Source: Novipirellula galeiformis
GTDB lineage: Bacteria; Planctomycetota; Planctomycetia; Pirellulales; Pirellulaceae
Assembly: GCF_007860095.1 (NCBI RefSeq)
Contig: NZ_SJPT01000002.1
Coordinates: forward strand, 620,001-684,000
Direction of reading: 5' to 3'
DNA: 64,000 bases
The position numbers were made by a program, and so were the translations under genes. Of this stretch, positions 1 through 64,000 are shown piece after piece. Under the pieces are notes generated by a model. That model was not told where the DNA came from. It did no database searches and was given only the letters and a program-made list of their open reading frames with translations. Position 1 is the first letter of the stretch. Each line of letters begins with the position of its first letter.

Positions 1-682
1 CGTCGATGTCGTGGTCCTCGTACCCTTCGATGCCGCGAAACTCCGGTTTGTGCGTCGATCCGTACATCGCCGCAGTCCCGCTGGAGTACACCGATCGTCG
101 ATTTTGAGCCACAACAGCATGACTCAGTCCCCAGCTAACCCCAGCGGGCTGGCGGGCGTTCCAGGCATCGACGACCGCGTCGCGGACCTGCTCGACCAGG
201 AAATCCACATAATCGGCCGGCTGCATCACGCCCTCGGCCGGGATCACATACTTGCCCTCAACCATCACCGGTGCGGTTTGCGTGTGAGTAATGTTCACGA
301 ATAGTTTTTGCGCATCCACCACAGGGAGTTTCTCCGCGACCGCTTTCCGGATCCGCGACTGCACATCCTCACCAATGACGACAAGATCACAGGAGACCAT
401 GATTGCGAGGTCGAGCGTTTTATCGCCGTCGTGAGATTCCGGTACCATCACGTTCGCCGTCACCGGGCTTTCGACATCCTTGGCAATTCGTATGGCAAAC
501 TGACCCGAGAGTGCCACGGGTCCTCCCGGCGTAATACTGGTGCGTGCCGCTCCGACTCTCAATTCAACGGCATGGAGAGTCGTAGCTTGGGAACCGCACC
601 ACGCGCTCAAACAAACGATCAGTACGACGAACTGGACATGGGTTGGGGGCAATGTGAATCGAGGTTGATTCGGTGTCATCAT
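1..682 (-). CDS. Neutral/alkaline ceramidase-like protein, N-terminal part (runs off window)
   Basis: An open frame on the minus strand starts at ATG 682-680 (a second in-frame ATG follows directly) and is still open at base 1, so only about 227 N-terminal residues are visible. A signal-type hydrophobic stretch (VQFVVLIVCLSAW) is followed by VGAARTSITPGGPVALSGQF, which parallels VGWASADITP..PVVLTGF in the divergent gene at 1135. Further on, VNITHTQTAP corresponds to the zinc-binding N.THTHxxP motif and GVSWGLSHAVVAQNR to the matching block of the neighbour. AAGAGA lies a few bases upstream of the start. Neutral ceramidase-fold enzymes hydrolyse amide bonds of lipids, but planctomycete members are uncharacterised and the substrate is unknown. 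The second zinc-ligand His is Gln here (HTQT rather than HTHC), which may weaken metal binding. Confidence 0.82.
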   Translation of the reverse strand, partial: MMTPNQPRFTLPPTHVQFVVLIVCLSAWCGSQATTLHAVELRVGAARTSITPGGPVALSGQFAIRIAKDVESPVTANVMVPESHDGDKTLDLAIMVSCDLVVIGEDVQSRIRKAVAEKLPVVDAQKLFVNITHTQTAPVMVEGKYVIPAEGVMQPADYVDFLVEQVRDAVVDAWNARQPAGVSWGLSHAVVAQNRRSVYSSGTAAMYGSTHKPEFRGIEGYEDHDID

Positions 683-1134
683 TGTTCTCTTCATTCTCAA
701 GCGACATCGTCAGAGCCCCAGTGATTGACTTCTCCGATGAGGAAACGAGAAATAGGCACACGCCGCTCGGTTCCCATGAAGAAGTTTCGGTTTTCACATT
801 CATATTCGCAAAAACTAATCATTTAAGGAGGTCAAAGAGGTTGGGAGGAAAGGTGAGTCCCACGTAGACACGTCGGCTTAGGGACAACGAGGGTTGATAA
901 TCTACCAAAGTTTCGCGTGGCGTTTGCGCCGTTCCGCAACACAGTAGATGGTATCGGGCTGACGCCCCGGCATTGACAGCGGTCGGCGGAACTAAACCGA
1001 TTGATGCAGACCGTGGCCATAGGCACGGTGCGATTCCGAGTCGACGTGTGTTCATACGTGAGCAGGAAAGAGATGCAAGGACAACTTGTGATCACTACAA
1101 TGCTCGGATCCATTCACTACTAAGGGAGATCAGC
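683..1134. other. Intergenic region between divergent ceramidase-like genes
   Basis: About 450 bases separate the two divergent start codons. No convincing gene is seen; the short open frames here lack family resemblance. It must hold the promoters of both ceramidase-like genes, but I cannot assign boxes with confidence. Confidence 0.5.
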
Positions 1135-2757
1135 ATGAGCCGAAGCAAATTCTTCACAACAACTTTTTTGGTCTGCGCGGCATTCGTTGCATTGCCGTCC
1201 AACATTCTTGCCGACAGTGCCGACGCGGACGGCCTCCACATCGGCTGGGCGTCGGCCGACATCACGCCCGAGCAGCCTGTCGTTCTCACCGGATTCTCCC
1301 GCGCCAGGGTTTCCGCAGGCGTGTTGGATCCGATCACGGCTACGGCCCTGGTTCTCGATTCGGTACAGGGCGGCAAGTCGTCGGAAAAGGTCGTAATGAT
1401 TTCGCTCGATCTGATCGGCGTCAGCAATGATCTTCGCGATCAGGTGCGAGAAAAGGTCTCCCAGTCGCTGCCGGAAATTGACCCGAACAAGGTCATGCTG
1501 AACGCAACCCACACCCACTGCGCCCCGGAAACCCGCACGAACACCGAGATGGCCGCCAAACTCGGCGAGCTCGGACTCGAAGTGCCGGCGGCATGGTCGC
1601 GCTGGGGAATGGACCTCGGCGTCATGTCGCCGCTGGAATATGTCGAGTTCGCCGCCACACGAATTGCCGCCGCAGTCGAGAAGGCGTGGAAAAGACGTAA
1701 ACCCGGCGGTGTGAGCTTCGGCCTGGGCCATGCTGTGGTGGGGCAAAACCGGCTCACGTCCTATTACGACGGCAACTCGCGGATGTACGGTACGACCGAC
1801 CGCCCCGACTTCAGCCACATCGAAGGCTACGAAGATCATTCCGTCGGCCTGCTGTATACCTGGGACGCTGAGGAAAAGCTGACAGGCGTGGCCGTCAACA
1901 TCGCCTGCCCGTCGCAAGCTAGCGGAGGCTCGCGAATCACCGCCGACTTCTGGCACGAAACACGCATTGAACTGCGGAAACGGTTGGGCGAAGACCTTTT
2001 CATCTTTCCGCAGTGCTCCGCCGCTGGCGACCAGTCGCCAAGCGTTCTGGTCGACAAGAGGGCGGAGGCCCGCATGCAACGCTTCACCGGGCGAAACCGC
2101 CGCCAGCAGATCGCCGTGCGGATCGCCGATGCCGTTACCTCGGTTCTTCCCATTATGGAGAAACATATCGACCGGGCGCCTCTTCTCGCCCATCGCATGG
2201 ATCAGGTCGAACTGCCTCGGCGTCGCTTAACCGCGGAGGACATCAAGACACCGCGGAGTACACACCATCGCCCCGAAACCGAAACGGTGGAACAGGCGTT
2301 CGACCGCCTGCTCGGCGAATATCGCAAAATGCGTGAGGAACTCGAAGAGCACCCCCAGCGGAAAGAGAAGCCGGGTTGGTACAGTTCCATGACGGCGGTC
2401 TTCTGGCGGCTGAGCCGGGCGTCGCGCGTGCTGGACCGCTACGAATTGCAGCAGACGCAGCCGACTATGCCGGTTGAAGTCCACGTCGTTCGCCTGGGAG
2501 ACATGGCGATTGCCACGAACCCATTTGAACTTTATCTCGACTATGGCGTGCAAATCAAAGCCCGCAGCAAGGCCGTGCAAACCTTCGTAGTCGAACTGGC
2601 CAACGGCAGCGGGGCAGGCTACCTTCCGACCGCGCGCTCCGTGGCTGGCGGCGGTTACGGCGCCATTCCCGAAAGCACCGAGATCGGCCCCGAAGGCGGC
2701 CGTGTGCTGGTGGAAGAGACCTTGAAGATGATCGATTCCCTTTGGGACGAGAAGTAG
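1135..2757 (+). CDS. Neutral/alkaline non-lysosomal ceramidase-like protein
   Basis: A 540-residue secreted protein. The start at 1135 gives a clear signal peptide (MSRSKFFTT..FLVCAAFVALPSNILA); the reading frame is open further upstream but that part has no signal. The N-terminal domain carries IGWASADITPEQPVVLTGF, the zinc-site NATHTHCAPE (about residues 124-131) and, near residue 298, AAGDQSPS, which matches the GD.SP motif holding the catalytic serine of neutral ceramidases. Planctomycetes carry many such proteins and they are often annotated simply as ceramidase-domain hydrolases. The gene is divergent from a paralogue at 1-682. A role in lipid or amide hydrolysis outside the cell or in the periplasm is inferred from the fold; the substrate is not known. 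Confidence 0.88.
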   Translation: MSRSKFFTTTFLVCAAFVALPSNILADSADADGLHIGWASADITPEQPVVLTGFSRARVSAGVLDPITATALVLDSVQGGKSSEKVVMISLDLIGVSNDLRDQVREKVSQSLPEIDPNKVMLNATHTHCAPETRTNTEMAAKLGELGLEVPAAWSRWGMDLGVMSPLEYVEFAATRIAAAVEKAWKRRKPGGVSFGLGHAVVGQNRLTSYYDGNSRMYGTTDRPDFSHIEGYEDHSVGLLYTWDAEEKLTGVAVNIACPSQASGGSRITADFWHETRIELRKRLGEDLFIFPQCSAAGDQSPSVLVDKRAEARMQRFTGRNRRQQIAVRIADAVTSVLPIMEKHIDRAPLLAHRMDQVELPRRRLTAEDIKTPRSTHHRPETETVEQAFDRLLGEYRKMREELEEHPQRKEKPGWYSSMTAVFWRLSRASRVLDRYELQQTQPTMPVEVHVVRLGDMAIATNPFELYLDYGVQIKARSKAVQTFVVELANGSGAGYLPTARSVAGGGYGAIPESTEIGPEGGRVLVEETLKMIDSLWDEK

Positions 2758-3707
2758 GGCGGCAACGCCTCGGCGAGTCAAGCGTATGCGCGGACCGGCA
2801 AGAAGGTGTTGCCGCCGCTGGAGCGGTTCTTCAATGAGACGGCAAGGCGGATCGCACGGTGGCCCAACTCGTCAAACCGTGCCGCGGCGCTGAGGAGATG
2901 GGCCGTAAGCCAGAACAATTGGTCTTTCGATTGTCACCTCTTGATTTGTGGGATATCACAGTCAGTTCCATCCAACTTAGGACTCAAAAACAAGTCCGCC
3001 CCCTGCAACGCCCCAAGGACTCACGCGGTAAAACGAAAGAACTTCTGCACAGGTGCTTAACAGCAGAAGAGCCCGACAACGAAGCCTCGTGCCGGGAAGA
3101 TGTTTGGCAATGGGCCGTGTAATCGCCACAGGTATTGAAGGAACGTTCCACGACACCCTTGCTGGGATGCTTGATCGGTTCATCCTTCACCGAGTTCTGC
3201 GGCCAAGCAAGGGAACCATCCGTCTTCGGCTCGCTGCATTTACCGGATGCCGCATGGGCAATTATGGCAAGACGAAGGAATCCGGCCAACCGTATTTTTG
3301 TGAGCGTTCGCATGGCTGATTCGGCAACAGCTTCCTTCTGGTTGAAGGATGGCATCGCCCCGGTCAAGCCGCTTGGCTGTTCGAGGCCTCGACATCAAGG
3401 AAGACTGAAATTCGCTTTAGGATCTAGTGAAAAACAACTTCGATGTTTGATAGGTTAGCGCGATGCCAGAGAACCTGACATGCTCCCCCCTGAGCGTCTG
3501 CCTTGTGCGCTGCCCGACAGGATGCCGAGGCGAGTGAGCAAAGGATCCTACGTCGGCACGACGAAGGATTCAAACCATCCCAGACGAACGGGAATCGAGG
3601 GAACGCCCAGAAGTCGATGCGATGCGTAGCCACACGCGGAAATCCGAAGACCCGTTTCACGAGCATTCATAAAGTGCTCTGTCCCTCTTTTGACCTTCAA
3701 CTTGTTA
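2758..3707. other. Gene-poor stretch, probably decayed sequence
   Basis: Nearly 950 bases between the ceramidase-like gene and the lipoprotein gene. Only short overlapping frames on both strands are present and none shows a motif I recognise. The lack of long frames and of recognisable repeats suggests old decayed sequence. Confidence 0.45.
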
Positions 3708-4175
3708 TCAAGTATCCGGCCTTTCCAAGGCGAAATCGACGTTATTGTTCTCACCTGGCTTGACGTTGACGGTGAGCGTGCTGGTTGTATTGTACTGAGA
3801 CGGTACGATCTGCTCGATCATGTCGACCATCGTGCCAGGAGGTTCCGGAGGGCCAGCCTCAATTTGCTGGCCGGTCTTCTGCATGCTGGTGATTTGAACC
3901 TGATGCATTCCGATCACAGCTCCTTTTTTCGCCGGAACCGCATACACCCCGTTCACAATTTGAGCGCCGGTCGTAGGGCCCAAGGTTTCTCCCGTGGGAA
4001 TGAATGCAATCGTCCCCTGCTCAAGCGACTCTCCGTTAAGCGTCACCGTCCCATGGACAGCAACGCGTCCCGGCCCCCCATCGCCACAGCCGAGCATCGT
4101 CACGACTGCCAACGCGAACACGCCACGACAGATCGCCATGGAGTCGTGCATCCGGTCCATCACAAATGCCTTCAT
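3708..4175 (-). CDS. Small planctomycete lipoprotein (carboxypeptidase-regulatory-like)
   Basis: 155 residues. After a short N-terminal extension comes a hydrophobic signal ending in the lipobox-like VVTMLGCGDGG, predicting a lipid-anchored protein. The mature part starts VHGTVTLNGESLEQGTIAF and contains KKGAVIGMHQVQI, the pattern of the short transthyretin/carboxypeptidase-regulatory-like beta-sandwich proteins that planctomycetes encode next to DUF1559 genes. The DUF1559 gene lies 91 bases upstream on the same strand, so the two probably form one transcript. Function is unknown; the pairing suggests an envelope or pseudopilin-associated role. Confidence 0.8.
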   Translation of the reverse strand: MKAFVMDRMHDSMAICRGVFALAVVTMLGCGDGGPGRVAVHGTVTLNGESLEQGTIAFIPTGETLGPTTGAQIVNGVYAVPAKKGAVIGMHQVQITSMQKTGQQIEAGPPEPPGTMVDMIEQIVPSQYNTTSTLTVNVKPGENNNVDFALERPDT

Positions 4176-4266
4176 TTTTGAACTCCTTGAAATTGAAAAT
4201 TACATCGCACGCCTTCAGGCGCGCAGGAATTGGTGCCGTCTCAGAGCCTGGAAAAATGCCCCTCAC

Positions 4267-5250
4267 TTAGAATTCGTTCAGCACGTTCCCATCCTGAGGA
4301 GTCCCCAGCCACTGCCAGGTCTGAGCATGGATGCTGTCGCTGACAAACCGCACGGAGCCGTCACCGAGTAGCGCCTGCACGCCTCCTGGGTGCAGGCTGC
4401 GTGCAGCAGCAGATATCTCACGGGTGGTGTGACCCGTATATGTCTCGGTACAAGGTGCCCGATCAATATTGACGCATTTAGTTATCCGTAAAGTATCCGG
4501 TATGTTGGTGTTAGGAGTTTGGTTGTGATGATAAAATGGTCCTTCGGTATAATGCATCATGCCTCGATAATCTTCTCCGGGCACTTTGAGCAGCTCGGAA
4601 ACCAACACCGTGTTGCTGCTGCCGTCAAGCAGGTCTCGGAAGCCGTACCGTTTATTGCCCACGAAGACACCATCGGGGCCTCGCGTTGCAGCGGAGGAGA
4701 GCCACCAGCTTACCATAGGCCCGATGCCGTTATTGGCGACATAATTCCCTCGAGCGCGATTCCTGGAAGTGCTCAGCAGGTCAACCTCCACATCCGAAGG
4801 GCAAAGCATTGCGGGAAGAGTGGTACTAAAGACCTGCTGGAGGGCCGCGCTGGGAGCAGATCCGAAGTTGGCCGACGAGTCAACAAGGTCATAAAGCGCC
4901 TGCTGCTCTAAAAATGGTAAGAGGAAGTACACCCATGTCGAATCGTGGTATCCCACGAAAGGTGGCGCCGGGCCGCCGGACACTTGCTGAATGTAACCTG
5001 CCGGAAACTTATTGTGCGTGTCGTGATGCATGTGGAGAGCCAACCCGATCTGTTTCAAGTTGTTCGTACACTGCATGCGGCGGGCCGCTTCACGTGCCGC
5101 TTGCACCGCTGGCAACAGCAATCCCACCAACACACCAATAATGGCGATGACGACAAGTAATTCGACAAGGGTAAAACCACGAGACCAGGCTGTCCTTCTG
5201 CAAATGGACACGCGAGTGGCTGGGAGAGTTGGGGCAGGGGTATTGTTCAT
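4267..5250 (-). CDS. DUF1559 domain-containing prepilin-like protein
   Basis: 327 residues. The N-terminus has the type IV prepilin cleavage and methylation signature RGFTLVELLVVIAIIGVLV followed by LLLPAVQAAREAARRMQC and NNLKQIGLALHMHHD, the hallmark of the DUF1559 (SBP_bac_10) family expanded in planctomycetes. The C-terminus has the family's HPGG..ALLGDGSVRFVSDSI block (H-X9-DG type). The hydrophobic helix is preceded by about 25 residues with basic character, as expected for export by a type II/IV pseudopilin pathway. It is followed by a small lipoprotein gene on the same strand. Cellular role of the family is unknown. Confidence 0.95.
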   Translation of the reverse strand: MNNTPAPTLPATRVSICRRTAWSRGFTLVELLVVIAIIGVLVGLLLPAVQAAREAARRMQCTNNLKQIGLALHMHHDTHNKFPAGYIQQVSGGPAPPFVGYHDSTWVYFLLPFLEQQALYDLVDSSANFGSAPSAALQQVFSTTLPAMLCPSDVEVDLLSTSRNRARGNYVANNGIGPMVSWWLSSAATRGPDGVFVGNKRYGFRDLLDGSSNTVLVSELLKVPGEDYRGMMHYTEGPFYHHNQTPNTNIPDTLRITKCVNIDRAPCTETYTGHTTREISAAARSLHPGGVQALLGDGSVRFVSDSIHAQTWQWLGTPQDGNVLNEF

Positions 5251-5761
5251 GAAATTTCTCTACTGGATTACAATCGCAAATGACGTGGCGGGCTGCAGGC
5301 CCGTTGAAAGCCGTTAGCGTGGTGACCGACACCGCCAGAGGATACCACGCCCCCTCCCTAGATGCAGCATCTGCAGTACGTTTTTCCCCAAAAAACCCCT
5401 CCGGTGGCTATTCCACTGTGCTTTTTTCGGCAACACGGTCTTCTGGTCTTCGTATCGGATACCCGCGTCGGCCCCAACTAAGCTACCAGGGACATAAGCC
5501 GAGGGGTGAAGCACTTCGCTGGGGTGTTGACTGGGGGCTACTGAGGGGACGGGCTGGCTCTTCTAATTGCAGCAGTCTTCTCTTATTTCGATGGCCGCTT
5601 TGCATCGAAAGGCGTAAAGGGGACGGGGGTTTTCCGTGGGATGAGGCTGCTTGAAACCATCGAGCAAACCAGGGCGCTGGCGATCTGGCCGGTAAATTCC
5701 GTTAGACCAAAACAACGCGGGTTTTCCCCCACTGCATCACGCGACACGAGCGTGGCGTACT
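5251..5761. other. Intergenic, no gene seen
   Basis: Upstream region of the DUF1559 gene plus sequence downstream of the DUF1501 remnant. No supported gene; short frames only. Confidence 0.4.
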
Positions 5762-5935
5762 TTATGCCAACACTTCCTTCACAACGTCGCCATGCACATT
5801 GGTCAGTCGACGTTGGATGCCGTTGTGGTAATAGGTGAAGTTGTTCATGATTGAGACCGAACAGATGCAGGATCGTTGCGTGAAAACCCAGTAGCCGCTT
5901 GGATGCTAGCCCCGGTTGAACCGCGGATAGTGTTC
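5762..5935 (-). pseudogene. C-terminal remnant of a DUF1501 protein, frameshifted
   Basis: Read on the minus strand, one frame gives LLGFHATILHLFGLNHEQL and the next frame continues NFTYYHNGIQRRLTNVHGDVV then KEVLA and stop at 5762. Together these reproduce the typical end of planctomycete DUF1501 (sulfatase-like secreted) proteins: DLHATILHLLGLDHE.LTY.YNGR..RLTDV.GEVV..IL. A one-base-scale frameshift separates the halves and nothing upstream is recognisable, so this is a decayed tail, not a working gene. Confidence 0.72.
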
Positions 5936-5955
5936 TGTTACAGCCCGATGTTAGG

Positions 5956-6022
5956 GTAGTGGACGAGGCGACGAGTCCCTTACCTACCACGAATCCCAGG
6001 GACTCGTGGCCTCGTCCACTAC
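5956..6022. repeat. REP-like inverted repeat (24-bp arms)
   Basis: Two 24-base arms, 5956-5979 (GTAGTGGACGAGGCGACGAG..) and 5999-6022, are inverted copies with a single mismatch around a 19-base loop. It lies between the DUF1501 remnant and the golvesin-like gene. It could be a REP-type element or act as an RNA hairpin; no U-run follows it, so I do not call it a terminator. Confidence 0.75.
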
Positions 6023-6198
6023 AGTCAAACCCGACTCTTTAGCGATGACGAAGCACTCACGCCAAACCGGCTAATTCACTGAAGGACTCCTGCCTATCTG
6101 CTCTATTGCCGCGTCTGCGAAGGTAAAGGGGGCAAAACATTTCTGCTTTCCCCCAGCAGCGCAGCGAACAACCCCGCAGCGAACAGCGGGGCAGAGGA

Positions 6199-6807
6199 TT
6201 AAGGAGAGGGGATGAACTGCACCGCATCGGCGATCACATATTGGCCGTCGGTGCCATCGGATGAAATTCGCACCCACCCCTGTTTGCCGCTTTCAAAGCG
6301 GAACTTGCCTAACGTACGAAACAGCCGCTGGTGTTCGGGAACCTGTTGTTGGTTGATCCGCAGCGTCGTTTCCCCGTCGGCATGATGAATCGTCACCGGC
6401 GTGTTGGTGGACCGCCGTACGTTGTAGCAATGCGACAAGCGAACTTCATAAGTGCCCGCCTGGGTCAGATTCGGCGTATAGGTGACCGAGCTTGTGCCTT
6501 TGCCCTGTTTCTGGTCGTGCAGGTACCCCACACCGACGTAAGGCGGAGTGTGTGTGGAATACTGCCACTTGCCGACCAGTTTTGCGTCCATTTCGTCGAC
6601 CACGATCCCCAGAAGGTCCGCGGAAGTTCTCACGATGAACCGAACCAATTTTGGGTTGTCGACTTCGCCCGGCGGATGGGTGTTGGGAACCGCGTCGGGA
6701 TGCGGCAGGCGTTTTTCAGCGGGTGATTCGGCAATCGCTGACGCCGTCAGCAACCCGCTCAGAACTGCTAGGACAACCGTTGCATGATGGATGGTGGGGT
6801 GGGGCAT
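6199..6807 (-). CDS. Secreted golvesin C-terminal-like domain protein
   Basis: 202 residues with a signal peptide (TVVLAVLSGLLTASAIAES). The rest is a single beta-rich module: IVVDEMDAKLVGKWQYSTHT, then GTYEVRLSHCYN, the TPVTIHHADG block, and RTLGKFRFESGKQGWVRIS ending in VIADAVQFIP. This order matches the golvesin/xanthan-lyase C-terminal-like domain found as a stand-alone or at the end of planctomycete FAD-dependent oxidoreductases and lyases, where it probably binds carbohydrate. No catalytic domain is attached here. It may have belonged to a larger operon now decayed around it. Confidence 0.72.
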   Translation of the reverse strand: MPHPTIHHATVVLAVLSGLLTASAIAESPAEKRLPHPDAVPNTHPPGEVDNPKLVRFIVRTSADLLGIVVDEMDAKLVGKWQYSTHTPPYVGVGYLHDQKQGKGTSSVTYTPNLTQAGTYEVRLSHCYNVRRSTNTPVTIHHADGETTLRINQQQVPEHQRLFRTLGKFRFESGKQGWVRISSDGTDGQYVIADAVQFIPSP

Positions 6808-7162
6808 CGCTGTTGTGCTTTCTTGTTTCTTGCTTAGTTTGGCAGCGTTCGCGGGGGGTCGCCGTTTTCAGTTCCTGGAGGACTAGGTCCACCGTAGCAG
6901 CAGCCCCCTATGCGCTGAAGTGTGTCGTGTCCGCTTCATTGAATTGTACGCCGCTTTAAAGCTTGCGTATCGCCAAAGGCGTTACCCGCGTCAGTGGTCA
7001 GACCACCTCGTATTTCAAAGCATGTGTCAAACTCCATGAGCAGCTCTTTGAAAGTTTGATTGGCCTGGACGTCAAAGCGATGTGATGAGGCAACCGATCG
7101 AGCGTGGATATTTAGGGAACGTTTGTGGATAGGGTCGATGGCTGGGCCATGACAATGGGGCC
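6808..7162. other. Intergenic, no gene seen
   Basis: About 350 bases between the divergent golvesin-like gene and the permease pseudogene. No supported gene or repeat; probably contains decayed 5' sequence of the permease pseudogene. Confidence 0.4.
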
Positions 7163-7761
7163 ATGACGATGGCGGGTACAGTTTCGGTATGGGCCAATGA
7201 CAGGGTTGCGTTAGCAACGTTGGCGGGGCAGCCCGTCTTAGTCGGACTGCTACTTTGCCTCGAGTTTGGGAGGTATGCGGATTTGTCCGACAACAACCCG
7301 ATGACGCGAATTGCGACGACCCAGAATCTGCTGTTTTTGCTCAATGTCAGTTGCTTTTGGGGCTCATTACATTTGCTTGGTTCGATCCGCCGGGCAGCGG
7401 CCTTGGGGTGCTGGGGACGCTCTGCTTGCTCGCGCTCACGAGATCCGCACTCGGACAATCCATTTCCGCCTTGGCAAAATCAGAGGAGACTGCAATCGCA
7501 ATCGTTCCGATAGCCGTTATTCCGCAGATCATTTTGGGCGGTGTAGTGGGGTCGCTGTCAGGAGCTTCGGAGTGGTTTGGGAAAATTTTGGCAATTATCT
7601 TTTGGGGTCAATATTTGCTGTCCGGGAGATTGCCGAAGACGGAGCGAGCTGTGACTGAGTTTCAGCCGTCTGACGCGGCTTGTCTCATGGTGATTGCGTT
7701 TCACATGACGGTTTTCTTGGTGGCGGCGTGGATCGGCGTTCGCCGAGCAGGCCGTCATTAA
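7163..7761 (+). pseudogene. Decayed ABC-2 type transporter permease, frameshifted
   Basis: The first frame reads NDRVALATLAGQPVLVGLLL and, after a gap, NLLFLLNVSCFWGS. The reading then has to shift to another plus frame, which gives LCLLALTRSALGQSISALAK, AIAIVPIAVIPQIILGGVVG and a last hydrophobic segment before the stop at 7761. The two pieces reproduce consecutive blocks of the ABC-2 membrane domain found at the end of planctomycete FHA/ATP-binding-cassette fusion proteins, but with the middle membrane segments missing. No ATPase portion is found upstream, so it is a truncated, frameshifted relic. Confidence 0.68.
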
Positions 7762-8400
7762 CCCGTGCCAGAACCTGACTTATTGCATCTCTGTGAAATT
7801 TTCAATTTCTCTGACATGAGCCTACGTTTGATGCCCTTTCTGGATGTCGTCACGGGTGCGGCGGACTTGAAGCGAGTCTGCCTAACCTGCTCCCCTTTTC
7901 TGTACCAACGGCAGTGAGAAAATCCATGCTTCATCGGGGCGGGTGCGACCTGCCAGATGAAACGAAGTTTTTTGGGGGCCGCGTCCCCCGAAACGCTGTG
8001 GGATTGATGTTGGTTATAGTCAACACGCCAAGCTTCGATCGTCTCCTTTGTGTCGCGTGAGCGACAAGAACCCATTTTCGTTGAGGAGTTCGGCGCGGAC
8101 GCGTCCGTTGAAGGATTCGATCAATGCGTTATCGATTGGTATCTCCGAGCCTACCGAATCTCTGGACCTACCGAAGTCGAGTGTCACGCCATTTTTTTTC
8201 GCTGCCTGACACCCTTTTTCCGCACCGCGTTTCCTATCGGCTCGGCCCCGCCAGCACTTTGATTCAGTCGCGTCGTCGATTGAAGAACAGGAACAGATGC
8301 CCCGAAAGCAGTTCGACGTCAATGTGTTCGGCGACCAGGGGGCCAAAGAATTGAAAGGAAAACGTGTGAAAGTGGCAACGTGATCCGTGACCGAGTCCAT
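7762..8400 (-). mobile_element. IS3-type transposase remnant with frameshift
   Basis: On the minus strand around 8070-8140 the sequence reads IDNALIESFNGRVRAELLNE, the conserved DDE-integrase tail of IS3-family OrfB proteins, then continues in another frame as KETIEAWRVDYNQHQSHSVS and APKKL. The shift falls between these blocks. Further upstream (about 8270-8390) a related fragment in another frame can be read as the Rhodopirellula-type text LFLFFNRRRD. No terminal inverted repeats or intact frame were found. Remnant only. Confidence 0.62.
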
Positions 8401-8460
8401 CCGCCGGCGAGTATTTTGGTGCCCTCATTTCCTTTTTACGCAGTTAGGCAGGAATGAATG

Positions 8461-8566
8461 GCAGAAATCCCATTAGACGCTGGGAGTTAGCCCCGGTTGA
8501 ACGTGGGAACCGTGGCTAACGCTAAAACGGCTAAGCTACCGAAAGACTCCTGCCTATCTGCTTAAC
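8461..8566. repeat. Dispersed intergenic repeat (second copy of pieces at 5905 and 6066)
   Basis: Contains TTAGCCCCGGTTGAAC and GACTCCTGCCTATCTGCT, which recur as GCTAGCCCCGGTTGAACC near 5908 and GACTCCTGCCTATCTGCT near 6086. Both copies sit just downstream of hydrolase or decayed genes. Probably a dispersed intergenic element of this genome. Confidence 0.55.
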
Positions 8567-8622
8567 AAGCAAAAACGGCCAGTCCCCTGTTAGCCTCCTC
8601 ATGATACGGGGAGTCTCCGGAT

Positions 8623-10074
8623 TCACGGGATCGCTTTCAGAATGCGGCCGATCGTTTCGTTCATGTAGGGATAGACATCTTTGGCGCTGGGCCCCATTCG
8701 CACGACGACCAGTTTGCGGGAAGGAATGATCATCGTGACCTGCCCCATGAAACCCGCCGGCCAATACGTGTCCTCAGGGACTTGATCCATCCGTGGCGCC
8801 CGGTTGAGCCAGAACATTCCACCGTAGTTCAGTTTCTTGTCGGCCGGCGCCGGTGTCATAACGAAATCGGTCCAGCCTTCGGGCAGTATCCGCTCTCCCT
8901 GCCAGACGCCATCCTGGAGATAGAGCAGTCCGAAACGGACCCAGTCGCGGGCAGACAGGTAGTCGTAGCCCGACAGAATAAAGTTACCCCACGGGTCGGT
9001 TTCTAGAACCGGACTGCGGGCACCGATCTTGTCAAACAGAGCTCGCTGTGGAAAGGTGAGATAGTCCTCTCCCTGAGCCTCGACCGTGTCACGAATGATT
9101 TTCCCGAGACTCAAGGGGTCGCTGTTGAGATAGGAGTAGCGCGTTCCGGGCGGAACCTTCGCAGGCGCTGCGATGACGTGCTCGAACACGTTGAGGGAAT
9201 CGAAGTAAACCCGCATGTGTTCGTTTTCCGTCGTCAACTTATCACCCCCGAATCCAAGATTGCCGAAGTCCAGACCGCTGCTCATATGCAGCAGATCGCG
9301 GATCCGGATCTCGCTCCGTGCGTCTCCCTGCCACTCCTTGATCGGTGCCGGCTGATCAATCTCGAGAAGACCGCGTTCGACGAGGATGGCGATCAGCGTT
9401 GCAGTGATGCTTTTGCCCTGGGACCAGCTGATCTGCGGTGTGTCTTTCGTCCAGCCGGGGGCGTAACGTTCGCCGATGATCTTGCCATCGTAGGCGACAA
9501 CAAAGGCGCGGGTGTTCTGCTCTTCCTGGGCCATCGCCCAATCGAGCGCCGCGGCCACCGCTTTGGAGTCAACGCCATCGGGAACAGGCGTCGTTGCTCC
9601 GATCTCGCCCATGGGCCACTGCTGGGTAGAAGCAGCGGGGAGATTGCGGGGCACTTTGACGGGTTCGAAGAAAACGTCCTCTTTGCCGCGTGGCAGAATC
9701 GTGCTGCCTTGGTCACCGGTGTATCGCGCGCTGCGGGGCGGAGCGCCGGGAGCCGTCACCGTGACCATTTTGCGTTCTTCATCGACATGATATTTGAAAT
9801 CGGGTTGCCAGCCGAAATACGTGAACGGGGCGATGTCCTGTGCGATGACTTCTTCCGCAGTCCGTTGGTAATCCCGTCCCACGACCCACATTCCGGAGCT
9901 GATATGATGGGCGCAGATCGCCGCGCAGAACTCCATGTTTTCCCGCTTCTTCTCTTCGGCGGTCGTCGCTTTCGCCGTCGGCTCCTGTGCAGCCAGAGGA
10001 TTCGGCTGAGTGAAAATCGCGAGCGCGGCCAATAGCGGGATTGCAAACAAGGAGTGGAATTGAACGGGTCTCAT
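8623..10074 (-). CDS. Secreted serine hydrolase, beta-lactamase (class C/penicillin-binding) fold
   Basis: 483 residues from ATG 10074 with a signal peptide (LFAIPLLAALAIFTQPNPLAAQ). The catalytic SxxK motif is SQGKS within ISWSQGKSITATLIAIL, at about residue 220, followed by LLEIDQPAPIKEW and IRDLLHMSSGLDF, typical of esterase/AmpC-like serine hydrolases. YSYLNSD supplies the second-motif Tyr and Asn. The final ILPEGWTDFVMTP and GFMGQVTMIIPSRKLVVVRMG blocks are family standard. The N-terminal 170 residues hold an extra region with no recognised domain. It is the last gene of a minus-strand run with two other secreted hydrolases. Substrate unknown; de-esterification of a polymer or peptide cleavage is possible. 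Confidence 0.88.
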   Translation of the reverse strand: MRPVQFHSLFAIPLLAALAIFTQPNPLAAQEPTAKATTAEEKKRENMEFCAAICAHHISSGMWVVGRDYQRTAEEVIAQDIAPFTYFGWQPDFKYHVDEERKMVTVTAPGAPPRSARYTGDQGSTILPRGKEDVFFEPVKVPRNLPAASTQQWPMGEIGATTPVPDGVDSKAVAAALDWAMAQEEQNTRAFVVAYDGKIIGERYAPGWTKDTPQISWSQGKSITATLIAILVERGLLEIDQPAPIKEWQGDARSEIRIRDLLHMSSGLDFGNLGFGGDKLTTENEHMRVYFDSLNVFEHVIAAPAKVPPGTRYSYLNSDPLSLGKIIRDTVEAQGEDYLTFPQRALFDKIGARSPVLETDPWGNFILSGYDYLSARDWVRFGLLYLQDGVWQGERILPEGWTDFVMTPAPADKKLNYGGMFWLNRAPRMDQVPEDTYWPAGFMGQVTMIIPSRKLVVVRMGPSAKDVYPYMNETIGRILKAIP

Positions 10075-10135
10075 GGTCAGCAAGGTCCTGGAGTTGGTTT
10101 CTAGTCTTGAGAGTCAGTTTGCTTAACTTCAGCAC

Positions 10136-11941
10136 TCACTGGCTGGCTGTGGCCTTGGTGTCGGCGACAACATCCTGCACCGCGATCTTCAGATGCATCG
10201 CCCGCGGCGTCGTTCCCCAGCCATCGTGAGGATCGATGAACCCAACCCACAGTTCCCCTGGCTGGTTTTCGAGGATGAAGGGATAGGTTGCCAAGCCCCT
10301 AGCAACCACGACCGAATCGGTCCAGGTGTGCCCTTCGTCTTGTGAAAAAGCAACGCTCAACTCCTTTCGACCGTCCGGGTTCCACGCCAGTGCCAGCCGC
10401 CCGTCCGCCATGCGGATGACATGTCCGGGAGAATGGCTGCTCCTGATTTTGGTCGGCTTTGCCTCCGACCAAGTGAGTCCGCCATCTTCGGAAAATGACT
10501 CCCAGAAAAATTTGCGGGCGGTGCGAATAACCATCCATAGACGCTTGTCTTTTAACTCGATCACGCAAGGTTCCACCGCACCGGCATGGTCCCCCGCTCC
10601 GCCGATGTCGATTTGGTTGCTTGGCGTCCACGTCTTGCCTCCATCGCGTGACACCACGGTCCGCGAGACCAACCGCCCCGGATTGGCCACGTAATGCGAG
10701 AAAGGTACCACTAGATTTCCGCCGCTCGTTTCCTCCGCACCGTTGGTGCTTCCCGTGTATCCCTTAAAAATCATCTGCGGCTTGCTCCAGGTCTTGCCTT
10801 CGTCACCACTTCGCACCGTCCACAGATCGCTGCGAGTATTTTCAGTAGGGTTCTCCGTTTTCCGGTCCCAGGCATGCTGCTTGTAGCCCAGAAAAAACAA
10901 ATGCATTGTCCCGTTGCGGGCGCGAAATGCGGTGGGATGGGCCGAGCGTCCGTCCGGCAGACGGGTGATCTCGCGTTCGGGTTCCCAAGTCTTGCCACCG
11001 TCACGGGTCGTGCGTGCGGCGATATAGCATTCGCCTGGCTTGCCTGCGTAACTCGTCGGCGTCGAGTAAACCGACATCACCGCCCCGTCACTGAGCTTAA
11101 TCAGCGCCGGTCCCAGTACGGTGGGGTGCTCGGTGTCGTGGGTAATATTGGTCGAGCGCGGATGCATCTCCACCACATCGCCACTGCGATGCCAAACGGT
11201 GAATGGCTTGCGGGCAAATTTTTGGTCGCTCTTGGCAAAATGTTCGATCAACAGATCGGCAATGATGCGGTGCCCGGCATCTCCCGGATGCATGCCGTCC
11301 GGGTTCAGTGCTCCCGGCTTGTGCTTTGGCTCGGCATCATAAGCCTCGAATGCAGCGAAAACATCCACCAACCCAACATCCTCCGTTTTGGCGATCTCCC
11401 GCACGGCGGAAACATAATCACGCAACACGACATTGAAGCCATCGACATCCTCCGGTCGATAGGGCGGCTTGTCATAAAGTTTAAGCGTCGTCGCTGCCCA
11501 ATAGAGCGGATTTGAAGTCATCAAAACCACACGCGTCCCTCGCGATTTGAGAGCCTGAACCATTTCAGTGAGATTGTTGCGGTAGTCGGCCAAGGACACT
11601 CGTGGCTTGTCCGCCGGGGGATCTTTCCACACATCGACCGCGGCATCGTTGATCCCGAACATAATCACCGCCACGTCCGGTTTCACATTGAGCACATCTT
11701 TCTCAAAACGTGCTTTGCCCATCGTCGTGGTGTGGCTACCGATTCCCGCATTGATGATCTTGACGTCCTTGCCATCGTAGGAAAGATCATTGGCCAGCAG
11801 GTCTGGGTAAACCGCTGTTCTACCGCGTGGTGCCGTAACCGAGTCACCAAACGTGACAATGGTCGGCGGCTCCACAGCCAATAAACAAGCATTTTGCGCA
11901 CATAAAAATGCAGCGGTGATGGATAGAATGAGACGTTTCAT
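10136..11941 (-). CDS. SGNH/GDSL esterase fused to sialidase-type beta-propeller
   Basis: 601 residues with a signal peptide (LSITAAFLCAQNACLLAVE). The first ~215 residues form an SGNH hydrolase: VTFGDSVTAP (block I, Ser nucleophile), NAGIGSHTT, FGINDAAV and the terminal DGMHPGDAGH with catalytic Asp and His. The second half is a sialidase/BNR propeller with repeated Asp-boxes TRDGGKTWEP, SGDEGKTWSK, SRDGGKTWTP, SEDGGLTWSE and SQDEGHTWTD. This pairing suggests removal of O-acyl groups from sugars linked to recognition or cleavage of sialic-acid-like residues. Whether the propeller is catalytic is unclear from sequence alone. It sits 42 bases downstream of the alpha/beta hydrolase gene, so co-transcription is likely. 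Confidence 0.88.
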   Translation of the reverse strand: MKRLILSITAAFLCAQNACLLAVEPPTIVTFGDSVTAPRGRTAVYPDLLANDLSYDGKDVKIINAGIGSHTTTMGKARFEKDVLNVKPDVAVIMFGINDAAVDVWKDPPADKPRVSLADYRNNLTEMVQALKSRGTRVVLMTSNPLYWAATTLKLYDKPPYRPEDVDGFNVVLRDYVSAVREIAKTEDVGLVDVFAAFEAYDAEPKHKPGALNPDGMHPGDAGHRIIADLLIEHFAKSDQKFARKPFTVWHRSGDVVEMHPRSTNITHDTEHPTVLGPALIKLSDGAVMSVYSTPTSYAGKPGECYIAARTTRDGGKTWEPEREITRLPDGRSAHPTAFRARNGTMHLFFLGYKQHAWDRKTENPTENTRSDLWTVRSGDEGKTWSKPQMIFKGYTGSTNGAEETSGGNLVVPFSHYVANPGRLVSRTVVSRDGGKTWTPSNQIDIGGAGDHAGAVEPCVIELKDKRLWMVIRTARKFFWESFSEDGGLTWSEAKPTKIRSSHSPGHVIRMADGRLALAWNPDGRKELSVAFSQDEGHTWTDSVVVARGLATYPFILENQPGELWVGFIDPHDGWGTTPRAMHLKIAVQDVVADTKATASQ

Positions 11942-11982
11942 GAGTTCTCAACGAGGAGTTTAAGGTCAGCTGTTGGATTCAC

Positions 11983-13983
11983 CTACTGCCACGGTTTCCA
12001 GGCGCCAGTGCTACTGATCACGCGAAATTTGTCTTCGGCTCCGAGCTTTTTATAGAGATCACGCGTCCACTCATAAGCGGGTGGTAGTTTGCCGATGATG
12101 GTGATCGGGCGGGGATAGACAAGAGCGAGGTTGTGGGGCAGGTCGCCAACGCGGAGAACACCGAGAAATTCCGGGGTGTCGCTGTCCTCATGGCTCTCCG
12201 GTGGAGCGGCGAGAATCACCTCGGATACCTCGGGGTTCAGTACGGCGGCGTAGATCGCCGTTGGTGCGGTCGAGCCCCGACCATACAGAGCGGTCGGGCC
12301 AGAGTTCAATCGTTGTCGCACCAAGCCGAAAGCCTCGATGAGATCGCTGGTTTGACGTTCGGGAAGAGACTGGCCAAGCATCGGATAAGTGCGTCGCAGG
12401 GTCGAGTAATAGCCCGGGCCGATCGAGGTGATTCCGGTCCCACGGACCTCAACTCCGGCGGTCATGACCGGGGCTGGGATGCCGGGACGCGACGAACCAC
12501 CGCCGGCAAAAGTTCGCGTCGAGTCGGGCTGCATCGCATAGACGACGGCCGGTGCTCCGGCAGAGGCGTCGGTGTAGCGACGCAATCGGATCTGCAGATC
12601 GATGTCATCGCTGGTGCGGAACAAGAGAGTGTCGTAAGCGACATTGGGTTTGGCTTGGCCGTCGTCGCGGCGACCGAGATACGAAGGAGAGGCCGCTTTA
12701 GAAATCGATTGAAACGTGGTCCCACGCAGCTTGCGGATGGCTTGGTCGCGGTGCTCGATCCATTCATCCTGACTGCTGATCTCGGGGAGCGCAGCTCGAT
12801 GGACGATGTGTTTATCGGCGTCGATCAATGTGTCGTTTTTCGGCAGCTCACCTGCGAAGACAAGCAGGTTTTCCTCCGGCTCGAGAAAATCAGTGACGTC
12901 GTCCTCGACCGGAGTCGGATCGTTTTTCAAGTGAGTGTTGAAAAAGGTAAAAACCGCCTTGCGAAGTTTGGGTGTGTAGCCGTGCGGTGTTAGATCCTCG
13001 ACCAAGTTGAAATGATCGGAAGCATCGAGCGCGACGTATTGGTGACGGATGCGGTGGGCGACATCGCGGTAATGACGAGGCCGCCAGAGCAGGTCCTCGC
13101 TACCGGAGGCGATTAGAAACGCACGCGGCGCGATCAGCGCGCCGAGGTCGGGCCAACCCCACTGGTGATAGTTGATCCAGAACGCGCAATCGCAGTGTCC
13201 CTCGACCGACCGATCCTGCGCCACACCGGCGACGCTGCCGCTTTGGCAAACGGGAACGACCACCTTCAGCCGGTCGTCGGCAGCGCCGAGTGCCCAGGAG
13301 ACCACACCACCACCGCTGAGGCCGGTGACACCGAAACGCTCGGGATCGACGTCAGACCGCGTCGACAGGTAGTCCAGAGCGCGCATTCCGTTCCAAACCT
13401 CGGTACCAAGCGGAGTGTAGCCGCGGCTGGGCCACTCCCAATGTGTGCCCCGATTGGTGCCGTGATGATATCCCTGGCACTCGCCAAGTTGAATCGGATC
13501 GAGCACCAACGCGATGTAGCCATGCTGGCCGAACCAGCGGGGGTTCTGTTGATAGGGGTTGTTAACTTTGCCCTTGGTATGCCCGCAGAGATAGAGCACC
13601 GCAGGCAGTTTTCCTTCGACCTTCGCGGGCCGGTAGAGATTGCCGGTGACGTGGGCGCCGGCAAAACTTTGGAAATGAATTTTTTCAACGACATAGTCTC
13701 CACGGTCGAGCGTGCCAGTGACAGTCGCCTGCAGCGGCGACCGCTCCGGTAAAGGGGACAGTCCAATCATCTCTCGCCACTGCTCGCGTCGTTGCTCGAG
13801 CGTCGCCTCCCAGCGGTCTGCGGCGAGAGGTGCTGCGAGTGACGATTGTGAGATGCCCTCTCCCGTCTGCGACACGCTGCCGTAAAGACTGGTGCCATCA
13901 GCTCTTAGATGGGTGGTTCCAACCGAGATGGCAATCAGAATGGCGACGCCGATGACGAAGAAAGAACGGATACGATGATTCAT
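11983..13983 (-). CDS. Secreted alpha/beta hydrolase, acetylxylan-esterase-like
   Basis: 666 residues from ATG 13983 (a GTG four codons earlier is possible), with an N-terminal export signal. The alpha/beta hydrolase core shows LPAVLYLCGHTKGK, YIALVLDPIQLGECQG, a nucleophile elbow GVTGLSGGGVVSWALG (Ser in GLSGG), then APRAFLIASGSEDLLWRP with the acid and ALDASDHFN with the His. A second, less conserved hydrolase-like half follows (AFGLVRQRLNSGPTALYGRG). Similar proteins in planctomycetes are annotated as acetylxylan esterases or dipeptidyl-peptidase-like hydrolases. It is the first gene of a three-gene minus-strand run of secreted hydrolases and fits polysaccharide deacylation. Confidence 0.85.
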   Translation of the reverse strand: MNHRIRSFFVIGVAILIAISVGTTHLRADGTSLYGSVSQTGEGISQSSLAAPLAADRWEATLEQRREQWREMIGLSPLPERSPLQATVTGTLDRGDYVVEKIHFQSFAGAHVTGNLYRPAKVEGKLPAVLYLCGHTKGKVNNPYQQNPRWFGQHGYIALVLDPIQLGECQGYHHGTNRGTHWEWPSRGYTPLGTEVWNGMRALDYLSTRSDVDPERFGVTGLSGGGVVSWALGAADDRLKVVVPVCQSGSVAGVAQDRSVEGHCDCAFWINYHQWGWPDLGALIAPRAFLIASGSEDLLWRPRHYRDVAHRIRHQYVALDASDHFNLVEDLTPHGYTPKLRKAVFTFFNTHLKNDPTPVEDDVTDFLEPEENLLVFAGELPKNDTLIDADKHIVHRAALPEISSQDEWIEHRDQAIRKLRGTTFQSISKAASPSYLGRRDDGQAKPNVAYDTLLFRTSDDIDLQIRLRRYTDASAGAPAVVYAMQPDSTRTFAGGGSSRPGIPAPVMTAGVEVRGTGITSIGPGYYSTLRRTYPMLGQSLPERQTSDLIEAFGLVRQRLNSGPTALYGRGSTAPTAIYAAVLNPEVSEVILAAPPESHEDSDTPEFLGVLRVGDLPHNLALVYPRPITIIGKLPPAYEWTRDLYKKLGAEDKFRVISSTGAWKPWQ

Positions 13984-14059
13984 GGGTGCCGCCACCTTAA
14001 GCGAAACAGGGCTGGATTCAAAATCGACATACGTCTTGCGTGGGCCGTCTTCTTTTTTA

Positions 14060-14330
14060 CGCTAAGCACGTCGGAACATTGCATTCGGCGTAACGATTGA
14101 TGTGAAGGCGTCTATGATACTTCGTCGAACCCACTAAGTGTTGCAGTAAGGGACGCAAGCAGCTCTGGGATCCGTACCTATGTGTGTTCGGGTATGAGTT
14201 GGCATTTGGTCTTTCTCCGAAAACGTTCGATTGCATTGAATTCCGGTCTGTGGGGCGGTAGATAACCGACGGCGAAGAAAAGGTACGCGGACTCATGTGT
14301 CAATTTGAGTCCGGGACCTTTTCCTTCCCT
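14060..14330 (-). mobile_element. IS630-type transposase remnant
   Basis: The minus strand gives VGYLPPHRPEFNAIERFRRK in the frame near 14200-14290, which is the LPPYSPELNPIE(R).W..K motif carrying the last catalytic Glu of IS630/Tc1-type DDE transposases. After a frame change it continues as CLRPLLQHLVGS. Everything upstream is lost and no inverted repeats are evident. Confidence 0.65.
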
Positions 14331-14413
14331 TGCGACAGGATTCACAATCAGGCTGAAAGAGCAAACATGATGACGATCACCCGAGCAACGATCACCCGAG
14401 CGTGAGGGACTCA

Positions 14414-15400
14414 CTAATAAACGCCTCGGATTTCAGCTTCAATCGACGACGCGTAAAACTCCGCAAGCTGTCGGTGCGTTTGCTCACTCAACCGCTCCAA
14501 GTCCGACACCACGGTGTTGTCCGCCACTTGTGACGGCTTGGAGGCTCCGGTGATAACCGTGGTCACCGCTTCGTGATCCAGGATCCACCGCTGGGAAAAC
14601 TGGGCCATCGTCATGTCGGCGGGAACCATGGTTTTGATCTGGTCGGCCAGGGCAACGCCTATTTTAAAGGGCAGACCCGCAAAGGTTTCGCCGACATTAA
14701 ACGCATCACCATTGCGATTGTAATTGCGGTGGTCGTCGTCGGCGAATTGGGTCTCGTTCGTGAACTTTCCCGCCAGCAGTCCGCTGGCCAGCGGCAACCG
14801 CACAATGATCCCCACACCCTGATCCCTGGCTCGGTCAAACAGAGTGGTGATGGGTTTCTGGCGGAAGACATTAAAAATAATCTGCAGAGACGTCAATTCG
14901 GGTTGCTCGAGGATGCTAACCGCCTCGTCCATCGACTCCACGCTCGCGCCAAAATTTTTGATCAATCCGTCGCGTTTGAATTTTCGCAGCCAGTCGAATA
15001 TGTCTCCCGCGGACATGACTTCGGATGGTACACAATGCAGTTGCACTAAGTCCAAGCTGTCGACCCCCAGGCGGCTGATCGATTCGCATAGATGCTGTTT
15101 GAGAACTTCGGCAGAATACGGACCAGGATAGTTTTGGCGACCCACTTTGGTGGCAACAAAGACTTGATCGCGATGCTGTTGAATGAATCGCCCGATCAGC
15201 TTCTCGGACCGCCCGCTGCCGTAGACATCGGCAGTATCAAAAAACGTAATGCCGTGGTCCCACGCTGTTTCCAATATCTGCATCGCTTGCGGCTCACTAA
15301 CGCTGCCCCAATCGGCGCCCAATTGCCAACATCCCAGGCCGATTTCGGAAACCGAGCGACCGCTATTTCCAAGAATTCTCGTCTTCATATCTATTTTCAA
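14414..15400 (-). CDS. Aldo/keto reductase
   Basis: 328 residues. All blocks of the aldo/keto reductase (TIM barrel, NADPH-dependent) family are present: GLGCWQLGADWG, ITFFDTADVYGSGRSEKLIG with catalytic Asp and Tyr, FVATKVGR with the Lys, LDLVQLHCVP with the His, and the C-terminal cofactor segment TTVITGASKPSQVADN. Length is normal. It reduces an aldehyde or ketone with NADPH; the specific substrate cannot be read from sequence. It stands alone, with an IS remnant on its 3' side and decayed sequence on its 5' side. Confidence 0.92.
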   Translation of the reverse strand: MKIDMKTRILGNSGRSVSEIGLGCWQLGADWGSVSEPQAMQILETAWDHGITFFDTADVYGSGRSEKLIGRFIQQHRDQVFVATKVGRQNYPGPYSAEVLKQHLCESISRLGVDSLDLVQLHCVPSEVMSAGDIFDWLRKFKRDGLIKNFGASVESMDEAVSILEQPELTSLQIIFNVFRQKPITTLFDRARDQGVGIIVRLPLASGLLAGKFTNETQFADDDHRNYNRNGDAFNVGETFAGLPFKIGVALADQIKTMVPADMTMAQFSQRWILDHEAVTTVITGASKPSQVADNTVVSDLERLSEQTHRQLAEFYASSIEAEIRGVY

Positions 15401-16174
15401 TCAGTGCCGTATAGCGTCGTAAGGATTCCAAGAAAGCGTACCCGGTTTCGTGCGAATCAGCCAGCTACGGTGCTTTGGGTCCGCTATATTGGGTGCCACT
15501 TACCATTCCGGTGTATTGCCCTTAGGGTCTCTACAAGAATCACGTTAAGACATTTTCCAGATAAGCGATCGGAGGATTACCACATGAGCATCGTGGTGCT
15601 GGTGGCTTTCAATCCAAATGCCGGTGAAGCACGCAGGCACGTCCTTTCCGAGCCTGGACAATCAATGTGATCAAGGGACCCCAAAATAAGTTATCGAGTG
15701 GAAAGGTGGTCGGTGAATAACTCGCACTGTCGGATTTGATTTTGCGGCGTAGCGGTCTGGTGAAACTTCGTCTTAAGCACCTCGTCTGTCTGGTGGCCCA
15801 GCTCCCGCTCAACCAATTGACTGGCCTGGCGACACTCCGCGCCAACGAAGCCCTGCGTTTCGACCTTCGTCTGACCGTTGGACAGGACAGTGATTTCATT
15901 GGTCTTGCTCAGGCCGCACCTCCAACGCTCAATGTCAACTCCATCGAGCTATCGACCAAGACTACTTCCACCCTCTGCTTGATAAAGCGGGCAACGCAAT
16001 CGGTCAGCATCGATGGAGGAACGGGCAGACGGTTTGGATACACGCGCTCCATTCGATTCAATCTTCGATCGTAGTGGGACTTGGACACAAAACGTCGGCA
16101 CAATTCTGCTTGAGCCACTGGATTCCGTTGAACCGCAGGAATTTTTGCCGGATTTTTAAGCGTGCTTGACATCG
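15401..16174. other. Gene-poor, decayed sequence upstream of the sigma fragment
   Basis: About 770 bases with short frames on both strands and no recognisable motif. It may include the lost 5' portion of the sigma factor whose C-terminal piece starts at 16175, but I could not identify region 2 residues in any frame. Confidence 0.4.
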
Positions 16175-16324
16175 ATGCCTGGGTGGCATTCCAGCGTGTT
16201 TATGCTGCGAGAGATGAACGATTTTGAAACAGACGTAATTTGTAAGGAACTGGAGATCAGTACGTCTTATTTGTGGGTGTTGCTGCACCGTGCACGGGCC
16301 CGTCTCGCCAACGGTATTAAGTAG
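16175..16324 (+). pseudogene. ECF-type sigma factor, C-terminal (region 4) fragment
   Basis: A 49-codon frame reads VFMLREMNDFETDVICKELE and ISTSYLWVLLHRARARL. This is the sigma-4 helix-turn-helix of planctomycete RNA polymerase ECF sigma factors (consensus VF.LRE.DG...EEIC..L.IS..NLWV.LHRAR..L). A stop lies just upstream of the ATG, so regions 1-2, needed for core binding and -10 recognition, are absent. It is followed after 40 bases by a zinc-finger gene of the type that normally accompanies such sigma factors. Non-functional as a sigma factor unless it acts as a small DNA-binding peptide. Confidence 0.72.
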
Positions 16325-16364
16325 CGTTGGTGTCAAAAGAAAAACATAACCGCATTACCCCGTC

Positions 16365-16622
16365 ATGTTGTCGTGCAAAGAAACTACCAAACTCGTTTCT
16401 GAGTCGCTCGATCATCCCTTGCCTCTAAGCAAGCAGATTTCCGTTTGGATACATCGGAGCATGTGTCAGCTTTGCTCTGCGTTTCGCCGTAATCAGGTTG
16501 TGCTGAAAGAACGAATTCCTAATGAGGCGGAGCGATGGACCAGTGAAGAAATGTCCAATGTGGTGAAATTATCTGACGCCGCGAAGCAAAAAATTGCGCA
16601 AGCAATGCCCCCGCACGGCTAA
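16365..16622 (+). CDS. Small zinc-finger (anti-sigma-type) protein
   Basis: 85 residues starting MLSCKETTKLVSESLDHPLP, then a His and a C..C pair in WIHRSMCQLCSAFRRN. This Cys-(~28)-His-x3-Cys-x2-Cys spacing matches the short zf-HC2-like proteins encoded immediately after ECF sigma factors in planctomycetes, which bind the sigma factor and, through zinc, sense redox. Its partner gene upstream is reduced to a C-terminal fragment, so it may now be an orphan. The frame is intact. Confidence 0.7.
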   Translation: MLSCKETTKLVSESLDHPLPLSKQISVWIHRSMCQLCSAFRRNQVVLKERIPNEAERWTSEEMSNVVKLSDAAKQKIAQAMPPHG

Positions 16623-16660
16623 CAAGCGGTGAAACTTCTTCCTACCCGTTGATACGTTGA

Positions 16661-16951
16661 ATGATGCTCGGACGTCATCGGCATTCCAATCGAGACCGCT
16701 TAGTTCACTTGTTGCTCGACCTAGCAGAGCAGTTTGGCATTCAAGATTCCGAGGGGATACATCTGAGGATCAAATTAGCTCATCAGGAAATCGCAAACCT
16801 GATGGGCAGCACCCGCGAAACAGTGACCATTTTGCTTGGTCAACTAAAATCGGAGGGTCTGGTCGATGTTGGCCGGCAACGGATTGTCTTGGTGCAAGCG
16901 GAGCAATTAGCGATATCAGTGCACCGAAACGCACCAAGCCTGAACTCGTAG
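16661..16951 (+). pseudogene. Crp/Fnr regulator, DNA-binding domain fragment
   Basis: 96 residues reading RLVHLLLDLAEQFG, LRIKLAHQEIANLMGSTRET and VTILLGQLKSEGLVDV, which is the dimer helix end plus the winged helix-turn-helix (HTH_Crp_2) of Crp/Fnr proteins. A TGA lies directly before the ATG at 16661 and no cyclic-nucleotide-binding beta-barrel is found upstream. It is therefore a 5'-truncated gene, though the HTH part itself is intact and could be expressed. Confidence 0.75.
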
Positions 16952-17006
16952 CCTAGGCTTCCAGCCTGGGACCAGAACAAAACCGAGGCTGGAAGCCTAT
17001 GCTACG
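16948..17006. repeat. Palindromic dispersed repeat (family A)
   Basis: GTAGCCTAGGCTTCCAGCCT near 16948 and its inverted match GGCTGGAAGCCTATGCTACG ending at 17006 form a long imperfect hairpin. Other family members are at 18967, 26798, 28464 and 35751, and core-only versions at 32671, 34520 and 43633. Confidence 0.85.
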
Positions 17007-17680
17007 TCACGGCATTAGCCCGTAGTTCGTGATTGTCAAAGTGGGGAAATGGATCAGGGCAACGACATAGAGAGACGCTTGTCGCTCGTTGATCAGAAGG
17101 CGAAGCTTCTCCAACCCCCAGACGCATGCCGCTCCGTATCCGCACAGCGACTCCGGTACGACGTTCGCACATGATTTCTATGCAACGAAAGCCGTGTCGT
17201 CCGTGCAACCATCTTCGACCACGATGGCTCCGGTGACGCACGGAAAGTCACATGAGTCAAGAGCGACGAACTTTTCTTCGTTGACTGACAGAATGACACC
17301 CCAGACCGATTCGCTAAGAGGGCCGTTGAGATCGTTCAAGTTTCCTGCCTTGGTTAGATGGGCTGGTTGCGTTTCATTGGATCCCTTCATCGTCACAGGA
17401 ATGCGTGCTGTGCTTCGGTCCCGTCAATCGCATTCGCGGGCCGAATCCTTTTACCGAACCGTATGCGGTCTCACCAAGTTGCGAGTTGCTATTGGACGAT
17501 TTCAGTCGCAAGGATCAACTGAGACCTTTGTAAGCAATCGTCGGGCATCCTTATTGACGAGCTTTGGATTTATTAAATCCTTCTCGCCTCTCACGGCGGA
17601 AAGAGTCGGTCAAACGCAATTGCTCAGACAACAATTTCGGTAACCAACCTCCTTCATCAACCGAACCAACTGGTCATCCA
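17007..17680. other. Gene-poor stretch
   Basis: About 670 bases between the Crp/Fnr fragment and the thioredoxin lipoprotein gene. The minus strand around 17180-17400 has a 70-codon frame with CDFPCVTGAIVVEDGCTDD that looks coding-like but matches no family I know. No supported gene. Confidence 0.35.
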
Positions 17681-18226
17681 ATGAAAGTCACTCGTCTTGC
17701 CACCCTAATTGTGTTGCTTTTTGCAATCGTGTTCTTTTCCGGCTGCACGGTCGGGGGCACAATGGCATTTCGCAAGACCTCCTCAAGCGACATGGACGCT
17801 CTTCTATCTGAATCGCTTGTGATGCAGGAATTAGACGCAAGCGACCCGCAGGTGGTTCAACGAAAAGAAACACTCGTCAGCACCGACTCCGCAGGCATTC
17901 CGCACCAATCAACGCTTGTTACCCTAGCCCCAGGCGAAGACTTGATGGCAAAGGTCAATAACGCACACGGACCCGTTTTGCTCGATTTCTACGCCGACTG
18001 GTGCGGTCCCTGCAAAATACAGGGAAAGATTCTCCACGACATGGAGCAGGAAGCGGCAAGGCACGGAACAATGATGATTAAAATCAATATTGACGACCAC
18101 CCACAAATCGCTGAACAACTACAAGTGGAAGGAATACCGACGTTGATGTTGGTCAAGGACGGTCGAGTTGTGAATCGACAGTCAGGTGTTGCCGATAAAC
18201 GCAAACTAACGCAGTGGATGCAGTAG
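17681..18226 (+). CDS. Thioredoxin-domain lipoprotein
   Basis: 181 residues from ATG 17681. The N-terminus is a lipoprotein signal ending FFSGCTVGG. A thioredoxin fold follows from about residue 85: GPVLLDFYADWCGPCKIQGK with the active-site WCGPC, then MIKINIDDHPQIAEQLQVEG, the cis-proline IPTLMLVKDGRVV and the closing helix. Such membrane-anchored periplasmic thioredoxins reduce or isomerise disulfides or protect exported proteins against oxidative or metal stress. No operon partner is evident, though several redox, metal and nitrate-related genes lie nearby. Confidence 0.9.
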   Translation: MKVTRLATLIVLLFAIVFFSGCTVGGTMAFRKTSSSDMDALLSESLVMQELDASDPQVVQRKETLVSTDSAGIPHQSTLVTLAPGEDLMAKVNNAHGPVLLDFYADWCGPCKIQGKILHDMEQEAARHGTMMIKINIDDHPQIAEQLQVEGIPTLMLVKDGRVVNRQSGVADKRKLTQWMQ

Positions 18227-18479
18227 TCAATTGAAGCTGTTCGTGGTTTCACATTCGACACCGTCGATTAGGTGTTGACGAAACAGTTCGATCGCAACCT
18301 GTTTCATGAAGCAGGCTAGGACTCTACCGCACTTGCACAGTCGATACGGTTGACACTGGCACCTCAGCGCTCCGCAAAAACAGTTTGGGACGGCCGTTCG
18401 TATCCGCTGTGCCGCACAAATGGTTTGCTCTGACGGTAGCAGGACGGTTTCGACCACACACCGTCGTGGTCATGTCTTA

Positions 18480-18935
18480 TCAATCTACGTTCGACGCCAG
18501 CAGAGTTTTGTGCGTTTGAAAAACGTTTGGCGAATTGCCGAGTGGATTATTGTCCACAAACGGCATATGGGCCCTCTTCATCGCGTCCATCTTTGCTTGG
18601 CAAGCCGGACACTGCTGAAGGTGAGAAGTGAACGCATTTCGCTGGTCTGGTTTCAATTGCCCCATCACAAACTGCTGCATGGAGGCTTGGACTTCGCTGC
18701 ACGTCACGCCACCGAAGTTGCACTCGCGAAGCGGTTCTTGGTGCGACGGTGGAATGCCAGATCCAGCGAAGTTCCAAACGCCCATTCCTAGCGCTGCCAT
18801 TACAACGATCGGAGCACCAATGCGAGCGACAGACTTACGTCGACGATCGGCGTTGAACCGATTCTGCAATACACCGATAGTGCCTGGCGTACATTCGTCC
18901 CAATCTGAATGAGCTTCAAAATTTTGGCGGACCAT
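18480..18935 (-). CDS. zf-HC2-type anti-sigma-like membrane protein
   Basis: 151 residues. A cytosolic N-terminus (DWDECTPGTI) is followed by one membrane helix (IGAPIVVMAALGMGVWNFA), then VTCSEVQASMQQFVMGQLKP and FTSHLQQCPACQAKM, which is the Cys-(n)-His-x3-Cys-x2-Cys zinc motif of zf-HC2 anti-sigma factors. The zinc motif following the membrane helix is an unusual order, placing it outside the membrane if the N-terminus is in. No sigma factor gene is found immediately upstream, so the partner is unknown. A 76-codon Cys-rich frame lies just downstream but is not convincing. Confidence 0.72.
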   Translation of the reverse strand: MVRQNFEAHSDWDECTPGTIGVLQNRFNADRRRKSVARIGAPIVVMAALGMGVWNFAGSGIPPSHQEPLRECNFGGVTCSEVQASMQQFVMGQLKPDQRNAFTSHLQQCPACQAKMDAMKRAHMPFVDNNPLGNSPNVFQTHKTLLASNVD

Positions 18936-18966
18936 GACCTCGTTCCTCTATCTCTTGTGAAGGCGA

Positions 18967-19026
18967 ACGTAGCGTATGCTGCTACCCTGGGTTTGAAGTG
19001 ATCCCAGGCTACAAGCCTAGCCTACG
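18967..19026. repeat. Palindromic dispersed repeat (family A, diverged copy)
   Basis: CTACCCTGGG..ATCCCAGGCTACAAGCC..AGCCTACG is a shortened, diverged copy of the hairpin seen at 16948. It lies upstream of the anti-sigma-like gene and upstream of the broken nrtS gene. Confidence 0.65.
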
Positions 19027-19149
19027 TCTCTGACGTGCTATCGTTTCTGACGTCTCGCTTCCGACGTCGTTGCATGTCTCTATCGTCGCCTCGTACCGGC
19101 CAAGCGTCTGTGTCGAATCTCACAACGCTGGGATTTTCTTTGCTGACGG

Positions 19150-19432
19150 ATGATCAGGTTGCTACCGTGGCTGAAACGGCCGGTACTCAGAGTGCATGAT
19201 TGGTTTCGTCTGACATTTGCCCCGTCTGGCATTTGCCCCGTCCACTGTTTGGCGTGGGCATGTCCACAGCATCGTGGTTGGAACGAACCTGACAGCCATC
19301 CATCACGGGGACATCCTTCTCAACGGCGAATTCAGATCGCGTCATCTGTTCAAGATTCGCCTGACCTACATCGCTCCCTACGTTGTGTCGGCGCTTTCGA
19401 ACGTGGCAGCGTTGAACCGTCTCGCCAAATAG
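19150..19432 (+). pseudogene. nrtS: NrtS-like nitrate/nitrite transporter, frameshifted by a 16-bp duplication
   Basis: From ATG 19150 the frame reads MIRLLPWLKR..HDWFRLTFAP and then loses sense; a second frame resumes as STVWRGHVHSIVVGTN, TAIHHGDILL and YIAPYVVSALSNV to the stop at 19432. The two join perfectly if one copy of a 16-base tandem duplication (19209-19240) is removed. The joined ~88-residue protein resembles NrtS, a small two-helix membrane protein implicated in nitrate/nitrite transport (pattern VGT...INHGD.ll.G.....lLKi.LTY.VPY.VST.S.V). As it stands the gene is disrupted. Confidence 0.65.
19209..19240. repeat. 16-bp tandem duplication inside nrtS-like gene
   Basis: TCTGACATTTGCCCCG is followed immediately by TCTGGCATTTGCCCCG, differing at one base. 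Sixteen is not a multiple of three, so it shifts the frame of the surrounding gene. Confidence 0.9.
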
Positions 19433-19527
19433 TTTTGTAAGGAAATCCTGACGAATGCGTCGACTTCGTGTAACTGCTAGAGCGTAGCTCCCCGGCTACG
19501 AATCACCGCAATCCAAGGGCTCCAATA

Positions 19528-21216
19528 ATGGAAACGATCAATAACCAGACGACCGCGGCTAGCATGGATGCCTCAGGTCAGCCAACACAAAGACACTTTA
19601 GAACCGGTCCGAACCGACTCAATCTCGTCATTCGCTGGGTGTCGACCCTGTGCATTCTAGCTTCACTTTTAACGCTCGTCCGTTCGCTTCCGTTTGACCA
19701 AGCTATGTCAGCAGCGAAAGGCTGGATCTCCGGATTGGAATTCTGGGGGCCGATCGTCTTGGCCCTTCTGTACATTGTCGCAACGGTGCTGTTTTTTCCA
19801 GCCACGATTCTGAGTCTGGCGGCCGGCGCGATGTTCGGGCTTGGTGTCGGGACAGCCACTGTTTCCGTTGGATCGACGTTAGGAGCCTGCTTGGCGTTTC
19901 TGATCGCTCGCTACGGAGCACGCGATAAAGTTGCGGCGATGGCGAGCGGCAACCGCCACTTTGGTGCGATTGATCGAGCCATCGAGGAGGGAGGCTGGAA
20001 AATTGTCGGCCTATTGCGTCTCTCTCCTGCGATTCCATTCAATGCCCAGAACTACATGTACGGCCTGACTCCGATCCGATTTTGGCCCTACGCCGTGACC
20101 AGTTGGATTGCGATGCTTCCTGGCACATTTCTGTACGTTTACCTCGGGCATGTGACTGGCGCAGCCGTTGGCGCCGATCGAGAACGCACGACGTTCGAGT
20201 GGGCGATGCTGGCGATTGGCCTATTGGCGACAGCCGTTGTGACGGTATATGTCACACGATTGGCTAACCGCAAACTAAAAGAACAAGTGCACGAAGCACC
20301 GGAAAAGGGCCAACCGACGGATAGCGTTCGGACATCGTCTAACGTGCCGTCAGCTCCGAGAACACGAAGCACGGTGATCTTGGCGAGTGCTGCACTGCTA
20401 CTTGTCGCGACTGCGACCTATACACATCTCAATGCGGGGGCGATCGAACGCAAATTAGCGAGTCTTTTTGGACCGCCGCAAGTCGATCTTCAAGAAGCGT
20501 ATTCCGCGAATACTGCAGGACCGGCGATGGATCATTCGACGCTGGATGCCTTGCTAAAGAAACATGTCGACAAAAACGGATGGGTCGACTACGAAGGCCT
20601 GAAAGACAACGAAGCGAAACTCGACAGCTACCTCAGTGCGGTCGCTGCTGCACCGTTTAACGAGTTTGGACGCGACGAAAAGTTGGCCCTGCTGATCAAC
20701 GGTTACAACGCGTCGACCTTAAAGTTAATCCTCGATCACATGCCAATGAAATCGATTATGGATATTCCCGAATCCGAACGTTGGGACGCAATACGTTGCA
20801 ACATTGGCGGACACAAGTTGAGTCTGAATCAGATTGAGCATGAGCAGATTCGCCCCAAGTTCGCCGAGCCACGCGTCCATTTCGCGTTGGTGTGTGCAGC
20901 GGTTGGATGTCCACCACTGCGTAATGAGGCGTACGTGGCAAATCGAATTGAAGAACAATTGCAAGAGCAGACCGAGTACGTCCATCATCACAAAACGTGG
21001 TTCACCTTCGATACCTCGTCCAACAAGTTAGAGCTAACCAAACTCTACAACTGGTACGGAGATGATTTTGAGCAGGTCGCCGGCAGCGTTTCTCAGTTTG
21101 CAGCTAGCTACTCAACCAAATTGAAGCAGGCTCTGGACCACGGCACCGCCCCGCACCCTGACTGGCTGCCCTACGATTGGAAGCTCAACAGCTTAAAGAA
21201 CAAACAGCCGCGATAA
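19528..21216 (+). CDS. TVP38/TMEM64-type membrane protein fused to DUF547 domain
   Basis: 562 residues in two parts. Residues ~30-250 are a TVP38/TMEM64 (DedA-related, VTT-domain) membrane protein: helices around WVSTLCILASLLTLV, FWGPIVLALLYIVATVLFFP, the hallmark FFPATILSLAAGAMFGLGVG and GLLRLSPAIPFNAQNYMYGL. After a linker and another membrane segment (VILASAALLLVATATY) a DUF547 domain occupies ~335-545: VDYEGLKDN, LLINGYNASTLKLIL, LSLNQIEHE, RVHFALVCAAVGCPPL, YNWYGDDF and a terminal YDWKLN. TVP38-type proteins are lipid scramblase or transporter relatives; DUF547 has unknown function. The same two domains occur as separate neighbouring genes at 31563 and 32696. Confidence 0.9.
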   Translation: METINNQTTAASMDASGQPTQRHFRTGPNRLNLVIRWVSTLCILASLLTLVRSLPFDQAMSAAKGWISGLEFWGPIVLALLYIVATVLFFPATILSLAAGAMFGLGVGTATVSVGSTLGACLAFLIARYGARDKVAAMASGNRHFGAIDRAIEEGGWKIVGLLRLSPAIPFNAQNYMYGLTPIRFWPYAVTSWIAMLPGTFLYVYLGHVTGAAVGADRERTTFEWAMLAIGLLATAVVTVYVTRLANRKLKEQVHEAPEKGQPTDSVRTSSNVPSAPRTRSTVILASAALLLVATATYTHLNAGAIERKLASLFGPPQVDLQEAYSANTAGPAMDHSTLDALLKKHVDKNGWVDYEGLKDNEAKLDSYLSAVAAAPFNEFGRDEKLALLINGYNASTLKLILDHMPMKSIMDIPESERWDAIRCNIGGHKLSLNQIEHEQIRPKFAEPRVHFALVCAAVGCPPLRNEAYVANRIEEQLQEQTEYVHHHKTWFTFDTSSNKLELTKLYNWYGDDFEQVAGSVSQFAASYSTKLKQALDHGTAPHPDWLPYDWKLNSLKNKQPR

Positions 21217-21258
21217 GCATGTCTTTCGGTATCTTCCGGTTAAACGCCGGTCATTCTG

Positions 21259-21330
21259 TGAGCCGACGCCGCTAGCCGCGGGCCGGTAAATTGTGTGGGA
21301 AACATGCCCCCGGGTAGTGCCGTCGGCTCA
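21259..21330. repeat. Inverted repeat downstream of the fusion gene
   Basis: TGAGCCGACGCCGCTAGCCG at 21259 and an inverted, partly mismatched copy ending GTGCCGTCGGCTCA at 21330 can form a long hairpin about 40 bases after the stop codon. It could be a REP-like element or transcript-end hairpin; there is no U-run. Confidence 0.65.
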
Positions 21331-21469
21331 GATCATTATGTTGAACGTCTCATATTGACCTGCTTAGATCAAAGGCATGCCATCTTCTGCGTTAGACGTT
21401 GACGTTACTTACTGAAACGTTGATGACTTCCGTACGGCTCTTGCCGCCATGAAGTGGCCTAGGCTTCGT

Positions 21470-22219
21470 TCAAACAAGGCGAACAATGTCGCTCTCGGCA
21501 AACAGCGAGGGCGGAATGGTCAGCCCCATTGCTGCGTAGAGTGACGGTGGAACGCTGATGTCCCCCAGGTACAACTCTCCGACATGACGCGAGCCGGCCG
21601 CGGAGAATAGGCCCGACTTGGGTAGGGCCAATGTGAATGTCGCTGCTGCTAGAATCGACGTATCGGACACCCCGCCGGAGGCAGCGTCAATCCCGGATGG
21701 TGTATCCAATGCGAGGGTGGGCGCCGGCTGTTGGTTGGACCAACGAATCAAGTCCGCTGCGCGCCCCCTTGGATTTCCCCGCAGGCTGTATCCGATCACC
21801 CCGTCCAGGATGACATCGACTTCACGGCCGGGAAGCGACTTATCGTCAACCGGAATGCCAAGCTGTTGGACGATCGAGAGTTGATGAGCCGGTACGCCTT
21901 CGAACGCGCCGCTAGGCTTGGTGAGAAGGACAGAAACGTTCGCTCCCCAACAGTGCAGCCGGCGAGCTGCGACCAGGGCACCTCCGCCATTACCGCCCCG
22001 CCCCGCAAGTGCAACCACATTCTTGCCGCGAAGCGAATTGCCCAGGAATCGTGTAGCAGCTAGCCGGGCCAATCCGCGTCCCGCGTTTTCCATCATTTGG
22101 AGAAGCACAATCCCATAGTCCTCGATCATTGCACGATCGACTTCGATCATCTGCTCCGTCGTCAAATGCGGTAACGCGTTTACGGCGACTTGGGGGAAAC
22201 GATCTGTAGTATTGGGCAC
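21470..22219 (-). CDS. nnrE: NAD(P)H-hydrate epimerase (YjeF N-terminal domain)
   Basis: 249 residues from GTG 22219, with AGGAG upstream. It contains the YjeF_N landmarks: LTTEQMIEVDRAMIEDYGI, LLQMMENAGRGLARLA with the conserved NAGRG, VVALAGRGGNGGGALVAARR, DVILDGVIGYSLRGNPRG and LALDTPSGIDAASG. The enzyme interconverts R and S forms of damaged NAD(P)HX so that the dehydratase can repair them. The usual C-terminal ADP/ATP-dependent dehydratase domain is absent, so this is a stand-alone epimerase. It is divergent from glutamate dehydrogenase, the first of a run of NAD(P)-dependent enzymes. Confidence 0.92.
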   Translation of the reverse strand: MPNTTDRFPQVAVNALPHLTTEQMIEVDRAMIEDYGIVLLQMMENAGRGLARLAATRFLGNSLRGKNVVALAGRGGNGGGALVAARRLHCWGANVSVLLTKPSGAFEGVPAHQLSIVQQLGIPVDDKSLPGREVDVILDGVIGYSLRGNPRGRAADLIRWSNQQPAPTLALDTPSGIDAASGGVSDTSILAAATFTLALPKSGLFSAAGSRHVGELYLGDISVPPSLYAAMGLTIPPSLFAESDIVRLV

Positions 22220-22578
22220 ACTCGTTCTCCTGGAATGTGTGATTGATTGGCGTTGCGTCCGAGAGTGTACGTTTCACGCTACCGCTGGGATCGCATCTGT
22301 TTTGAATCGCGGTGAGCGACCATCGACGGATTTTGGTTGGATGATACGCATTTTCGTGTAAGAAATTCTAGCGTCCGTCGTCACCTCTTTAGCTTGCACG
22401 AATGCGGCACGCAAACTTTCACTTGGCCAAACAACATGCTTGCCGTTTGGGCACCGCTCGCATCGAGGAACGGGGGGCAAACGAACGTTGGCTGAGTGAG
22501 GGCCTTTAACAAGAGATTGACACCGGTGGCATGATTCAGTGCACGGACAACTATACCTGAGAAGTTGGAGACGATTGA
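22220..22578. other. Divergent promoter region of nnrE and gdhA
   Basis: About 360 bases with no supported gene; it should carry the promoters for the two divergent genes. I see no strong operator symmetry. Confidence 0.4.
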
Positions 22579-23931
22579 ATGTGGATTGAACAATGCGAAG
22601 AAACGGACTGCTTCATGCACGGGCTTGAACGGCGGAATCCCGGGGAACAGGAGTATCACCAAGCGGTGCGGGAGTTCGTCGAATCCGTCATGCCATTCGT
22701 GCTAAAGCACCGTAAGTACAAAGACGCTCAGATACTCGAAAGGATGACGGAGCCGGATCGCATCGTCATCTTTCGCGTCACTTGGGAAGACGACGCTGGC
22801 AACATTCGAGCAAATCGGGCATGGCGAGTGCAATTCAACAATTCGATTGGACCGTACAAAGGCGGAATGCGGTTGCATCCCGACGTAACGTTGAGCGTCC
22901 TGAAGTTTCTCGGATTCGAGCAGACCTTCAAGAATAGTCTCACCGGACTACCGATGGGTGGGGCTAAAGGCGGGGCGAATTTCAACCCCAAGGGAAAGAG
23001 CGATCGCGAAGTCATGCGATTCTGTCAATCGTTGATGATTGAACTGCATCGCCACATTGGCGAAGACACGGACGTTCCGGCCGGTGACATCGGCGTCGGT
23101 GCCCGTGAGGTTAGCTACCTGTTCGGGCAGTACAAACGACTCGAAAATCGCTTCGCGGGAATCTTAACGGGCAAGGGACTAACCTTCGGCGGCAGTCTCG
23201 TCAGGACCGAGGCCACCGGTTACGGATGCGTCTACTTCTGCGAGAATATGTTCAATCAGGTCGGCGATAGCCTCAGGGGGAAGACGTGTGTGGTATCGGG
23301 TTCGGGAAACGTCGCGATCTACACCGCCGAGAAAGCCCACGAGTTAGGCGGCAAGGTTGTCACGATGTCCGATTCATCCGGCTTCGTTCACGATCGGGCG
23401 GGCATCGATGCCGAGAAACTGGCGTTCATCAAAGATCTCAAAGAGGTGCGTCGGGGACGAATCTCGGAGTATGCCGACAAGTTCGACGGCGTCACGTTCC
23501 ACGCCGATGAACGTCCCTGGAATGTACCTTGCGATGTCGCTTTTCCATGTGCCACGCAGAACGAGATCAACCTGGACGATGCGAATGCCTTGATTGGCAA
23601 CGGAGTCAAAGCCGTCAGCGAAGGTGCCAACATGCCTACCGAACTGGCTGGCGCTCATGCGTTCCTTGACGCCAAGATCCTATACGGTCCGTCAAAAGCC
23701 GCCAATGCCGGCGGCGTTGCGGTGTCAGGTTTAGAGCAAAGTCAAAACGCCTTGCGACTTTCATGGAGTCGCGAAGACGTCGACGAGAAACTGAAGACCA
23801 TCATGCGTGATATCCACGACAAGTGTGTTGAGCACGGTCAGACCGACGGATTTGTGAACTATGTTCGTGGATCAAATATCGCGGGGTTCATCAAAGTGGC
23901 CGACGCCATGCTGGCTTACGGCGTTGTTTAA
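22579..23931 (+). CDS. gdhA: NADP-specific glutamate dehydrogenase
   Basis: 450 residues, the length of hexameric bacterial NADP-GDH. Landmarks: WEDDAGNIRANRAWRVQFN, the substrate-binding YKGGMRLHP and FEQTFKNSLTGLPMGGAKGG with the catalytic Lys, DVPAGDIGVGAREVSYLFGQ, LTFGGSLVRTEATGYG and the Rossmann fingerprint VVSGSGNVAIYTAEKA. It interconverts 2-oxoglutarate plus ammonia and glutamate with NADPH. The malic enzyme gene starts 19 bases after its stop, pointing to one operon. An alternative start 12 codons later is possible. Confidence 0.96.
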   Translation: MWIEQCEETDCFMHGLERRNPGEQEYHQAVREFVESVMPFVLKHRKYKDAQILERMTEPDRIVIFRVTWEDDAGNIRANRAWRVQFNNSIGPYKGGMRLHPDVTLSVLKFLGFEQTFKNSLTGLPMGGAKGGANFNPKGKSDREVMRFCQSLMIELHRHIGEDTDVPAGDIGVGAREVSYLFGQYKRLENRFAGILTGKGLTFGGSLVRTEATGYGCVYFCENMFNQVGDSLRGKTCVVSGSGNVAIYTAEKAHELGGKVVTMSDSSGFVHDRAGIDAEKLAFIKDLKEVRRGRISEYADKFDGVTFHADERPWNVPCDVAFPCATQNEINLDDANALIGNGVKAVSEGANMPTELAGAHAFLDAKILYGPSKAANAGGVAVSGLEQSQNALRLSWSREDVDEKLKTIMRDIHDKCVEHGQTDGFVNYVRGSNIAGFIKVADAMLAYGVV

Positions 23932-23950
23932 ATCAAAGGACTTACCAATC

Positions 23951-25126
23951 ATGACCGATTTTTTTGAACGCAGCCTGATCCTTCACGAACAACTCCGTGG
24001 AAAGATCGGCATCGTGGGAAAGATGCCGATCGCAAACCGTGATGATTTGTCGTTGGCCTACACCCCCGGAGTTGCGCGCCCGTGTGAAGTAATCGCGAGC
24101 GACGCCAGCAAAGCTCGCGAACTAACGATCAAACGAAACAGCGTTGCCGTGGTGACCGACGGATCGGCGGTCTTGGGACTGGGCAACATTGGCCCGCATG
24201 CAGCGATCCCGGTGATGGAAGGCAAGTCGCTGCTGTTTAAGGAGTTCGCCAACATTGACGCTTGGCCAATTTGCCTCGACGCACAGGACGTTGACGAGAT
24301 CGTTGCTACCGTTCGGCGTATTGCTCCCGTTTTCGGCGGTATCAATTTGGAAGACATCTCGGCTCCACGGTGTTTTGCCGTCGAGCAACAGTTGCAAGAC
24401 ATCGGCATTCCAGTCTTTCACGATGATCAACACGGAACGGCGATCGTCCTGCTCGCTGCGCTGCTTAACGCAGCCAAAGTGCTCCGTCGCGATATCACCC
24501 AAATGAAAGTCGTGATCAACGGAGCGGGTGCTGCCGGCACGGCCATCGCACGTCTGCTGCGTTGTGTCGGTCACTCTCCCAATGTCTGCGTCCCCGTAGA
24601 TGATGTCATTGTGTGTGACTCGAAGGGAGCGATTCACAACGGCCGTGACGATTTAGCCGACTACAAACGCGAACTGCTGCGGTATACGAATCGCAAGCAT
24701 CGCACCGGCACGCTTCAAAATGTGCTTGCCGGAGCAGATGTCTTTATCGGCGTCAGTAAGGGAGGTCTACTTTCCGCGGACGACGTTTCCAAAATGGCAA
24801 GGGACTCGATCGTTTTGGCGATGGCCAACCCCATCCCTGAGATCATGCCGGACGTGGCGCGAAGTGGAGGTGCCGCCGTCGTTGGTACAGGACGCAGCGA
24901 CTTTCCCAACCAGATCAACAACGTGCTCGCTTTTCCAGGAATCTTTCGTGGCGCTTTGGATGCGTCCTCATGTGCGATCACGGAAGAAATGAAAATCGCT
25001 GCCGCCCGCGCGTTGGCCGCCGCAACAACCGATCCGTCACCGGAACGAGTATTGCCCGATCCGTTAGACCGCAGCGTCGCACCTCGTGTGGCCGCCGCCG
25101 TCGCCGAAGCAGCGGAGCGGGAATGA
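23951..25126 (+). CDS. NAD(P)-dependent malic enzyme
   Basis: 391 residues from ATG 23951, close to the short bacterial malic enzyme form without a phosphotransacetylase tail. Diagnostic stretches: LSLAYTPGVARPCEVIA with the catalytic Tyr, AVVTDGSAVLGLGNIGP, the divalent-metal and substrate block INLEDISAPRCFAVE, PVFHDDQHGTAIVLLAALLN and the NAD-binding VVINGAGAAGTAIARLL, plus VLAMANPIPEI. It decarboxylates malate to pyruvate and gives NAD(P)H. Pyruvate is the substrate of the enzyme encoded next. Confidence 0.96.
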   Translation: MTDFFERSLILHEQLRGKIGIVGKMPIANRDDLSLAYTPGVARPCEVIASDASKARELTIKRNSVAVVTDGSAVLGLGNIGPHAAIPVMEGKSLLFKEFANIDAWPICLDAQDVDEIVATVRRIAPVFGGINLEDISAPRCFAVEQQLQDIGIPVFHDDQHGTAIVLLAALLNAAKVLRRDITQMKVVINGAGAAGTAIARLLRCVGHSPNVCVPVDDVIVCDSKGAIHNGRDDLADYKRELLRYTNRKHRTGTLQNVLAGADVFIGVSKGGLLSADDVSKMARDSIVLAMANPIPEIMPDVARSGGAAVVGTGRSDFPNQINNVLAFPGIFRGALDASSCAITEEMKIAAARALAAATTDPSPERVLPDPLDRSVAPRVAAAVAEAAERE

Positions 25127-25167
25127 CTCCAATGAGTCCGCGTCATCCACCATGAACAGGAATAACA

Positions 25168-26814
25168 ATGAAAGCCTCTAATCTATTTGTCAAAGCCCTC
25201 GAGAACGAAGGCGTTGAGTTCGTCTTCGGGATTCCAGGTGAAGAGAATCTCGATTTCCTCGATTCACTATCGAGGTCGAATATCCGGCTGATCCTCACTC
25301 GGCACGAACAAGCTGCCGGTTTCATGGCAGCAACCTATGGACGGCTGACAGGCAAGTCGGGCGTTTGTCTCTCCACACTTGGGCCGGGGGCAACCAACTT
25401 GGTTACAGCCGCCGCTTACGCGCAGCTGGGCGGCATGCCGATGCTGATGATCACGGGGCAAAAGCCAGTCAAGACGAGTAAGCAAGGTCAGTTCCAGATC
25501 ATTGACATCGTCGACATGATGCGTCCGTTGACGAAGTACACGCGGCAACTTGTTAGCGGAGCCAACATCCCATCACGCGTGCGCGAAGCGATGCGCCTCG
25601 CACAAGAAGAAAAACCTGGCGCAGTGCACCTTGAATTGCCCGAAGACATCGCCGCCGAGCAGGTCGGCGAGGTACCGATTCCCGCCAGCCTCGTCCGGCG
25701 GCCGGTCGCCGAAGACAAGTCCATTCACGCGGCTGTAGAGATGATCCGTGCTGCCAAGTCGCCCCTGTTGTTAGTGGGTGCCGGCGCGAACCGCAAACGG
25801 ACGTGCAACATGCTTCGGCAGTTCGTGGCCAAGTTGGGTATCCCCTTCGCAACGACTCAGATGGGCAAAGGCGTCATCGACGAGCGAGACCCGTTGTTTC
25901 TCGGCAACACAGCTCTTTCGTCGAATGACTTCGTGCACCGAGCATTCGAGGCGGCAGATCTAATCATCAATGTCGGCCATGACGTGGTCGAAAAGCCACC
26001 GTTCTTCATGCACGCCGGCGGCGTCAAAGTCATCCATGTCAACTTCTCATCGGCGTCTGTCGATCCGGTCTACTTTCCGCAAGTCGAGGTCGTAGGCGAT
26101 ATCGCAAATAGCATCTGGCGGTTGATGGGGGAGCTAAAGCCACATCCGCATTGGGACTTCTCTCGCTTCATGACGGTTCGCAAAGCGGCCGAGGCCAGCG
26201 TTGCCCAAGGTGCCGACGACGATCGCTTTCCAATTTATCCACAACGGCTGGTTGCGGACGTTAGAAACGCAGTGCAAAAACGCGGAATCGTCGCACTCGA
26301 CAACGGAGTTTATAAGATTTGGTTCGCGCGAAACTACAAGGCAACCGCGCCGAACACGGTGTTGCTCGATAACGCCCTGGCAACGATGGGAGCCGGGCTG
26401 CCGTCGGCGATGGCAGCCAAATTGGTCCATCCGGATCGGCAAGTTATGGCGATCTGCGGCGACGGTGGCTTCATGATGAACTCGCAAGAACTGGAAACGG
26501 CCGTGCGGTTGAATCTCGATCTCGTCGTCTTGGTCCTGCGTGATGATGCCTATGGGATGATCAAATGGAAGCAGGCCAACATGGGGCTGAAGAATTTCGG
26601 ACTGGACTACGGCAACCCTGACTTCGTCAAGTACGCGGAAGCCTATGGCGCAAACGGGCATCGTGTCGCGTCGAGTGAGGAACTACTGCCGTTGCTCTCC
26701 CAATGCTTGGATTCGCCCGGTGTCCATCTGATTGAAGTACCCGTCGATTACTCGGAGAATGACCGCATTCTCAATCACGAGATTCAAGCACTCAGTCGTA
26801 GCCTAGGCTTCTAG
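25168..26814 (+). CDS. Acetolactate synthase large subunit-like ThDP enzyme
   Basis: 548 residues. ThDP-enzyme features: FVFGIPGEENLDFLDSL and LTRHEQAAGFMAATYGRLTG (catalytic Glu region), TLGPGATNLVTAAAYA, PVKTSKQGQFQ and the ThDP/Mg site AICGDGGFMMNSQELETAVR with GDGG...N. It most resembles the catabolic-type acetolactate synthases that lack a small subunit; none is encoded nearby. It joins two pyruvates to acetolactate. Together with the upstream malic enzyme it would drain malate toward acetolactate/acetoin or branched-chain amino acids. The last codons (RSLGF and stop) lie inside a family A palindromic repeat. Confidence 0.9.
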   Translation: MKASNLFVKALENEGVEFVFGIPGEENLDFLDSLSRSNIRLILTRHEQAAGFMAATYGRLTGKSGVCLSTLGPGATNLVTAAAYAQLGGMPMLMITGQKPVKTSKQGQFQIIDIVDMMRPLTKYTRQLVSGANIPSRVREAMRLAQEEKPGAVHLELPEDIAAEQVGEVPIPASLVRRPVAEDKSIHAAVEMIRAAKSPLLLVGAGANRKRTCNMLRQFVAKLGIPFATTQMGKGVIDERDPLFLGNTALSSNDFVHRAFEAADLIINVGHDVVEKPPFFMHAGGVKVIHVNFSSASVDPVYFPQVEVVGDIANSIWRLMGELKPHPHWDFSRFMTVRKAAEASVAQGADDDRFPIYPQRLVADVRNAVQKRGIVALDNGVYKIWFARNYKATAPNTVLLDNALATMGAGLPSAMAAKLVHPDRQVMAICGDGGFMMNSQELETAVRLNLDLVVLVLRDDAYGMIKWKQANMGLKNFGLDYGNPDFVKYAEAYGANGHRVASSEELLPLLSQCLDSPGVHLIEVPVDYSENDRILNHEIQALSRSLGF

Positions 26815-26857
26815 CGTGTGACCGCGACAAAACCCAGCCTGGAAGCCTAGGCTACGG
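26798..26857. repeat. Palindromic dispersed repeat (family A) overlapping a gene end
   Basis: GTAGCCTAGGCTTCTAG at 26798 and the inverted AGCCTGGAAGCCTAGGCTAC ending near 26856 form the hairpin. The left arm supplies the final codons and the stop of the acetolactate synthase gene, so it insertion-modified or overlapped the gene end; it may also end the transcript. Confidence 0.85.
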
Positions 26858-26948
26858 CCAATTGACCGCGGAACAACACTCAACGCGACGATAGCGTTCA
26901 AGTTTGAACCCTGTAGAGAAACATCCAAATGCCAGTTTCGGAGAAACC

Positions 26949-28388
26949 ATGCTAGCGAATTCATACCCCTACTATCTTGCGAATGAACCCGTCGCTGCGA
27001 ATCAGGACCTCATCGTAACGGACAAGTACACAGGTGAAACGGCGACGAAAGTCGCATTGGCCGACTCCGCGGCGATTGATCGTGCGATTGTCGCATCGGT
27101 TCAGGCGGCCGAGCCGATGCGCCACATGCCGCCTTACGAACGACAAAACGTATTGAATCATTGCGTAGCCCGATTCACCGAACGATCCGAAGAACTGGCG
27201 ATGTCGTTGTGCATCGAAGCGGGCAAGCCGATCAAAGACAGTCGTGGCGAAGTGTCTCGACTGATCGACACCTTTCGTATTGCTGCGGAAGAATCGGTGC
27301 GGATCGGCGGCGAAGTCATGAACCTAGAAATCTCACCGCGTGCGCGTGGTTATCGCGGAATGTACAAGCGAGTGCCGATCGGCCCGTGTTCGTTTATCTC
27401 GCCGTTCAACTTCCCGTTGAACCTGGCCGCCCATAAAGTCGCCCCTGCGATCGCCGTCGGTTGCCCGTTTGTCTTGAAGCCGGCCAGCCGCACGCCGATC
27501 GGAGCGCTAATCATTGGCGAGGTTCTCGCGGAAACCGACTTGCCCAAGGGCGCGTTCTCGATCCTTCCTTGCCACCGCGACGGGGCCGACTTGTTCACAA
27601 CGGACGATCGCTTGAAGTTGCTTAGCTTCACTGGCTCGCCCGCCGTCGGCTGGGATTTGAAGGCTCGTGCCGGAAAGAAGAAAGTCGTGCTGGAACTGGG
27701 CGGCAACGCAGCCTGTGTCGTGGATGCCGACGCGGATCTAGACGACGCCACGGAGCGGATTGTCTTCGGCGCGTTCTATCAATCGGGTCAGAGTTGCATC
27801 GGCGTGCAACGCATCCTGGCTCACGACAGCATTTACAACGAACTGCGCGACCGACTGGTCGCGGCGACAAGCAAGTTAGTGGCTGGCGATCCGAAGGAAG
27901 AGTCAACGTTCATCGGTCCCATGATTTCAGAGCAGGAAGCCGCTCGGCTTCAGTCGTGGATCACGTCAGCGGTTGCAGCGGGTGGAAAACTTCTCTGCGG
28001 CGGAACGCGAGACGCCGCAATGCTCGACGCGACGTTGCTAGAAAACGTGCCGAAAGACCAACCCGTTTGTACGCAAGAGGCTTTCGGTCCAGTCGCAGTG
28101 ATGAGCCGATTCAGCAACTTTCAGGATGCGTTGGACGAAGTCAACGACGCTGCGTTCGGCTTGCAAGCAGGTATTTTCACGCGAGACATCTACAAGATCC
28201 AACAGGCTTGGGACGAGTTGGAAGTTGGCGGTGTGGTGATCGGTGACGTGCCAAGTTGGCGTGTGGACAACATGCCCTACGGCGGCGTCAAAGACAGCGG
28301 TCTTGGTCGAGAAGGCATTCGATTCGCGATGGAAGATATGATGGAACTTCGCAATCTTGTCATCCGCACGCCCAACCACCTCATCTGA
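26949..28388 (+). CDS. NAD(P)-dependent aldehyde dehydrogenase
   Basis: 479 residues from ATG 26949 (an in-frame TTG lies 15 codons earlier). Family signatures: PIGPCSFISPFNFPLNLAAH, FVLKPASRTPIGALI, LLSFTGSPAVGWDLKARAG, the catalytic Glu in VVLELGGNAACVV, the nucleophile Cys in FYQSGQSCIGVQRI, and QEAFGPVAVM and PYGGVKDSGLGREG at the end. It looks closest to the group of phosphorylating-independent glyceraldehyde-3-phosphate/lactaldehyde/succinate-semialdehyde dehydrogenases; the substrate cannot be fixed from sequence. It follows the acetolactate synthase gene on the same strand, separated by a hairpin repeat. Confidence 0.93.
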   Translation: MLANSYPYYLANEPVAANQDLIVTDKYTGETATKVALADSAAIDRAIVASVQAAEPMRHMPPYERQNVLNHCVARFTERSEELAMSLCIEAGKPIKDSRGEVSRLIDTFRIAAEESVRIGGEVMNLEISPRARGYRGMYKRVPIGPCSFISPFNFPLNLAAHKVAPAIAVGCPFVLKPASRTPIGALIIGEVLAETDLPKGAFSILPCHRDGADLFTTDDRLKLLSFTGSPAVGWDLKARAGKKKVVLELGGNAACVVDADADLDDATERIVFGAFYQSGQSCIGVQRILAHDSIYNELRDRLVAATSKLVAGDPKEESTFIGPMISEQEAARLQSWITSAVAAGGKLLCGGTRDAAMLDATLLENVPKDQPVCTQEAFGPVAVMSRFSNFQDALDEVNDAAFGLQAGIFTRDIYKIQQAWDELEVGGVVIGDVPSWRVDNMPYGGVKDSGLGREGIRFAMEDMMELRNLVIRTPNHLI

Positions 28389-28463
28389 TCGATCTCATGC
28401 ACGGGCTAGCTGTTGTTTTCTTCAGCAATCATCGTCCAGCTTGATGTTGGTTTGCCGGCTTTC

Positions 28464-28526
28464 GTCGCAGCCTAGGTTTCCAGCCTGGGTTGGTTGTGGT
28501 CCCAGGTTGGGAGCCGAGTCTACGGA
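28464..28526. repeat. Palindromic dispersed repeat (family A)
   Basis: CGCAGCCTAGGTTTCCAGCC and the inverted CCCAGGTTGGGAGCCGAGTC surround a 12-base loop in the 320-base gap after the aldehyde dehydrogenase gene. The right arm is more diverged than in other copies. The rest of this gap holds no supported gene. Confidence 0.8.
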
Positions 28527-28712
28527 CAACCACTGTTTGTAAGCGATCTCACACGTACGGGTTGATGCCGTGGTAAGAAATGCGTGAAACCCATGAAATG
28601 TGACGGATTTGCGAGGAGCGTTAGCAACAACACAGACCCCAGCGTCGCGTCGGCCCGACAAGGCCTTAAACCGATACTTGCTCAACTCCCTCATGGCCAT
28701 AGATGTGCCCCC

Positions 28713-29564
28713 ATGAAAACGAAACTGATGCTGGTTCTGACCAGCTGTATTCTGCTGACCGGATGTCACTCGATCGGTCGCAGAAGCCAATCAAACGCTT
28801 TGTCGTGCCGCGATGCTGCGACAGAAATTCAGGTTGAACGAGGTCGCCCCAACGCGGTCATCGACGGACTTGGATGGGTCGTCGGGACGCCGACGAAATT
28901 GGCACTCTGGGATCGTCGAGCTGACAATCATGACGTTTCTCCGCAAACGGAAACCGCACTTGTTCAATACATGGAACGAAACGGACTTGGCGGCAGTATG
29001 ATTCGGATCAATCAATACGATCCGTGGGGCGAATGGGAGCGTCTGACCTCCAACAAACGGATCCATCCGAGTTGGCGCTACACGGTGGGCACGTACAACC
29101 ATTTGAAGTACACGCTGCTGCCGGGACGAGTCTTCGGCGGTGATTGGTACAACCCGTTTACGGATTCCACGCACGTTTACTCTGACATCGCACCATTGGC
29201 GATTTCACGCGTTGCTTATGCAAAAGATATTCGGGCGCAGACACAACCGGGAACGTACGCGGCGACCCAAGAGCTACCATTCGTTAACATGGTCCACACG
29301 ACCCGTGCAACCAACGATGCTCTCAAGTACGTCGCCCAATATGGAACCGCACAAGAACAAGCGGAAGCGAATCGGATCCTTTCACCAGACTATGGCAGCA
29401 GTTGGGGTGGTCAGATCGCTTCGTTTCTGCCCTTCGGTGCTCCCCTTGGTCGTCTCGCCGGAGCGGCTGTCGGTCATGGTGCCAATCGACTCAGTGGGCG
29501 CGGCGGCCCAGATAACTCGCGGGCGTTGAACGATACCAGTTGCGATACTGCTGACGTTGATTGA
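28713..29564 (+). CDS. Hypothetical lipoprotein
   Basis: 283 residues from ATG 28713, chosen because it gives a clean lipoprotein signal MKTKLMLVLTSCILLTGCHS; the frame extends further upstream without a signal. The mature part has no domain I recognise. It contains WVVGTPTKLALWDRR, an aromatic-rich segment (IHPSWRYTVGTYNHLKYTLL, GRVFGGDWYNPFTD) and ends with a Gly-rich low-complexity tail after FLPFGAPLGRLAGAAVGHG. Such lipoproteins of unknown function are common in planctomycetes. It is isolated between the metabolic run and the metal-response pair. Confidence 0.75.
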   Translation: MKTKLMLVLTSCILLTGCHSIGRRSQSNALSCRDAATEIQVERGRPNAVIDGLGWVVGTPTKLALWDRRADNHDVSPQTETALVQYMERNGLGGSMIRINQYDPWGEWERLTSNKRIHPSWRYTVGTYNHLKYTLLPGRVFGGDWYNPFTDSTHVYSDIAPLAISRVAYAKDIRAQTQPGTYAATQELPFVNMVHTTRATNDALKYVAQYGTAQEQAEANRILSPDYGSSWGGQIASFLPFGAPLGRLAGAAVGHGANRLSGRGGPDNSRALNDTSCDTADVD

Positions 29565-29769
29565 AATCGCAGCAATCTGAATGATTGATCCACCATCACG
29601 TTCGCGTCTCTTTCCCTGTACGAAAAAAAGCGTATCGCCATACAGCGTGCTTCGAGCCGGAACATTCGCAAAACTACAGCGTCGCGTCGGTGTGTTGGCT
29701 TAAGGAGCGACCACTTGGAGTCAGCGAGTGACTGGGAAATGGACTCCAGCTCCCCTGCTTATTCGCCCC

Positions 29770-30174
29770 CTAGCCGCGGTGCAATCCTGCAACCACGTGA
29801 CAGCAGTCGCTCTTCTTTTGCCGTTCGCACTGCTGCAACGCCGACTTCAGCACACGTCGAACGTGGCGAAGGTCCTTTAATCGGCGATCCGTATCGATAA
29901 GTCGATCTTCAATCAGCCCGCGAACGCTTCCACAGGTCGGCGTCCCGCCAGAGCCATCTAGAAGCAGTGCCTTCACGTCGTCGAGCGTGAATCCGGTCGT
30001 TTGTGCCGCTCGGATGAATTTCAACTTTTTGAGTGATTCGTCACTATACAGCCGGTAATTCCCCTGGCTTCGTCCTTCGGGTTCGACGAGACCGACCCGT
30101 TCGTAGTATCGAATGGTCGACGTGGGAATCCCCGCTGATTTCGCTAGTTGGCTAATGGTGAATTGTCCGCTCAT
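29770..30174 (-). CDS. MerR-family metal-responsive regulator
   Basis: 134 residues from ATG 30174 (eight more codons upstream are open). The N-terminal winged helix reads FTISQLAKSAGIPTSTIRYY then ERVGLVEP, followed by NYRLYSDESLKKLKFIRAAQ and the FTLDDVKALL hinge, all standard MerR. Cysteines in TPTCGSVRGLIEDRL, LQQCERQ and DCCHV sit where MerR/ZntR/CadR-type proteins bind metal. It is divergent from the MerT/MerP-containing fusion gene, with an appropriately spaced promoter between them. Likely senses Hg(II) or another thiophilic metal and controls that gene. Confidence 0.9.
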   Translation of the reverse strand: MSGQFTISQLAKSAGIPTSTIRYYERVGLVEPEGRSQGNYRLYSDESLKKLKFIRAAQTTGFTLDDVKALLLDGSGGTPTCGSVRGLIEDRLIDTDRRLKDLRHVRRVLKSALQQCERQKKSDCCHVVAGLHRG

Positions 30175-30207
30175 AACTCGTCTGTCGAAAGAAAACATGA
30201 AATGGAC

Positions 30208-30239
30208 TTGACCTTACATCTGGGTGCAAGGTCGATAAT
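30208..30239 (+). promoter_or_regulatory. MerR-type promoter/operator with 20-bp spacer
   Basis: TTGACC (30208-30213) and GATAAT (30234-30239) are separated by 20 bases, the over-long spacer typical of MerR-activated promoters. Between them lies the dyad GACCTTACAT-CTGG-GTGCAAGGTC (30210-30233). It points toward the fusion gene starting at 30287, about 48 bases downstream. Confidence 0.78.
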
Positions 30240-30286
30240 AGAGGAAAGACAACCGTATTGCACGCGATGCGAAAAAAGGAATTCCG

Positions 30287-31492
30287 ATGAGTAACCAAGT
30301 AACCACTCCGAATCGAGTCGAGTGTCCAGCCTGCGGTAAGAAGGCGAAGCGAGTTGCAACGGCTACGCTGCAAGCGTTGCTAAAAGACGAGTTCGCTGGC
30401 GAATTTGCGGCCGATGACCACTCCGGTTGTCGTTCCTCTGGTAGCAGCGATGGTGGCTGTTCATCGTTGACCAAGGACAGAGGCTGGCGGTTTTGCGATT
30501 CGCAGAATTGCGACGTCGTCTACTTCGCTGAAACTGATGACCGGGCGTTTACGAAGGACCAATTGCGCGTCGGTGTCGGGGTCAAGCAAACGACTGGAGA
30601 GCGGCGCTTGTGTTACTGCTTTGGTCATTCCGTCGCAAGCATCAAAGAAGAGCTTCGCTCGAAAGGCGTAAGCAACGCCACCGAAGACATTCGGGAAAAA
30701 ATGACGAACCCTGGATGCCGATGCGAGACCGAGAACCCGTCCGGCTTGTGCTGTTTGGGGAGCGTCAGAAATGGAATCAAAACTGCTAAAGGAGAAATTG
30801 GAATGCATGCTACAGATACGATAACGACACCCGCGAAGCCAACCGGTAACAAAGGCGCGAAGATTGCCAAGGTTGGAACGCTCGTCTCGGCGATCATGGC
30901 TTCGGCGTGCTGTTGGTTGCCCTTGGTCTTGCTAGCCGTCGGTGTCTCTGGAGCGGGGATTGCAGCAACATTGGAAGCATACCGCCCACATTTCATGGTC
31001 ATTACATTTAGCTTCCTTGCTGCAGCGTTCTATTACACGTATCGTCCCAAGAATGCGTACCGAGCCAAGAACACAAGCGATACCGCTGAAGGGCACGGTT
31101 GCTGTGCGAGGGAGTCACCCCGCAGTGAAGCATGCTGTCCGCCAACCACTGGCCGTTTCAACATGATGACCATGAATACAGTCATGCTGTGGGGCGTGAC
31201 CGCCATGGCGGTTTTGTTCCTGTTTGTCCCAAGCTATGTCGGAGTGTTTTTCGGTGGTGACGCGACGGCGGTGACGGGCGAAATGAATCGGGCGGCTATC
31301 AAAGTCGGAGGCATGACGTGCGAAGGCTGCTCAGCCGTTGTTGCTAAGACAATTCGCACCGTGCCGGGCGTGTTGGCAGTCGAAATCAACTACGAAAAAG
31401 GGGAAGCCATCGTCGGCAGTGAAATCGGTTGCCCCATCCCAAAAGAGCAGATTCTCGTATCGCTCCAGGACGCTGGATACACTGGCCATTAA
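30287..31492 (+). CDS. CopZ-type metal-binding domain - MerT - MerP fusion
   Basis: 401 residues in three parts. Residues ~10-165 resemble the zinc/[2Fe-2S]-binding N-terminal domain of two-domain CopZ: VECPACGKKAKRVA, a Ser/Gly-Cys loop, WRFCDSQNCDVVYFAE and a cluster-type CYCFGHS, then the NPGCRCETENPSGLCCLG block. Residues ~190-330 are a MerT-like mercuric transporter with the vicinal cysteines SACCWLP in helix 1, a second helix (FMVITFSFLAAAFYYTYRP), a Cys-pair loop and a third helix. Residues ~335-401 are a heavy-metal-associated MerP domain with GGMTCEGCSAVV. Metal would be captured by the MerP part, moved by MerT and handed to the cytosolic CopZ part. Controlled by the divergent MerR. 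Confidence 0.88.
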   Translation: MSNQVTTPNRVECPACGKKAKRVATATLQALLKDEFAGEFAADDHSGCRSSGSSDGGCSSLTKDRGWRFCDSQNCDVVYFAETDDRAFTKDQLRVGVGVKQTTGERRLCYCFGHSVASIKEELRSKGVSNATEDIREKMTNPGCRCETENPSGLCCLGSVRNGIKTAKGEIGMHATDTITTPAKPTGNKGAKIAKVGTLVSAIMASACCWLPLVLLAVGVSGAGIAATLEAYRPHFMVITFSFLAAAFYYTYRPKNAYRAKNTSDTAEGHGCCARESPRSEACCPPTTGRFNMMTMNTVMLWGVTAMAVLFLFVPSYVGVFFGGDATAVTGEMNRAAIKVGGMTCEGCSAVVAKTIRTVPGVLAVEINYEKGEAIVGSEIGCPIPKEQILVSLQDAGYTGH

Positions 31493-31562
31493 CGACGCCG
31501 AATTGGCAAAATCGTCGTATCCTACTCATACTCGCGTGGCGTGGAGCCCGCTGCAATCCAGT

Positions 31563-32648
31563 TTACGGAGAGCGAGTTCGAACGGAACTGGGCTGCTCTC
31601 GCTCAGTCGCAACGACCGCAATCTGGTTGTTTGACGGAGATTGCATGCAACGGGGTGATTGCAGTAACAACGCCAGCACATTGTCGGTAAAATTGCCGAT
31701 GTCGCAATCGAATTTTGTCGTATTTTCCCCTAAACGGTCTTCCCCTGTATCGCCATCGACTAGCCGCGAACCCAGCACTCCCCGAATCACAATCACTGGG
31801 TTGCGTTCATAGTCGGACCGCTGGGCAAGCGGGTTGTAGATTGCAGCGAGGGACGCGTTGTTTTTTCGAGTCACACAGACTGGCACGAACACAACCATCG
31901 CGATCACGGGCAACAACAGCCTGCACGCACGAATGGAATTTTGAACTACGGTTTCGACAACTCGTCCTGCTTTAAATTGCTTGGCCGATCGCGAGCGCAC
32001 CGACCACAAACGCAGAAGCCAAGCAAAGACTCCCAGCAACAACAGGGGCCAAAGTATAGCCAGCATGTCCGTTCGCGATACTTGTCCCGCTTCAGGAACC
32101 ATCGTTCCCACGCGAACGAGCAGATAAGTTGCAGGCAACATACCGGCCTGGCTAATCAGCCAGAATTGCTTGATTGACAATCGAGAACGTCCTGCCAGCA
32201 CGTTGACGGCAAAGAACGGCATCACGGGTGTTAGGCGTAAGAGCAGCAGTTCCCATTTGCCTAGTCCTAGGTTCCCTTGCTCTGGGCAAATCGACTGGTT
32301 CTGATCGTTCCGATCGTGCGTTGCTTTGCAAAACATGTAACGGCGACTGGCCATGAAGGCGAATGTAGCACCGGTTGTGCTCGCGAAACTTGCGACGATC
32401 GTCCCTGGTCCAAGTCCGAACAAGGGACCGGCTAGAATCGTCAGCAGCACCGCACCGGGAATCGCGAGTCCAGCCATCGTGACATAGACGCAGCTATAAA
32501 CCGCCAATCGGATCAACAGATGATATTCCGCTGCATTGGTAACGACCAGATGCAATGGGTCACGAGCGAACCAAGCAGTGGTGGCAATCACTACCCAAGC
32601 AGCGCGGATTGCATTGTCTTTCGTGCTGGTGCAAATCATCGAGGTCAT
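31563..32648 (-). CDS. TVP38/TMEM64 membrane protein with chimeric C-terminus
   Basis: 361 residues. The first ~220 form a TVP38/TMEM64 (VTT-domain) protein: AIPGAVLLTILAGPLFGLGPG, TTGATFAFMASRRYM, LLLLRLTPVMPFFAVNVLAG and LISQAGMLPATYLLVRVG. After ~235 the sequence changes: a new hydrophobic signal-like segment (LLPVIAMVVFVPVCVTR) is followed by LAAIYNPLAQRSDYERNPVI and VIRGVLGSRLVDGDTGE, which looks like the start of a lecithin:cholesterol-acyltransferase-like (alpha/beta hydrolase) lipoprotein, truncated after ~50 residues. So two genes seem to have become fused and the second lost its body. It is followed upstream on the same strand by a DUF547 gene 47 bases away, likely one operon. Confidence 0.82.
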   Translation of the reverse strand: MTSMICTSTKDNAIRAAWVVIATTAWFARDPLHLVVTNAAEYHLLIRLAVYSCVYVTMAGLAIPGAVLLTILAGPLFGLGPGTIVASFASTTGATFAFMASRRYMFCKATHDRNDQNQSICPEQGNLGLGKWELLLLRLTPVMPFFAVNVLAGRSRLSIKQFWLISQAGMLPATYLLVRVGTMVPEAGQVSRTDMLAILWPLLLLGVFAWLLRLWSVRSRSAKQFKAGRVVETVVQNSIRACRLLLPVIAMVVFVPVCVTRKNNASLAAIYNPLAQRSDYERNPVIVIRGVLGSRLVDGDTGEDRLGENTTKFDCDIGNFTDNVLALLLQSPRCMQSPSNNQIAVVATEREQPSSVRTRSP

Positions 32649-32670
32649 CCATGACCGATTGAAGGAGACG

Positions 32671-32684
32671 GTAGCCTAGGCTAC
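32671..32684. repeat. Family A core palindrome
   Basis: GTAGCCTAGGCTAC is a perfect 14-base palindrome identical to the outer core of the family A repeats, here without the inner arms. It lies between the DUF547 and TVP38 genes. Confidence 0.75.
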
Positions 32685-32695
32685 GTTTTCGTGCA

Positions 32696-33580
32696 TCAAC
32701 GGCGTGCCGTGCGAGCGGATGCCAGATCGTTCAAACCCCAGTCGTAATCGAGATAGGAGACTGAAACCGAGTTCGCAATTGCTGCATCGTAGGCTTCGCG
32801 TGATGGCAAATAGGGTGCAATGGTACGGAGCTGGGTCGCTTGGTCGCTTCCAAAATCTTCGCCAAACCAGTCAAGGATCGACGAGAGCTGGAACTTGCGA
32901 CCTACGGGGTCGTATTGGAAGTTACCAGGGTTCGCAAAGAAGGCTTTTGTGTTGGTGGTTAGCTGAGCAACCAGCTTCTCGGCCGTGTAGGCTTCGGCCA
33001 ACAATCGCGGACAACTGCGTGAGGCACAAACGATGGCGAAGTGAATTCGCGGTTCACCCATCTTTCGTAACACCTCATGTTCCATCTGGTTCAACGAGTA
33101 CGGCTTTCCGCCAACCGTCAACAACAGGTCGTCCCAAATGTTGTAGCCAACCAGTTTCGCGGTGTGATTGCGAATACTGGTCGTGGGATACTCTCGGAGA
33201 ATTCCATGAACCGTCATCGCGTTATAGGCGTTGATCCAAAAGGCAAGCTTGGCCGCCGGGCTCGCCTGAACGTTGGGGTTTGCTGACGAGAGGTGCCCCA
33301 AAAACGCTTCAAGAGCCTGTATGTCTGCGGCGGACTGTTTCCACCCCACGTAATTGACGTTTCCGTTTTCATCAACGTACCGCTTTAGCAAGGCATCCCA
33401 ATTGCAAGGATCGATCTGGTCCATCGAAACTTGCTCGTTCACCGGTACGTTGGCACCCACGGTAACCTTTGGCCCGGCCCAACTCGGGTTGATCGAAAGC
33501 AGCGTGAGGGCACCAGTGGCCAACGTCATCTTGATGTAAGAGGCAAAGTTTCTTCTCATTGAGAGTCTCCGTTCGTTCAT
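32696..33580 (-). CDS. Secreted DUF547 protein
   Basis: 294 residues with a signal peptide (MTLATGALTLLSINPSWAG). The DUF547 domain fills the rest: DALLKRYVDENGNVNYVGWK, KLAFWINAYNAMTVHGILRE, YSLNQMEHEVLRKM, RIHFAIVCASRSCPRLLAEA, the SSILDWFGEDFG block and YLDYDWGLNDL at the end. It shares these blocks in order with the C-terminal half of the fusion at 19528. The conserved Cys pair (VCAS.SCP) hints at a metal or disulfide site. It precedes a TVP38-type gene on the same strand, so the two likely act together at the membrane. Confidence 0.9.
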   Translation of the reverse strand: MNERRLSMRRNFASYIKMTLATGALTLLSINPSWAGPKVTVGANVPVNEQVSMDQIDPCNWDALLKRYVDENGNVNYVGWKQSAADIQALEAFLGHLSSANPNVQASPAAKLAFWINAYNAMTVHGILREYPTTSIRNHTAKLVGYNIWDDLLLTVGGKPYSLNQMEHEVLRKMGEPRIHFAIVCASRSCPRLLAEAYTAEKLVAQLTTNTKAFFANPGNFQYDPVGRKFQLSSILDWFGEDFGSDQATQLRTIAPYLPSREAYDAAIANSVSVSYLDYDWGLNDLASARTARR

Positions 33581-34571
33581 TGAGGTAATTGAAAAGAATG
33601 GCTTCCGTTAGGCCATTCGCTACTCAATGGCCATCGGAACGCGTGCTCCGCCTAAGAGTTGCATCCGCCGAATCACGTGTCAGTGAGACTCCTTACAATG
33701 TCCGGTGCAACAACACGCACTCCATTGCTAGCAGACATTTCACCGATTGAACTAGGATTGATCCGGAACCGGGGCCGTTGTGAATTCGTTCGCTGCGAAC
33801 GGAACCCACTTGGGGTCTTGCCACAAAAGACGCGCCGCAGGGATCGCACGGTGCCGCAGTCTGAAATCCGTTGTCACCACGCGACACCATATTATTGAAC
33901 GGCTCCAGTGCAGGGCACATCATCGATGTACGTACGATTGGGAGTCGTCGTTAGTTTTACGCCAACGGTTGGGCCTTGCTCTTTGAGTGACCGACCGTAA
34001 CCCAAGTACCTAAACCGCCAACTGCAATGCTGTTTCCATGGGTGGTGCGAAATCACTTCGACTTCCGGGAGTGCTACCGGTTGAATCCCCGGCTTCCTTT
34101 TCGCAAGTCGGATGGAAAGCGAATTGTTGAGTTCAGCTTTCACTCGTGAACATCCAACACCATTTTTGGCACAGTTCTCTGCCCTGGCTGGCATTTGCCG
34201 AACGGTACGCCATCACACACACCGAGAGTCTTAAAACTCGTTTCGTCCGAAGTGTCAAGCAGCAGCAACTGCGTCAACCGCCTGTTTGTTGCTTAATGCA
34301 GACGTTTTGCATCACGCCCCACATTGTCACCCGAACGGACTGGCCGAAGGAACAAGAAGGGAAATCTTAGTCCAGGCTCATTGAAGCTGATTTTTCGTAG
34401 GGCAGGTGTTGCCTCGCTTTGTAAGGACGCAAAGTGACGACGAAAAAGTTATTTGGAATCTTGTAAGAATCGTGTAGGTCGAGCGTCTTCCTTTGCGAAC
34501 TGCCTCGTGTTGGTATCCTGTAGCCTAGGATACGGATTATTACAAGTCGCATCCGAAGGGAAGTCGGTCCT
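33581..34571. other. Gene-poor stretch before the arsenic cluster, with one family A core repeat
   Basis: About 990 bases. A 100-codon minus-strand frame (33892-34194) has no recognisable motif and no ribosome-binding site and is not called. GTAGCCTAGGATAC at 34520-34533 is a diverged core of the family A palindrome, 38 bases before the arsM start. The promoter of the arsenic cluster must be near here. Confidence 0.45.
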
Positions 34572-35747
34572 ATGAAAACAGCTCTGTTAGACGAGAAACA
34601 AGTCGCCGAGTCGTCGGTCTACCAGCGATACGCCGCTGCCGCCCAAGCAGTCGAACCCGCGCTTTGCTGCCCGGTCCAGTACTCAACCGACTTGTTGAAG
34701 GTGATCCCTCAAGAAATCATTGAACGGGATTATGGATGCGGCGATCCCACGCCCTACGTTCGCCAAGGCGAAACGGTGCTGGATCTGGGCAGCGGAGGTG
34801 GCAAGTTGTGTTACATCGCGGCCCAGGTCGTCGGTCCCGAAGGACGCGTGATTGGGGTCGATTGTAACCGTGAAATGCTGGGGCTCGCTCGCAAGCATGC
34901 ACCCGCGGTGGCCGAGCAGCTCGGTTACGCAAACGTCGATTTTCGCTACGGTCTGATTCAGGATTTAGCTCTCGATCTGGATCAACTTGCAGCCGAGTTG
35001 TCAGCACATCCCGTGAACGATCCGGCTGGCTATCTCGAGCTCCGCCACACCGAGGAACGATTACGTCGCGAACAACCACTCGTCGCTGACGAATCGGTCG
35101 ACTGCGTTTTGTCCAACTGTGTTCTGAATCTTGTCCGGCAACAAGATCGCCGACATTTGTTTGCTGAAATTTTCCGTGTCTTGCGTCGCGGAGGCCGCGC
35201 TGCAATTAGCGATATTGTCAGCGACGAAAGTGTCCCGCAGCGTCTGCAACAGGACCCGGAACTTTGGTCGGGCTGTATCACTGGCGCGTTTCGTGAAGAT
35301 GAGTTTCTTGAAGCGTTCGAGGATGCGGGCTTTCACGGAATCGAAATCGTCAAGCGACAAAGCGAGCCTTGGAGGACGGTGGAGGGAATTGAGTTTCGCA
35401 GCGTGACAGTCGTTGCGCACAAGGGAAAGCAGGGTCCCTGTTTGGAACGCGGGCAAGCGGTGTCGTATCGCGGCCCATTTAAGAAAGTCCAGGATGATGA
35501 TGGTCACACGTATTTCCGGGGCGAGCGGATGGTTGTTTGTGACAAGACGTTCAATCTGCTTCAGCAAGAACCGTACACGAACATGTTTGACGCGATTGAG
35601 CCGCGTGTCGTTGTGCCGTTGGAAGATGCGAAGCCGCTCGATTGCCGGCGCAGCACGCGACGTCATCCGCGTGAAACGAAGGGCCTCGAGTATCACGCGA
35701 CCACCGAAGCGACGAATGGCTGCAGCGACGAAGGTTCGTGCTGTTAG
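34572..35747 (+). CDS. arsM: ArsM-like SAM-dependent methyltransferase (arsenosugar type)
   Basis: 391 residues. The class I methyltransferase core shows VLDLGSGGGKLCYIAAQVVG, RVIGVDCNREMLGLARKHAP, DFRYGLIQDLALDL, DCVLSNCVLNLV and FRVLRRGGRAAISDIVSDE. Conserved cysteines in ALCCPVQY, SNCVLNLV and GCITGAF fit the arsenite-binding cysteines of ArsM-type enzymes. After ~280 a second region (GPFKKVQDDDGHTYFRGERM, VCDKTFNLLQ) and a Cys-rich end (GCSDEGSCC) match the longer form found in arsenosugar clusters. It would methylate arsenite with SAM. The radical SAM gene arsS follows after a hairpin repeat. Confidence 0.88.
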   Translation: MKTALLDEKQVAESSVYQRYAAAAQAVEPALCCPVQYSTDLLKVIPQEIIERDYGCGDPTPYVRQGETVLDLGSGGGKLCYIAAQVVGPEGRVIGVDCNREMLGLARKHAPAVAEQLGYANVDFRYGLIQDLALDLDQLAAELSAHPVNDPAGYLELRHTEERLRREQPLVADESVDCVLSNCVLNLVRQQDRRHLFAEIFRVLRRGGRAAISDIVSDESVPQRLQQDPELWSGCITGAFREDEFLEAFEDAGFHGIEIVKRQSEPWRTVEGIEFRSVTVVAHKGKQGPCLERGQAVSYRGPFKKVQDDDGHTYFRGERMVVCDKTFNLLQQEPYTNMFDAIEPRVVVPLEDAKPLDCRRSTRRHPRETKGLEYHATTEATNGCSDEGSCC

Positions 35748-35750
35748 ACC

Positions 35751-35820
35751 GTAGCCTAGGCATCCAGCCTGGGTCTCATCCATGCATCCAATTGTCCCAG
35801 GCTGGAAGCCTGGGCTACGC
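35751..35820. repeat. Palindromic dispersed repeat (family A) between arsM and arsS
   Basis: GTAGCCTAGGCATCCAGCCT at 35751 and CCAGGCTGGAAGCCTGGGCTA ending near 35818 are inverted arms around a loop, filling almost the whole 84-base gap between arsM and arsS. Could modulate read-through or stabilise the arsM message. Confidence 0.85.
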
Positions 35821-35831
35821 AAGGAACCAAC

Positions 35832-36899
35832 ATGCAATTATCACTGCTAAGGCAAAAAAGCGAACTCACTAACGCAGCCATACAGCGAGAAATCCTCGAA
35901 GGCGACGCAAAGCCACGACAGCCCTACTTCCACGAGAAGCTGCGGTCGAGCGGCTTAGAGAATCTTCGTGCCGCTGGCATCGACGTCATGCAAATCAACG
36001 TGGGCAAGTTGTGTAATCAAACTTGCACCCATTGCCACGTGGACGCGGGGCCAGACCGTCGCGAGAGCATGTCGCGAGAAACGGCCGAGCAGATCATCGA
36101 CGTGCTTGCGAACAACGACATTCCCACCCTAGATATTACGGGGGGCGCACCGGAGATGAATCCCCGTTTTCGTTGGATCGTCGAGCAGGCGCACAAGCTT
36201 GGTTGTCGAGTCATTGACCGCTGCAACCTAACGATCTTGATGGCCAATGGATTCAAGGATTTACCCGAGTTCCTAGCCAAGCATGATGTCGAGGTTGTCG
36301 CCTCTTTGCCGTGTTACATGGAAGAAAATTGTGATAGCCAGCGCGGCAACGGCGTTTTCAAACGTTCCATTGACGCACTCAAACGTTTGAACCAACTTGG
36401 CTACGGACACCCCGGTTTGGGGCGGAAACTGACGCTCGTTTACAATCCCACTGGAACCGCATTGCCGCCGTCGCAACACGAACTCGAAGCGACCTACCGT
36501 GACGAGCTGAAAACGCGATACGACATTGTCTTTTCGGAACTGCACACGATTACCAATCTTCCGCTCAGCCGGTTTCTCGATGAACTGCTCCAGGGCGACC
36601 AACTCGATGTGTACATGCAGAAGCTGATCGACAGCTTCAATCCGCGCACCGTCGATGGCGTCATGTGTCGCAGGATGATCTCGGTGGATTGGCAGGGATA
36701 CCTGTTCGACTGCGATTTCAACCAGATGTTGAACATGGGATTGTCTGCGGACCTGCCACAGCATATTTCAGATTTCGATCCCTCGAGACTTAGCGACCGC
36801 ATGATCCAAACCGGCCGGCATTGCTTTGGCTGCACCGCCGGATGCGGATCGGGATGCCAGGGAGCCACGGTAACGTTTGCGTCGAAGGAGGCATCGTGA
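35832..36899 (+). CDS. arsS: ArsS-like radical SAM enzyme (arsenosugar biosynthesis)
   Basis: 355 residues. The radical SAM cluster motif is CNQTCTHCHVDAGPDRRE (CxxxCxxC near residue 60), followed by PTLDITGGAPEMNPRFRWIV (the GGxPE SAM-binding segment), RCNLTILMANGFKDLP, the LTLVYNPTGTALPPSQ block and a C-terminal Cys-rich SPASM-like end HCFGCTAGCGSGCQG. This arrangement matches ArsS/DUF3641-type proteins that attach an adenosyl group during arsenosugar synthesis. The binding-protein gene overlaps its stop codon by three bases, so the cluster is an operon. Confidence 0.9.
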   Translation: MQLSLLRQKSELTNAAIQREILEGDAKPRQPYFHEKLRSSGLENLRAAGIDVMQINVGKLCNQTCTHCHVDAGPDRRESMSRETAEQIIDVLANNDIPTLDITGGAPEMNPRFRWIVEQAHKLGCRVIDRCNLTILMANGFKDLPEFLAKHDVEVVASLPCYMEENCDSQRGNGVFKRSIDALKRLNQLGYGHPGLGRKLTLVYNPTGTALPPSQHELEATYRDELKTRYDIVFSELHTITNLPLSRFLDELLQGDQLDVYMQKLIDSFNPRTVDGVMCRRMISVDWQGYLFDCDFNQMLNMGLSADLPQHISDFDPSRLSDRMIQTGRHCFGCTAGCGSGCQGATVTFASKEAS

Positions 36900-37741
36900 T
36901 TCCACGCCCACCTCTCCTGAGAACTACCACGCTTTTCGCCCTGACACTACTATGCTTCGTCTTCCTCGGTTGCTCGTCAAACGATGCTGATAAGAACAAG
37001 AAGCAAATTGTGCTGACAGGGTCGAGCACGGTTGCGCCATTGATCGGTGAGATCGCCAAACAATTTGAAGCTCAGCATCCCGGAGTGCGGGTCGATGTGC
37101 AAAGCGGCGGCTCTTCACGAGGCGTTGCCGACACACGCCGCGAACTTGCAGATATCGGAATGGTCTCGCGAGACCTGAAGACCGGTGAACAGGATCTAAC
37201 AGCGTTCACGATCGCTCGAGACGGGATCTGTGTCATCGTGCATCGAGACAATCCCGTTACATCACTGACCGACGATCAGATTGTGGCTATCTATACAGAC
37301 CGCATCAACAATTGGAAAGAAGTTGGCGGATCAGACGCTCCCATCACCGTCGTCAATAAAGCCGAAGGTCGATCCACGCTGGAATTATTCGTAAGCCATT
37401 TCAATTTGGACAACGCACAAATCAAAGCCGATGCCGTGATCGGTGACAACGAACAAGGAATCAAGACCGTTGCCGGTAACCCCAACGCCATTGGTTACGT
37501 TTCGGTTGGAACCGCTGAATACGATGCCACTCACGACGTCGCGATCAAACTGCTGCCATTGGCGGGCATTGCGGCGTCCATCGAAAACGTACGAGCCGGC
37601 ACGTTTCCATTGTCGCGGCCGTTGAATCTGGTCGTGACAAGCGAGACCACCGGAATCGTGGAGGAGTTCATCGCGTTTGCTTGCTCACGCGATGTAAATG
37701 AGATCATCTTGGAGCAGTACTTTGTCCCGCTTTCCCAGTGA
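36896..37741 (+). CDS. PstS-family substrate-binding lipoprotein
   Basis: 281 residues from GTG 36896, which overlaps the arsS stop and has AAGGAGG six bases before it. The signal LTLLCFVFLGCSSNDADKNK ends in a lipobox. The mature protein is of the phosphate-binding PBP-like superfamily: LTGSSTVAPLIGEIAKQFEA, VDVQSGGSSRGVADTRR, DIGMVSRDLK, and GICVIVHRDNP, with the SGSST/SGGSS oxyanion-binding loops visible. In a normal Pst system it binds phosphate; placed in an arsenosugar cluster it may take arsenate or provide specificity between the two. The permease gene begins inside its 3' end. Confidence 0.9.
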   Translation: MIPRPPLLRTTTLFALTLLCFVFLGCSSNDADKNKKQIVLTGSSTVAPLIGEIAKQFEAQHPGVRVDVQSGGSSRGVADTRRELADIGMVSRDLKTGEQDLTAFTIARDGICVIVHRDNPVTSLTDDQIVAIYTDRINNWKEVGGSDAPITVVNKAEGRSTLELFVSHFNLDNAQIKADAVIGDNEQGIKTVAGNPNAIGYVSVGTAEYDATHDVAIKLLPLAGIAASIENVRAGTFPLSRPLNLVVTSETTGIVEEFIAFACSRDVNEIILEQYFVPLSQ

Positions 37742-38588
37742 TACCATTCTCGTTTGGCTGCTTCGCGGCTGCGGATTGCTGACGGGGGCGATCACCGTGC
37801 TAATTGTAGGCTTTCTGATTTGGGAATCGTCACCCGCGTTTCGCGATGTCGGTGTTCAGCGTTTTGCTTCCGACTCATCGTGGCATCCTTCGGCGGGACC
37901 GACGAAGGGACAATTCAATCTTGTTCCCATGATTGCGGCGACATCACTGGCAACTGCGGGCGCAGTTCTATTGGCCGCACCGCTTGGGATCGGCTCGGCG
38001 GTATTCGCCCATTTCTATGCACCACGACGATTAAGACGAGCGTACGGTAAAATGATCGAACTGCTCGCCGGGATTCCTTCGGTAGTGTATGGCCTGTGGG
38101 GGCTGGTGGTGCTCGTTCCACTCATTTCGCGATGGCATCCGCCGGGAACCAGCCTGTTGTCGGCGATCATCATCCTGACGATTATGATTCTACCGACGAT
38201 CGCGTTGCTGGTCGGTGCCGCTTTTGACAACCTGCCGTCGGAGTACCTGCGAGCATCCGCGGCACTAGGGCTTTCACGCGGACGAACCGTCACTAGCGTC
38301 GTCTTTCCAGCGGTTCGGTCAGGATTGTTCACGGCGGTGCTACTGGGAACAGGCCGAGCGATCGGCGAGACGATGGCGGTATTGATGGTTGCTGGCAATG
38401 TCGTTCAAAACCCAACCCGCATTTTTCAACCCGTCCGAACGATTACAGCAAACATTGCATTGGAGATGGCTTACGCGATGGACGGCCATCGCTCGGCATT
38501 GTTCGTTTCGGGGCTGCTGTTGATGGCGATGGTCATCGTGCTCGCCGGATTCGCAGAATGGGTCAGTCGGGGGCGTATTCATGGCTAG
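37698..38588 (+). CDS. PstC-family ABC transporter permease
   Basis: 296 residues from ATG 37698; a TTG at 37722 has GGAG in better position and would shorten the overlap with the preceding gene. Six membrane helices, e.g. GCGLLTGAITVLIVGFLIWE, ATSLATAGAVLLAAPLGIGS, LLSAIIILTIMILPTIALLV and ALFVSGLLLMAMVIVLAG. The EAA-type loop EYLRASAALGLSRGRTV, which contacts the ATPase, and GTGRAIGETMAVLMVAGN near the end are typical of phosphate permease PstC. Overlaps pstA by eight bases. Confidence 0.9.
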   Translation: MRSSWSSTLSRFPSDTILVWLLRGCGLLTGAITVLIVGFLIWESSPAFRDVGVQRFASDSSWHPSAGPTKGQFNLVPMIAATSLATAGAVLLAAPLGIGSAVFAHFYAPRRLRRAYGKMIELLAGIPSVVYGLWGLVVLVPLISRWHPPGTSLLSAIIILTIMILPTIALLVGAAFDNLPSEYLRASAALGLSRGRTVTSVVFPAVRSGLFTAVLLGTGRAIGETMAVLMVAGNVVQNPTRIFQPVRTITANIALEMAYAMDGHRSALFVSGLLLMAMVIVLAGFAEWVSRGRIHG

Positions 38589-39459
38589 TCATCCTCAAAC
38601 CTATTCGCGTTCAGCCGTCAGCGTATTGTTTGATACACTGGCAACCTGTGTCGCATGGTCTATCGCAGCCTTGGTCAGTGGCATTTTTGTTTGGATATTG
38701 GCGGACATCGTCATCGCAGGTCTGCCGTCGATCTCTTGGAGTTTTTTAACCGAAACGCCTCGAAATGCGGGACGCGATGGAGGGATTTTTCCCATCATCA
38801 TTTCAACGCTACTGATCCTGTTCGTGGCAATGCTCGTTTCGGTCCCGCTCGGTTTAGGAACCGCGATCTTACTGAGCGAATTGACACGGGCGGAAAGCAC
38901 GTTTGGAATGCTGGTGCGCCGCAGTTTGGATGTTCTCGCAGGCGTGCCTTCGATCGTATTCGGGCTGTTTGGCAACGCATTTTTTTGTATCTATTTGGGA
39001 CTCGGGTTTTCGATTTTATCAGGAGGGCTGACGCTATCGTGTATGGTGCTGCCGATCCTGATTCGAGCGACCGAGGAAGGTTTTCGCTCGGTTCCGAACG
39101 AATATCGCATGGGTGCGGCGGCGTTGGGGTTATCTCGAACTGCGACGCTTGTGCAACTGTTGTTGCCAGCCGCAGTACCCGGGATCGTCGTTGGATTGGT
39201 GCTGGGTATCGGCCGCGCATTAGCGGAGACCGCGGCACTGATTTTTACTAGCGGATACGTGGATCGTGTCCCCGGTTCGTTGTTCGATTCCGGGCGTTCC
39301 TTATCCGTTCACATTTTTGACTTATCGATGAATGTTGCTGGCGGTGATCGATATGCGTATGCCTCCGCATTGGTTCTCATTGCGATGTTGATCGTCATCA
39401 ACGCGAGTGCGAGTTGGACTGCCAATCGTTGGTTGAGAAAAAGGATCGTGGTGACATGA
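38581..39459 (+). CDS. PstA-family ABC transporter permease
   Basis: 292 residues with six hydrophobic segments. Landmarks: SISWSFLTETPRNAGRDGGI, ATLLILFVAMLVSVPLGLGT-type second helix, VLAGVPSIVFGLFG, the coupling loop EYRMGAAALGLSRTATLVQL and GIGRALAETAALIFTSGYVD, all characteristic of PstA. Start codon lies inside the end of the pstC-like gene, and the ATPase gene starts in its stop (ATGA). It forms the transmembrane pore together with the preceding permease. Confidence 0.92.
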   Translation: MASHPQTYSRSAVSVLFDTLATCVAWSIAALVSGIFVWILADIVIAGLPSISWSFLTETPRNAGRDGGIFPIIISTLLILFVAMLVSVPLGLGTAILLSELTRAESTFGMLVRRSLDVLAGVPSIVFGLFGNAFFCIYLGLGFSILSGGLTLSCMVLPILIRATEEGFRSVPNEYRMGAAALGLSRTATLVQLLLPAAVPGIVVGLVLGIGRALAETAALIFTSGYVDRVPGSLFDSGRSLSVHIFDLSMNVAGGDRYAYASALVLIAMLIVINASASWTANRWLRKRIVVT

Positions 39460-40334
39460 AATCAGAAAACAGAGAACGCCCTGACCGCGGTGGCTGCGAA
39501 CAGGCGAATTGTCCGGAACACAACGGGTTCACCCTCGGTCCCCTCGATACCGGACCACCATGCTGTATTCCCGAACCATTGATCGAAGTCGACGACCTTG
39601 CGGTTCACTACGGGAATGCTCGCGTCTTGAGCGGAATTTCGTTGACGATCAACCGCGGATGTGTGACCGCGTTGATTGGGCCATCGGGCTGCGGAAAGAC
39701 AAGCTTCTTGAGTAGTTTGAATCGCATGACGGACATGATTCCTGGATGCCGTGTCGAGGGAAACATTACGATTGGCGGGCTCGACGTCCAAGCGACGAAG
39801 GATGTGATCTCGCTCCGCCGTCGTGTCGGAATGATCTTTCAAAAACCAAATCCCTTTCCTCTTTCGATTCGCAAAAATATCGAGATGCCTTTGAAGGAAC
39901 ACGGTTTTCGCCAGCGAAGTGAACGGACAGAAATCATCGAAAGCGTTCTCGAGGACGTCGGCTTGTGGGCAGAGGTGAAGGATCGACTTGATTCATCCGC
40001 GTTGTCTCTTTCGGGCGGCCAACAGCAACGGCTTTGCATCGCACGCGCTCTCGCTTTACGCCCCGAAGTTCTATTGATGGATGAACCATGTAGTGCTCTG
40101 GACCCGTTGGCTAGCAGTGTCGTTGAAGAGCTGCTGCAGAATTTCCGAGGACGGTACACCGTTGTCATCGTGACCCATAACTTGCAGCAAGCGCGGCGGG
40201 TCGCCGATTATGCCGCTTTCTTCTGGGCGACCGACGGTACGGGCACGTTGATCGAACACGGGACCGGCGCCTGTATATTCGACAAACCGCAACAACCGTT
40301 GACGGTAGCCTATGTCAATGGCAAGGCGGGGTAA
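39456..40334 (+). CDS. PstB-family ABC transporter ATPase
   Basis: 292 residues from ATG 39456 (ATGA overlap). A 45-residue Cys-containing N-terminal extension (GGCEQANCPEHN) precedes the ATPase domain. Walker A is GPSGCGKTSFL, the PstB-specific loop is GGLDVQATKDVISLRRRVGM followed by IFQKPNPFPLSIRKNI (the QKPNPFP motif), the signature is LSLSGGQQQRLCIARAL, Walker B is VLLMDEPCSALDP and the switch His is in VIVTHNLQQA. It energises uptake through the two permeases. The extension is unusual for PstB. No phoU is present. Confidence 0.93.
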   Translation: MKSENRERPDRGGCEQANCPEHNGFTLGPLDTGPPCCIPEPLIEVDDLAVHYGNARVLSGISLTINRGCVTALIGPSGCGKTSFLSSLNRMTDMIPGCRVEGNITIGGLDVQATKDVISLRRRVGMIFQKPNPFPLSIRKNIEMPLKEHGFRQRSERTEIIESVLEDVGLWAEVKDRLDSSALSLSGGQQQRLCIARALALRPEVLLMDEPCSALDPLASSVVEELLQNFRGRYTVVIVTHNLQQARRVADYAAFFWATDGTGTLIEHGTGACIFDKPQQPLTVAYVNGKAG

Positions 40335-41718
40335 CGAAGTGACCGCGAATCAAATCGAGAAACTCACTGGCGACCCGTCGGGATCAACCACGTTTTCGGC
40401 GAAGCCTCATCGCGTGATCGTGTTTTCACGATATCCAACACCTGGCGTGACGAAGACCCGGATGATCCCCGCGCTCGGTGCCGAGCGCGCGGCACGCCTA
40501 CAGCACTCATTGACGAGTTTGACGTTGGGGGTGGCGAGTGATTATCGCGCGGACCGTCCCTGCGATTTAGAAGTTCGGTTCGTAGGCGGCGATCCAACGT
40601 TGATGCGAGAAGCGTTTGGAACGGAAAAACGCTATCTCCTGCAACGAGGCGTAAGTTTGGGAGAGCGACTAGTCGACGCATTCGCTGTCGCGTTCAACGA
40701 GGGGGCAACACGAGTCGTCGTGATCGGATCAGACTGTCCCGAAATTTCTTCGACGATTCTCGACGAAGCAATCAACGCTTTATCACACGCCGATGTGGTC
40801 CTGGGGCCGGCAATCGACGGTGGTTACTACCTGATTGGGCTGAACACGAATCAGCCTCAACTCTTTCAAGGGATCGACTGGGGAAGCGGAAGCGTATTGC
40901 GAGATACCATTGCAAAGGCAAAGCACTCGCAATGCAAAGTTCATCGATTGCAAACGCTTTCGGATGTCGATTATCCCGAGGACTTGGTTACCTGTCGTCG
41001 TAATCCCGAGGCCTTCGGCAACGTGCTTCCCCTGACTCGGGATGGTGTCTTGTCGGTGATTGTACCGACACTGAATGAAGAACGCTGTATTGAACAGACG
41101 CTTAGCCGAATGGTCGGGATTCCGAATGTCGAAGTCGTTGTCGCGGACGGCGGCAGCGAGGATTCGACGATCGACATCGCGCGAAACATGGGTGCGACGA
41201 TCGTCTCTGCTAAACCTGGGAGAGGGAGACAGATGAATGCGGGCGCGGCGATCGCGACTGGCGACGTGCTGCTATTTCTGCATGCTGACACCCAGGTGCC
41301 GGACTCGTTTCATCAGCATGTTCGGGCGACACTCCAGCATGGCGTGATCGCGGGCGCGTTCTCATTGCGGATCGACGGTGACGATTTTGGACTGAGATGG
41401 ATTGAGAAAGGTGTGAATTTGAGGTCGCGTTTTCTTGGGCGACCTTACGGGGACCAGGGGTTGTTTGTGTCCGCAAGTTGTTTTTTCAAAATCGGCGGTT
41501 TTCCAAATTGGCCGTTAATGGAAGACGTCGAATTTGGCAGCCGCTTGCGGAAATACGGCAGCATCTCGCTGGCCGAAGCCGCCGTCACAACGTCCGCACG
41601 CCGGTGGTTGCGACTGGGGATTCCGAAGACCACACTCATCAACCAACTTTGCATCGCCGGATTTTGCTTGGGCATTCCATCGGAGACATTGCACCGCTGG
41701 TATCGGTCGCGGCGTTAA
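40312..41718 (+). CDS. Fused TIGR04282/TIGR04283-type arsenosugar glycosyltransferase
   Basis: 468 residues in two glycosyltransferase-A-like halves. Residues ~28-225 carry VIVFSRYPTPGVTKTRMIPA, the GSDCPEIS metal motif and VLGPAIDGGYYLIGL, the signature of the TIGR04282 (nucleotidyl-/glycosyl-transferase, CofC-like) family. Residues ~240-465 are a GT2 domain with LSVIVPTLNEERCIEQTL, VVVADGGSEDSTIDIARNMG, GRGRQMNAGAAIATGDVLLF, LHADTQVP and EDVEFGSRLRKYG, matching TIGR04283. Both families are defined by co-occurrence with ArsM/ArsS; usually they are separate genes. The start overlaps pstB by 23 bases; a GTG at 40339 just after the pstB stop is an alternative. It likely adds the ribose/glycerol-type sugar part. 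Confidence 0.9.
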   Translation: MSMARRGNEVTANQIEKLTGDPSGSTTFSAKPHRVIVFSRYPTPGVTKTRMIPALGAERAARLQHSLTSLTLGVASDYRADRPCDLEVRFVGGDPTLMREAFGTEKRYLLQRGVSLGERLVDAFAVAFNEGATRVVVIGSDCPEISSTILDEAINALSHADVVLGPAIDGGYYLIGLNTNQPQLFQGIDWGSGSVLRDTIAKAKHSQCKVHRLQTLSDVDYPEDLVTCRRNPEAFGNVLPLTRDGVLSVIVPTLNEERCIEQTLSRMVGIPNVEVVVADGGSEDSTIDIARNMGATIVSAKPGRGRQMNAGAAIATGDVLLFLHADTQVPDSFHQHVRATLQHGVIAGAFSLRIDGDDFGLRWIEKGVNLRSRFLGRPYGDQGLFVSASCFFKIGGFPNWPLMEDVEFGSRLRKYGSISLAEAAVTTSARRWLRLGIPKTTLINQLCIAGFCLGIPSETLHRWYRSRR

Positions 41719-41737
41719 GTTTTCGCACGGCTCGACG

Positions 41738-42415
41738 CTACGCGTGTTTGCCAATTTCCCAACCGCTACCGCCAAGATGTTTTTGGGCGAAAGCGGCGGA
41801 GTCCGGTTCAAGGGTTGTTGCGAACGTGTCGTTCCATCGATTCAGGAATCCAAATAGCGCAATCGTCGCCCCAAGCTCAACAATCTGATTCTCGCTGTAG
41901 TGCAGTCGCAAAGTAGTGAAGTGGTCGCGGGTGACGGCACTGGGCGTACTGCCAGCCGCAAGTGCAAAACGTAACGCAGCGACTTCGGCAGCGTCGAAAA
42001 GATCGCTATTCTCGAAATCCCAAACCGCTTCTAGCTTTTCGATGGAGATTCCCAAGTGAAACGCTTCCCCGATCGTGTGCGCTTGGCAATATCGACAACC
42101 TGAAGCATTGCTACTCACATGCGCAACCAAACTCTTTAGTGACGCGGACAGACGATCTGCCGAGCGGAGATGACGAATCGACCAGATGATGTTCTTGAGA
42201 TACAGCCGTACTCCTGTCCAAACCGGTAAGCCACGATCGCGTGGCGGCCCCAGAATGTTTGCAACCAGCATTGCAAAGCTGCCAAGCACTGCGGGCTGAC
42301 GAGCCATCGTCAACATCGAGTTTGGAACAAACCCGAGTTGCTGGCGTGCCATGCGAAAAATCAGTTCACATTCACGAGCTTCGGCCTCAATCAACGGCGG
42401 TAGATGTGATGGCAT
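41738..42415 (-). CDS. AhpD/carboxymuconolactone-decarboxylase-like protein
   Basis: 225 residues. The AhpD-type core has HVSSNASGCRYCQAHTIGEA with the CxxC and following His, then LGISIEKLEAVWDFENS, AALRFALAAGSTPSAV and IVELGATIALFGFLNRWND. Such proteins act as thiol peroxidases or disulfide reductases. It is convergent with the glycosyltransferase gene, 19 bases apart, and peroxidase-like proteins of this superfamily are repeatedly seen beside arsenosugar genes, so a detoxifying or redox role in the cluster is plausible. Confidence 0.85.
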   Translation of the reverse strand: MPSHLPPLIEAEARECELIFRMARQQLGFVPNSMLTMARQPAVLGSFAMLVANILGPPRDRGLPVWTGVRLYLKNIIWSIRHLRSADRLSASLKSLVAHVSSNASGCRYCQAHTIGEAFHLGISIEKLEAVWDFENSDLFDAAEVAALRFALAAGSTPSAVTRDHFTTLRLHYSENQIVELGATIALFGFLNRWNDTFATTLEPDSAAFAQKHLGGSGWEIGKHA

Positions 42416-42574
42416 GAATACTTAACTCCCACGATACATAGATACTGAAAACTATCGAAACGCAATCATGCCGATTTGAAAACACGGAATCTCGAAGTCA
42501 CGAATTTTGAATGTCATCGAGCACCGGTATGCGATGTGAAAACGATTCTAAGTAGGAAGTGCAGGGGGGCAACG

Positions 42575-43576
42575 TCAGCGCCCCGTGATCTCGGTTTCAG
42601 GTCGAAACGCATACCAAGCGAACCAAAACGCATTCATCCACTGCACTCCAGCATCTGCCTCGACGACTCGAATCGTTTGATCGTTGGCGTCGAATGCAAC
42701 GACGAACTTTTTGCTGCCAAGCGACTTCTCGATCTGCGTCGACTTCCCTGCAAATGCTGAAACGGGAATCGCCAGTGCGGCGGTATCATCCCAAACTCCG
42801 ATCATGCGTTCCTTCTGTGGCAACGCATTGCTGATCGGTTTCGCTGGGAACATTAAATTGGGCTGTTGGAAGTAACCTGCATACGGGCTGGTTCTATAGT
42901 TTCTCCGGTGTCCGGTTTCGGATGAAATCACAGTGGTGTTTGGATGGCGAGCTTGCCATGCTGCCCATGTGGTGAGTTCCATTGGCAGAACGGTTAATTT
43001 TATTCTGGCGCCAGGTCCCGAAACCCCTTCTCCCTTTACCTGCGACCAGAGACTTTCCGTGTTGGATCCGTCGTACATCAATACGTTGCTGTTGTAGAGC
43101 AGTCCTGAGACACCAAACTCTCGTTCACCCAGAGGAGTCCGACGATCAAATACGACGGCCGAGTCACACAGCGGACAATAGGTCACGGCAATCGGTAATT
43201 GGCCGATTCGATCATTGATGATTTCGTGGTAGTTCAAAATGGCCAGCGGATAGGCACGTGATTCGCTACCCGACACGACGCCAACCACCCGGTCACTGGG
43301 GCCGAGGTAGGACGCTTCTGCAGGCGAAACCAACGTTGGATTTGTCAGCGCAGGAATGCCGTTTTTCGGAGGACCACCGGATTGAATCTCCCCAACCGGA
43401 ATCGTTGCCTGGCTCAAGTCAAACCCAACACCGCCCGGTCCTGAAAACTGCACCAGTGGGACAATGGACTGCGCCTGGAGAATGCGTTGAACATGACGCG
43501 GGATCGACCACGAAACTGCAACCGCTAACGCACTAAACAGCAACACGCTGCGAACGTAACTGGACTGAATCCCCAT
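42575..43576 (-). CDS. DUF3179 domain-containing protein
   Basis: 333 residues with an N-terminal membrane/signal segment (SVLLFSALAVAVSWSIP). The DUF3179 core is visible: GIPALTNPTLVSPAEASYLG, YPLAILNYHEIIND, LPIAVTYCPLCDSAVVFDR with the paired cysteines, FGVSGLLYNSNVLMYD and ESLWSQVKGEGVSGP. The family is secreted, widespread in marine bacteria and of unknown function; the YCPLC motif suggests redox or metal binding. It lies on the same strand as the AhpD-like gene, with 159 bases between them. Confidence 0.92.
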   Translation of the reverse strand: MGIQSSYVRSVLLFSALAVAVSWSIPRHVQRILQAQSIVPLVQFSGPGGVGFDLSQATIPVGEIQSGGPPKNGIPALTNPTLVSPAEASYLGPSDRVVGVVSGSESRAYPLAILNYHEIINDRIGQLPIAVTYCPLCDSAVVFDRRTPLGEREFGVSGLLYNSNVLMYDGSNTESLWSQVKGEGVSGPGARIKLTVLPMELTTWAAWQARHPNTTVISSETGHRRNYRTSPYAGYFQQPNLMFPAKPISNALPQKERMIGVWDDTAALAIPVSAFAGKSTQIEKSLGSKKFVVAFDANDQTIRVVEADAGVQWMNAFWFAWYAFRPETEITGR

Positions 43577-43943
43577 TTCGGTCTACTCCCTTTCGAACAA
43601 ACAAGGTACCTGAGTGAGCTGCCTGACGATGACGTAGGCTAGGCTACGTAGGAATGAGTGCCCGCAAAATCGGATGGATCGGCCCGCGCATCCTTTGCCA
43701 CAAATCCAATGTCACTATCGCAGTGACGTGTTCGTTCGGCTGTGATGCAACTCACCGTTAGCAAAAGAATTCTCCGGCGAACAGTTCTAAACGCGATGCC
43801 AAGGTCATTGTGATTCTAATGACCGCGCCGCGTCGCCGTTGTGACCACCGGGACAACGAATGCAACTAACACTGCTGCCGCCCCCCTGACGCCAAGCATT
43901 CCGGCGACGGGTATGGATGCATCCAACAGGAAGCTTGCTTCGA
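43577..43943. other. Intergenic with a family A core repeat
   Basis: About 370 bases without a supported gene. CGTAGGCTAGGCTACG near 43633-43648 is a diverged core of the family A repeat upstream of the DUF3179 gene. Confidence 0.5.
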
Positions 43944-44360
43944 TTAGCGGTGACGGAATATTTGACGCCGTGGGCGACAGTGTCCGTTGCTACATGTCGG
44001 CGGAGATGCGTAGTGACGCGTTTGGTGGTATTGCGTCGGTGATTGGTACACGGGAGCGTAGCTCTGGTACGCCATCGACGACGAATAATTGAGTGTCGGG
44101 CTGGCCGGAATACCGCCACCACAATTGCCCGATGCGCATCCTGAGCCGATTCCGATCGGCGCCAATGGAACTGCGGCGGCCTGCTGTGGAGCATACGACT
44201 GCATGGGGGCGGGGGCTATGCGAGGCGCTGCAGCTGCAGGCATCGTTGGTGCAGTGTATCCGCCGCGGCGCGATCCGCTTTGTGCTTGGGCGTCACCGCA
44301 GACTGTACTGACCAAGAATACGAACACAACGCTTGCAAAGCACTTCTTAGCAAATTTCAT
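43944..44360 (-). CDS. Small secreted Ala/Pro/Cys-containing protein
   Basis: 138 residues from ATG 44360, which gives a good signal peptide (CFASVVFVFLVSTVCGDAQA); the frame is open upstream but lacks a signal. The mature part is low-complexity: APTMPAAAAPRIAPAPMQSY, GIGSGCASGNCGGGIP, YQSYAPVYQSPTQYHQT and the short Cys pair CSNGHC. Two CxxxC-like motifs could bind metal. No family recognised. It is divergent from the YHS-repeat gene (start 44582), with about 220 bases between them. Confidence 0.65.
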   Translation of the reverse strand: MKFAKKCFASVVFVFLVSTVCGDAQAQSGSRRGGYTAPTMPAAAAPRIAPAPMQSYAPQQAAAVPLAPIGIGSGCASGNCGGGIPASPTLNYSSSMAYQSYAPVYQSPTQYHQTRHYASPPTCSNGHCRPRRQIFRHR

Positions 44361-44581
44361 CGAGGGAGTCTCTTCATCGAGTAGACGTGGGAAGCCAAAG
44401 CGTTCCCCATAAGTTGAACGAACAGCATTCTGGTCTGGCACGCCTATCTGCGTTGTGAGTGGCCTCACAGACGAAAAACTTTTCAGGCGAAACGAATTGT
44501 TGTAAGGAAAAGTCCCCATTTCCGTCTTCATTCTTAACTTAGAAAACCATTCCATTACTCGGATCCGCAAAGAGAGATACG

Positions 44582-45256
44582 ATGAACCGCCTCCAATCCC
44601 AAACACGCCTGTCGATCACACGCCCCGTCGCGATGTTCGCGACTACACTTGTGCTCGGTTCGCTCCTCGCAACCGCCGCTCATGCTCAATCAGGCACACG
44701 AACCAAGTCATCAGCTAGCTCGCCGGCCGCTCATGCAGGTAGCAGCACGAAATCAAACGCCAGCACGGTGGGGTTACGAGGTTATTGCCCCGTCTGTGTC
44801 ATTGAAATGAAAAAGTGGATTAAGGGCGATGCACAGTTCGCGGCACAGTACGATGGAAAGACGTATCTGTTTCCTAGCGAAGAACAGAAGCAGATGTTCG
44901 TGAATGACCCGAGCAAGTACACACCCATTCTTGGTGGCGACTGTATCGTCGCCTTGGTGGAGATGGGAAAACGAGTCCCCGGCAGTCTTCAATACGCGGC
45001 ATTGCACGAAGACCATCTCTATCTCTTCTCGAATGAGCAAGCGAAAGGAATGTTTCAATCCAACAAAGAGAAATACGCTCATGCCGACATTGCACTTGGC
45101 GGCAAGTGCACGGTGTGTCGTGTCGAAATGAACAAGGATGTTGACGGCGTCTCCGAATTCACCAGCCTCTACAAAGGAATGCGATACCTATTCCCCGGCC
45201 AAGAACAACAGCAGATGTTCAATCAGAACCCGAGCAAGTACGAAGTCACGAAATAG
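44582..45256 (+). CDS. Secreted protein with three YHS-like domains
   Basis: 224 residues. A signal peptide (TTLVLGSLLATAAHA) and a Ser/Thr/Lys linker are followed by three copies of a ~50-residue YHS/TRASH-like unit: GYCPVCVIEMKKW..YDGKTYLFPSEEQKQMF, GDCIVALVEMGKR..HEDHLYLFSNEQAKGMF and GKCTVCRVEMNKD..YKGMRYLFPGQEQQQMF, each ending in a PSKY/KEKY box. Units 1 and 3 keep the CPVC/CTVC metal-binding pair; unit 2 has CIVA and has lost the second Cys. Likely a periplasmic metal binder, fitting the metal and arsenic genes upstream. Confidence 0.85.
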   Translation: MNRLQSQTRLSITRPVAMFATTLVLGSLLATAAHAQSGTRTKSSASSPAAHAGSSTKSNASTVGLRGYCPVCVIEMKKWIKGDAQFAAQYDGKTYLFPSEEQKQMFVNDPSKYTPILGGDCIVALVEMGKRVPGSLQYAALHEDHLYLFSNEQAKGMFQSNKEKYAHADIALGGKCTVCRVEMNKDVDGVSEFTSLYKGMRYLFPGQEQQQMFNQNPSKYEVTK

Positions 45257-45639
45257 GAGCTTGGTGAACATAAGGCTAAGTCAGGATCGTTGGATCCAAC
45301 TTGGTCCGTACGGGGACGATGTGCATCGTTCCCCAGCACAGGCCAGTTTCGGCCCTGACCGCCTTGCCCGATGAATCCTCCGTCAAGGGCTTTCCCCTGA
45401 GCAAATGCGAAGCAATCCAGGACGATGCGAACATTTAAATTTATCGCAAAGATGGAGGAATGCCTCTCGGTACTGGTCCAATGTTATAACAGTAGCGGTT
45501 TGGCCCCCGAATTCGCAAACTCCGACGGGGTGAGACCACTGAGCCCACGGCGGGGACGATGGTGGTTTGCACTTCCCATAATTATAATGTGTCCACACTT
45601 CCGCCGCAGCCTTGGAGCTGACGGGGACGGAGCGTCTTT

Positions 45640-45995
45640 GGCGGGCACACGTGACTAGCGAGAGCGGACTGATCGTGGAAGCTAGGCGTGGCTTCACGGT
45701 TGCCACGACCGAACCCCATGCTGATCGCGCGGCCCGTCGACGTCCGTGCCTGGCTGGTCAGGCACTGCTAGCCCGCATGACGACCAAGCGTTAGGACCGC
45801 CCCGTTGGTTTTTTTCAGGCGTTTGTCGTTGATAACTCAGGCCGTTGGCCTCGGCTGACATAGCGCTGCCCCGTTGGCACGGAGATGTGACGGTCTGTTT
45901 TAGGCCCAACGGGCCGCCGTTAGGTCAGCCCATGGCAACGCCCTGGGATTGCGGGAGCCCCTGTCCAGCCAAGCCCCAACGGGGCGGTCCTAATC
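45640..45995. repeat. ~350-bp dispersed intergenic element, copy 1
   Basis: Shares with 58085-58437 a colinear series of blocks: GTGGAAGCT..GCGTGGCTTCACGGTTGCCA, CTGATCGCGCGGCCC, GCGACCAAGCGTTAGGACCG/ACGACCAAGCGTTAGGACCG, CAGGCG.TTGTCGTTGATA, CAGGCCGTTGGCCT, GGAGATGTGACGGTCTGTTT and a GTCGTTAG.TCAG end. Embedded CCCAACGGGGC-type palindromes occur. No coding frame is conserved, so this is an intergenic element family. Confidence 0.8.
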
Positions 45996-46206
45996 GCACG
46001 CGTATCGTTCGTCCCAATCGATACCGTGTCGGCGGCACAAGATACGGACGTCGGGGACAGGACGTCGGGGACAGTGCATGCGCTCCGCGTGGCCGTCGAT
46101 TTGAGTGTCCAGCAAACAGGGCTGCTTCCTACCGGTCGCCATGCGCCGCTGGCAGAACCGGCTCTACTTGGCTTGTGTGCGGGATCGATTTACTTCGCTT
46201 GCGTTC

Positions 46207-46477
46207 CCATTTTCTAACCTCCCATTTTTTAACCTGCCATTTTTTAACCTGCCATTTTTTAACCTGCCATTTTTTAACCTGCCATTTTTTAACCTGCCAT
46301 TTTTTAACCTGCCATTTTTTAACCTGCCATTTTCTAACCTCCCATTTTCTAACCTCCCATTTTCTAACCTCCCATTTTCTAACCTCCCATTTTCTAACCT
46401 CCCATTTTCTAACCTCCCATTTTTTAACCTCCCATTTTTTAACCTCCCATTTTTTAACCTCCCATTTTTTAACCTCC
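46207..46477. repeat. 15-bp tandem array, 18 copies
   Basis: The unit is CCATTTTTTAACCTG with variants CCATTTTCTAACCTC and CCATTTTTTAACCTC; variants are grouped in blocks (one C, about eight G-ending, six C-type, four more), as expected from local expansion. The unit length is a multiple of three and has no stop in several frames on both strands, creating artificial open frames. Two inverted, diverged units lie at about 46586-46612. Confidence 0.92.
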
Positions 46478-46925
46478 CTCCATCCTCGCAAGGCTTTGTC
46501 AAAAGGCTCACGATCTCGGTTGGACTGACGGCGTCTGTGGCAGAAAGGCAAGTCGTTGGCACAGCGTAGATACGGTGCTCCGGACGAGAAGGTTAGAAAA
46601 TGAGAGGTGAAAAAATCGAGAATGGGTGTCGCCCACCAAAATTGACGTCGCGTGCCGTACTCGGTGGATGCCATCGTCGCTTGTTTTCTAGCCAACCTCC
46701 GGGACCACAACCTCCGATAGCGACGCCCAACTTTGGCCGCTCTGTCGGGTCCCTGCGCTGGATGGCATTCGTCGATTGTATTCGAGCCACAAAGCGGCAC
46801 CGAATTCACAAAAGGTAGGGCGCGTGCAATGAGCTCTGTTCCCTCAATGCCAATTTGTCCGCTTGCGGGATTCTGCCCAGTCGTGAATCGACGGCAAAAG
46901 GAGCTGCAGCGTCAGGCCTTGCCTA

Positions 46926-46970
46926 TGAGCCAATCGGTACTGAGCCAATCGGTACTGAGCCAATCGGTAC
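46926..46970. repeat. 3 x 15-bp tandem repeat
   Basis: TGAGCCAATCGGTAC occurs three times in perfect tandem. Confidence 0.95.
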
Positions 46971-47165
46971 CGGCCACCGTTTCATCGCCACAGGCGCCCC
47001 GGCGCAGCCACCGCTCGTCCACGACCCGAAATTCAAGCTGCGGCGGACTACTAGACATGAAGCCCGAAACGCGAACTTGGCCCCACGTCATGCGTTCCCC
47101 CAACATGCTTGTCGGGAGGGAACGAAATGCAGCAGGGCCGATTCCCGGTTACCGAGATCGCGTGA

Positions 47166-48485
47166 CTAGTTCGTAACCCCAGCATCGGGCGTTTTGGAAT
47201 GTGCATTTTGCGGGAAATCGAAGGTCAACACGAGGGGCTCGGATCCTGTGTTTTCGATTTCAACGCCACCGTTGGCAAGCGCGGCCTGCGTGATGAACCC
47301 GATCTCGGGATAGATCTCGCCGAGAATCATATCCTGGTGATATTGCACTTTAAGTTTTCCAACTCGGCCGCTTCCGCCGTTGGTGTGGAACAGCGCGGGA
47401 GTCTCCGGGCAAAAATGAGTCTTGCCGCCAGGCTGCACAGTCAGCCGCAGGATCGAGCACTTCTGATCGCCGAGGAAATCACCGTAAACAATCCACTTCG
47501 CATCGACACCGTCACCTGCAAATTCTTCGGCGGTGATCGCCGGACGCCTATTCTTCTGGACGAAATCGGGATCCTGATTGGCTGCGAAGTCGAACTTTTC
47601 GACCAGGTATTCCCAGTCTTCGTGACGATCTTTCGGATAGTCCTCTTCCCTGCATGCGTAAAACGCATCCGCTGCACCGATACGTCCGTCCAGCGTCAGG
47701 TCCTCGGCCAGGAAGTGCTCATCCATCGTGACATGCAATTCGTGCGTGCAAAGGTCTGTCGGCGAGTGCAGCACGCCGTTGGGCATCACGAAGCCGTTAT
47801 CAATATGCATCATCGTATGCGGCGACAAATGCCTAACCCCGTTGTACTCGCCCTGTCCGAAACGCTTCATGCAGGCCAGGAACTCATCCTTGGTCACGAA
47901 CGGGTACAGCCCCATTGCCGTGGTGTGGTAATGCGACGGACAGACTCCAGGATTGTCGAAAGAATTGATGTCGTACACTTCCCACTTGGACCAGTGAAGG
48001 TGATGCGGGATCGGGTTCAGGTTGTCGAATTTCTTGGATACAATCGGCCAAGTCGGCGTCCCAAAAAGTGATTTCGAAAACGCCGTTACCTTCTCACCCA
48101 TGACCGCTTCTGGATTGGCAGAGATCAGATCCTGCAACGAGATGAACTGCCCGTTCGGAGTAAGAACGTGCGCTTCACCTTCACGAAACGGTGCTTTATT
48201 CGTGCGAGTATCGATGACACCCGTCACGATGGGCACGGTGCAGCACATCCAGAGTTCATCGAGCCCCGTCCCGTTCATGTAGTCGGGGTAATACGATTTT
48301 TCATCAAGGCGAAGCCGTTTACCCGGCGAACAAAATGTCCGGCCAGCGTAGCGGTGTGTTAGCTGCAACACCCCGTCGTTCTTATTAAGGCAGTCATCGA
48401 GAATCGAATCCGGTCCTCCGCCGGTTCCGTCGATCACATCTTGCTTGGGATACTCGTGCAGTTTGTCGGCGAGAATGGACACCAT
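47166..48485 (-). CDS. Cupin-superfamily protein, mannose-6-phosphate-isomerase-like
   Basis: 439 residues, no export signal. Two cupin-like regions are suggested. The first has CPSHYHTTAMGLYPFVTKDE, a His-x-His metal-type motif, then VRHLSPHTMMHIDNGFVMPN and GVLHSPTDLCTHELH, the His-rich pattern of phosphomannose-isomerase/glucose-6-phosphate-isomerase type cupins. The second near the C-terminus is ILRLTVQPGGKTHFCPETPA with GRVGKLKVQYHQDMILGEIY. The exact family and reaction are uncertain; sugar-phosphate or sugar isomerisation is an inference from the cupin pattern. It stands alone between repeat-rich intergenic regions. Confidence 0.72.
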   Translation of the reverse strand: MVSILADKLHEYPKQDVIDGTGGGPDSILDDCLNKNDGVLQLTHRYAGRTFCSPGKRLRLDEKSYYPDYMNGTGLDELWMCCTVPIVTGVIDTRTNKAPFREGEAHVLTPNGQFISLQDLISANPEAVMGEKVTAFSKSLFGTPTWPIVSKKFDNLNPIPHHLHWSKWEVYDINSFDNPGVCPSHYHTTAMGLYPFVTKDEFLACMKRFGQGEYNGVRHLSPHTMMHIDNGFVMPNGVLHSPTDLCTHELHVTMDEHFLAEDLTLDGRIGAADAFYACREEDYPKDRHEDWEYLVEKFDFAANQDPDFVQKNRRPAITAEEFAGDGVDAKWIVYGDFLGDQKCSILRLTVQPGGKTHFCPETPALFHTNGGSGRVGKLKVQYHQDMILGEIYPEIGFITQAALANGGVEIENTGSEPLVLTFDFPQNAHSKTPDAGVTN

Positions 48486-49287
48486 GGGTAATGAACCTCA
48501 ATGAATCGAAAGAAGCGTGTCGGTTCCAAAAAATGATTTTTTGGAGGATGGGTGGGGAACTTCGTTTGCTAAAACGCAACGAGACTGACGAAGAATCGAA
48601 TGGTCCGCGGTGATAGCAGAGGGGTGCAGTGTACAAAAAGTGGGCCGAAGGAATCAGGGGGCTGCCATGCGACGTTGTGTCCGGCTTAGGCAATGAATGA
48701 CGCCAATCGCAGCCTCAAACGGATTCCCGTCACGCCCAAAATGGTAGTCCCCATAGGGCCGCGAGCAGGTCGTTTGCCCACGCCACGAAACAAAATGACC
48801 TTCCCCCGGCAGGAACAGCACGACCATTGAAAACGCGGGCGAAACCGATGTTTCCGAAGCGGTGGGTGCAGGCTTGGGTGCAGCAAATGACAGCGACGAT
48901 TTGCTACGCGAGCTGATCAGAATCTGGGAACATGTTTCGCCCGAGATTCGACAAGCGATCCACACTATCGCACGGCAACACGTGGCAGCGAACATGACAC
49001 GCTGAATCAAACTTTGCAGCTTTGTCAGACAGCGCAGTTTGTGACGGATACGCTCGCCTTCCCGAATAGGCAGCGACTTACTTGTTCTGAAATTGTCAAA
49101 ATACTCGACTTCCAGTGGATGGAGGAGCGAATACGCAACTATTCGCAACGCATTTTTGTTTCTCGAAGCCGAATTACTTTCGAGTGGAGTTTCTCGTAAA
49201 CTGTCGTGTTCACGGACCTGAACCTGACCGCTCCGAATTGAAACTCATACTCACATCACGCAACTACAAAATCGGAGCTACGGAGGG
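48486..49287. other. Gene-poor junction upstream of the methyltransferase operon
   Basis: About 800 bases. A plus-strand frame around 48800-49005 ends with DLLRELIRIWEHVSPEIRQA then IHTIARQHV, coding-like text resembling C-terminal tails seen after planctomycete recombinase-type genes, but it lacks a start and the body. The rest is non-coding and turns AT-rich toward the operon. This may be an edge of the imported segment. Confidence 0.45.
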
Positions 49288-50096
49288 ATGATCGAAAGCA
49301 AGGAGCACCGGATCCGCCCGTTCATCAAATGGGCTGGTGGCAAGCGATGGATGATTGACCATCACTCAGACCTATTTGATGTCGACTTTGATCGGCTCGT
49401 TGAACCCTTTCTCGGTAGTGGTGCAGTTTTTTTTGGTCTCGCACCAAAGAGGGCTCTGTTGGCAGATTCAAACCCTCAGCTAATCGAGACTTACATGGCA
49501 CTAAGAGACGACTGGAAGAGCGTAAGACGCAACCTTATTCGCCACCAACAGAACCATTGCACCGACTACTATTATCGCATGCGAAGCTTCACTGGGCGGA
49601 CTCCGGCCACTCGAGCAGCGCGTTTTATTTACTTGAATCGCACTTGCTGGAATGGATTGTATCGAGTTAATCAAAAAGGTCATTTCAATGTGCCGATTGG
49701 CACACGCGACACAGTCCTGTTCGACTCGGATGATTTTGAATCGGTATCCCGTCGGCTAAGCGGCGTGAAGATCGCGACAGCCAACTATTCAGAAACGATG
49801 AAAAAGACGCGCAAAGGCGATTTCGTATTCGTTGATCCTCCATACACGGTTAAGCACAACACAAACGGTTTTATCAAATACAATGAGTCTTTGTTTTCTT
49901 GGGAGGACCAAGAAAAACTTCGCGATGCGGTCTCGGAGGCTGTTTGTCGCGGCGCAAAGGTTTTGGTTACGAACGCGTACCATAAAAGCGTTCTTAAGCT
50001 ATACCGCAACATGGGCACTATTCGTAGATTGAGCCGAATGAGTTCTATTGCCGGTGCCTCTAAGTCTCGAGGACAATTTGACGAAATGGTGGTTCA

Positions 50097-50109
<13 letters not shown>
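49288..50109 (+). CDS. Adenine-specific DNA methyltransferase (Dam/D12 class)
   Basis: 273 residues from ATG 49288 with GGAGG just upstream. Motif I is PFIKWAGGKRWMIDHH, followed by DRLVEPFLGSGAVFFGL (SAM binding), ALLADSNPQLIETYMAL, the ARFIYLNRTCWNGLYRVNQK block and GHFNVPIG, and the catalytic motif IV DFVFVDPPYTVKHN (DPPY). These are the features of the D12-class N6-adenine methyltransferases such as Dam and DpnM. The C-terminus has KSRGQFDEMVVQCF. Bases are visibly AT-richer than in flanking genes. Overlaps the next gene by 13 bases; no restriction endonuclease is next to it. Confidence 0.93.
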
Positions 50110-50928
<819 letters not shown>

Positions 50929-50936
<8 letters not shown>

Positions 50937-52131
50937 ATTTGAGCTCGAACTTGCCGCGATCGCTGTCTCACAGCCAATTGGCGATTTCTTTATTACGTCA
51001 ATTCCTGCCAGAGACCTTGTTGAAATTTCTTTTGCCGATGTCCGACGGCTTGTGACAGACGAGAGGGATATCGAACGCTATCTCGGCATCCAGCGTCCAC
51101 TTAGTACACGACGGGTAAAGGAGATTAAAAAGTATATTGAAGGTGGCGATGCCACGTTTCCAACTGCGGTGATTCTCGCCGTTGACGAGAGATGCGTTGA
51201 GTTCGACGAAAAGGCATCAGGATGTGGCCTGCTGAAACTATATGCATTCGATCCGGAAGCTGGTGTTGATGAAGATTCAATTCCATGGGAGCGAATCGCG
51301 AAAGTCCTCGACGGACAACATCGAATCGCGGCATTTATGGATGAGAAGACTCACGAGTACTCATTTGGGGACCGAGAATTTGACATCAACGTTGCAGTCT
51401 TTGTCGGAGCAGATGTGTCGGAACAGGCCAGTATTTTTGCGACTGTAAATTTAGCGCAGACGAAAGTGAACCGCAGTCTTGTCTATGATCTTACCGAACT
51501 CGCTAAAACGCGAAGCCCGTATCGCACTTGCCACAATGTTGCTGTTGCCCTTGATGACGAAGAGTCGAGTCCGCTGTATGAAAGGATAAAACGCCTCGGC
51601 ACAGCAACTCCGGGTAGAAGGCGAGAGCCGCTTACGCAGGCTGCGTTTGTGGAATCATTGGTGGCGTTTATTTCAACTGATCCCGTTGCTGATCGGAATC
51701 GCCAGCTGGCGGGCAAAAAGCTGCGTAGAGCAAGTGTGGGTGAACTAGCGGTCTGTCCATTTCGGAACATGTATATTGACAAGGCTGACGTCGATATCTC
51801 TGAGATCTTGTTTAACTATTTCGACGCGGTTCGTCAGAAATGGCCAAGATCGTGGATTAATCTCGAAACTTCTGGGAATTTGCTACCGAAGTCCAATGCA
51901 TTTAAGGCGCTTATGAAGTTTCTTAGGGAGGACGTTTATCCTGATATCGTTGGAAGCGACTTTGGATTGATTCCGTCCACGCGTCAGTTCTATAAGTACT
52001 TCAAGGATTTGGACTTCCGGGACTCAGACTTTACGACAAAGAATTTTTCGCCAGGTAATAGTGGTCAGGCCATGTTCCTGAAGATGTTGCGTGGAGAGGT
52101 GACGAGAGAAGATTTGCTTGAACTTGATTAG
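50929..52131 (+). CDS. DGQHR-domain protein (DndB/DpdB-like)
   Basis: 400 residues from ATG 50929, preceded by GGAAGG; a GTG three codons earlier is possible. The defining motif is AKVLDGQHRIAAF (about residue 126), with flanking family features: the N-terminal RYLGIQRPLSTRRVKEIKKY segment, FPTAVILAVDE, INVAVFVGADVSEQASIFAT and VNLAQTKVNRSLVYDL. DGQHR proteins occur in DNA phosphorothioation (DndB regulator) and 7-deazaguanine DNA modification (DpdB) islands and as orphans in mobile DNA. Here it ends an operon with a DNA methyltransferase and a membrane protein. It may regulate or license the modification; direct role unknown. Confidence 0.88.
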
Positions 52132-52366
52132 TGCTGCAACAACGGACTAAATCCGACGGCGTGTTTAGCTTGATCGAAGCAATTGGCGTAACCACGCGGT
52201 CGGAACCTTGGTTGGTTTTCAACTTATAGTGCGAACATGGTTATCCAGTGCGATCGTGGCTTGCTCCTTCGGGGTTCGGCGTTCTGCATTCGGCGGCAGG
52301 ATGCCGCCGCACACCGGGCACGATGCCCGCCACCCTGGACGACCGCCTGAACTCCCGGAGAACGCT
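52132..52366. other. Intergenic, no gene seen
   Basis: Short non-coding stretch between the DGQHR gene and the transposase unit; no supported gene. Confidence 0.4.
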
Positions 52367-53615
52367 TCGCGGGGTCAGGCTAGGTTTTCGGTTTCCAGGA
52401 CTAGATTGTACTCGATTTCTTGGATCGCTTTGGGGAACGCTTCGCGGGGTCAGGAACGCTCGCGGGGTCAGGTTAGGTTTTCGGTTTCCAGGTCTAGATT
52501 GTACTCGATTTCTTGGATCGCTTTGCGGTAGGACTTCGACTCCGTCTCTCGCTTCTTGGCACGGCGAACAAGGTTCGATGCGCTGTCGGGATGAGACAGT
52601 CCGAAGCGTTCCGATAGTTTAGAAAGTGGCTCGCCAGTCCAACGATGACATAACAATGCCGCGATATCACGCCCCGCGGCGGCACTGCGAAAACCGATGT
52701 AATCTGCTTCGTTGACATCATAGTAGGCACCGGTTGCTTTCATGATTTCTTCGCAGGTGACGGCCTTCAGACGGCGAGTAGTGCGTTGTCGTTTCAGAGT
52801 ATCGCTGGACTGAGCCATCGTGATGGCCTTCTTGAGAAACGCTTCGCTACCAAGAACCCAGCCGCTGAGTGCTTGGGAAAGCGGATTTTCCGGCAATTCC
52901 AGCCCATCGCTGACGTACTGCCGGTAGGCCCTTGCCGGGTCTTTTCCTCCATTTGCAGCCACCCAGTACTGGTGAAGTTCGTCATAGACGATCCAATCCA
53001 CTCGGCTAGTCTTGCGAGCGTATCCGCCGTAGCTGCTGTGTTCCCAAGCGTCAGGAGTGATCGCCAAAGGACGAGTACCTGAGCAAGGATTCAAATGAAT
53101 GTACCGACTGAGTGACCAGAAGTAACCAGCGTCTTCGACAAGGAATGCCTTATAGCGTCCCTGGAAGAGGTGACCGACGCGTCGATTTCGCTTGGCGTAC
53201 CAATTGGCAAATCCCGAGAGCCAGTGCTGCATTCCTCGAGCGAGGTTTGGTTCGGGTGTTTGTAACAACAAATGGATGTGATTGGGCATCCAGCAAAACG
53301 CCAAAATTTTCCAGCCTGAACGAGTGACTTCTTCTTTGAGGCCTTTGGTCATCCGATCATAGTGGCCATCGTCATGAAAAAGCGGACGTCGTCCGTCACC
53401 ACGCGTGACAATGTGATAAATCGCACCAGGAAACTGTACTCGAAGTTGCCTCGCCATCAGTCCACGCTTCCGGTCAGAACTTCAGAAGTAAAAGGCCAAT
53501 ATCCTATCACACCGAAAACCGAAAACCTAGCCTGACCCCCGCGAAGCCCCCCGCCTCACACTGATAAACCGAAAACCTAGCCTGACCCCCGCGAAGCGTT
53601 TCCCCGATCGGGGAC
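52367..53615. mobile_element. REP/RAYT unit: Y1 transposase with flanking inverted repeats
   Basis: The transposase gene is bracketed by copies of one repeat in opposite orientation. On the left CGCTTCGCGGGGTCAGG.TAGGTTTTCGG occurs near 52367 and again at 52439-52485; on the right the inverse CCGAAAACCTAGCCTGACCC followed by CCGCGAAGC occurs twice (about 53523-53553 and 53571-53600). The last ~55 bases of the transposase gene (CCAG.CTAGATTGTACTCGA and on) are duplicated outside it at 52388-52434. This is the layout of REP-associated tyrosine transposases and their cognate repeats. Confidence 0.85.
52468..53457 (-). CDS. REP-associated Y1 (IS200-like) transposase
   Basis: 329 residues. The Y1_Tnp domain starts LRVQFPGAIYHIVTRGDGRR, carries the metal-binding HUH pair in FCWMPNHIHLLLQTP (His60, His62) and the catalytic Tyr in SLSRYIHLNPC (near residue 119). 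The C-terminal half, with ARKTSRVDWIVYDELHQYWV and FGLSHPDSASNLVRRAKKRE, is the long extension typical of planctomycete members and includes a helix-turn-helix-like end. It nicks and rejoins single-stranded DNA at its repeats, and the frame is intact, so it may still mobilise them. Degraded copies of its C-terminal half lie at 55616 and 57795. Confidence 0.93.
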   Translation of the reverse strand: MARQLRVQFPGAIYHIVTRGDGRRPLFHDDGHYDRMTKGLKEEVTRSGWKILAFCWMPNHIHLLLQTPEPNLARGMQHWLSGFANWYAKRNRRVGHLFQGRYKAFLVEDAGYFWSLSRYIHLNPCSGTRPLAITPDAWEHSSYGGYARKTSRVDWIVYDELHQYWVAANGGKDPARAYRQYVSDGLELPENPLSQALSGWVLGSEAFLKKAITMAQSSDTLKRQRTTRRLKAVTCEEIMKATGAYYDVNEADYIGFRSAAAGRDIAALLCHRWTGEPLSKLSERFGLSHPDSASNLVRRAKKRETESKSYRKAIQEIEYNLDLETENLT

Positions 53616-53678
53616 GCTTGATTAAATTAGACCGCGCCATACTGCACCCGGGGGTCGTGTTCGTCCACTCCGAACGGT

Positions 53679-55352
53679 TCACCAGCGTTGTCGCGCCGCA
53701 GCGGTGGGGCCGGTGGTCCGGGGAGGTGTCCATGTCGATTCTGAATCAGCGTAAGTCGAGTCTAGCGGCGCGTATGTTGCCGAGTTCCTTCGCTGGCCGC
53801 CGCCTTGTGCCGTTGTCGTCAGCGCCACCATTGCCAAAATCCGGTGATTCTCCCCGTGCTGATCGTCGATGGTTTCCCGCCGACCGAACTGATATTCCAA
53901 TCCGACGGCCACGTTCTGGCTGGGGAAGATCAGAAAGTTCAACCAGGCTTGCTTGAGAATTTGATTCGTCTCGTCGGGCATTTCAGTACGGGATTCCAAT
54001 CCTGAATATCCGTAAGCCGCGTTGACCCCGTATTCGATATCGTTTGCGCCCACCCACTGACGTTTAAAACCGACGTAACTGCCCAGGCTGTCCAGCGTCG
54101 TCAGTCCAGCGCCGTCGAACACTGCTGATTTTTCAATCCCGGCGACGTAGTCTCCCAGCCCACTTCCGGCCGCGACTCCGAGGTAAAAGCCTTGCACACT
54201 GTCGTTGTCGACTTGTGATCCCAGAAACCCGTAAGCGGAAAGCCCCCAGGCGGTGTCGAAGTGCTCGACTCCGTCGGATGCTTCAAACCCAAGTGAACGA
54301 ACAATTCCCGACAATTGCAATGAATCCAGCTCGTCTTCGCCCAGGTAAACGACGTTGCCCGTAAACGTCGGCCAACGAGTCAGTCGTGCCGCATTAGCTG
54401 GGATATCAAAGTCGTCACCGAAGGGGTCTTCCACCGCGATGCCCCAGCCAAAGTCATTGGGCAGTGCCGATCGTTGCATACGAAGTTGACCGGGCTTGGC
54501 TGAGTCATCCCGTTCGCCGGTTCCGACCAGCCGGCCGGTCTGCGCGATCGTCGCCGGTAGTGCCCCGCCGACGCCGAACAGCGAATACGATTTTCCGGCA
54601 CCAATGCTGAACCGGTTGAGGTTCCACGCGCGGACGTACAAATGTGCCAGCCGCACCTGATCCTGAACCTCGTGATTGTTTGCTTCGACATAAATCTGGA
54701 CCTGATCGTCCAAGCCGAACGCTTCCATGAGCTGGTTGTCCAGAAGCAGCGAGAATGGAACCGGAATCAGGTCTTCCTCGCTGCCGGTGAATTTTGTTTG
54801 ACCCGATTTTTGAGATTTCCCCAGATCGATTTGGGCGACGTCGAAGGATGTTCCCACGAATCCGGTGTCATAAAAGAGTCCAAAGCTCGGCAGCACTTTG
54901 AACCGGGTCCAGAGATCATGATCGGCATCTTCGCCGACAAACAAGCCGTATACATACGGCTGCGTTCCGGGGCCGAGTCGAGGGTGCGCATAACCGATAT
55001 GCGATGAGAACAAATCGTTGGCGTCGTTGGGCGCCGGAAGCAGCGTGAGCTCGGGTTTTCCCCGGGCCACGTAGGTCGCCGCCGACAGGTGCGCCGCAGA
55101 TACATCCGCGAATCCGCTCCCGTACGCGAGGCCGGGGGCGAAATCGATTGCCGACTCGCCGTAGTCGTAGGTCGGGGTGGCGGGAACCATCAGCAAACGC
55201 GGGAAGTGAGGGTCGAGGCTGCGGGTCGTCAGCGCCGATCGGATCGGCAGGGCGTCATCGCAGAACCTGTCGTCGGTCCAGGCCGACGTCGACATCACCA
55301 CCGACAATAGGCAGGCGAAAACGCGTTTTTCCAACCATGAGATTTGCAACAT
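53679..55352 (-). CDS. DcaP-like outer membrane porin
   Basis: 557 residues from ATG 55352, with GGAGGAG ideally placed. A signal peptide (RVFACLLSVVMSTSAWTDD) is followed by alternating beta-strand-like segments rich in Gly, Tyr and aromatic residues: YVYGLFVGEDADHDLWTRFK, VQIYVEANNHEVQDQVRLAH, LYVRAWNLNRFSIGAGKSYS, and closing strands IEYGVNAAYGYSG, NVAVGLEYQFGRRETID and RILAMVALTT. This resembles the DcaP-family trimeric porin group. Probably passes small anionic solutes across the outer membrane. The tail (residues ~535-557) is low-complexity and may be disordered or extended. Confidence 0.72.
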   Translation of the reverse strand: MLQISWLEKRVFACLLSVVMSTSAWTDDRFCDDALPIRSALTTRSLDPHFPRLLMVPATPTYDYGESAIDFAPGLAYGSGFADVSAAHLSAATYVARGKPELTLLPAPNDANDLFSSHIGYAHPRLGPGTQPYVYGLFVGEDADHDLWTRFKVLPSFGLFYDTGFVGTSFDVAQIDLGKSQKSGQTKFTGSEEDLIPVPFSLLLDNQLMEAFGLDDQVQIYVEANNHEVQDQVRLAHLYVRAWNLNRFSIGAGKSYSLFGVGGALPATIAQTGRLVGTGERDDSAKPGQLRMQRSALPNDFGWGIAVEDPFGDDFDIPANAARLTRWPTFTGNVVYLGEDELDSLQLSGIVRSLGFEASDGVEHFDTAWGLSAYGFLGSQVDNDSVQGFYLGVAAGSGLGDYVAGIEKSAVFDGAGLTTLDSLGSYVGFKRQWVGANDIEYGVNAAYGYSGLESRTEMPDETNQILKQAWLNFLIFPSQNVAVGLEYQFGRRETIDDQHGENHRILAMVALTTTAQGGGQRRNSATYAPLDSTYADSESTWTPPRTTGPTAAARQRW

Positions 55353-55615
55353 GACTCCTCCCGAACAAAACAGACCCGATTGTGCATCGGTTCTGTAGCG
55401 GGGTGGTGTGGCCCCCGTCAATATCGATCTCCGCTGCGTTCATATTCTGCCTCTGGAGACCGTCGTCGGTCTCGATGAAGGCGACCATCTGATCCGCACC
55501 GGCGATGTCAAAGCCAACTTGTTGATATTGAACGAGTTGGCATCGGAAGTTTCAAAGCCTTCCGAGATGCCAACAGCCCGAAAGAACCCGCAATCGCCGC
55601 CGTGTTTTTCATTTC
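55353..55615. other. Intergenic, no gene seen
   Basis: Upstream region of the porin gene; no supported gene. Confidence 0.4.
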
Positions 55616-56010
55616 TCGGCAAAGGCTTCGCTGGGGGCAGGCCTCGTGTTCGGTGTTCAGGTGAAGTTGCCGTTCAGTATTGGCGGCATCTTGATGCCAC
55701 TTCCAGGACTCCAGGTGCCGCTGTTCCGCACGGCGCGGACGAGGTTCGATTCGCCGTCCACACCCGACAGACCAAGCCGCGGTCCCAAAAACTCGCAGGG
55801 TAGCCGACGACCATCGTCGGCAAAGCCAAGCCGCCGTGCCATGCCCTGCTGCGGCGCGGCAGAACACAGCGTCGTCCGTCGGTTCTACTCCGTGATAGGA
55901 GGCTGCTGCGGAGGCATTGTTTCTACAGACGCACTCCAGTAGGTGTGGAGCTGGTGGTAGGCAAGCCAGTTGACCGGTTTCGATTTCCTCGCGCGACCCT
56001 CGCGAGCACC
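55616..56010 (-). pseudogene. Decayed RAYT transposase fragment, copy 1
   Basis: On the minus strand ARKSKPVNWLAYHQLHTYWS (about 55940-56000) matches ARKTSRVDWIVYDELHQYWV of the intact transposase, and after a deletion and frame change LGLSGVDGESNLVRAVRN (about 55720-55780) matches FGLSHPDSASNLVRRAKK. The 3' end carries AAAGGCTTCGCTGGGGGCAG, a version of the repeat that bounds the intact unit. Frames are broken. The rest of the 55353-56151 gap has no gene. Confidence 0.75.
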
Positions 56011-56151
56011 GAAGACAAGGCCTGACTCCGGTGCAGCTCCTCCCCTCTTTTTTCTTGCCCTTAATCTTCTTGCCCACTGCACCAGCAGGAGCATCACGCC
56101 TTGCCCGGCCCGATAGTGCGAAGGGCCAGCCACCGCCCGAGTAGACGGGTC

Positions 56152-57528
56152 TTATTCGAGGTGCCAATCGTGGCCGTCGGCCATGATGCTGGCGTTGATC
56201 TCCAGCAGCCTTTGCTTCATTCTCGCTAGCGTCTCGGGGTGTTCATCGGCGACGTTGGTCGTCTGCGCGCGGTCCTTTTCGAGATCGAACAGCTGATAAT
56301 CTTTGTAACCGCCCGCCTTAATCATCGGGATCCAGGATTCCTTGAACATGTTGCTGCTCGACAATTCGTAGTCTCGGTGAGCGACCAGAGACCACTTGCC
56401 GTCTCGCATGGCGACGATCGGTTCACTCCGCTGCAGGTGCCAGAACAACGGTTGGTGCCGCGTAAAAGCTTCCGGTTGTCCGCGCAGGATCGGTGTCAGG
56501 CTGGAGCCGTCGAGATGCCGTGTCGGGGGAGGCGTGACACCGACGAGTGAACAGATCGTGGGCAACACATCCACAATCCCTGCGGGTTCACCGGCAACTT
56601 GTCCGGCTTGCACTTGCCCGGGCCAAACGAAGATCCCCGGCACGCGAATACCGCCTTCCCAGTTGGCTCCCTTGCGACCTCGCAGACCTCCGGTCCGATC
56701 ATCGCGATAGCTTCCGTTGTCCGATGCGTAAACGATAATCGTGTCCTCAGCCGCATCAACTTCGCGGAGTTTTTTAATGATCCGTCCGATCGCGCGATCG
56801 GTATTGTCAATCGTGGCACTGTAGACGGCCGCCTTGTCTTTCCGAGCCCCATACGCATCAACGATTTTCTCAGGAGCAGCGATCGGCGCGTGAGGTTCGT
56901 GAAACCAGACGTTCAGAAAAAAAGGACGATCCGCTCGCCCTTCCTGATCCAGCCAGCGGATGGCTTCGTCGGCGACCAGTTGACACGAATAGCCTTCCAA
57001 GGGTCCGACAGGCTCTCCATTGCGAATGAAGTTATCCGGGTTTCGATGGCTGGGCGAGGCGTTATTCCATGTCGCAAACCAGTGATCAAAGCCATGGTCA
57101 GCGGGAGTCGGTTTGTGGCGTTGGGGCGTGGGCAGCCCCAAGTGCCACTTGCCCACGTGTGCGGTTGCATATCCCGCACCTTTCAGCAATTCAGCAAGCG
57201 TGTTCTCGCGGAGCAGCAAGTGCGAGTTCTGGCTTTCATCGTGAATCCAGCTATAGACGCCGGCGCGAATGTGATGTCGACCTGTTAGCAGCGTTGCCCG
57301 AGAGGGACTGCAAACGGCGCAGCCGGAGTAGAAATCCGTGAACCGAGTCCCCGCGGCGGCCAGTCCATCGATGTTCGGCGTGCGCACGGGCCCGCCATAA
57401 CACCCGACATCTTCGTAACCGAGATCATCCGCCAGCAGAATCACCACGTTGGGCTGATCGGCCGCGTGCAGGCGAAGCGTCCCCAATCCCACAGCAACCA
57501 TCGCCAGAAACAGCAAACGAATTCTCAT
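56152..57528 (-). CDS. Secreted arylsulfatase-type sulfatase
   Basis: 458 residues with a signal peptide (LFLAMVAVGLGTLRLHAAD). The sulfatase core shows NVVILLADDLGYEDVGCYGG with the metal-binding Asp pair, and the formylglycine site CAVCSPSRATLLTGRH (C-x-P-S-R, so converted by the anaerobic- or FGE-type maturation of Cys), then AHVGKWHLG, FFLNVWFHEPHAP, YASDNGSYRDDR and the GGIRVPGIFVWPG block. It removes sulfate from a carbohydrate or aryl ester in the periplasm or outside. Planctomycetes have many. Flanked on both sides by decayed RAYT copies in direct orientation. Confidence 0.96.
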   Translation of the reverse strand: MRIRLLFLAMVAVGLGTLRLHAADQPNVVILLADDLGYEDVGCYGGPVRTPNIDGLAAAGTRFTDFYSGCAVCSPSRATLLTGRHHIRAGVYSWIHDESQNSHLLLRENTLAELLKGAGYATAHVGKWHLGLPTPQRHKPTPADHGFDHWFATWNNASPSHRNPDNFIRNGEPVGPLEGYSCQLVADEAIRWLDQEGRADRPFFLNVWFHEPHAPIAAPEKIVDAYGARKDKAAVYSATIDNTDRAIGRIIKKLREVDAAEDTIIVYASDNGSYRDDRTGGLRGRKGANWEGGIRVPGIFVWPGQVQAGQVAGEPAGIVDVLPTICSLVGVTPPPTRHLDGSSLTPILRGQPEAFTRHQPLFWHLQRSEPIVAMRDGKWSLVAHRDYELSSSNMFKESWIPMIKAGGYKDYQLFDLEKDRAQTTNVADEHPETLARMKQRLLEINASIMADGHDWHLE

Positions 57529-57794
57529 TTCTTAATTCTCTCCAGGATCCTGTCGGACGGTCACAGTGCGTCGATCACGTGCTTAGGATAACTACATTCC
57601 GGGCGGCCGGTAGCCTCACGCTCGGTGTCACGGCTCGAACCAACGCAAGCTCGCGCTCGCATCAGACGTGCCCATTTCACCTATTCATAGAAACGATCGC
57701 ACGATAGCTTCCGTTACCAACAAGCACAATGTCGCCCCGATGATACTTGTCGTCCGCAAGCTTTTTGCGTTCTTAGCTCCTACCATTCGAAGCA
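57529..57794. other. Intergenic upstream of the sulfatase, no gene seen
   Basis: About 265 bases with no supported gene; probably carries the sulfatase promoter. Confidence 0.4.
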
Positions 57795-58010
57795 GCGAAA
57801 GGCTTCGCCGGGGTCAAACCTTTTGCTCGGTGTTCGGGTGAAGTTGCCGTTCAGTATTGGCAGCATCTTGATGCCACTTCCGGGACTCCAGGCGCCGCTG
57901 TTCCGCTCGGCGGACCAGGATCGATACGCTGTCCAGACTCGACAGGCCAAACCGCGTTCACAAAATCTCGCAGGGTGGCCGACGACCATCGTCGATAAAG
58001 CCAGAGTCAC
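57795..58010 (-). pseudogene. Decayed RAYT transposase fragment, copy 2
   Basis: Nearly identical to the 3' part of copy 1: GAAGTTGCCGTTCAGTATTGG, CATCTTGATGCCACTTCC and CAGGGT.GCCGACGACCATCG occur at both places in the same order and orientation. The minus-strand reading again resembles the C-terminal end of the intact transposase. Bounded by GAAAGGCTTCGCCGGGGTCA, the repeat of the intact unit. Confidence 0.78.
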
Positions 58011-58014
58011 TTCG

Positions 58015-58070
58015 GGGACAGCACTTCGGGGACAAAGCATCTCACTTCGGGGACAGAGCATCTTGTAGGG
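58015..58070. repeat. Triplicated CACTTCGGGGACA motif
   Basis: CACTTCGGGGACAG, CACTTCGGGGACAAAGCATCT and CACTTCGGGGACAGAGCATCT follow one another. Related GTCGGGGACAG pairs occur at 46045-46075 and GGGGACAGAGCATCTTG recurs at 58439. Confidence 0.85.
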
Positions 58071-58084
58071 GCGTTAGAGAGTAG

Positions 58085-58437
58085 TGAAAGCGGGCTAGGC
58101 GTGGAAGCTCGGCACGGCTTCACGGTTGCCAGGTCCGAAATCATCGTCGGTCGCGAGTCGTTACGCTGGAGAGCAAGAGAAATCGGCCCGTGCTACGCAT
58201 TGGAGTAATGGGCTCTGTCCCCATGGTGCTCTGATCGCGCGGCCCGGTCGACGTCTGGGCTTGGCTGGTCAGACGTTGCGTGGCCGCATGGCGACCAAGC
58301 GTTAGGACCGCCCCGTTAGGGCTTTTCAGGCGATTGTCGTTGATACCCCAGGCCGTTGGCCTGGGCTGACATAGGTCTGCCCCGTTGGGGCGGAGATGTG
58401 ACGGTCTGTTTAGGTCCAAAGGGGCGTCGTTAGATCA
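58085..58437. repeat. ~350-bp dispersed intergenic element, copy 2
   Basis: Second copy of the element at 45640, same orientation and block order, with GACCAAGCGTTAGGACCGCC, CAGGCCGTTGGCCTGGGCTG and GGAGATGTGACGGTCTGTTT. Here it lies directly downstream of the second RAYT remnant, while copy 1 lies before the 15-bp array. It carries small insertions relative to copy 1 near 58140-58215. Confidence 0.8.
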
Positions 58438-58512
58438 GCGGGGACAGAGCATCTTGTGCGCGCATATGTCGCCCTGTCACGTCCACACCCCCGCGAGTGA
58501 GCAACCAGCAGA

Positions 58513-58617
58513 GCAACCAGAGGGACACAGCGCTTTCATGGGGGTAATGACTGCGCCCCGTTCGAAGCAACCAGAGGGACACAGCACTTTATTGGGGGTA
58601 ATGACCGCGCCCCGTTC
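58513..58617. repeat. 54-bp direct tandem repeat, two copies
   Basis: GCAACCAGAGGGACACAGC..TTTC/TTAT.GGGGGTAATGAC.GCGCCCCGTTC occurs at 58513 and again at 58567 with three or four mismatches. No coding content. Confidence 0.9.
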
Positions 58618-58727
58618 GGGATGGAGTTGACGATCAGGCTGGGGCGACGCGGATTTTGATCTGGAAGGTCAGCGGGTAGGAGCGGGCGGCCAGTGAGGAA
58701 AGGGCCAGCGAGGAGATGACCAGAAAC

Positions 58728-58762
58728 GAAAAAAGCCCGTGAATCATTGCTGACACACGGGC
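58728..58762 (-). terminator. Intrinsic terminator of tRNA-Asn
   Basis: On the minus strand GCCCGTG (58762-58756) pairs with CACGGGC (58741-58735), followed by a run of six T (58734-58729). It lies about 45 bases after the tRNA 3' end. Confidence 0.8.
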
Positions 58763-58805
58763 GTTTCTCGGGTGCGGCTGAAAAGTTCGTGACTTTTCAA
58801 ACTAG

Positions 58806-58878
58806 CTCCCCCGACAGGACTCGAACCTGTGACAAGCGGATTAACAGTCCGCTGCTCTACCGACTGAGCTACAGGGGA
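58806..58878 (-). tRNA. tRNA-Asn (anticodon GTT)
   Basis: 73 bases on the minus strand. Acceptor arms TCCCCTG and CGGGGGA pair, the D arm is GCTCAGTCGGTAGAGC, the anticodon stem-loop is GCGGACTGTTAATCCGC with anticodon GTT, and the T arm is ACAGGTTCGAGTCCTGT. CCA is not encoded. Confidence 0.96.
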
Positions 58879-59176
58879 TTTTGAGCTGCGACCTCTAAAG
58901 TCGCTTAGACTTTCTACGTCGGCAAGTTTGCCGCGTGAACTCCTCTCATTTCCTGGGAAATTTAATGAAACTCTGCTTCGCTGGCAAGGCCCTTTGAGCC
59001 TAGTTTCCACCCGCTTCCGATTTATTTTCTAGTTTGCGGCTTTCGATCGCCAACGCCCCTTTGCGGGACGGCTTGCGGCTTCGGCAAATCGCCTGAATCC
59101 CCCCGTTTCAACCGCGGATGAGATCGACGCCCCTTATCAACGCCCCGTGTTGCCCTCTCCGATCCGCTCGCTGGGA

Positions 59177-59665
59177 CTAATCCTCGGAATCTTCGGCGTA
59201 GGGCTCGTCCCCTTTGATCTTGATCATCGTCACTTCATTGCCGAGGCTGTTGTACCGCACCTCGCTCATCACCTCGTGAATCAACAACACACCGCGGCCA
59301 CCGGGAACGTCCAACAGCTCCTCTTGGCGTGGATCAGGCACCTCTGCGGGATCAAACCCCTCACCTTGATCCTCGATGCGAATCATTACCCGTTCGTGAT
59401 CGCAAGTCATTTCAACATCAACCGTCTTCTCCTGCGAATGTCCGTTGCCATGCCGGATCGCATTGACGATCGCTTCCTCATAAGCCAGCTGGACTCGGAA
59501 AAGGTCTGTCGGCGGCCAGTCACGCTGCGCCATCGCTTCGATCAAATCGTTCACCAATTCGCTGCCGATCGCCGCATCACTCGGTATCCGATGCCGGATC
59601 GACCACGATGAACCATGCTCAGACCCCGTGAATGATGATTCTTTTTGCACGCGTGCTACTCTCAT
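59177..59665 (-). CDS. RsbW-like anti-sigma factor / serine kinase
   Basis: 162 residues of GHKL ATPase type. The N box is QLAYEEAIVNAIRHGNG, the G1 box IRIEDQGEGFDPAEVPDP and the G2 box VPGGRGVLLIHEVMSEVRY, in the compact arrangement of RsbW/SpoIIAB-type anti-sigma kinases. Such proteins bind a sigma factor and phosphorylate an STAS antagonist in partner switching; no STAS or sigma gene is adjacent. It is divergent from a PAS/LuxR-type regulator across a 550-base gap. Confidence 0.9.
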   Translation of the reverse strand: MRVARVQKESSFTGSEHGSSWSIRHRIPSDAAIGSELVNDLIEAMAQRDWPPTDLFRVQLAYEEAIVNAIRHGNGHSQEKTVDVEMTCDHERVMIRIEDQGEGFDPAEVPDPRQEELLDVPGGRGVLLIHEVMSEVRYNSLGNEVTMIKIKGDEPYAEDSED

Positions 59666-60215
59666 GACTAGTCGATTGGATCAGATTTGGATGCGGAGCC
59701 GTTCGCCACGAGGGCCGCAGTCAACTCGGTGCTTTGAGCTGTATTAAGCGATTAGGCGGGATGCGTAAACACCACTTCCGCTACATCGGGGCCATTTTTC
59801 CCCTCCGCTCGGCCTGCGCCAGATGTCGCCCCAGGCAAATCTAAACGCAAAATCTCCCATGCCGACCGCGATAGCGGTGCTAGCAAGATCGAAACGGGAA
59901 GCAAACCTACGTCACTGAATCTTCGGATAAACGATAAAACGGCCTCGCTTTGACACATACGCACACAAATCCTGGCTGTGTTTTTCTGAATCCGGAATAA
60001 TTCATATGAATTCCGAACGGCGTTGTGGCATAATTCTAGGGTTGGCGCAGACGATTCCTGGACGAGTTCGGTCACGAAGAATCGATTTGAGGCTCCGTTC
60101 CCTGATACTGAATCGCGTCCGGGCTGCTAAACCGCCTCTCCCGCAATGGGAAGCGTGATTTTCATTCGGAATCGCCATTTACGACATCCGAGGTTCCTGG
60201 AATTGAGAGGTCCAA
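59666..60215. other. Divergent regulatory region
   Basis: About 550 bases between two divergent regulatory genes. A short palindrome AATTCATATGAATT lies at about 59999-60012 in AT-rich sequence, which may be part of a promoter or operator. No supported gene. Confidence 0.45.
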
Positions 60216-60929
60216 ATGATTGGTTCCAATCCTGAGCGCGTTCATACGGGCGAATCGTCTTTTCAAGCGGAGGTGGGGCAATTGGTCAAGGACTTGGTCG
60301 GCGCCATTCGCGCTCACAACCCGCTAAATCCCTTGATTGACGGTTGGCACGACGCGATCTACCTGAAATCGGCGGACGGCCAGATCTTGCTCACCAACAA
60401 GGCTTATGAACATGTCTTTTCGGGGAACATTAGCTCCGTCGGACGCTTCAGTTCCGACTACCTCAACGAAACAATCAAACCGGTGGCGCAAAGTTCGGAT
60501 GTACTGATCCTGCAGGGCTGTACGAGCGTCGAATTCGAGCACGTTGCTCGTGACAAACACGGCCGCATGCTGCTGCTGCGTTCAATCAAGCGATCGCTGT
60601 TGGGCAGTGGTCACACGCGCGCGGCGATGGTGGGAGTGACGCGGATCATTGAGGTGCAAGCTGAAAACCCAGGGGCGTTGCGGTTGCTGGATCTGTCGCG
60701 TGTTTGGGAAGCGTATTCCAATCTCGACGATCGCGAAAGGAAGGTTACGGTGTTGGTCGCCAAAGGAGAATCGGTCAAAGACATGGCCAAGATTCTCGAC
60801 GTTTCGGACAAGACGATTGAGAATCGCCGCAATGCCGCGATGAAGAAATTGGGAGTGGAGAACCAGGCGGGGCTGATTCGTTTGATGGTCCGTTTTCAAG
60901 ACAACGGGTTTCAAGACTTTGGTTTGTAG
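60216..60929 (+). CDS. PAS-domain LuxR-type transcriptional regulator
   Basis: 237 residues. Residues ~35-150 form a PAS-like sensor: WHDAIYLKSADGQILLTNKA, YEHVFSG and FEHVARDKHGRMLLLRSIKR. Residues ~170-230 are a LuxR/GerE helix-turn-helix: LDDRERKVTVLVAKGESVKD, MAKILDVSDKTIENRRNAAM and KKLGVENQAGLIRL. This is the FixJ/LuxR output without a receiver domain. The ligand or signal is unknown. It is divergent from the RsbW-like kinase and starts after GAGGTCCAA. Confidence 0.88.
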   Translation: MIGSNPERVHTGESSFQAEVGQLVKDLVGAIRAHNPLNPLIDGWHDAIYLKSADGQILLTNKAYEHVFSGNISSVGRFSSDYLNETIKPVAQSSDVLILQGCTSVEFEHVARDKHGRMLLLRSIKRSLLGSGHTRAAMVGVTRIIEVQAENPGALRLLDLSRVWEAYSNLDDRERKVTVLVAKGESVKDMAKILDVSDKTIENRRNAAMKKLGVENQAGLIRLMVRFQDNGFQDFGL

Positions 60930-61206
60930 GAGGTCGCGTGCGACGTGGCGAATCACTGCGAGCGACATGCCGTGTACTTTGGTCGCGCTCGCGGGGCACG
61001 CGCGATCGATAACTTGCGGCAGTGTTTGCGTTAGTCTTCGTTCGACCGCGTCGGTGGTTGCCCATGCTGCTGCGTCGATCGCAGCCGGCCAGGCAGTCGG
61101 CTAGGCAGCCGGCCAATTCCGGTGTCGCTAATCGCTCGGAACCTAGGCCGCCCGTCCACCGCTACCGAGATCGGCCAATGGAGGACTTTCCCAACGGCCC
61201 CATGCT

Positions 61207-61362
61207 CGTCTATTCCTGTTTGTGCCCGCTTATCCCTTGCCCCGTTTATCCCTTGCCCCGTTTATCCCTTGCCCCGTTTAATCCTGGGTCTCGTTTAATC
61301 CTGGGTCTCGTCTATTCCTGGGTCTCGTCGCGGGTTTCGTCGCGGGTTTCGTCGCGGGTCGC
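61207..61362. repeat. Successive tandem triplications at the DUF5076 gene end
   Basis: Three different short units are each repeated about three times in a row: TATCCCTTGCCCCGTT, then GTTTAATCCTGGGTCTC-type units, then the 12-bp GTCGCGGGTTTC. The last set lies in the 3' end of the DUF5076 gene and encodes a repeated ThrArgAspGlu tail. The rest of 60930-61311 has no supported gene. Confidence 0.88.
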
Positions 61363-61647
61363 GGAGGCTTGCAGTTCGGCATTGAACGCTTGGAGCATGA
61401 CGTGAAGTGAAACGCGAGGGTCCAAGCCGGTGACGTCATCGAGCGACTTAGCGATTTGACGAGCAAGGTCAGCCAGCATGATCCCCCACGCTTGACGTTC
61501 GTCCGTGTCAGTTCCCGTGTGCCAGTGTCCGACATTGAGCGTGCAGTGCAGGGCCCCCTTTGCGATCCAAGCGCGAACCATCTCAATTGCCCTCTCGTCC
61601 TGTTCTGCGGCAGGCGGGATCGTCAATGGTTTGTGCTTCTCATGCAT
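61312..61647 (-). CDS. DUF5076 domain-containing protein
   Basis: 111 residues from ATG 61647; the frame is open much further upstream, but the recognised domain starts here. It reads MHEKHKPLTIPPAAEQDERA, MVRAWIAKGALHCTLNVGHW, DERQAWGIMLADLARQIAKS and LHVMLQAFNAELQ, the pattern of the DUF5076 family, a small cytosolic protein of unknown function. The C-terminal tail ATRDETRDETRDETQE is built from 12-bp DNA repeats and differs from the family, so the native end may have been replaced. Confidence 0.75.
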   Translation of the reverse strand: MHEKHKPLTIPPAAEQDERAIEMVRAWIAKGALHCTLNVGHWHTGTDTDERQAWGIMLADLARQIAKSLDDVTGLDPRVSLHVMLQAFNAELQASATRDETRDETRDETQE

Positions 61648-62235
61648 GGGAACGACCCGAAGGTGAATGGATACAGGAACGCAATCGCTTAAGACCAACG
61701 GGGCTTCAGGAATCAGCGTGCTTCGATGAGCGTCGCTAACCGCAGTGTCCGTCTGGGATCGCAGGGCAAAACGGGAAATCTCACGCCATTGTAGCTGCGA
61801 ACCTAAACCACCACGCGATGCCATGTAAATAGAAACCACGCTCGCGTGCGGCAGATTGCGACAGGAATCTGACGCCATAATAGGGGTGAAATCCGGCATT
61901 TGCCGGTGCACTTGAGCGGCAATCCATCGTTAACCTGATGACGTTGGCGTGGGGTGCTTGCTCGATGATAAAAAATCACGTCGTGCAAGCGTTGATTCCG
62001 CTGCGGGTTCGTTTTGCCGCCAAGAGAGAGTTCGCAGATTCGACGGTGTCCAATGGATTTGTTTCCTTCCGGGCCGCTGGGACGGATTCGCCAGAGGGAT
62101 CGTCCCCCCTTGCCGCCTCATTCACGGCGGGAGCAGCGAGGGAGGGAAACAGCCCAACGGATCGGATTTTCGCGTACTTGGGGCGTGGGAATTTGTCGGT
62201 CAAGTGGTTAGAATTCCGCGGTCCACAAATCAAAC
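61648..62235. other. Intergenic, no gene seen
   Basis: Nearly 590 bases before tRNA-Arg. The upstream extension of the DUF5076 frame and short frames on the plus strand show no family resemblance. Confidence 0.4.
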
Positions 62236-62309
62236 GCGCCCATAGCTCAGTTGGATAGAGCAGTTGACTTCTAATCAACAGGTCGTAGGTTCGAATCCTA
62301 CTGGGCGTG
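62236..62309 (+). tRNA. tRNA-Arg (anticodon TCT)
   Basis: 74 bases. Acceptor arms GCGCCCA and TGGGCGT pair (one G-U), the D arm is AGCTCAGTTGGATAGAGC, the anticodon stem-loop is TTGACTTCTAATCAA with anticodon TCT, and the T arm is CGTAGGTTCGAATCCTACT. CCA is not encoded. Confidence 0.96.
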
Positions 62310-62608
62310 CTTCTTGTTGCTCTTTTCTCTCTGCGTTTGGCTTTTTACGGGCCAAAGTCTGCATGATCCTGCCAAAGCCTGCATGAATCGGTAAGCGTCT
62401 TAGGCCCAAATTCGCAGGCGCTGCTGCCCAAAGCGCATCGGGGCAAAACTCATCGGCATCTACTTTGAAAGCGTTCGTGGCGCAAGCCGTCCGGTTACGG
62501 CGGGCGAAACGTTCGAATTCGACCGGGCGGCTCACGCCGCACCGCTAGAAAACAACTCGTTTAGAGCCAACGTCGCTGGCGTTTCAAATCAACGTCGCGG
62601 GCGTGGGG
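62310..62608. other. Intergenic, no gene seen
   Basis: Downstream of tRNA-Arg and of the glcF-like gene; no supported gene. Confidence 0.4.
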
Positions 62609-63874
62609 CTAAAGTGCCCCGGCGTACGCGTCTCGTAAGATTTGGATCGTGTGACGGACATTCACATCGGATCCTGCGGAGAGCAAATGACTTTCCAATT
62701 GCGTTAAACAGCCAATGTTCCCGGTCGCGACCAGATCGGGGGTGGTGCTCAGCACGTTGCGAACTTTGTCTTCACCGAGCGTTTTGGCGATCTCAGGTTG
62801 ATCCACGTTATAAGTTCCCGCCGAGCCGCAGCAGAGATGCGAATCGGGGATTTCGAGCAATTCCACTCCGGGGATCAACGAGAGCAAGCTCCGCGGCTCA
62901 CTACGGACCGATTGAGCATTGGACAAATGACAGGCGTCGTGGTAGGCAATTCGAACGGGTTTGCGGGTCTCGGGCAGCGGCGCAAGTTCCCCCAGTTCCT
63001 GTAAGACCACCGAGACATCCTTGACCTTGCCAACGAACGCTTTGGCACGAGCTTCAAACTCGGTGCCTTTTAGAATCAGGGCGTACTCGTGCATCCCCGA
63101 GCCACATCCCGCCGCATTGGTCACGATCGCATCGACGTCATCGGGAAAGGCGTTCAAGTTGGCGACCGCAAATTTTTGAGCTTGGCTAAGGTTGCCGACG
63201 TGCCAACTGAGCGCACCGCAACAGGTTTGCTTGGGGGGCACAACGACCTCGACGCCATTTCGAGTCAAGACGTCAATGGTGGCCGAGTTGATGTCGGGAG
63301 CAAGCACCGATTGAGCACACCCGCTGAGCAGGGCAACGCGCGCACGTCGGGTGCCGATCGCGGGATTGACCGCGGCCCAGGTTTGCTTCGGAGGCAACCG
63401 ATCGGGCAACAATTTCAGCATCGCGGCGATCGACTGGGGGAGCAACGGCGCGAGCGGGCGTGCGAAGCGGCCAAGTCTCGCTGCCAAACGAAAGCGACTG
63501 GGATAGGGCAAGGTGGCATTCGTCATCGCTCGGGAAAGTCGGTCGATCAGCGTCCGTTTCCGCTTCGCTTCGGTCGTGGCGCGATAGGGGCTGATCAGAT
63601 CGCGATAGGGGACTCCCGATGGACATGCAGGCTCGCAGGCCAAGCATCCCAAACAGCGATCAATGTGCGGCGAGGCGTCGTCAACCGAAAGGGTCCCTTC
63701 GAGCACATCCTTCATCAACACGATGCGGCCGCGCGGAGAATCGGGCTCTTGACCGAGGACGTCGTAGGTCGGGCACGCTGCAAGACAAAAACCGCAATGC
63801 ACACAGGTGCTGACGGCCGCCGCCATCTCTTCGCCGAGGGGACCGAGTTTCGTGGTGGGAATGTTGTGTTGCAT
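62609..63874 (-). CDS. glcF: Glycolate oxidase iron-sulfur subunit-like protein
   Basis: 421 residues, no signal. Two 4Fe-4S ferredoxin motifs open the protein: STCVHCGFCLAACPTYDVLG and DRCLGCLACEPACPSGVPYR. Two CCG (heterodisulfide-reductase-type) cysteine modules follow: ALLSGCAQSVLAPD with QTCCGALSWHVGN, and IAYHDACHLSNAQ with HLCCGSAGTYNVDQPE. This is the layout of GlcF, which passes electrons from the flavin subunits GlcD/GlcE oxidising glycolate to glyoxylate. The FAD subunits would lie beyond the right edge of the window, upstream on the same strand. A lactate-utilisation LutA-like role is less likely because two ferredoxin motifs are present. Confidence 0.93.
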   Translation of the reverse strand: MQHNIPTTKLGPLGEEMAAAVSTCVHCGFCLAACPTYDVLGQEPDSPRGRIVLMKDVLEGTLSVDDASPHIDRCLGCLACEPACPSGVPYRDLISPYRATTEAKRKRTLIDRLSRAMTNATLPYPSRFRLAARLGRFARPLAPLLPQSIAAMLKLLPDRLPPKQTWAAVNPAIGTRRARVALLSGCAQSVLAPDINSATIDVLTRNGVEVVVPPKQTCCGALSWHVGNLSQAQKFAVANLNAFPDDVDAIVTNAAGCGSGMHEYALILKGTEFEARAKAFVGKVKDVSVVLQELGELAPLPETRKPVRIAYHDACHLSNAQSVRSEPRSLLSLIPGVELLEIPDSHLCCGSAGTYNVDQPEIAKTLGEDKVRNVLSTTPDLVATGNIGCLTQLESHLLSAGSDVNVRHTIQILRDAYAGAL

Positions 63875-64000
63875 GAAAATCTATCAAAGTTTGCAATTCA
63901 TCATCGATATCCTCGACGACTCGTCCCCACGCTACGTTTCGCTGACGAACGTAGGTTCAAGGGAGCGGTAAAGAGGGATCGCTACGATTTAAATCGGCCG

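Follow-up and report, generated by a model that had tools for sequence, protein, structure and literature searches.

A CopZ-type, MerT and HMA fusion protein with a divergent MerR-family regulator in Novipirellula galeiformis and related Planctomycetota

Results

A three-domain fusion gene beside a divergent regulator

The window analysed here is a 64,000-nucleotide stretch (C2:620001-684000) of the 7.4-Mb Novipirellula galeiformis genome, which is assembled in 30 contigs. It contains an open reading frame that begins with an ATG start codon and encodes a 401-residue product in which three Pfam families (zf_CopZ, MerT and HMA) each exceed their own gathering score. The genome encodes a single MerT protein and a single CopZ-type domain protein. 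The features of the locus are as follows.

29770-30198, minus strand: divergent MerR-family regulator, 142 aa, with Cys89, Cys124 and Cys132-133 (PF13411, PF09278; aligned with MerR 4ua1)
30208-30239, plus strand: predicted MerR-type promoter/operator, TTGACC-20 bp-GATAAT, enclosing the near-palindrome ACCTTACATCTGGGTGCAAGGT (pattern upstream of homologues)
30287-31492, plus strand: fusion gene, 401 aa, CopZ-type [2Fe-2S]/Zn domain, MerT and HMA (MerP-like) (profiles, model and cysteine conservation)
30317-30784, plus strand: N-terminal CopZ-type domain, residues ~11-166 (PF18423, NF047645, fold match to 2hu9, cysteine conservation), with cysteines 13, 16, 70, 75, 109, 111, 144, 146, 155 and 156 (alignments)
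30857-31249, plus strand: MerT domain (PF02411, hydropathy, loop charge), with Cys208-Cys209 in helix 1, Cys272/273 and Cys283/284 in the inter-helix loop, and a last helix at ~293-321
31286-31489, plus strand: HMA domain (MerP-like), GMTCEGC, residues ~334-401 (PF00403, fold match to MerP 1osd)

An internal start that would give a separate MerTP (ATG at 30803, after AAAGGAG) was set aside and is not relied on, since its methionine is absent from the closest relative (L035).

A VTT-domain ORF of 361 aa lies beside the fusion gene (31563-32648, minus strand). It looks truncated at its 3′ end, because its TBK1r relative (L114:13291-15525) has 744 aa and carries a VTT plus an LCAT-like domain. 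An arsenosugar-type cluster occupies 34572-41718 (plus strand) and encodes an ArsM-like methyltransferase, an ArsS radical SAM protein (448 bits, cut-off 300), a PstC/PstA/PstB-like phosphate transporter and two arsenosugar glycosyltransferases fused as a pair (TIGR04282-TIGR04283).

The N-terminal domain matches the Fe-S/Zn module of archaeal CopZ

The original prediction of a CopZ-type domain, MerT and MerP in one polypeptide was confirmed by Pfam and NCBIfam cut-offs and by the modelled folds. At the N-terminus, zf_CopZ (PF18423) matched residues 12-50 and the next stretch with 59.4 bits against a cut-off of 28.4, and NF047645 (CopZ_Nterm_CC, putative Fe-S cluster-binding metallochaperone) scored 106.8 bits, above its curated cut-off of 100. 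A PDB sequence search retrieved the N-terminal domain of Archaeoglobus fulgidus CopZ (2hu9; E 3.3e-8). The fusion was modelled with AlphaFold from an input alignment of 43 relatives, and residues 11-166 of the model aligned with 2hu9 over 120 of 129 residues (Z 13.4, rmsd 2.3; VIA-align, also Foldseek). Model confidence (pLDDT) was ~90 for most of this domain and ~95 for the HMA domain, and was lower, modest at best, in the MerT part. The matches to NF047645 and 2hu9 rule out a disordered Cys-rich N-terminal tail.

Cysteine conservation was followed in a first alignment of the fusion with 22 full-length relatives (23 sequences) and in a later alignment of 43 rows. The N-terminal part of the fusion shares the fold of the A. 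fulgidus CopZ N-domain, and nine of ten cysteines are common to both: Cys13, 16, 70, 75, 109, 111, 146, 155 and 156 align with cysteines of 2hu9, the stretch around 13/16 being weakly scored. With the exception of Cys16, retained in 21 of the first 23 sequences, all of these are invariant over the 43. Cys144 is one cysteine beyond the A. fulgidus set and was kept in all 23 of the first-aligned sequences.

In A. fulgidus CopZ, an HMA-type chaperone is joined to an Fe-S domain to which Cu(II) reduction is attributed, and Zn2+ and [2Fe-2S] are named in the title of the original publication on the protein (PMC7558416). Judged by sequence and modelled fold, the N-terminal part of the fusion is of this predicted Fe-S/Zn kind; the term 'CopZ-type' therefore holds in the sense of the A. 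fulgidus N-domain and not in that of the small HMA-type CopZ chaperone. Its role may thus be that of a metal acceptor or redox partner, with predicted cofactors. The capture role originally proposed for this part is doubtful, since the chaperone-type HMA domain lies at the other end of the chain. Both proteins place the N-domain before an HMA domain, a likeness of order that carries no claim on descent; unlike A. fulgidus CopZ, the fusion has MerT between the two and is linked to a MerR with an Hg triad.

The MerT and HMA parts

MerT (PF02411) matched residues 191-260 with 48.6 bits (gathering cut-off 32.9) and HMA (PF00403) residues 338-398 with 37.1 bits (cut-off 24.8), while the model of residues 332-401 aligned with MerP (1osd) at Z 11.4 and 29% identity (VIA-align; also Foldseek). 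Over the 43 sequences, the vicinal pair Cys208/209 and Cys283 of MerT are invariant, and Cys273 of the MerT loop and Cys345 and Cys348 of the HMA CEGC motif are nearly so.

With the MerT unit between them, the N-domain is expected to face one side of the membrane and the HMA domain the other. The mean loop charge over the 43 sequences is +2.5 before the last helix and -0.8 in the segment after it, and these values, together with MerT precedent, favour a predicted N-in/C-out layout. The topology is tentative, given the modest confidence in the MerT model and a net charge close to zero ahead of helix 1.

MerTP fusions (NF033556) likewise combine, on a single chain, MerT helices with a MerP-like HMA domain behind them. 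The protein scored 90.3 bits against a cut-off of 180 and so is not a member by this model, but it appears to work like MerTP; it differs by the added N-terminal [2Fe-2S]/Zn-type domain and the Cys-rich inter-helix loop. The MerT/CopZ fusion-like heavy metal transport selenoprotein (MerT_CopZ_Se, NF045683) also joins MerT to an HMA-type domain, and relatives in the same phylum have in-frame UGA at metal sites. Here the fusion scored 55.4 bits against a cut-off of 375, has cysteine in place of selenocysteine and possesses the extra CopZ-type N-domain. Two MerT-HMA relatives contain such codons: L012 (about 1501-2103) has an in-frame UGA at a metal site, giving CPPU in HMA, and L013 (about 1501-2079) has in-frame UGAs giving SUC in the MerT helix and UHTU in HMA. 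On these reading frames, both are likely selenoproteins.

A MerR-type regulator and a unique operator

In alignment with MerR 4ua1, Cys89, Cys124 and Cys133 of the divergent regulator fall at the Hg-ligand positions. CadR-type regulators have a Cys spacing of +7, which occurs in none of the 27 family regulators, while 24 of the 27 show the +9 spacing of Tn501 MerR. Related regulators were found at 28 of 36 loci, some of the loci being short or incomplete. The Hg triad of Tn501 MerR consists of Cys82, Cys117 and Cys126, of which Cys82 comes in addition to the pair of ligands used by CueR (PMC5027573). The top NCBIfam match of the regulator is TIGR02051 (MerR), at 98.8 bits. As this is below the curated cut-off of 150.85 and the ZntR-type score is almost equal (97.6), Hg specificity is likely and not proved.

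The promoter pattern lies upstream of 21 of 25 homologues and had zero matches in 100 shuffles. The proteobacterial mer palindrome is TCCGTAC-4-GTACGGA with a 19-bp spacer; the fusion operator differs from it, its outer half-sites ACCTT/AAGGT partly resemble the CueR site, and a spacer of 20 bp agrees with promoters of the ZntR or firmicute MerR type (PMC1526738). With up to two mismatches allowed, the operator occurs once in the 7.4-Mb genome, and the predicted regulon is therefore a single structural gene. On this sequence pattern, the fusion gene points to being the whole MerR regulon of N. galeiformis. The locus shares MerR control, MerT and MerP functions and a divergent layout with the classical mer operon merR-merT-merP-merA (Tn501/Tn21). 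It differs in having a single protein, extended by an N-terminal Fe-S/Zn-type domain, for the T and P functions, in its operator palindrome and 20-bp spacer, and in the lack of merA.

Distribution and variants of the fusion

Among 392 Planctomycetota genomes surveyed, 44 gave a match at 1e-30, and in 25 a single locus covers the whole architecture by match coordinates. In 398 genomes of the phylum to which G485 (titled Porticoccaceae) belongs, the halves occur apart except on the MAG contig of G485 itself; this sole full-length carrier is probably a misbinned contig. A second candidate from outside the phylum, the MAG titled 'Bacteroidales bacterium' (L041, JAIXLE010000155.1), was sampled with the phylum of the window and falls within the Planctomycetota sample, so that its title seems wrong. 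No phage matched the fusion. Each part of the protein is already known and modelled in NCBIfam; no published description of the triple architecture was found in the open-access literature searched.

Several relatives adjoin RND or P-type metal efflux genes, and plasmid pK2D_1 carries the fusion gene near czcCBA. At L098:992-1560, two genes take the place of the fusion, one for the CopZ-type domain and one for MerT-HMA, with an ATGA overlap; this arrangement could represent the step preceding fusion. A second C-terminal HMA domain follows in tandem in the fusions of L036, L038-L041, L045, L050, L051 and L014, and an extended form (L086:769-2751, minus strand) runs from a CopZ-type domain through MerT and two HMA domains to a C-terminal thioredoxin domain. 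In L050 and L116, a separate two-HMA protein sits between the fusion and merA. Downstream of the L010 fusion is a small ORF with a hydrophobic N-terminus followed by the Cys-rich motif GFVCPITGEELPCSKCCPL, and a small ORF with a similar motif, also after a hydrophobic N-terminus, lies downstream of the fusion in L014.

MerA is usually absent and, where present, linked to the fusion

No merA lies near the fusion gene, as originally noted, and canonical MerA is absent above the cut-off from the whole source genome (best match 393 bits, cut-off 454.45). Five flavoprotein paralogues were considered as MerA encoded elsewhere; all score below the cut-off, and these five best candidates lack the C-terminal MerA Cys-Cys tail. 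MerB gave no match in the genome, nor in the control genomes, and this result is hence not evidence of absence.

Canonical MerA was likewise missing from 12 of 14 fusion-bearing genomes searched. Its absence is thus the usual state in the family and, taken alone, is no sign of another metal. In both genomes with MerA above the cut-off (G332 and G072), merA is directly downstream of the fusion. Neighbouring reductases with a MerA-type SCCA tail were found in L038, L040 (503 bits, cut-off 454), L050 (498 bits) and L051, and in the more distant relatives L057, L060 and L061; L050 and G072 represent one and the same region of a genome, and the merA-linked sets therefore overlap.

The pK2D_1 homologue (L004:10001-11236; CP036351.1, K2D_46930) was deposited as 'merA: Mercuric reductase'. 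Its Pfam content is zf_CopZ, MerT and HMA only, with no reductase domain. For this plasmid of the strain, a paper from 2024 gives a putative mercuric reductase (MerA) (PMC11588811), which is apparently the K2D_46930 fusion gene.

Discussion

We consider it moderately probable that the fusion is the sole predicted structural gene of a MerR-controlled response to mercury or a similar soft divalent metal, and that it works as an Hg(II) relay. In the known relay, the metal passes from MerP Cys33/36 to MerT Cys24/25, then to MerT Cys76/82 at the cytosolic face and on to MerA, and the MerP and MerT cysteines map onto conserved cysteines of the fusion (PMC5715351). By analogy, the outer HMA domain (CEGC, Cys345/348) would take up Hg(II) and, if transport runs inward, hand it to Cys208-Cys209, the vicinal pair within the first membrane helix of MerT. 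From there it would move to the cytosolic loop pairs 272/273 and 283/284, and then to the tethered cytosolic N-terminal [2Fe-2S]/Zn domain, which would occupy the usual receiving place of MerA. The N-domain might retain Hg(II), pass it on to another enzyme or to thiols of the cell, or perhaps reduce it; in merA-owning relatives, the reductase lies downstream of the fusion. On its own, bringing Hg(II) into a cell that lacks a reductase would do harm, and a step is therefore missing from this picture.

This layout fits the original proposal that one polypeptide relays the metal, while the suggestion of a metal other than mercury is not supported. The metal is more probably mercury, or a soft divalent metal like it, than an altogether different one, because the regulator has all three Hg-ligand cysteines, the MerT Cys pair is invariant and merA follows the fusion in both MerA-bearing genomes. 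That the system serves Cu(I), Cd(II), Zn(II) or Pb(II) is nevertheless a minority reading with several observations in its favour: merA is absent from the source genome, HMA domains bind both Hg and Cu, the N-domain has its known counterpart in a copper chaperone, the operator half-sites are CueR-like and metal efflux genes adjoin several relatives. Against these stand the Cys spacing of the regulators, usually of the MerR and never of the CadR type, and the MerT helix-1 Cys-Cys and merA linkage, which point to Hg. Moreover, the regulator has the Cys82 equivalent, whereas CueR uses the other two positions (PMC5027573).

The N-domain might instead be a regulatory or structural add-on, such as an Fe-S sensor gating MerT, that takes no metal from it. 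While its Fe-S/Zn sites would be occupied and not obviously free for Hg, and genomes that lack the fusion commonly have stand-alone copies of the domain, its repeated joining to MerT in one chain and the overlapping genes of L098 argue for a joint function. The conservation of the extra Cys144 also speaks against this reading, which we regard as unlikely.

A built-in reductase, with the attached [2Fe-2S]/Zn domain reducing the Hg(II) that MerT delivers and replacing MerA in Planctomycetota that lack it, appears a little less probable again. It would accord with the Cu(II) reduction reported for the A. fulgidus Fe-S domain (PMC7558416), whose N-domain cysteines the fusion retains, with the rarity of canonical MerA in fusion-bearing genomes and with a predicted regulon of seemingly one gene. 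MerA-bearing relatives, however, keep these cysteines unchanged, so that the N-domain is not simply a MerA substitute there. A one-electron cluster would also need two rounds or a partner, and no obvious partner gene adjoins the fusion. We know of no Hg(II) reductase of the [2Fe-2S]/Zn-domain type. Lower still do we place the broader idea of a self-contained one-gene mercury detoxifier for Planctomycetota without MerA, the tethered [2Fe-2S] domain of the importer reducing or otherwise disarming Hg(II). An assembly or annotation artefact, with two genes merged through a frameshift or missing stop, is refuted: frames are broken in two MAG relatives (L053 and L054) and the halves are separate genes in L098, but many independent genomes, among them complete ones and a plasmid, hold one open frame, and the 25 Planctomycetota genomes with the whole architecture keep the predicted metal-ligand cysteines invariant or almost so.

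A large survey listed a single Planctomycetes genome with MerA (PMC8261052). The published reading of merA on pK2D_1 is affected by the present analysis, as that gene is a fusion without a reductase domain (PMC11588811). In the relay that we favour, a single chain would capture the metal, move it through the membrane and supply a likely Fe-S/Zn acceptor in the cytosol, and in N. galeiformis this chain looks like an entire MerR regulon. The fusion family is thus a testable candidate for mercury handling by Planctomycetota.
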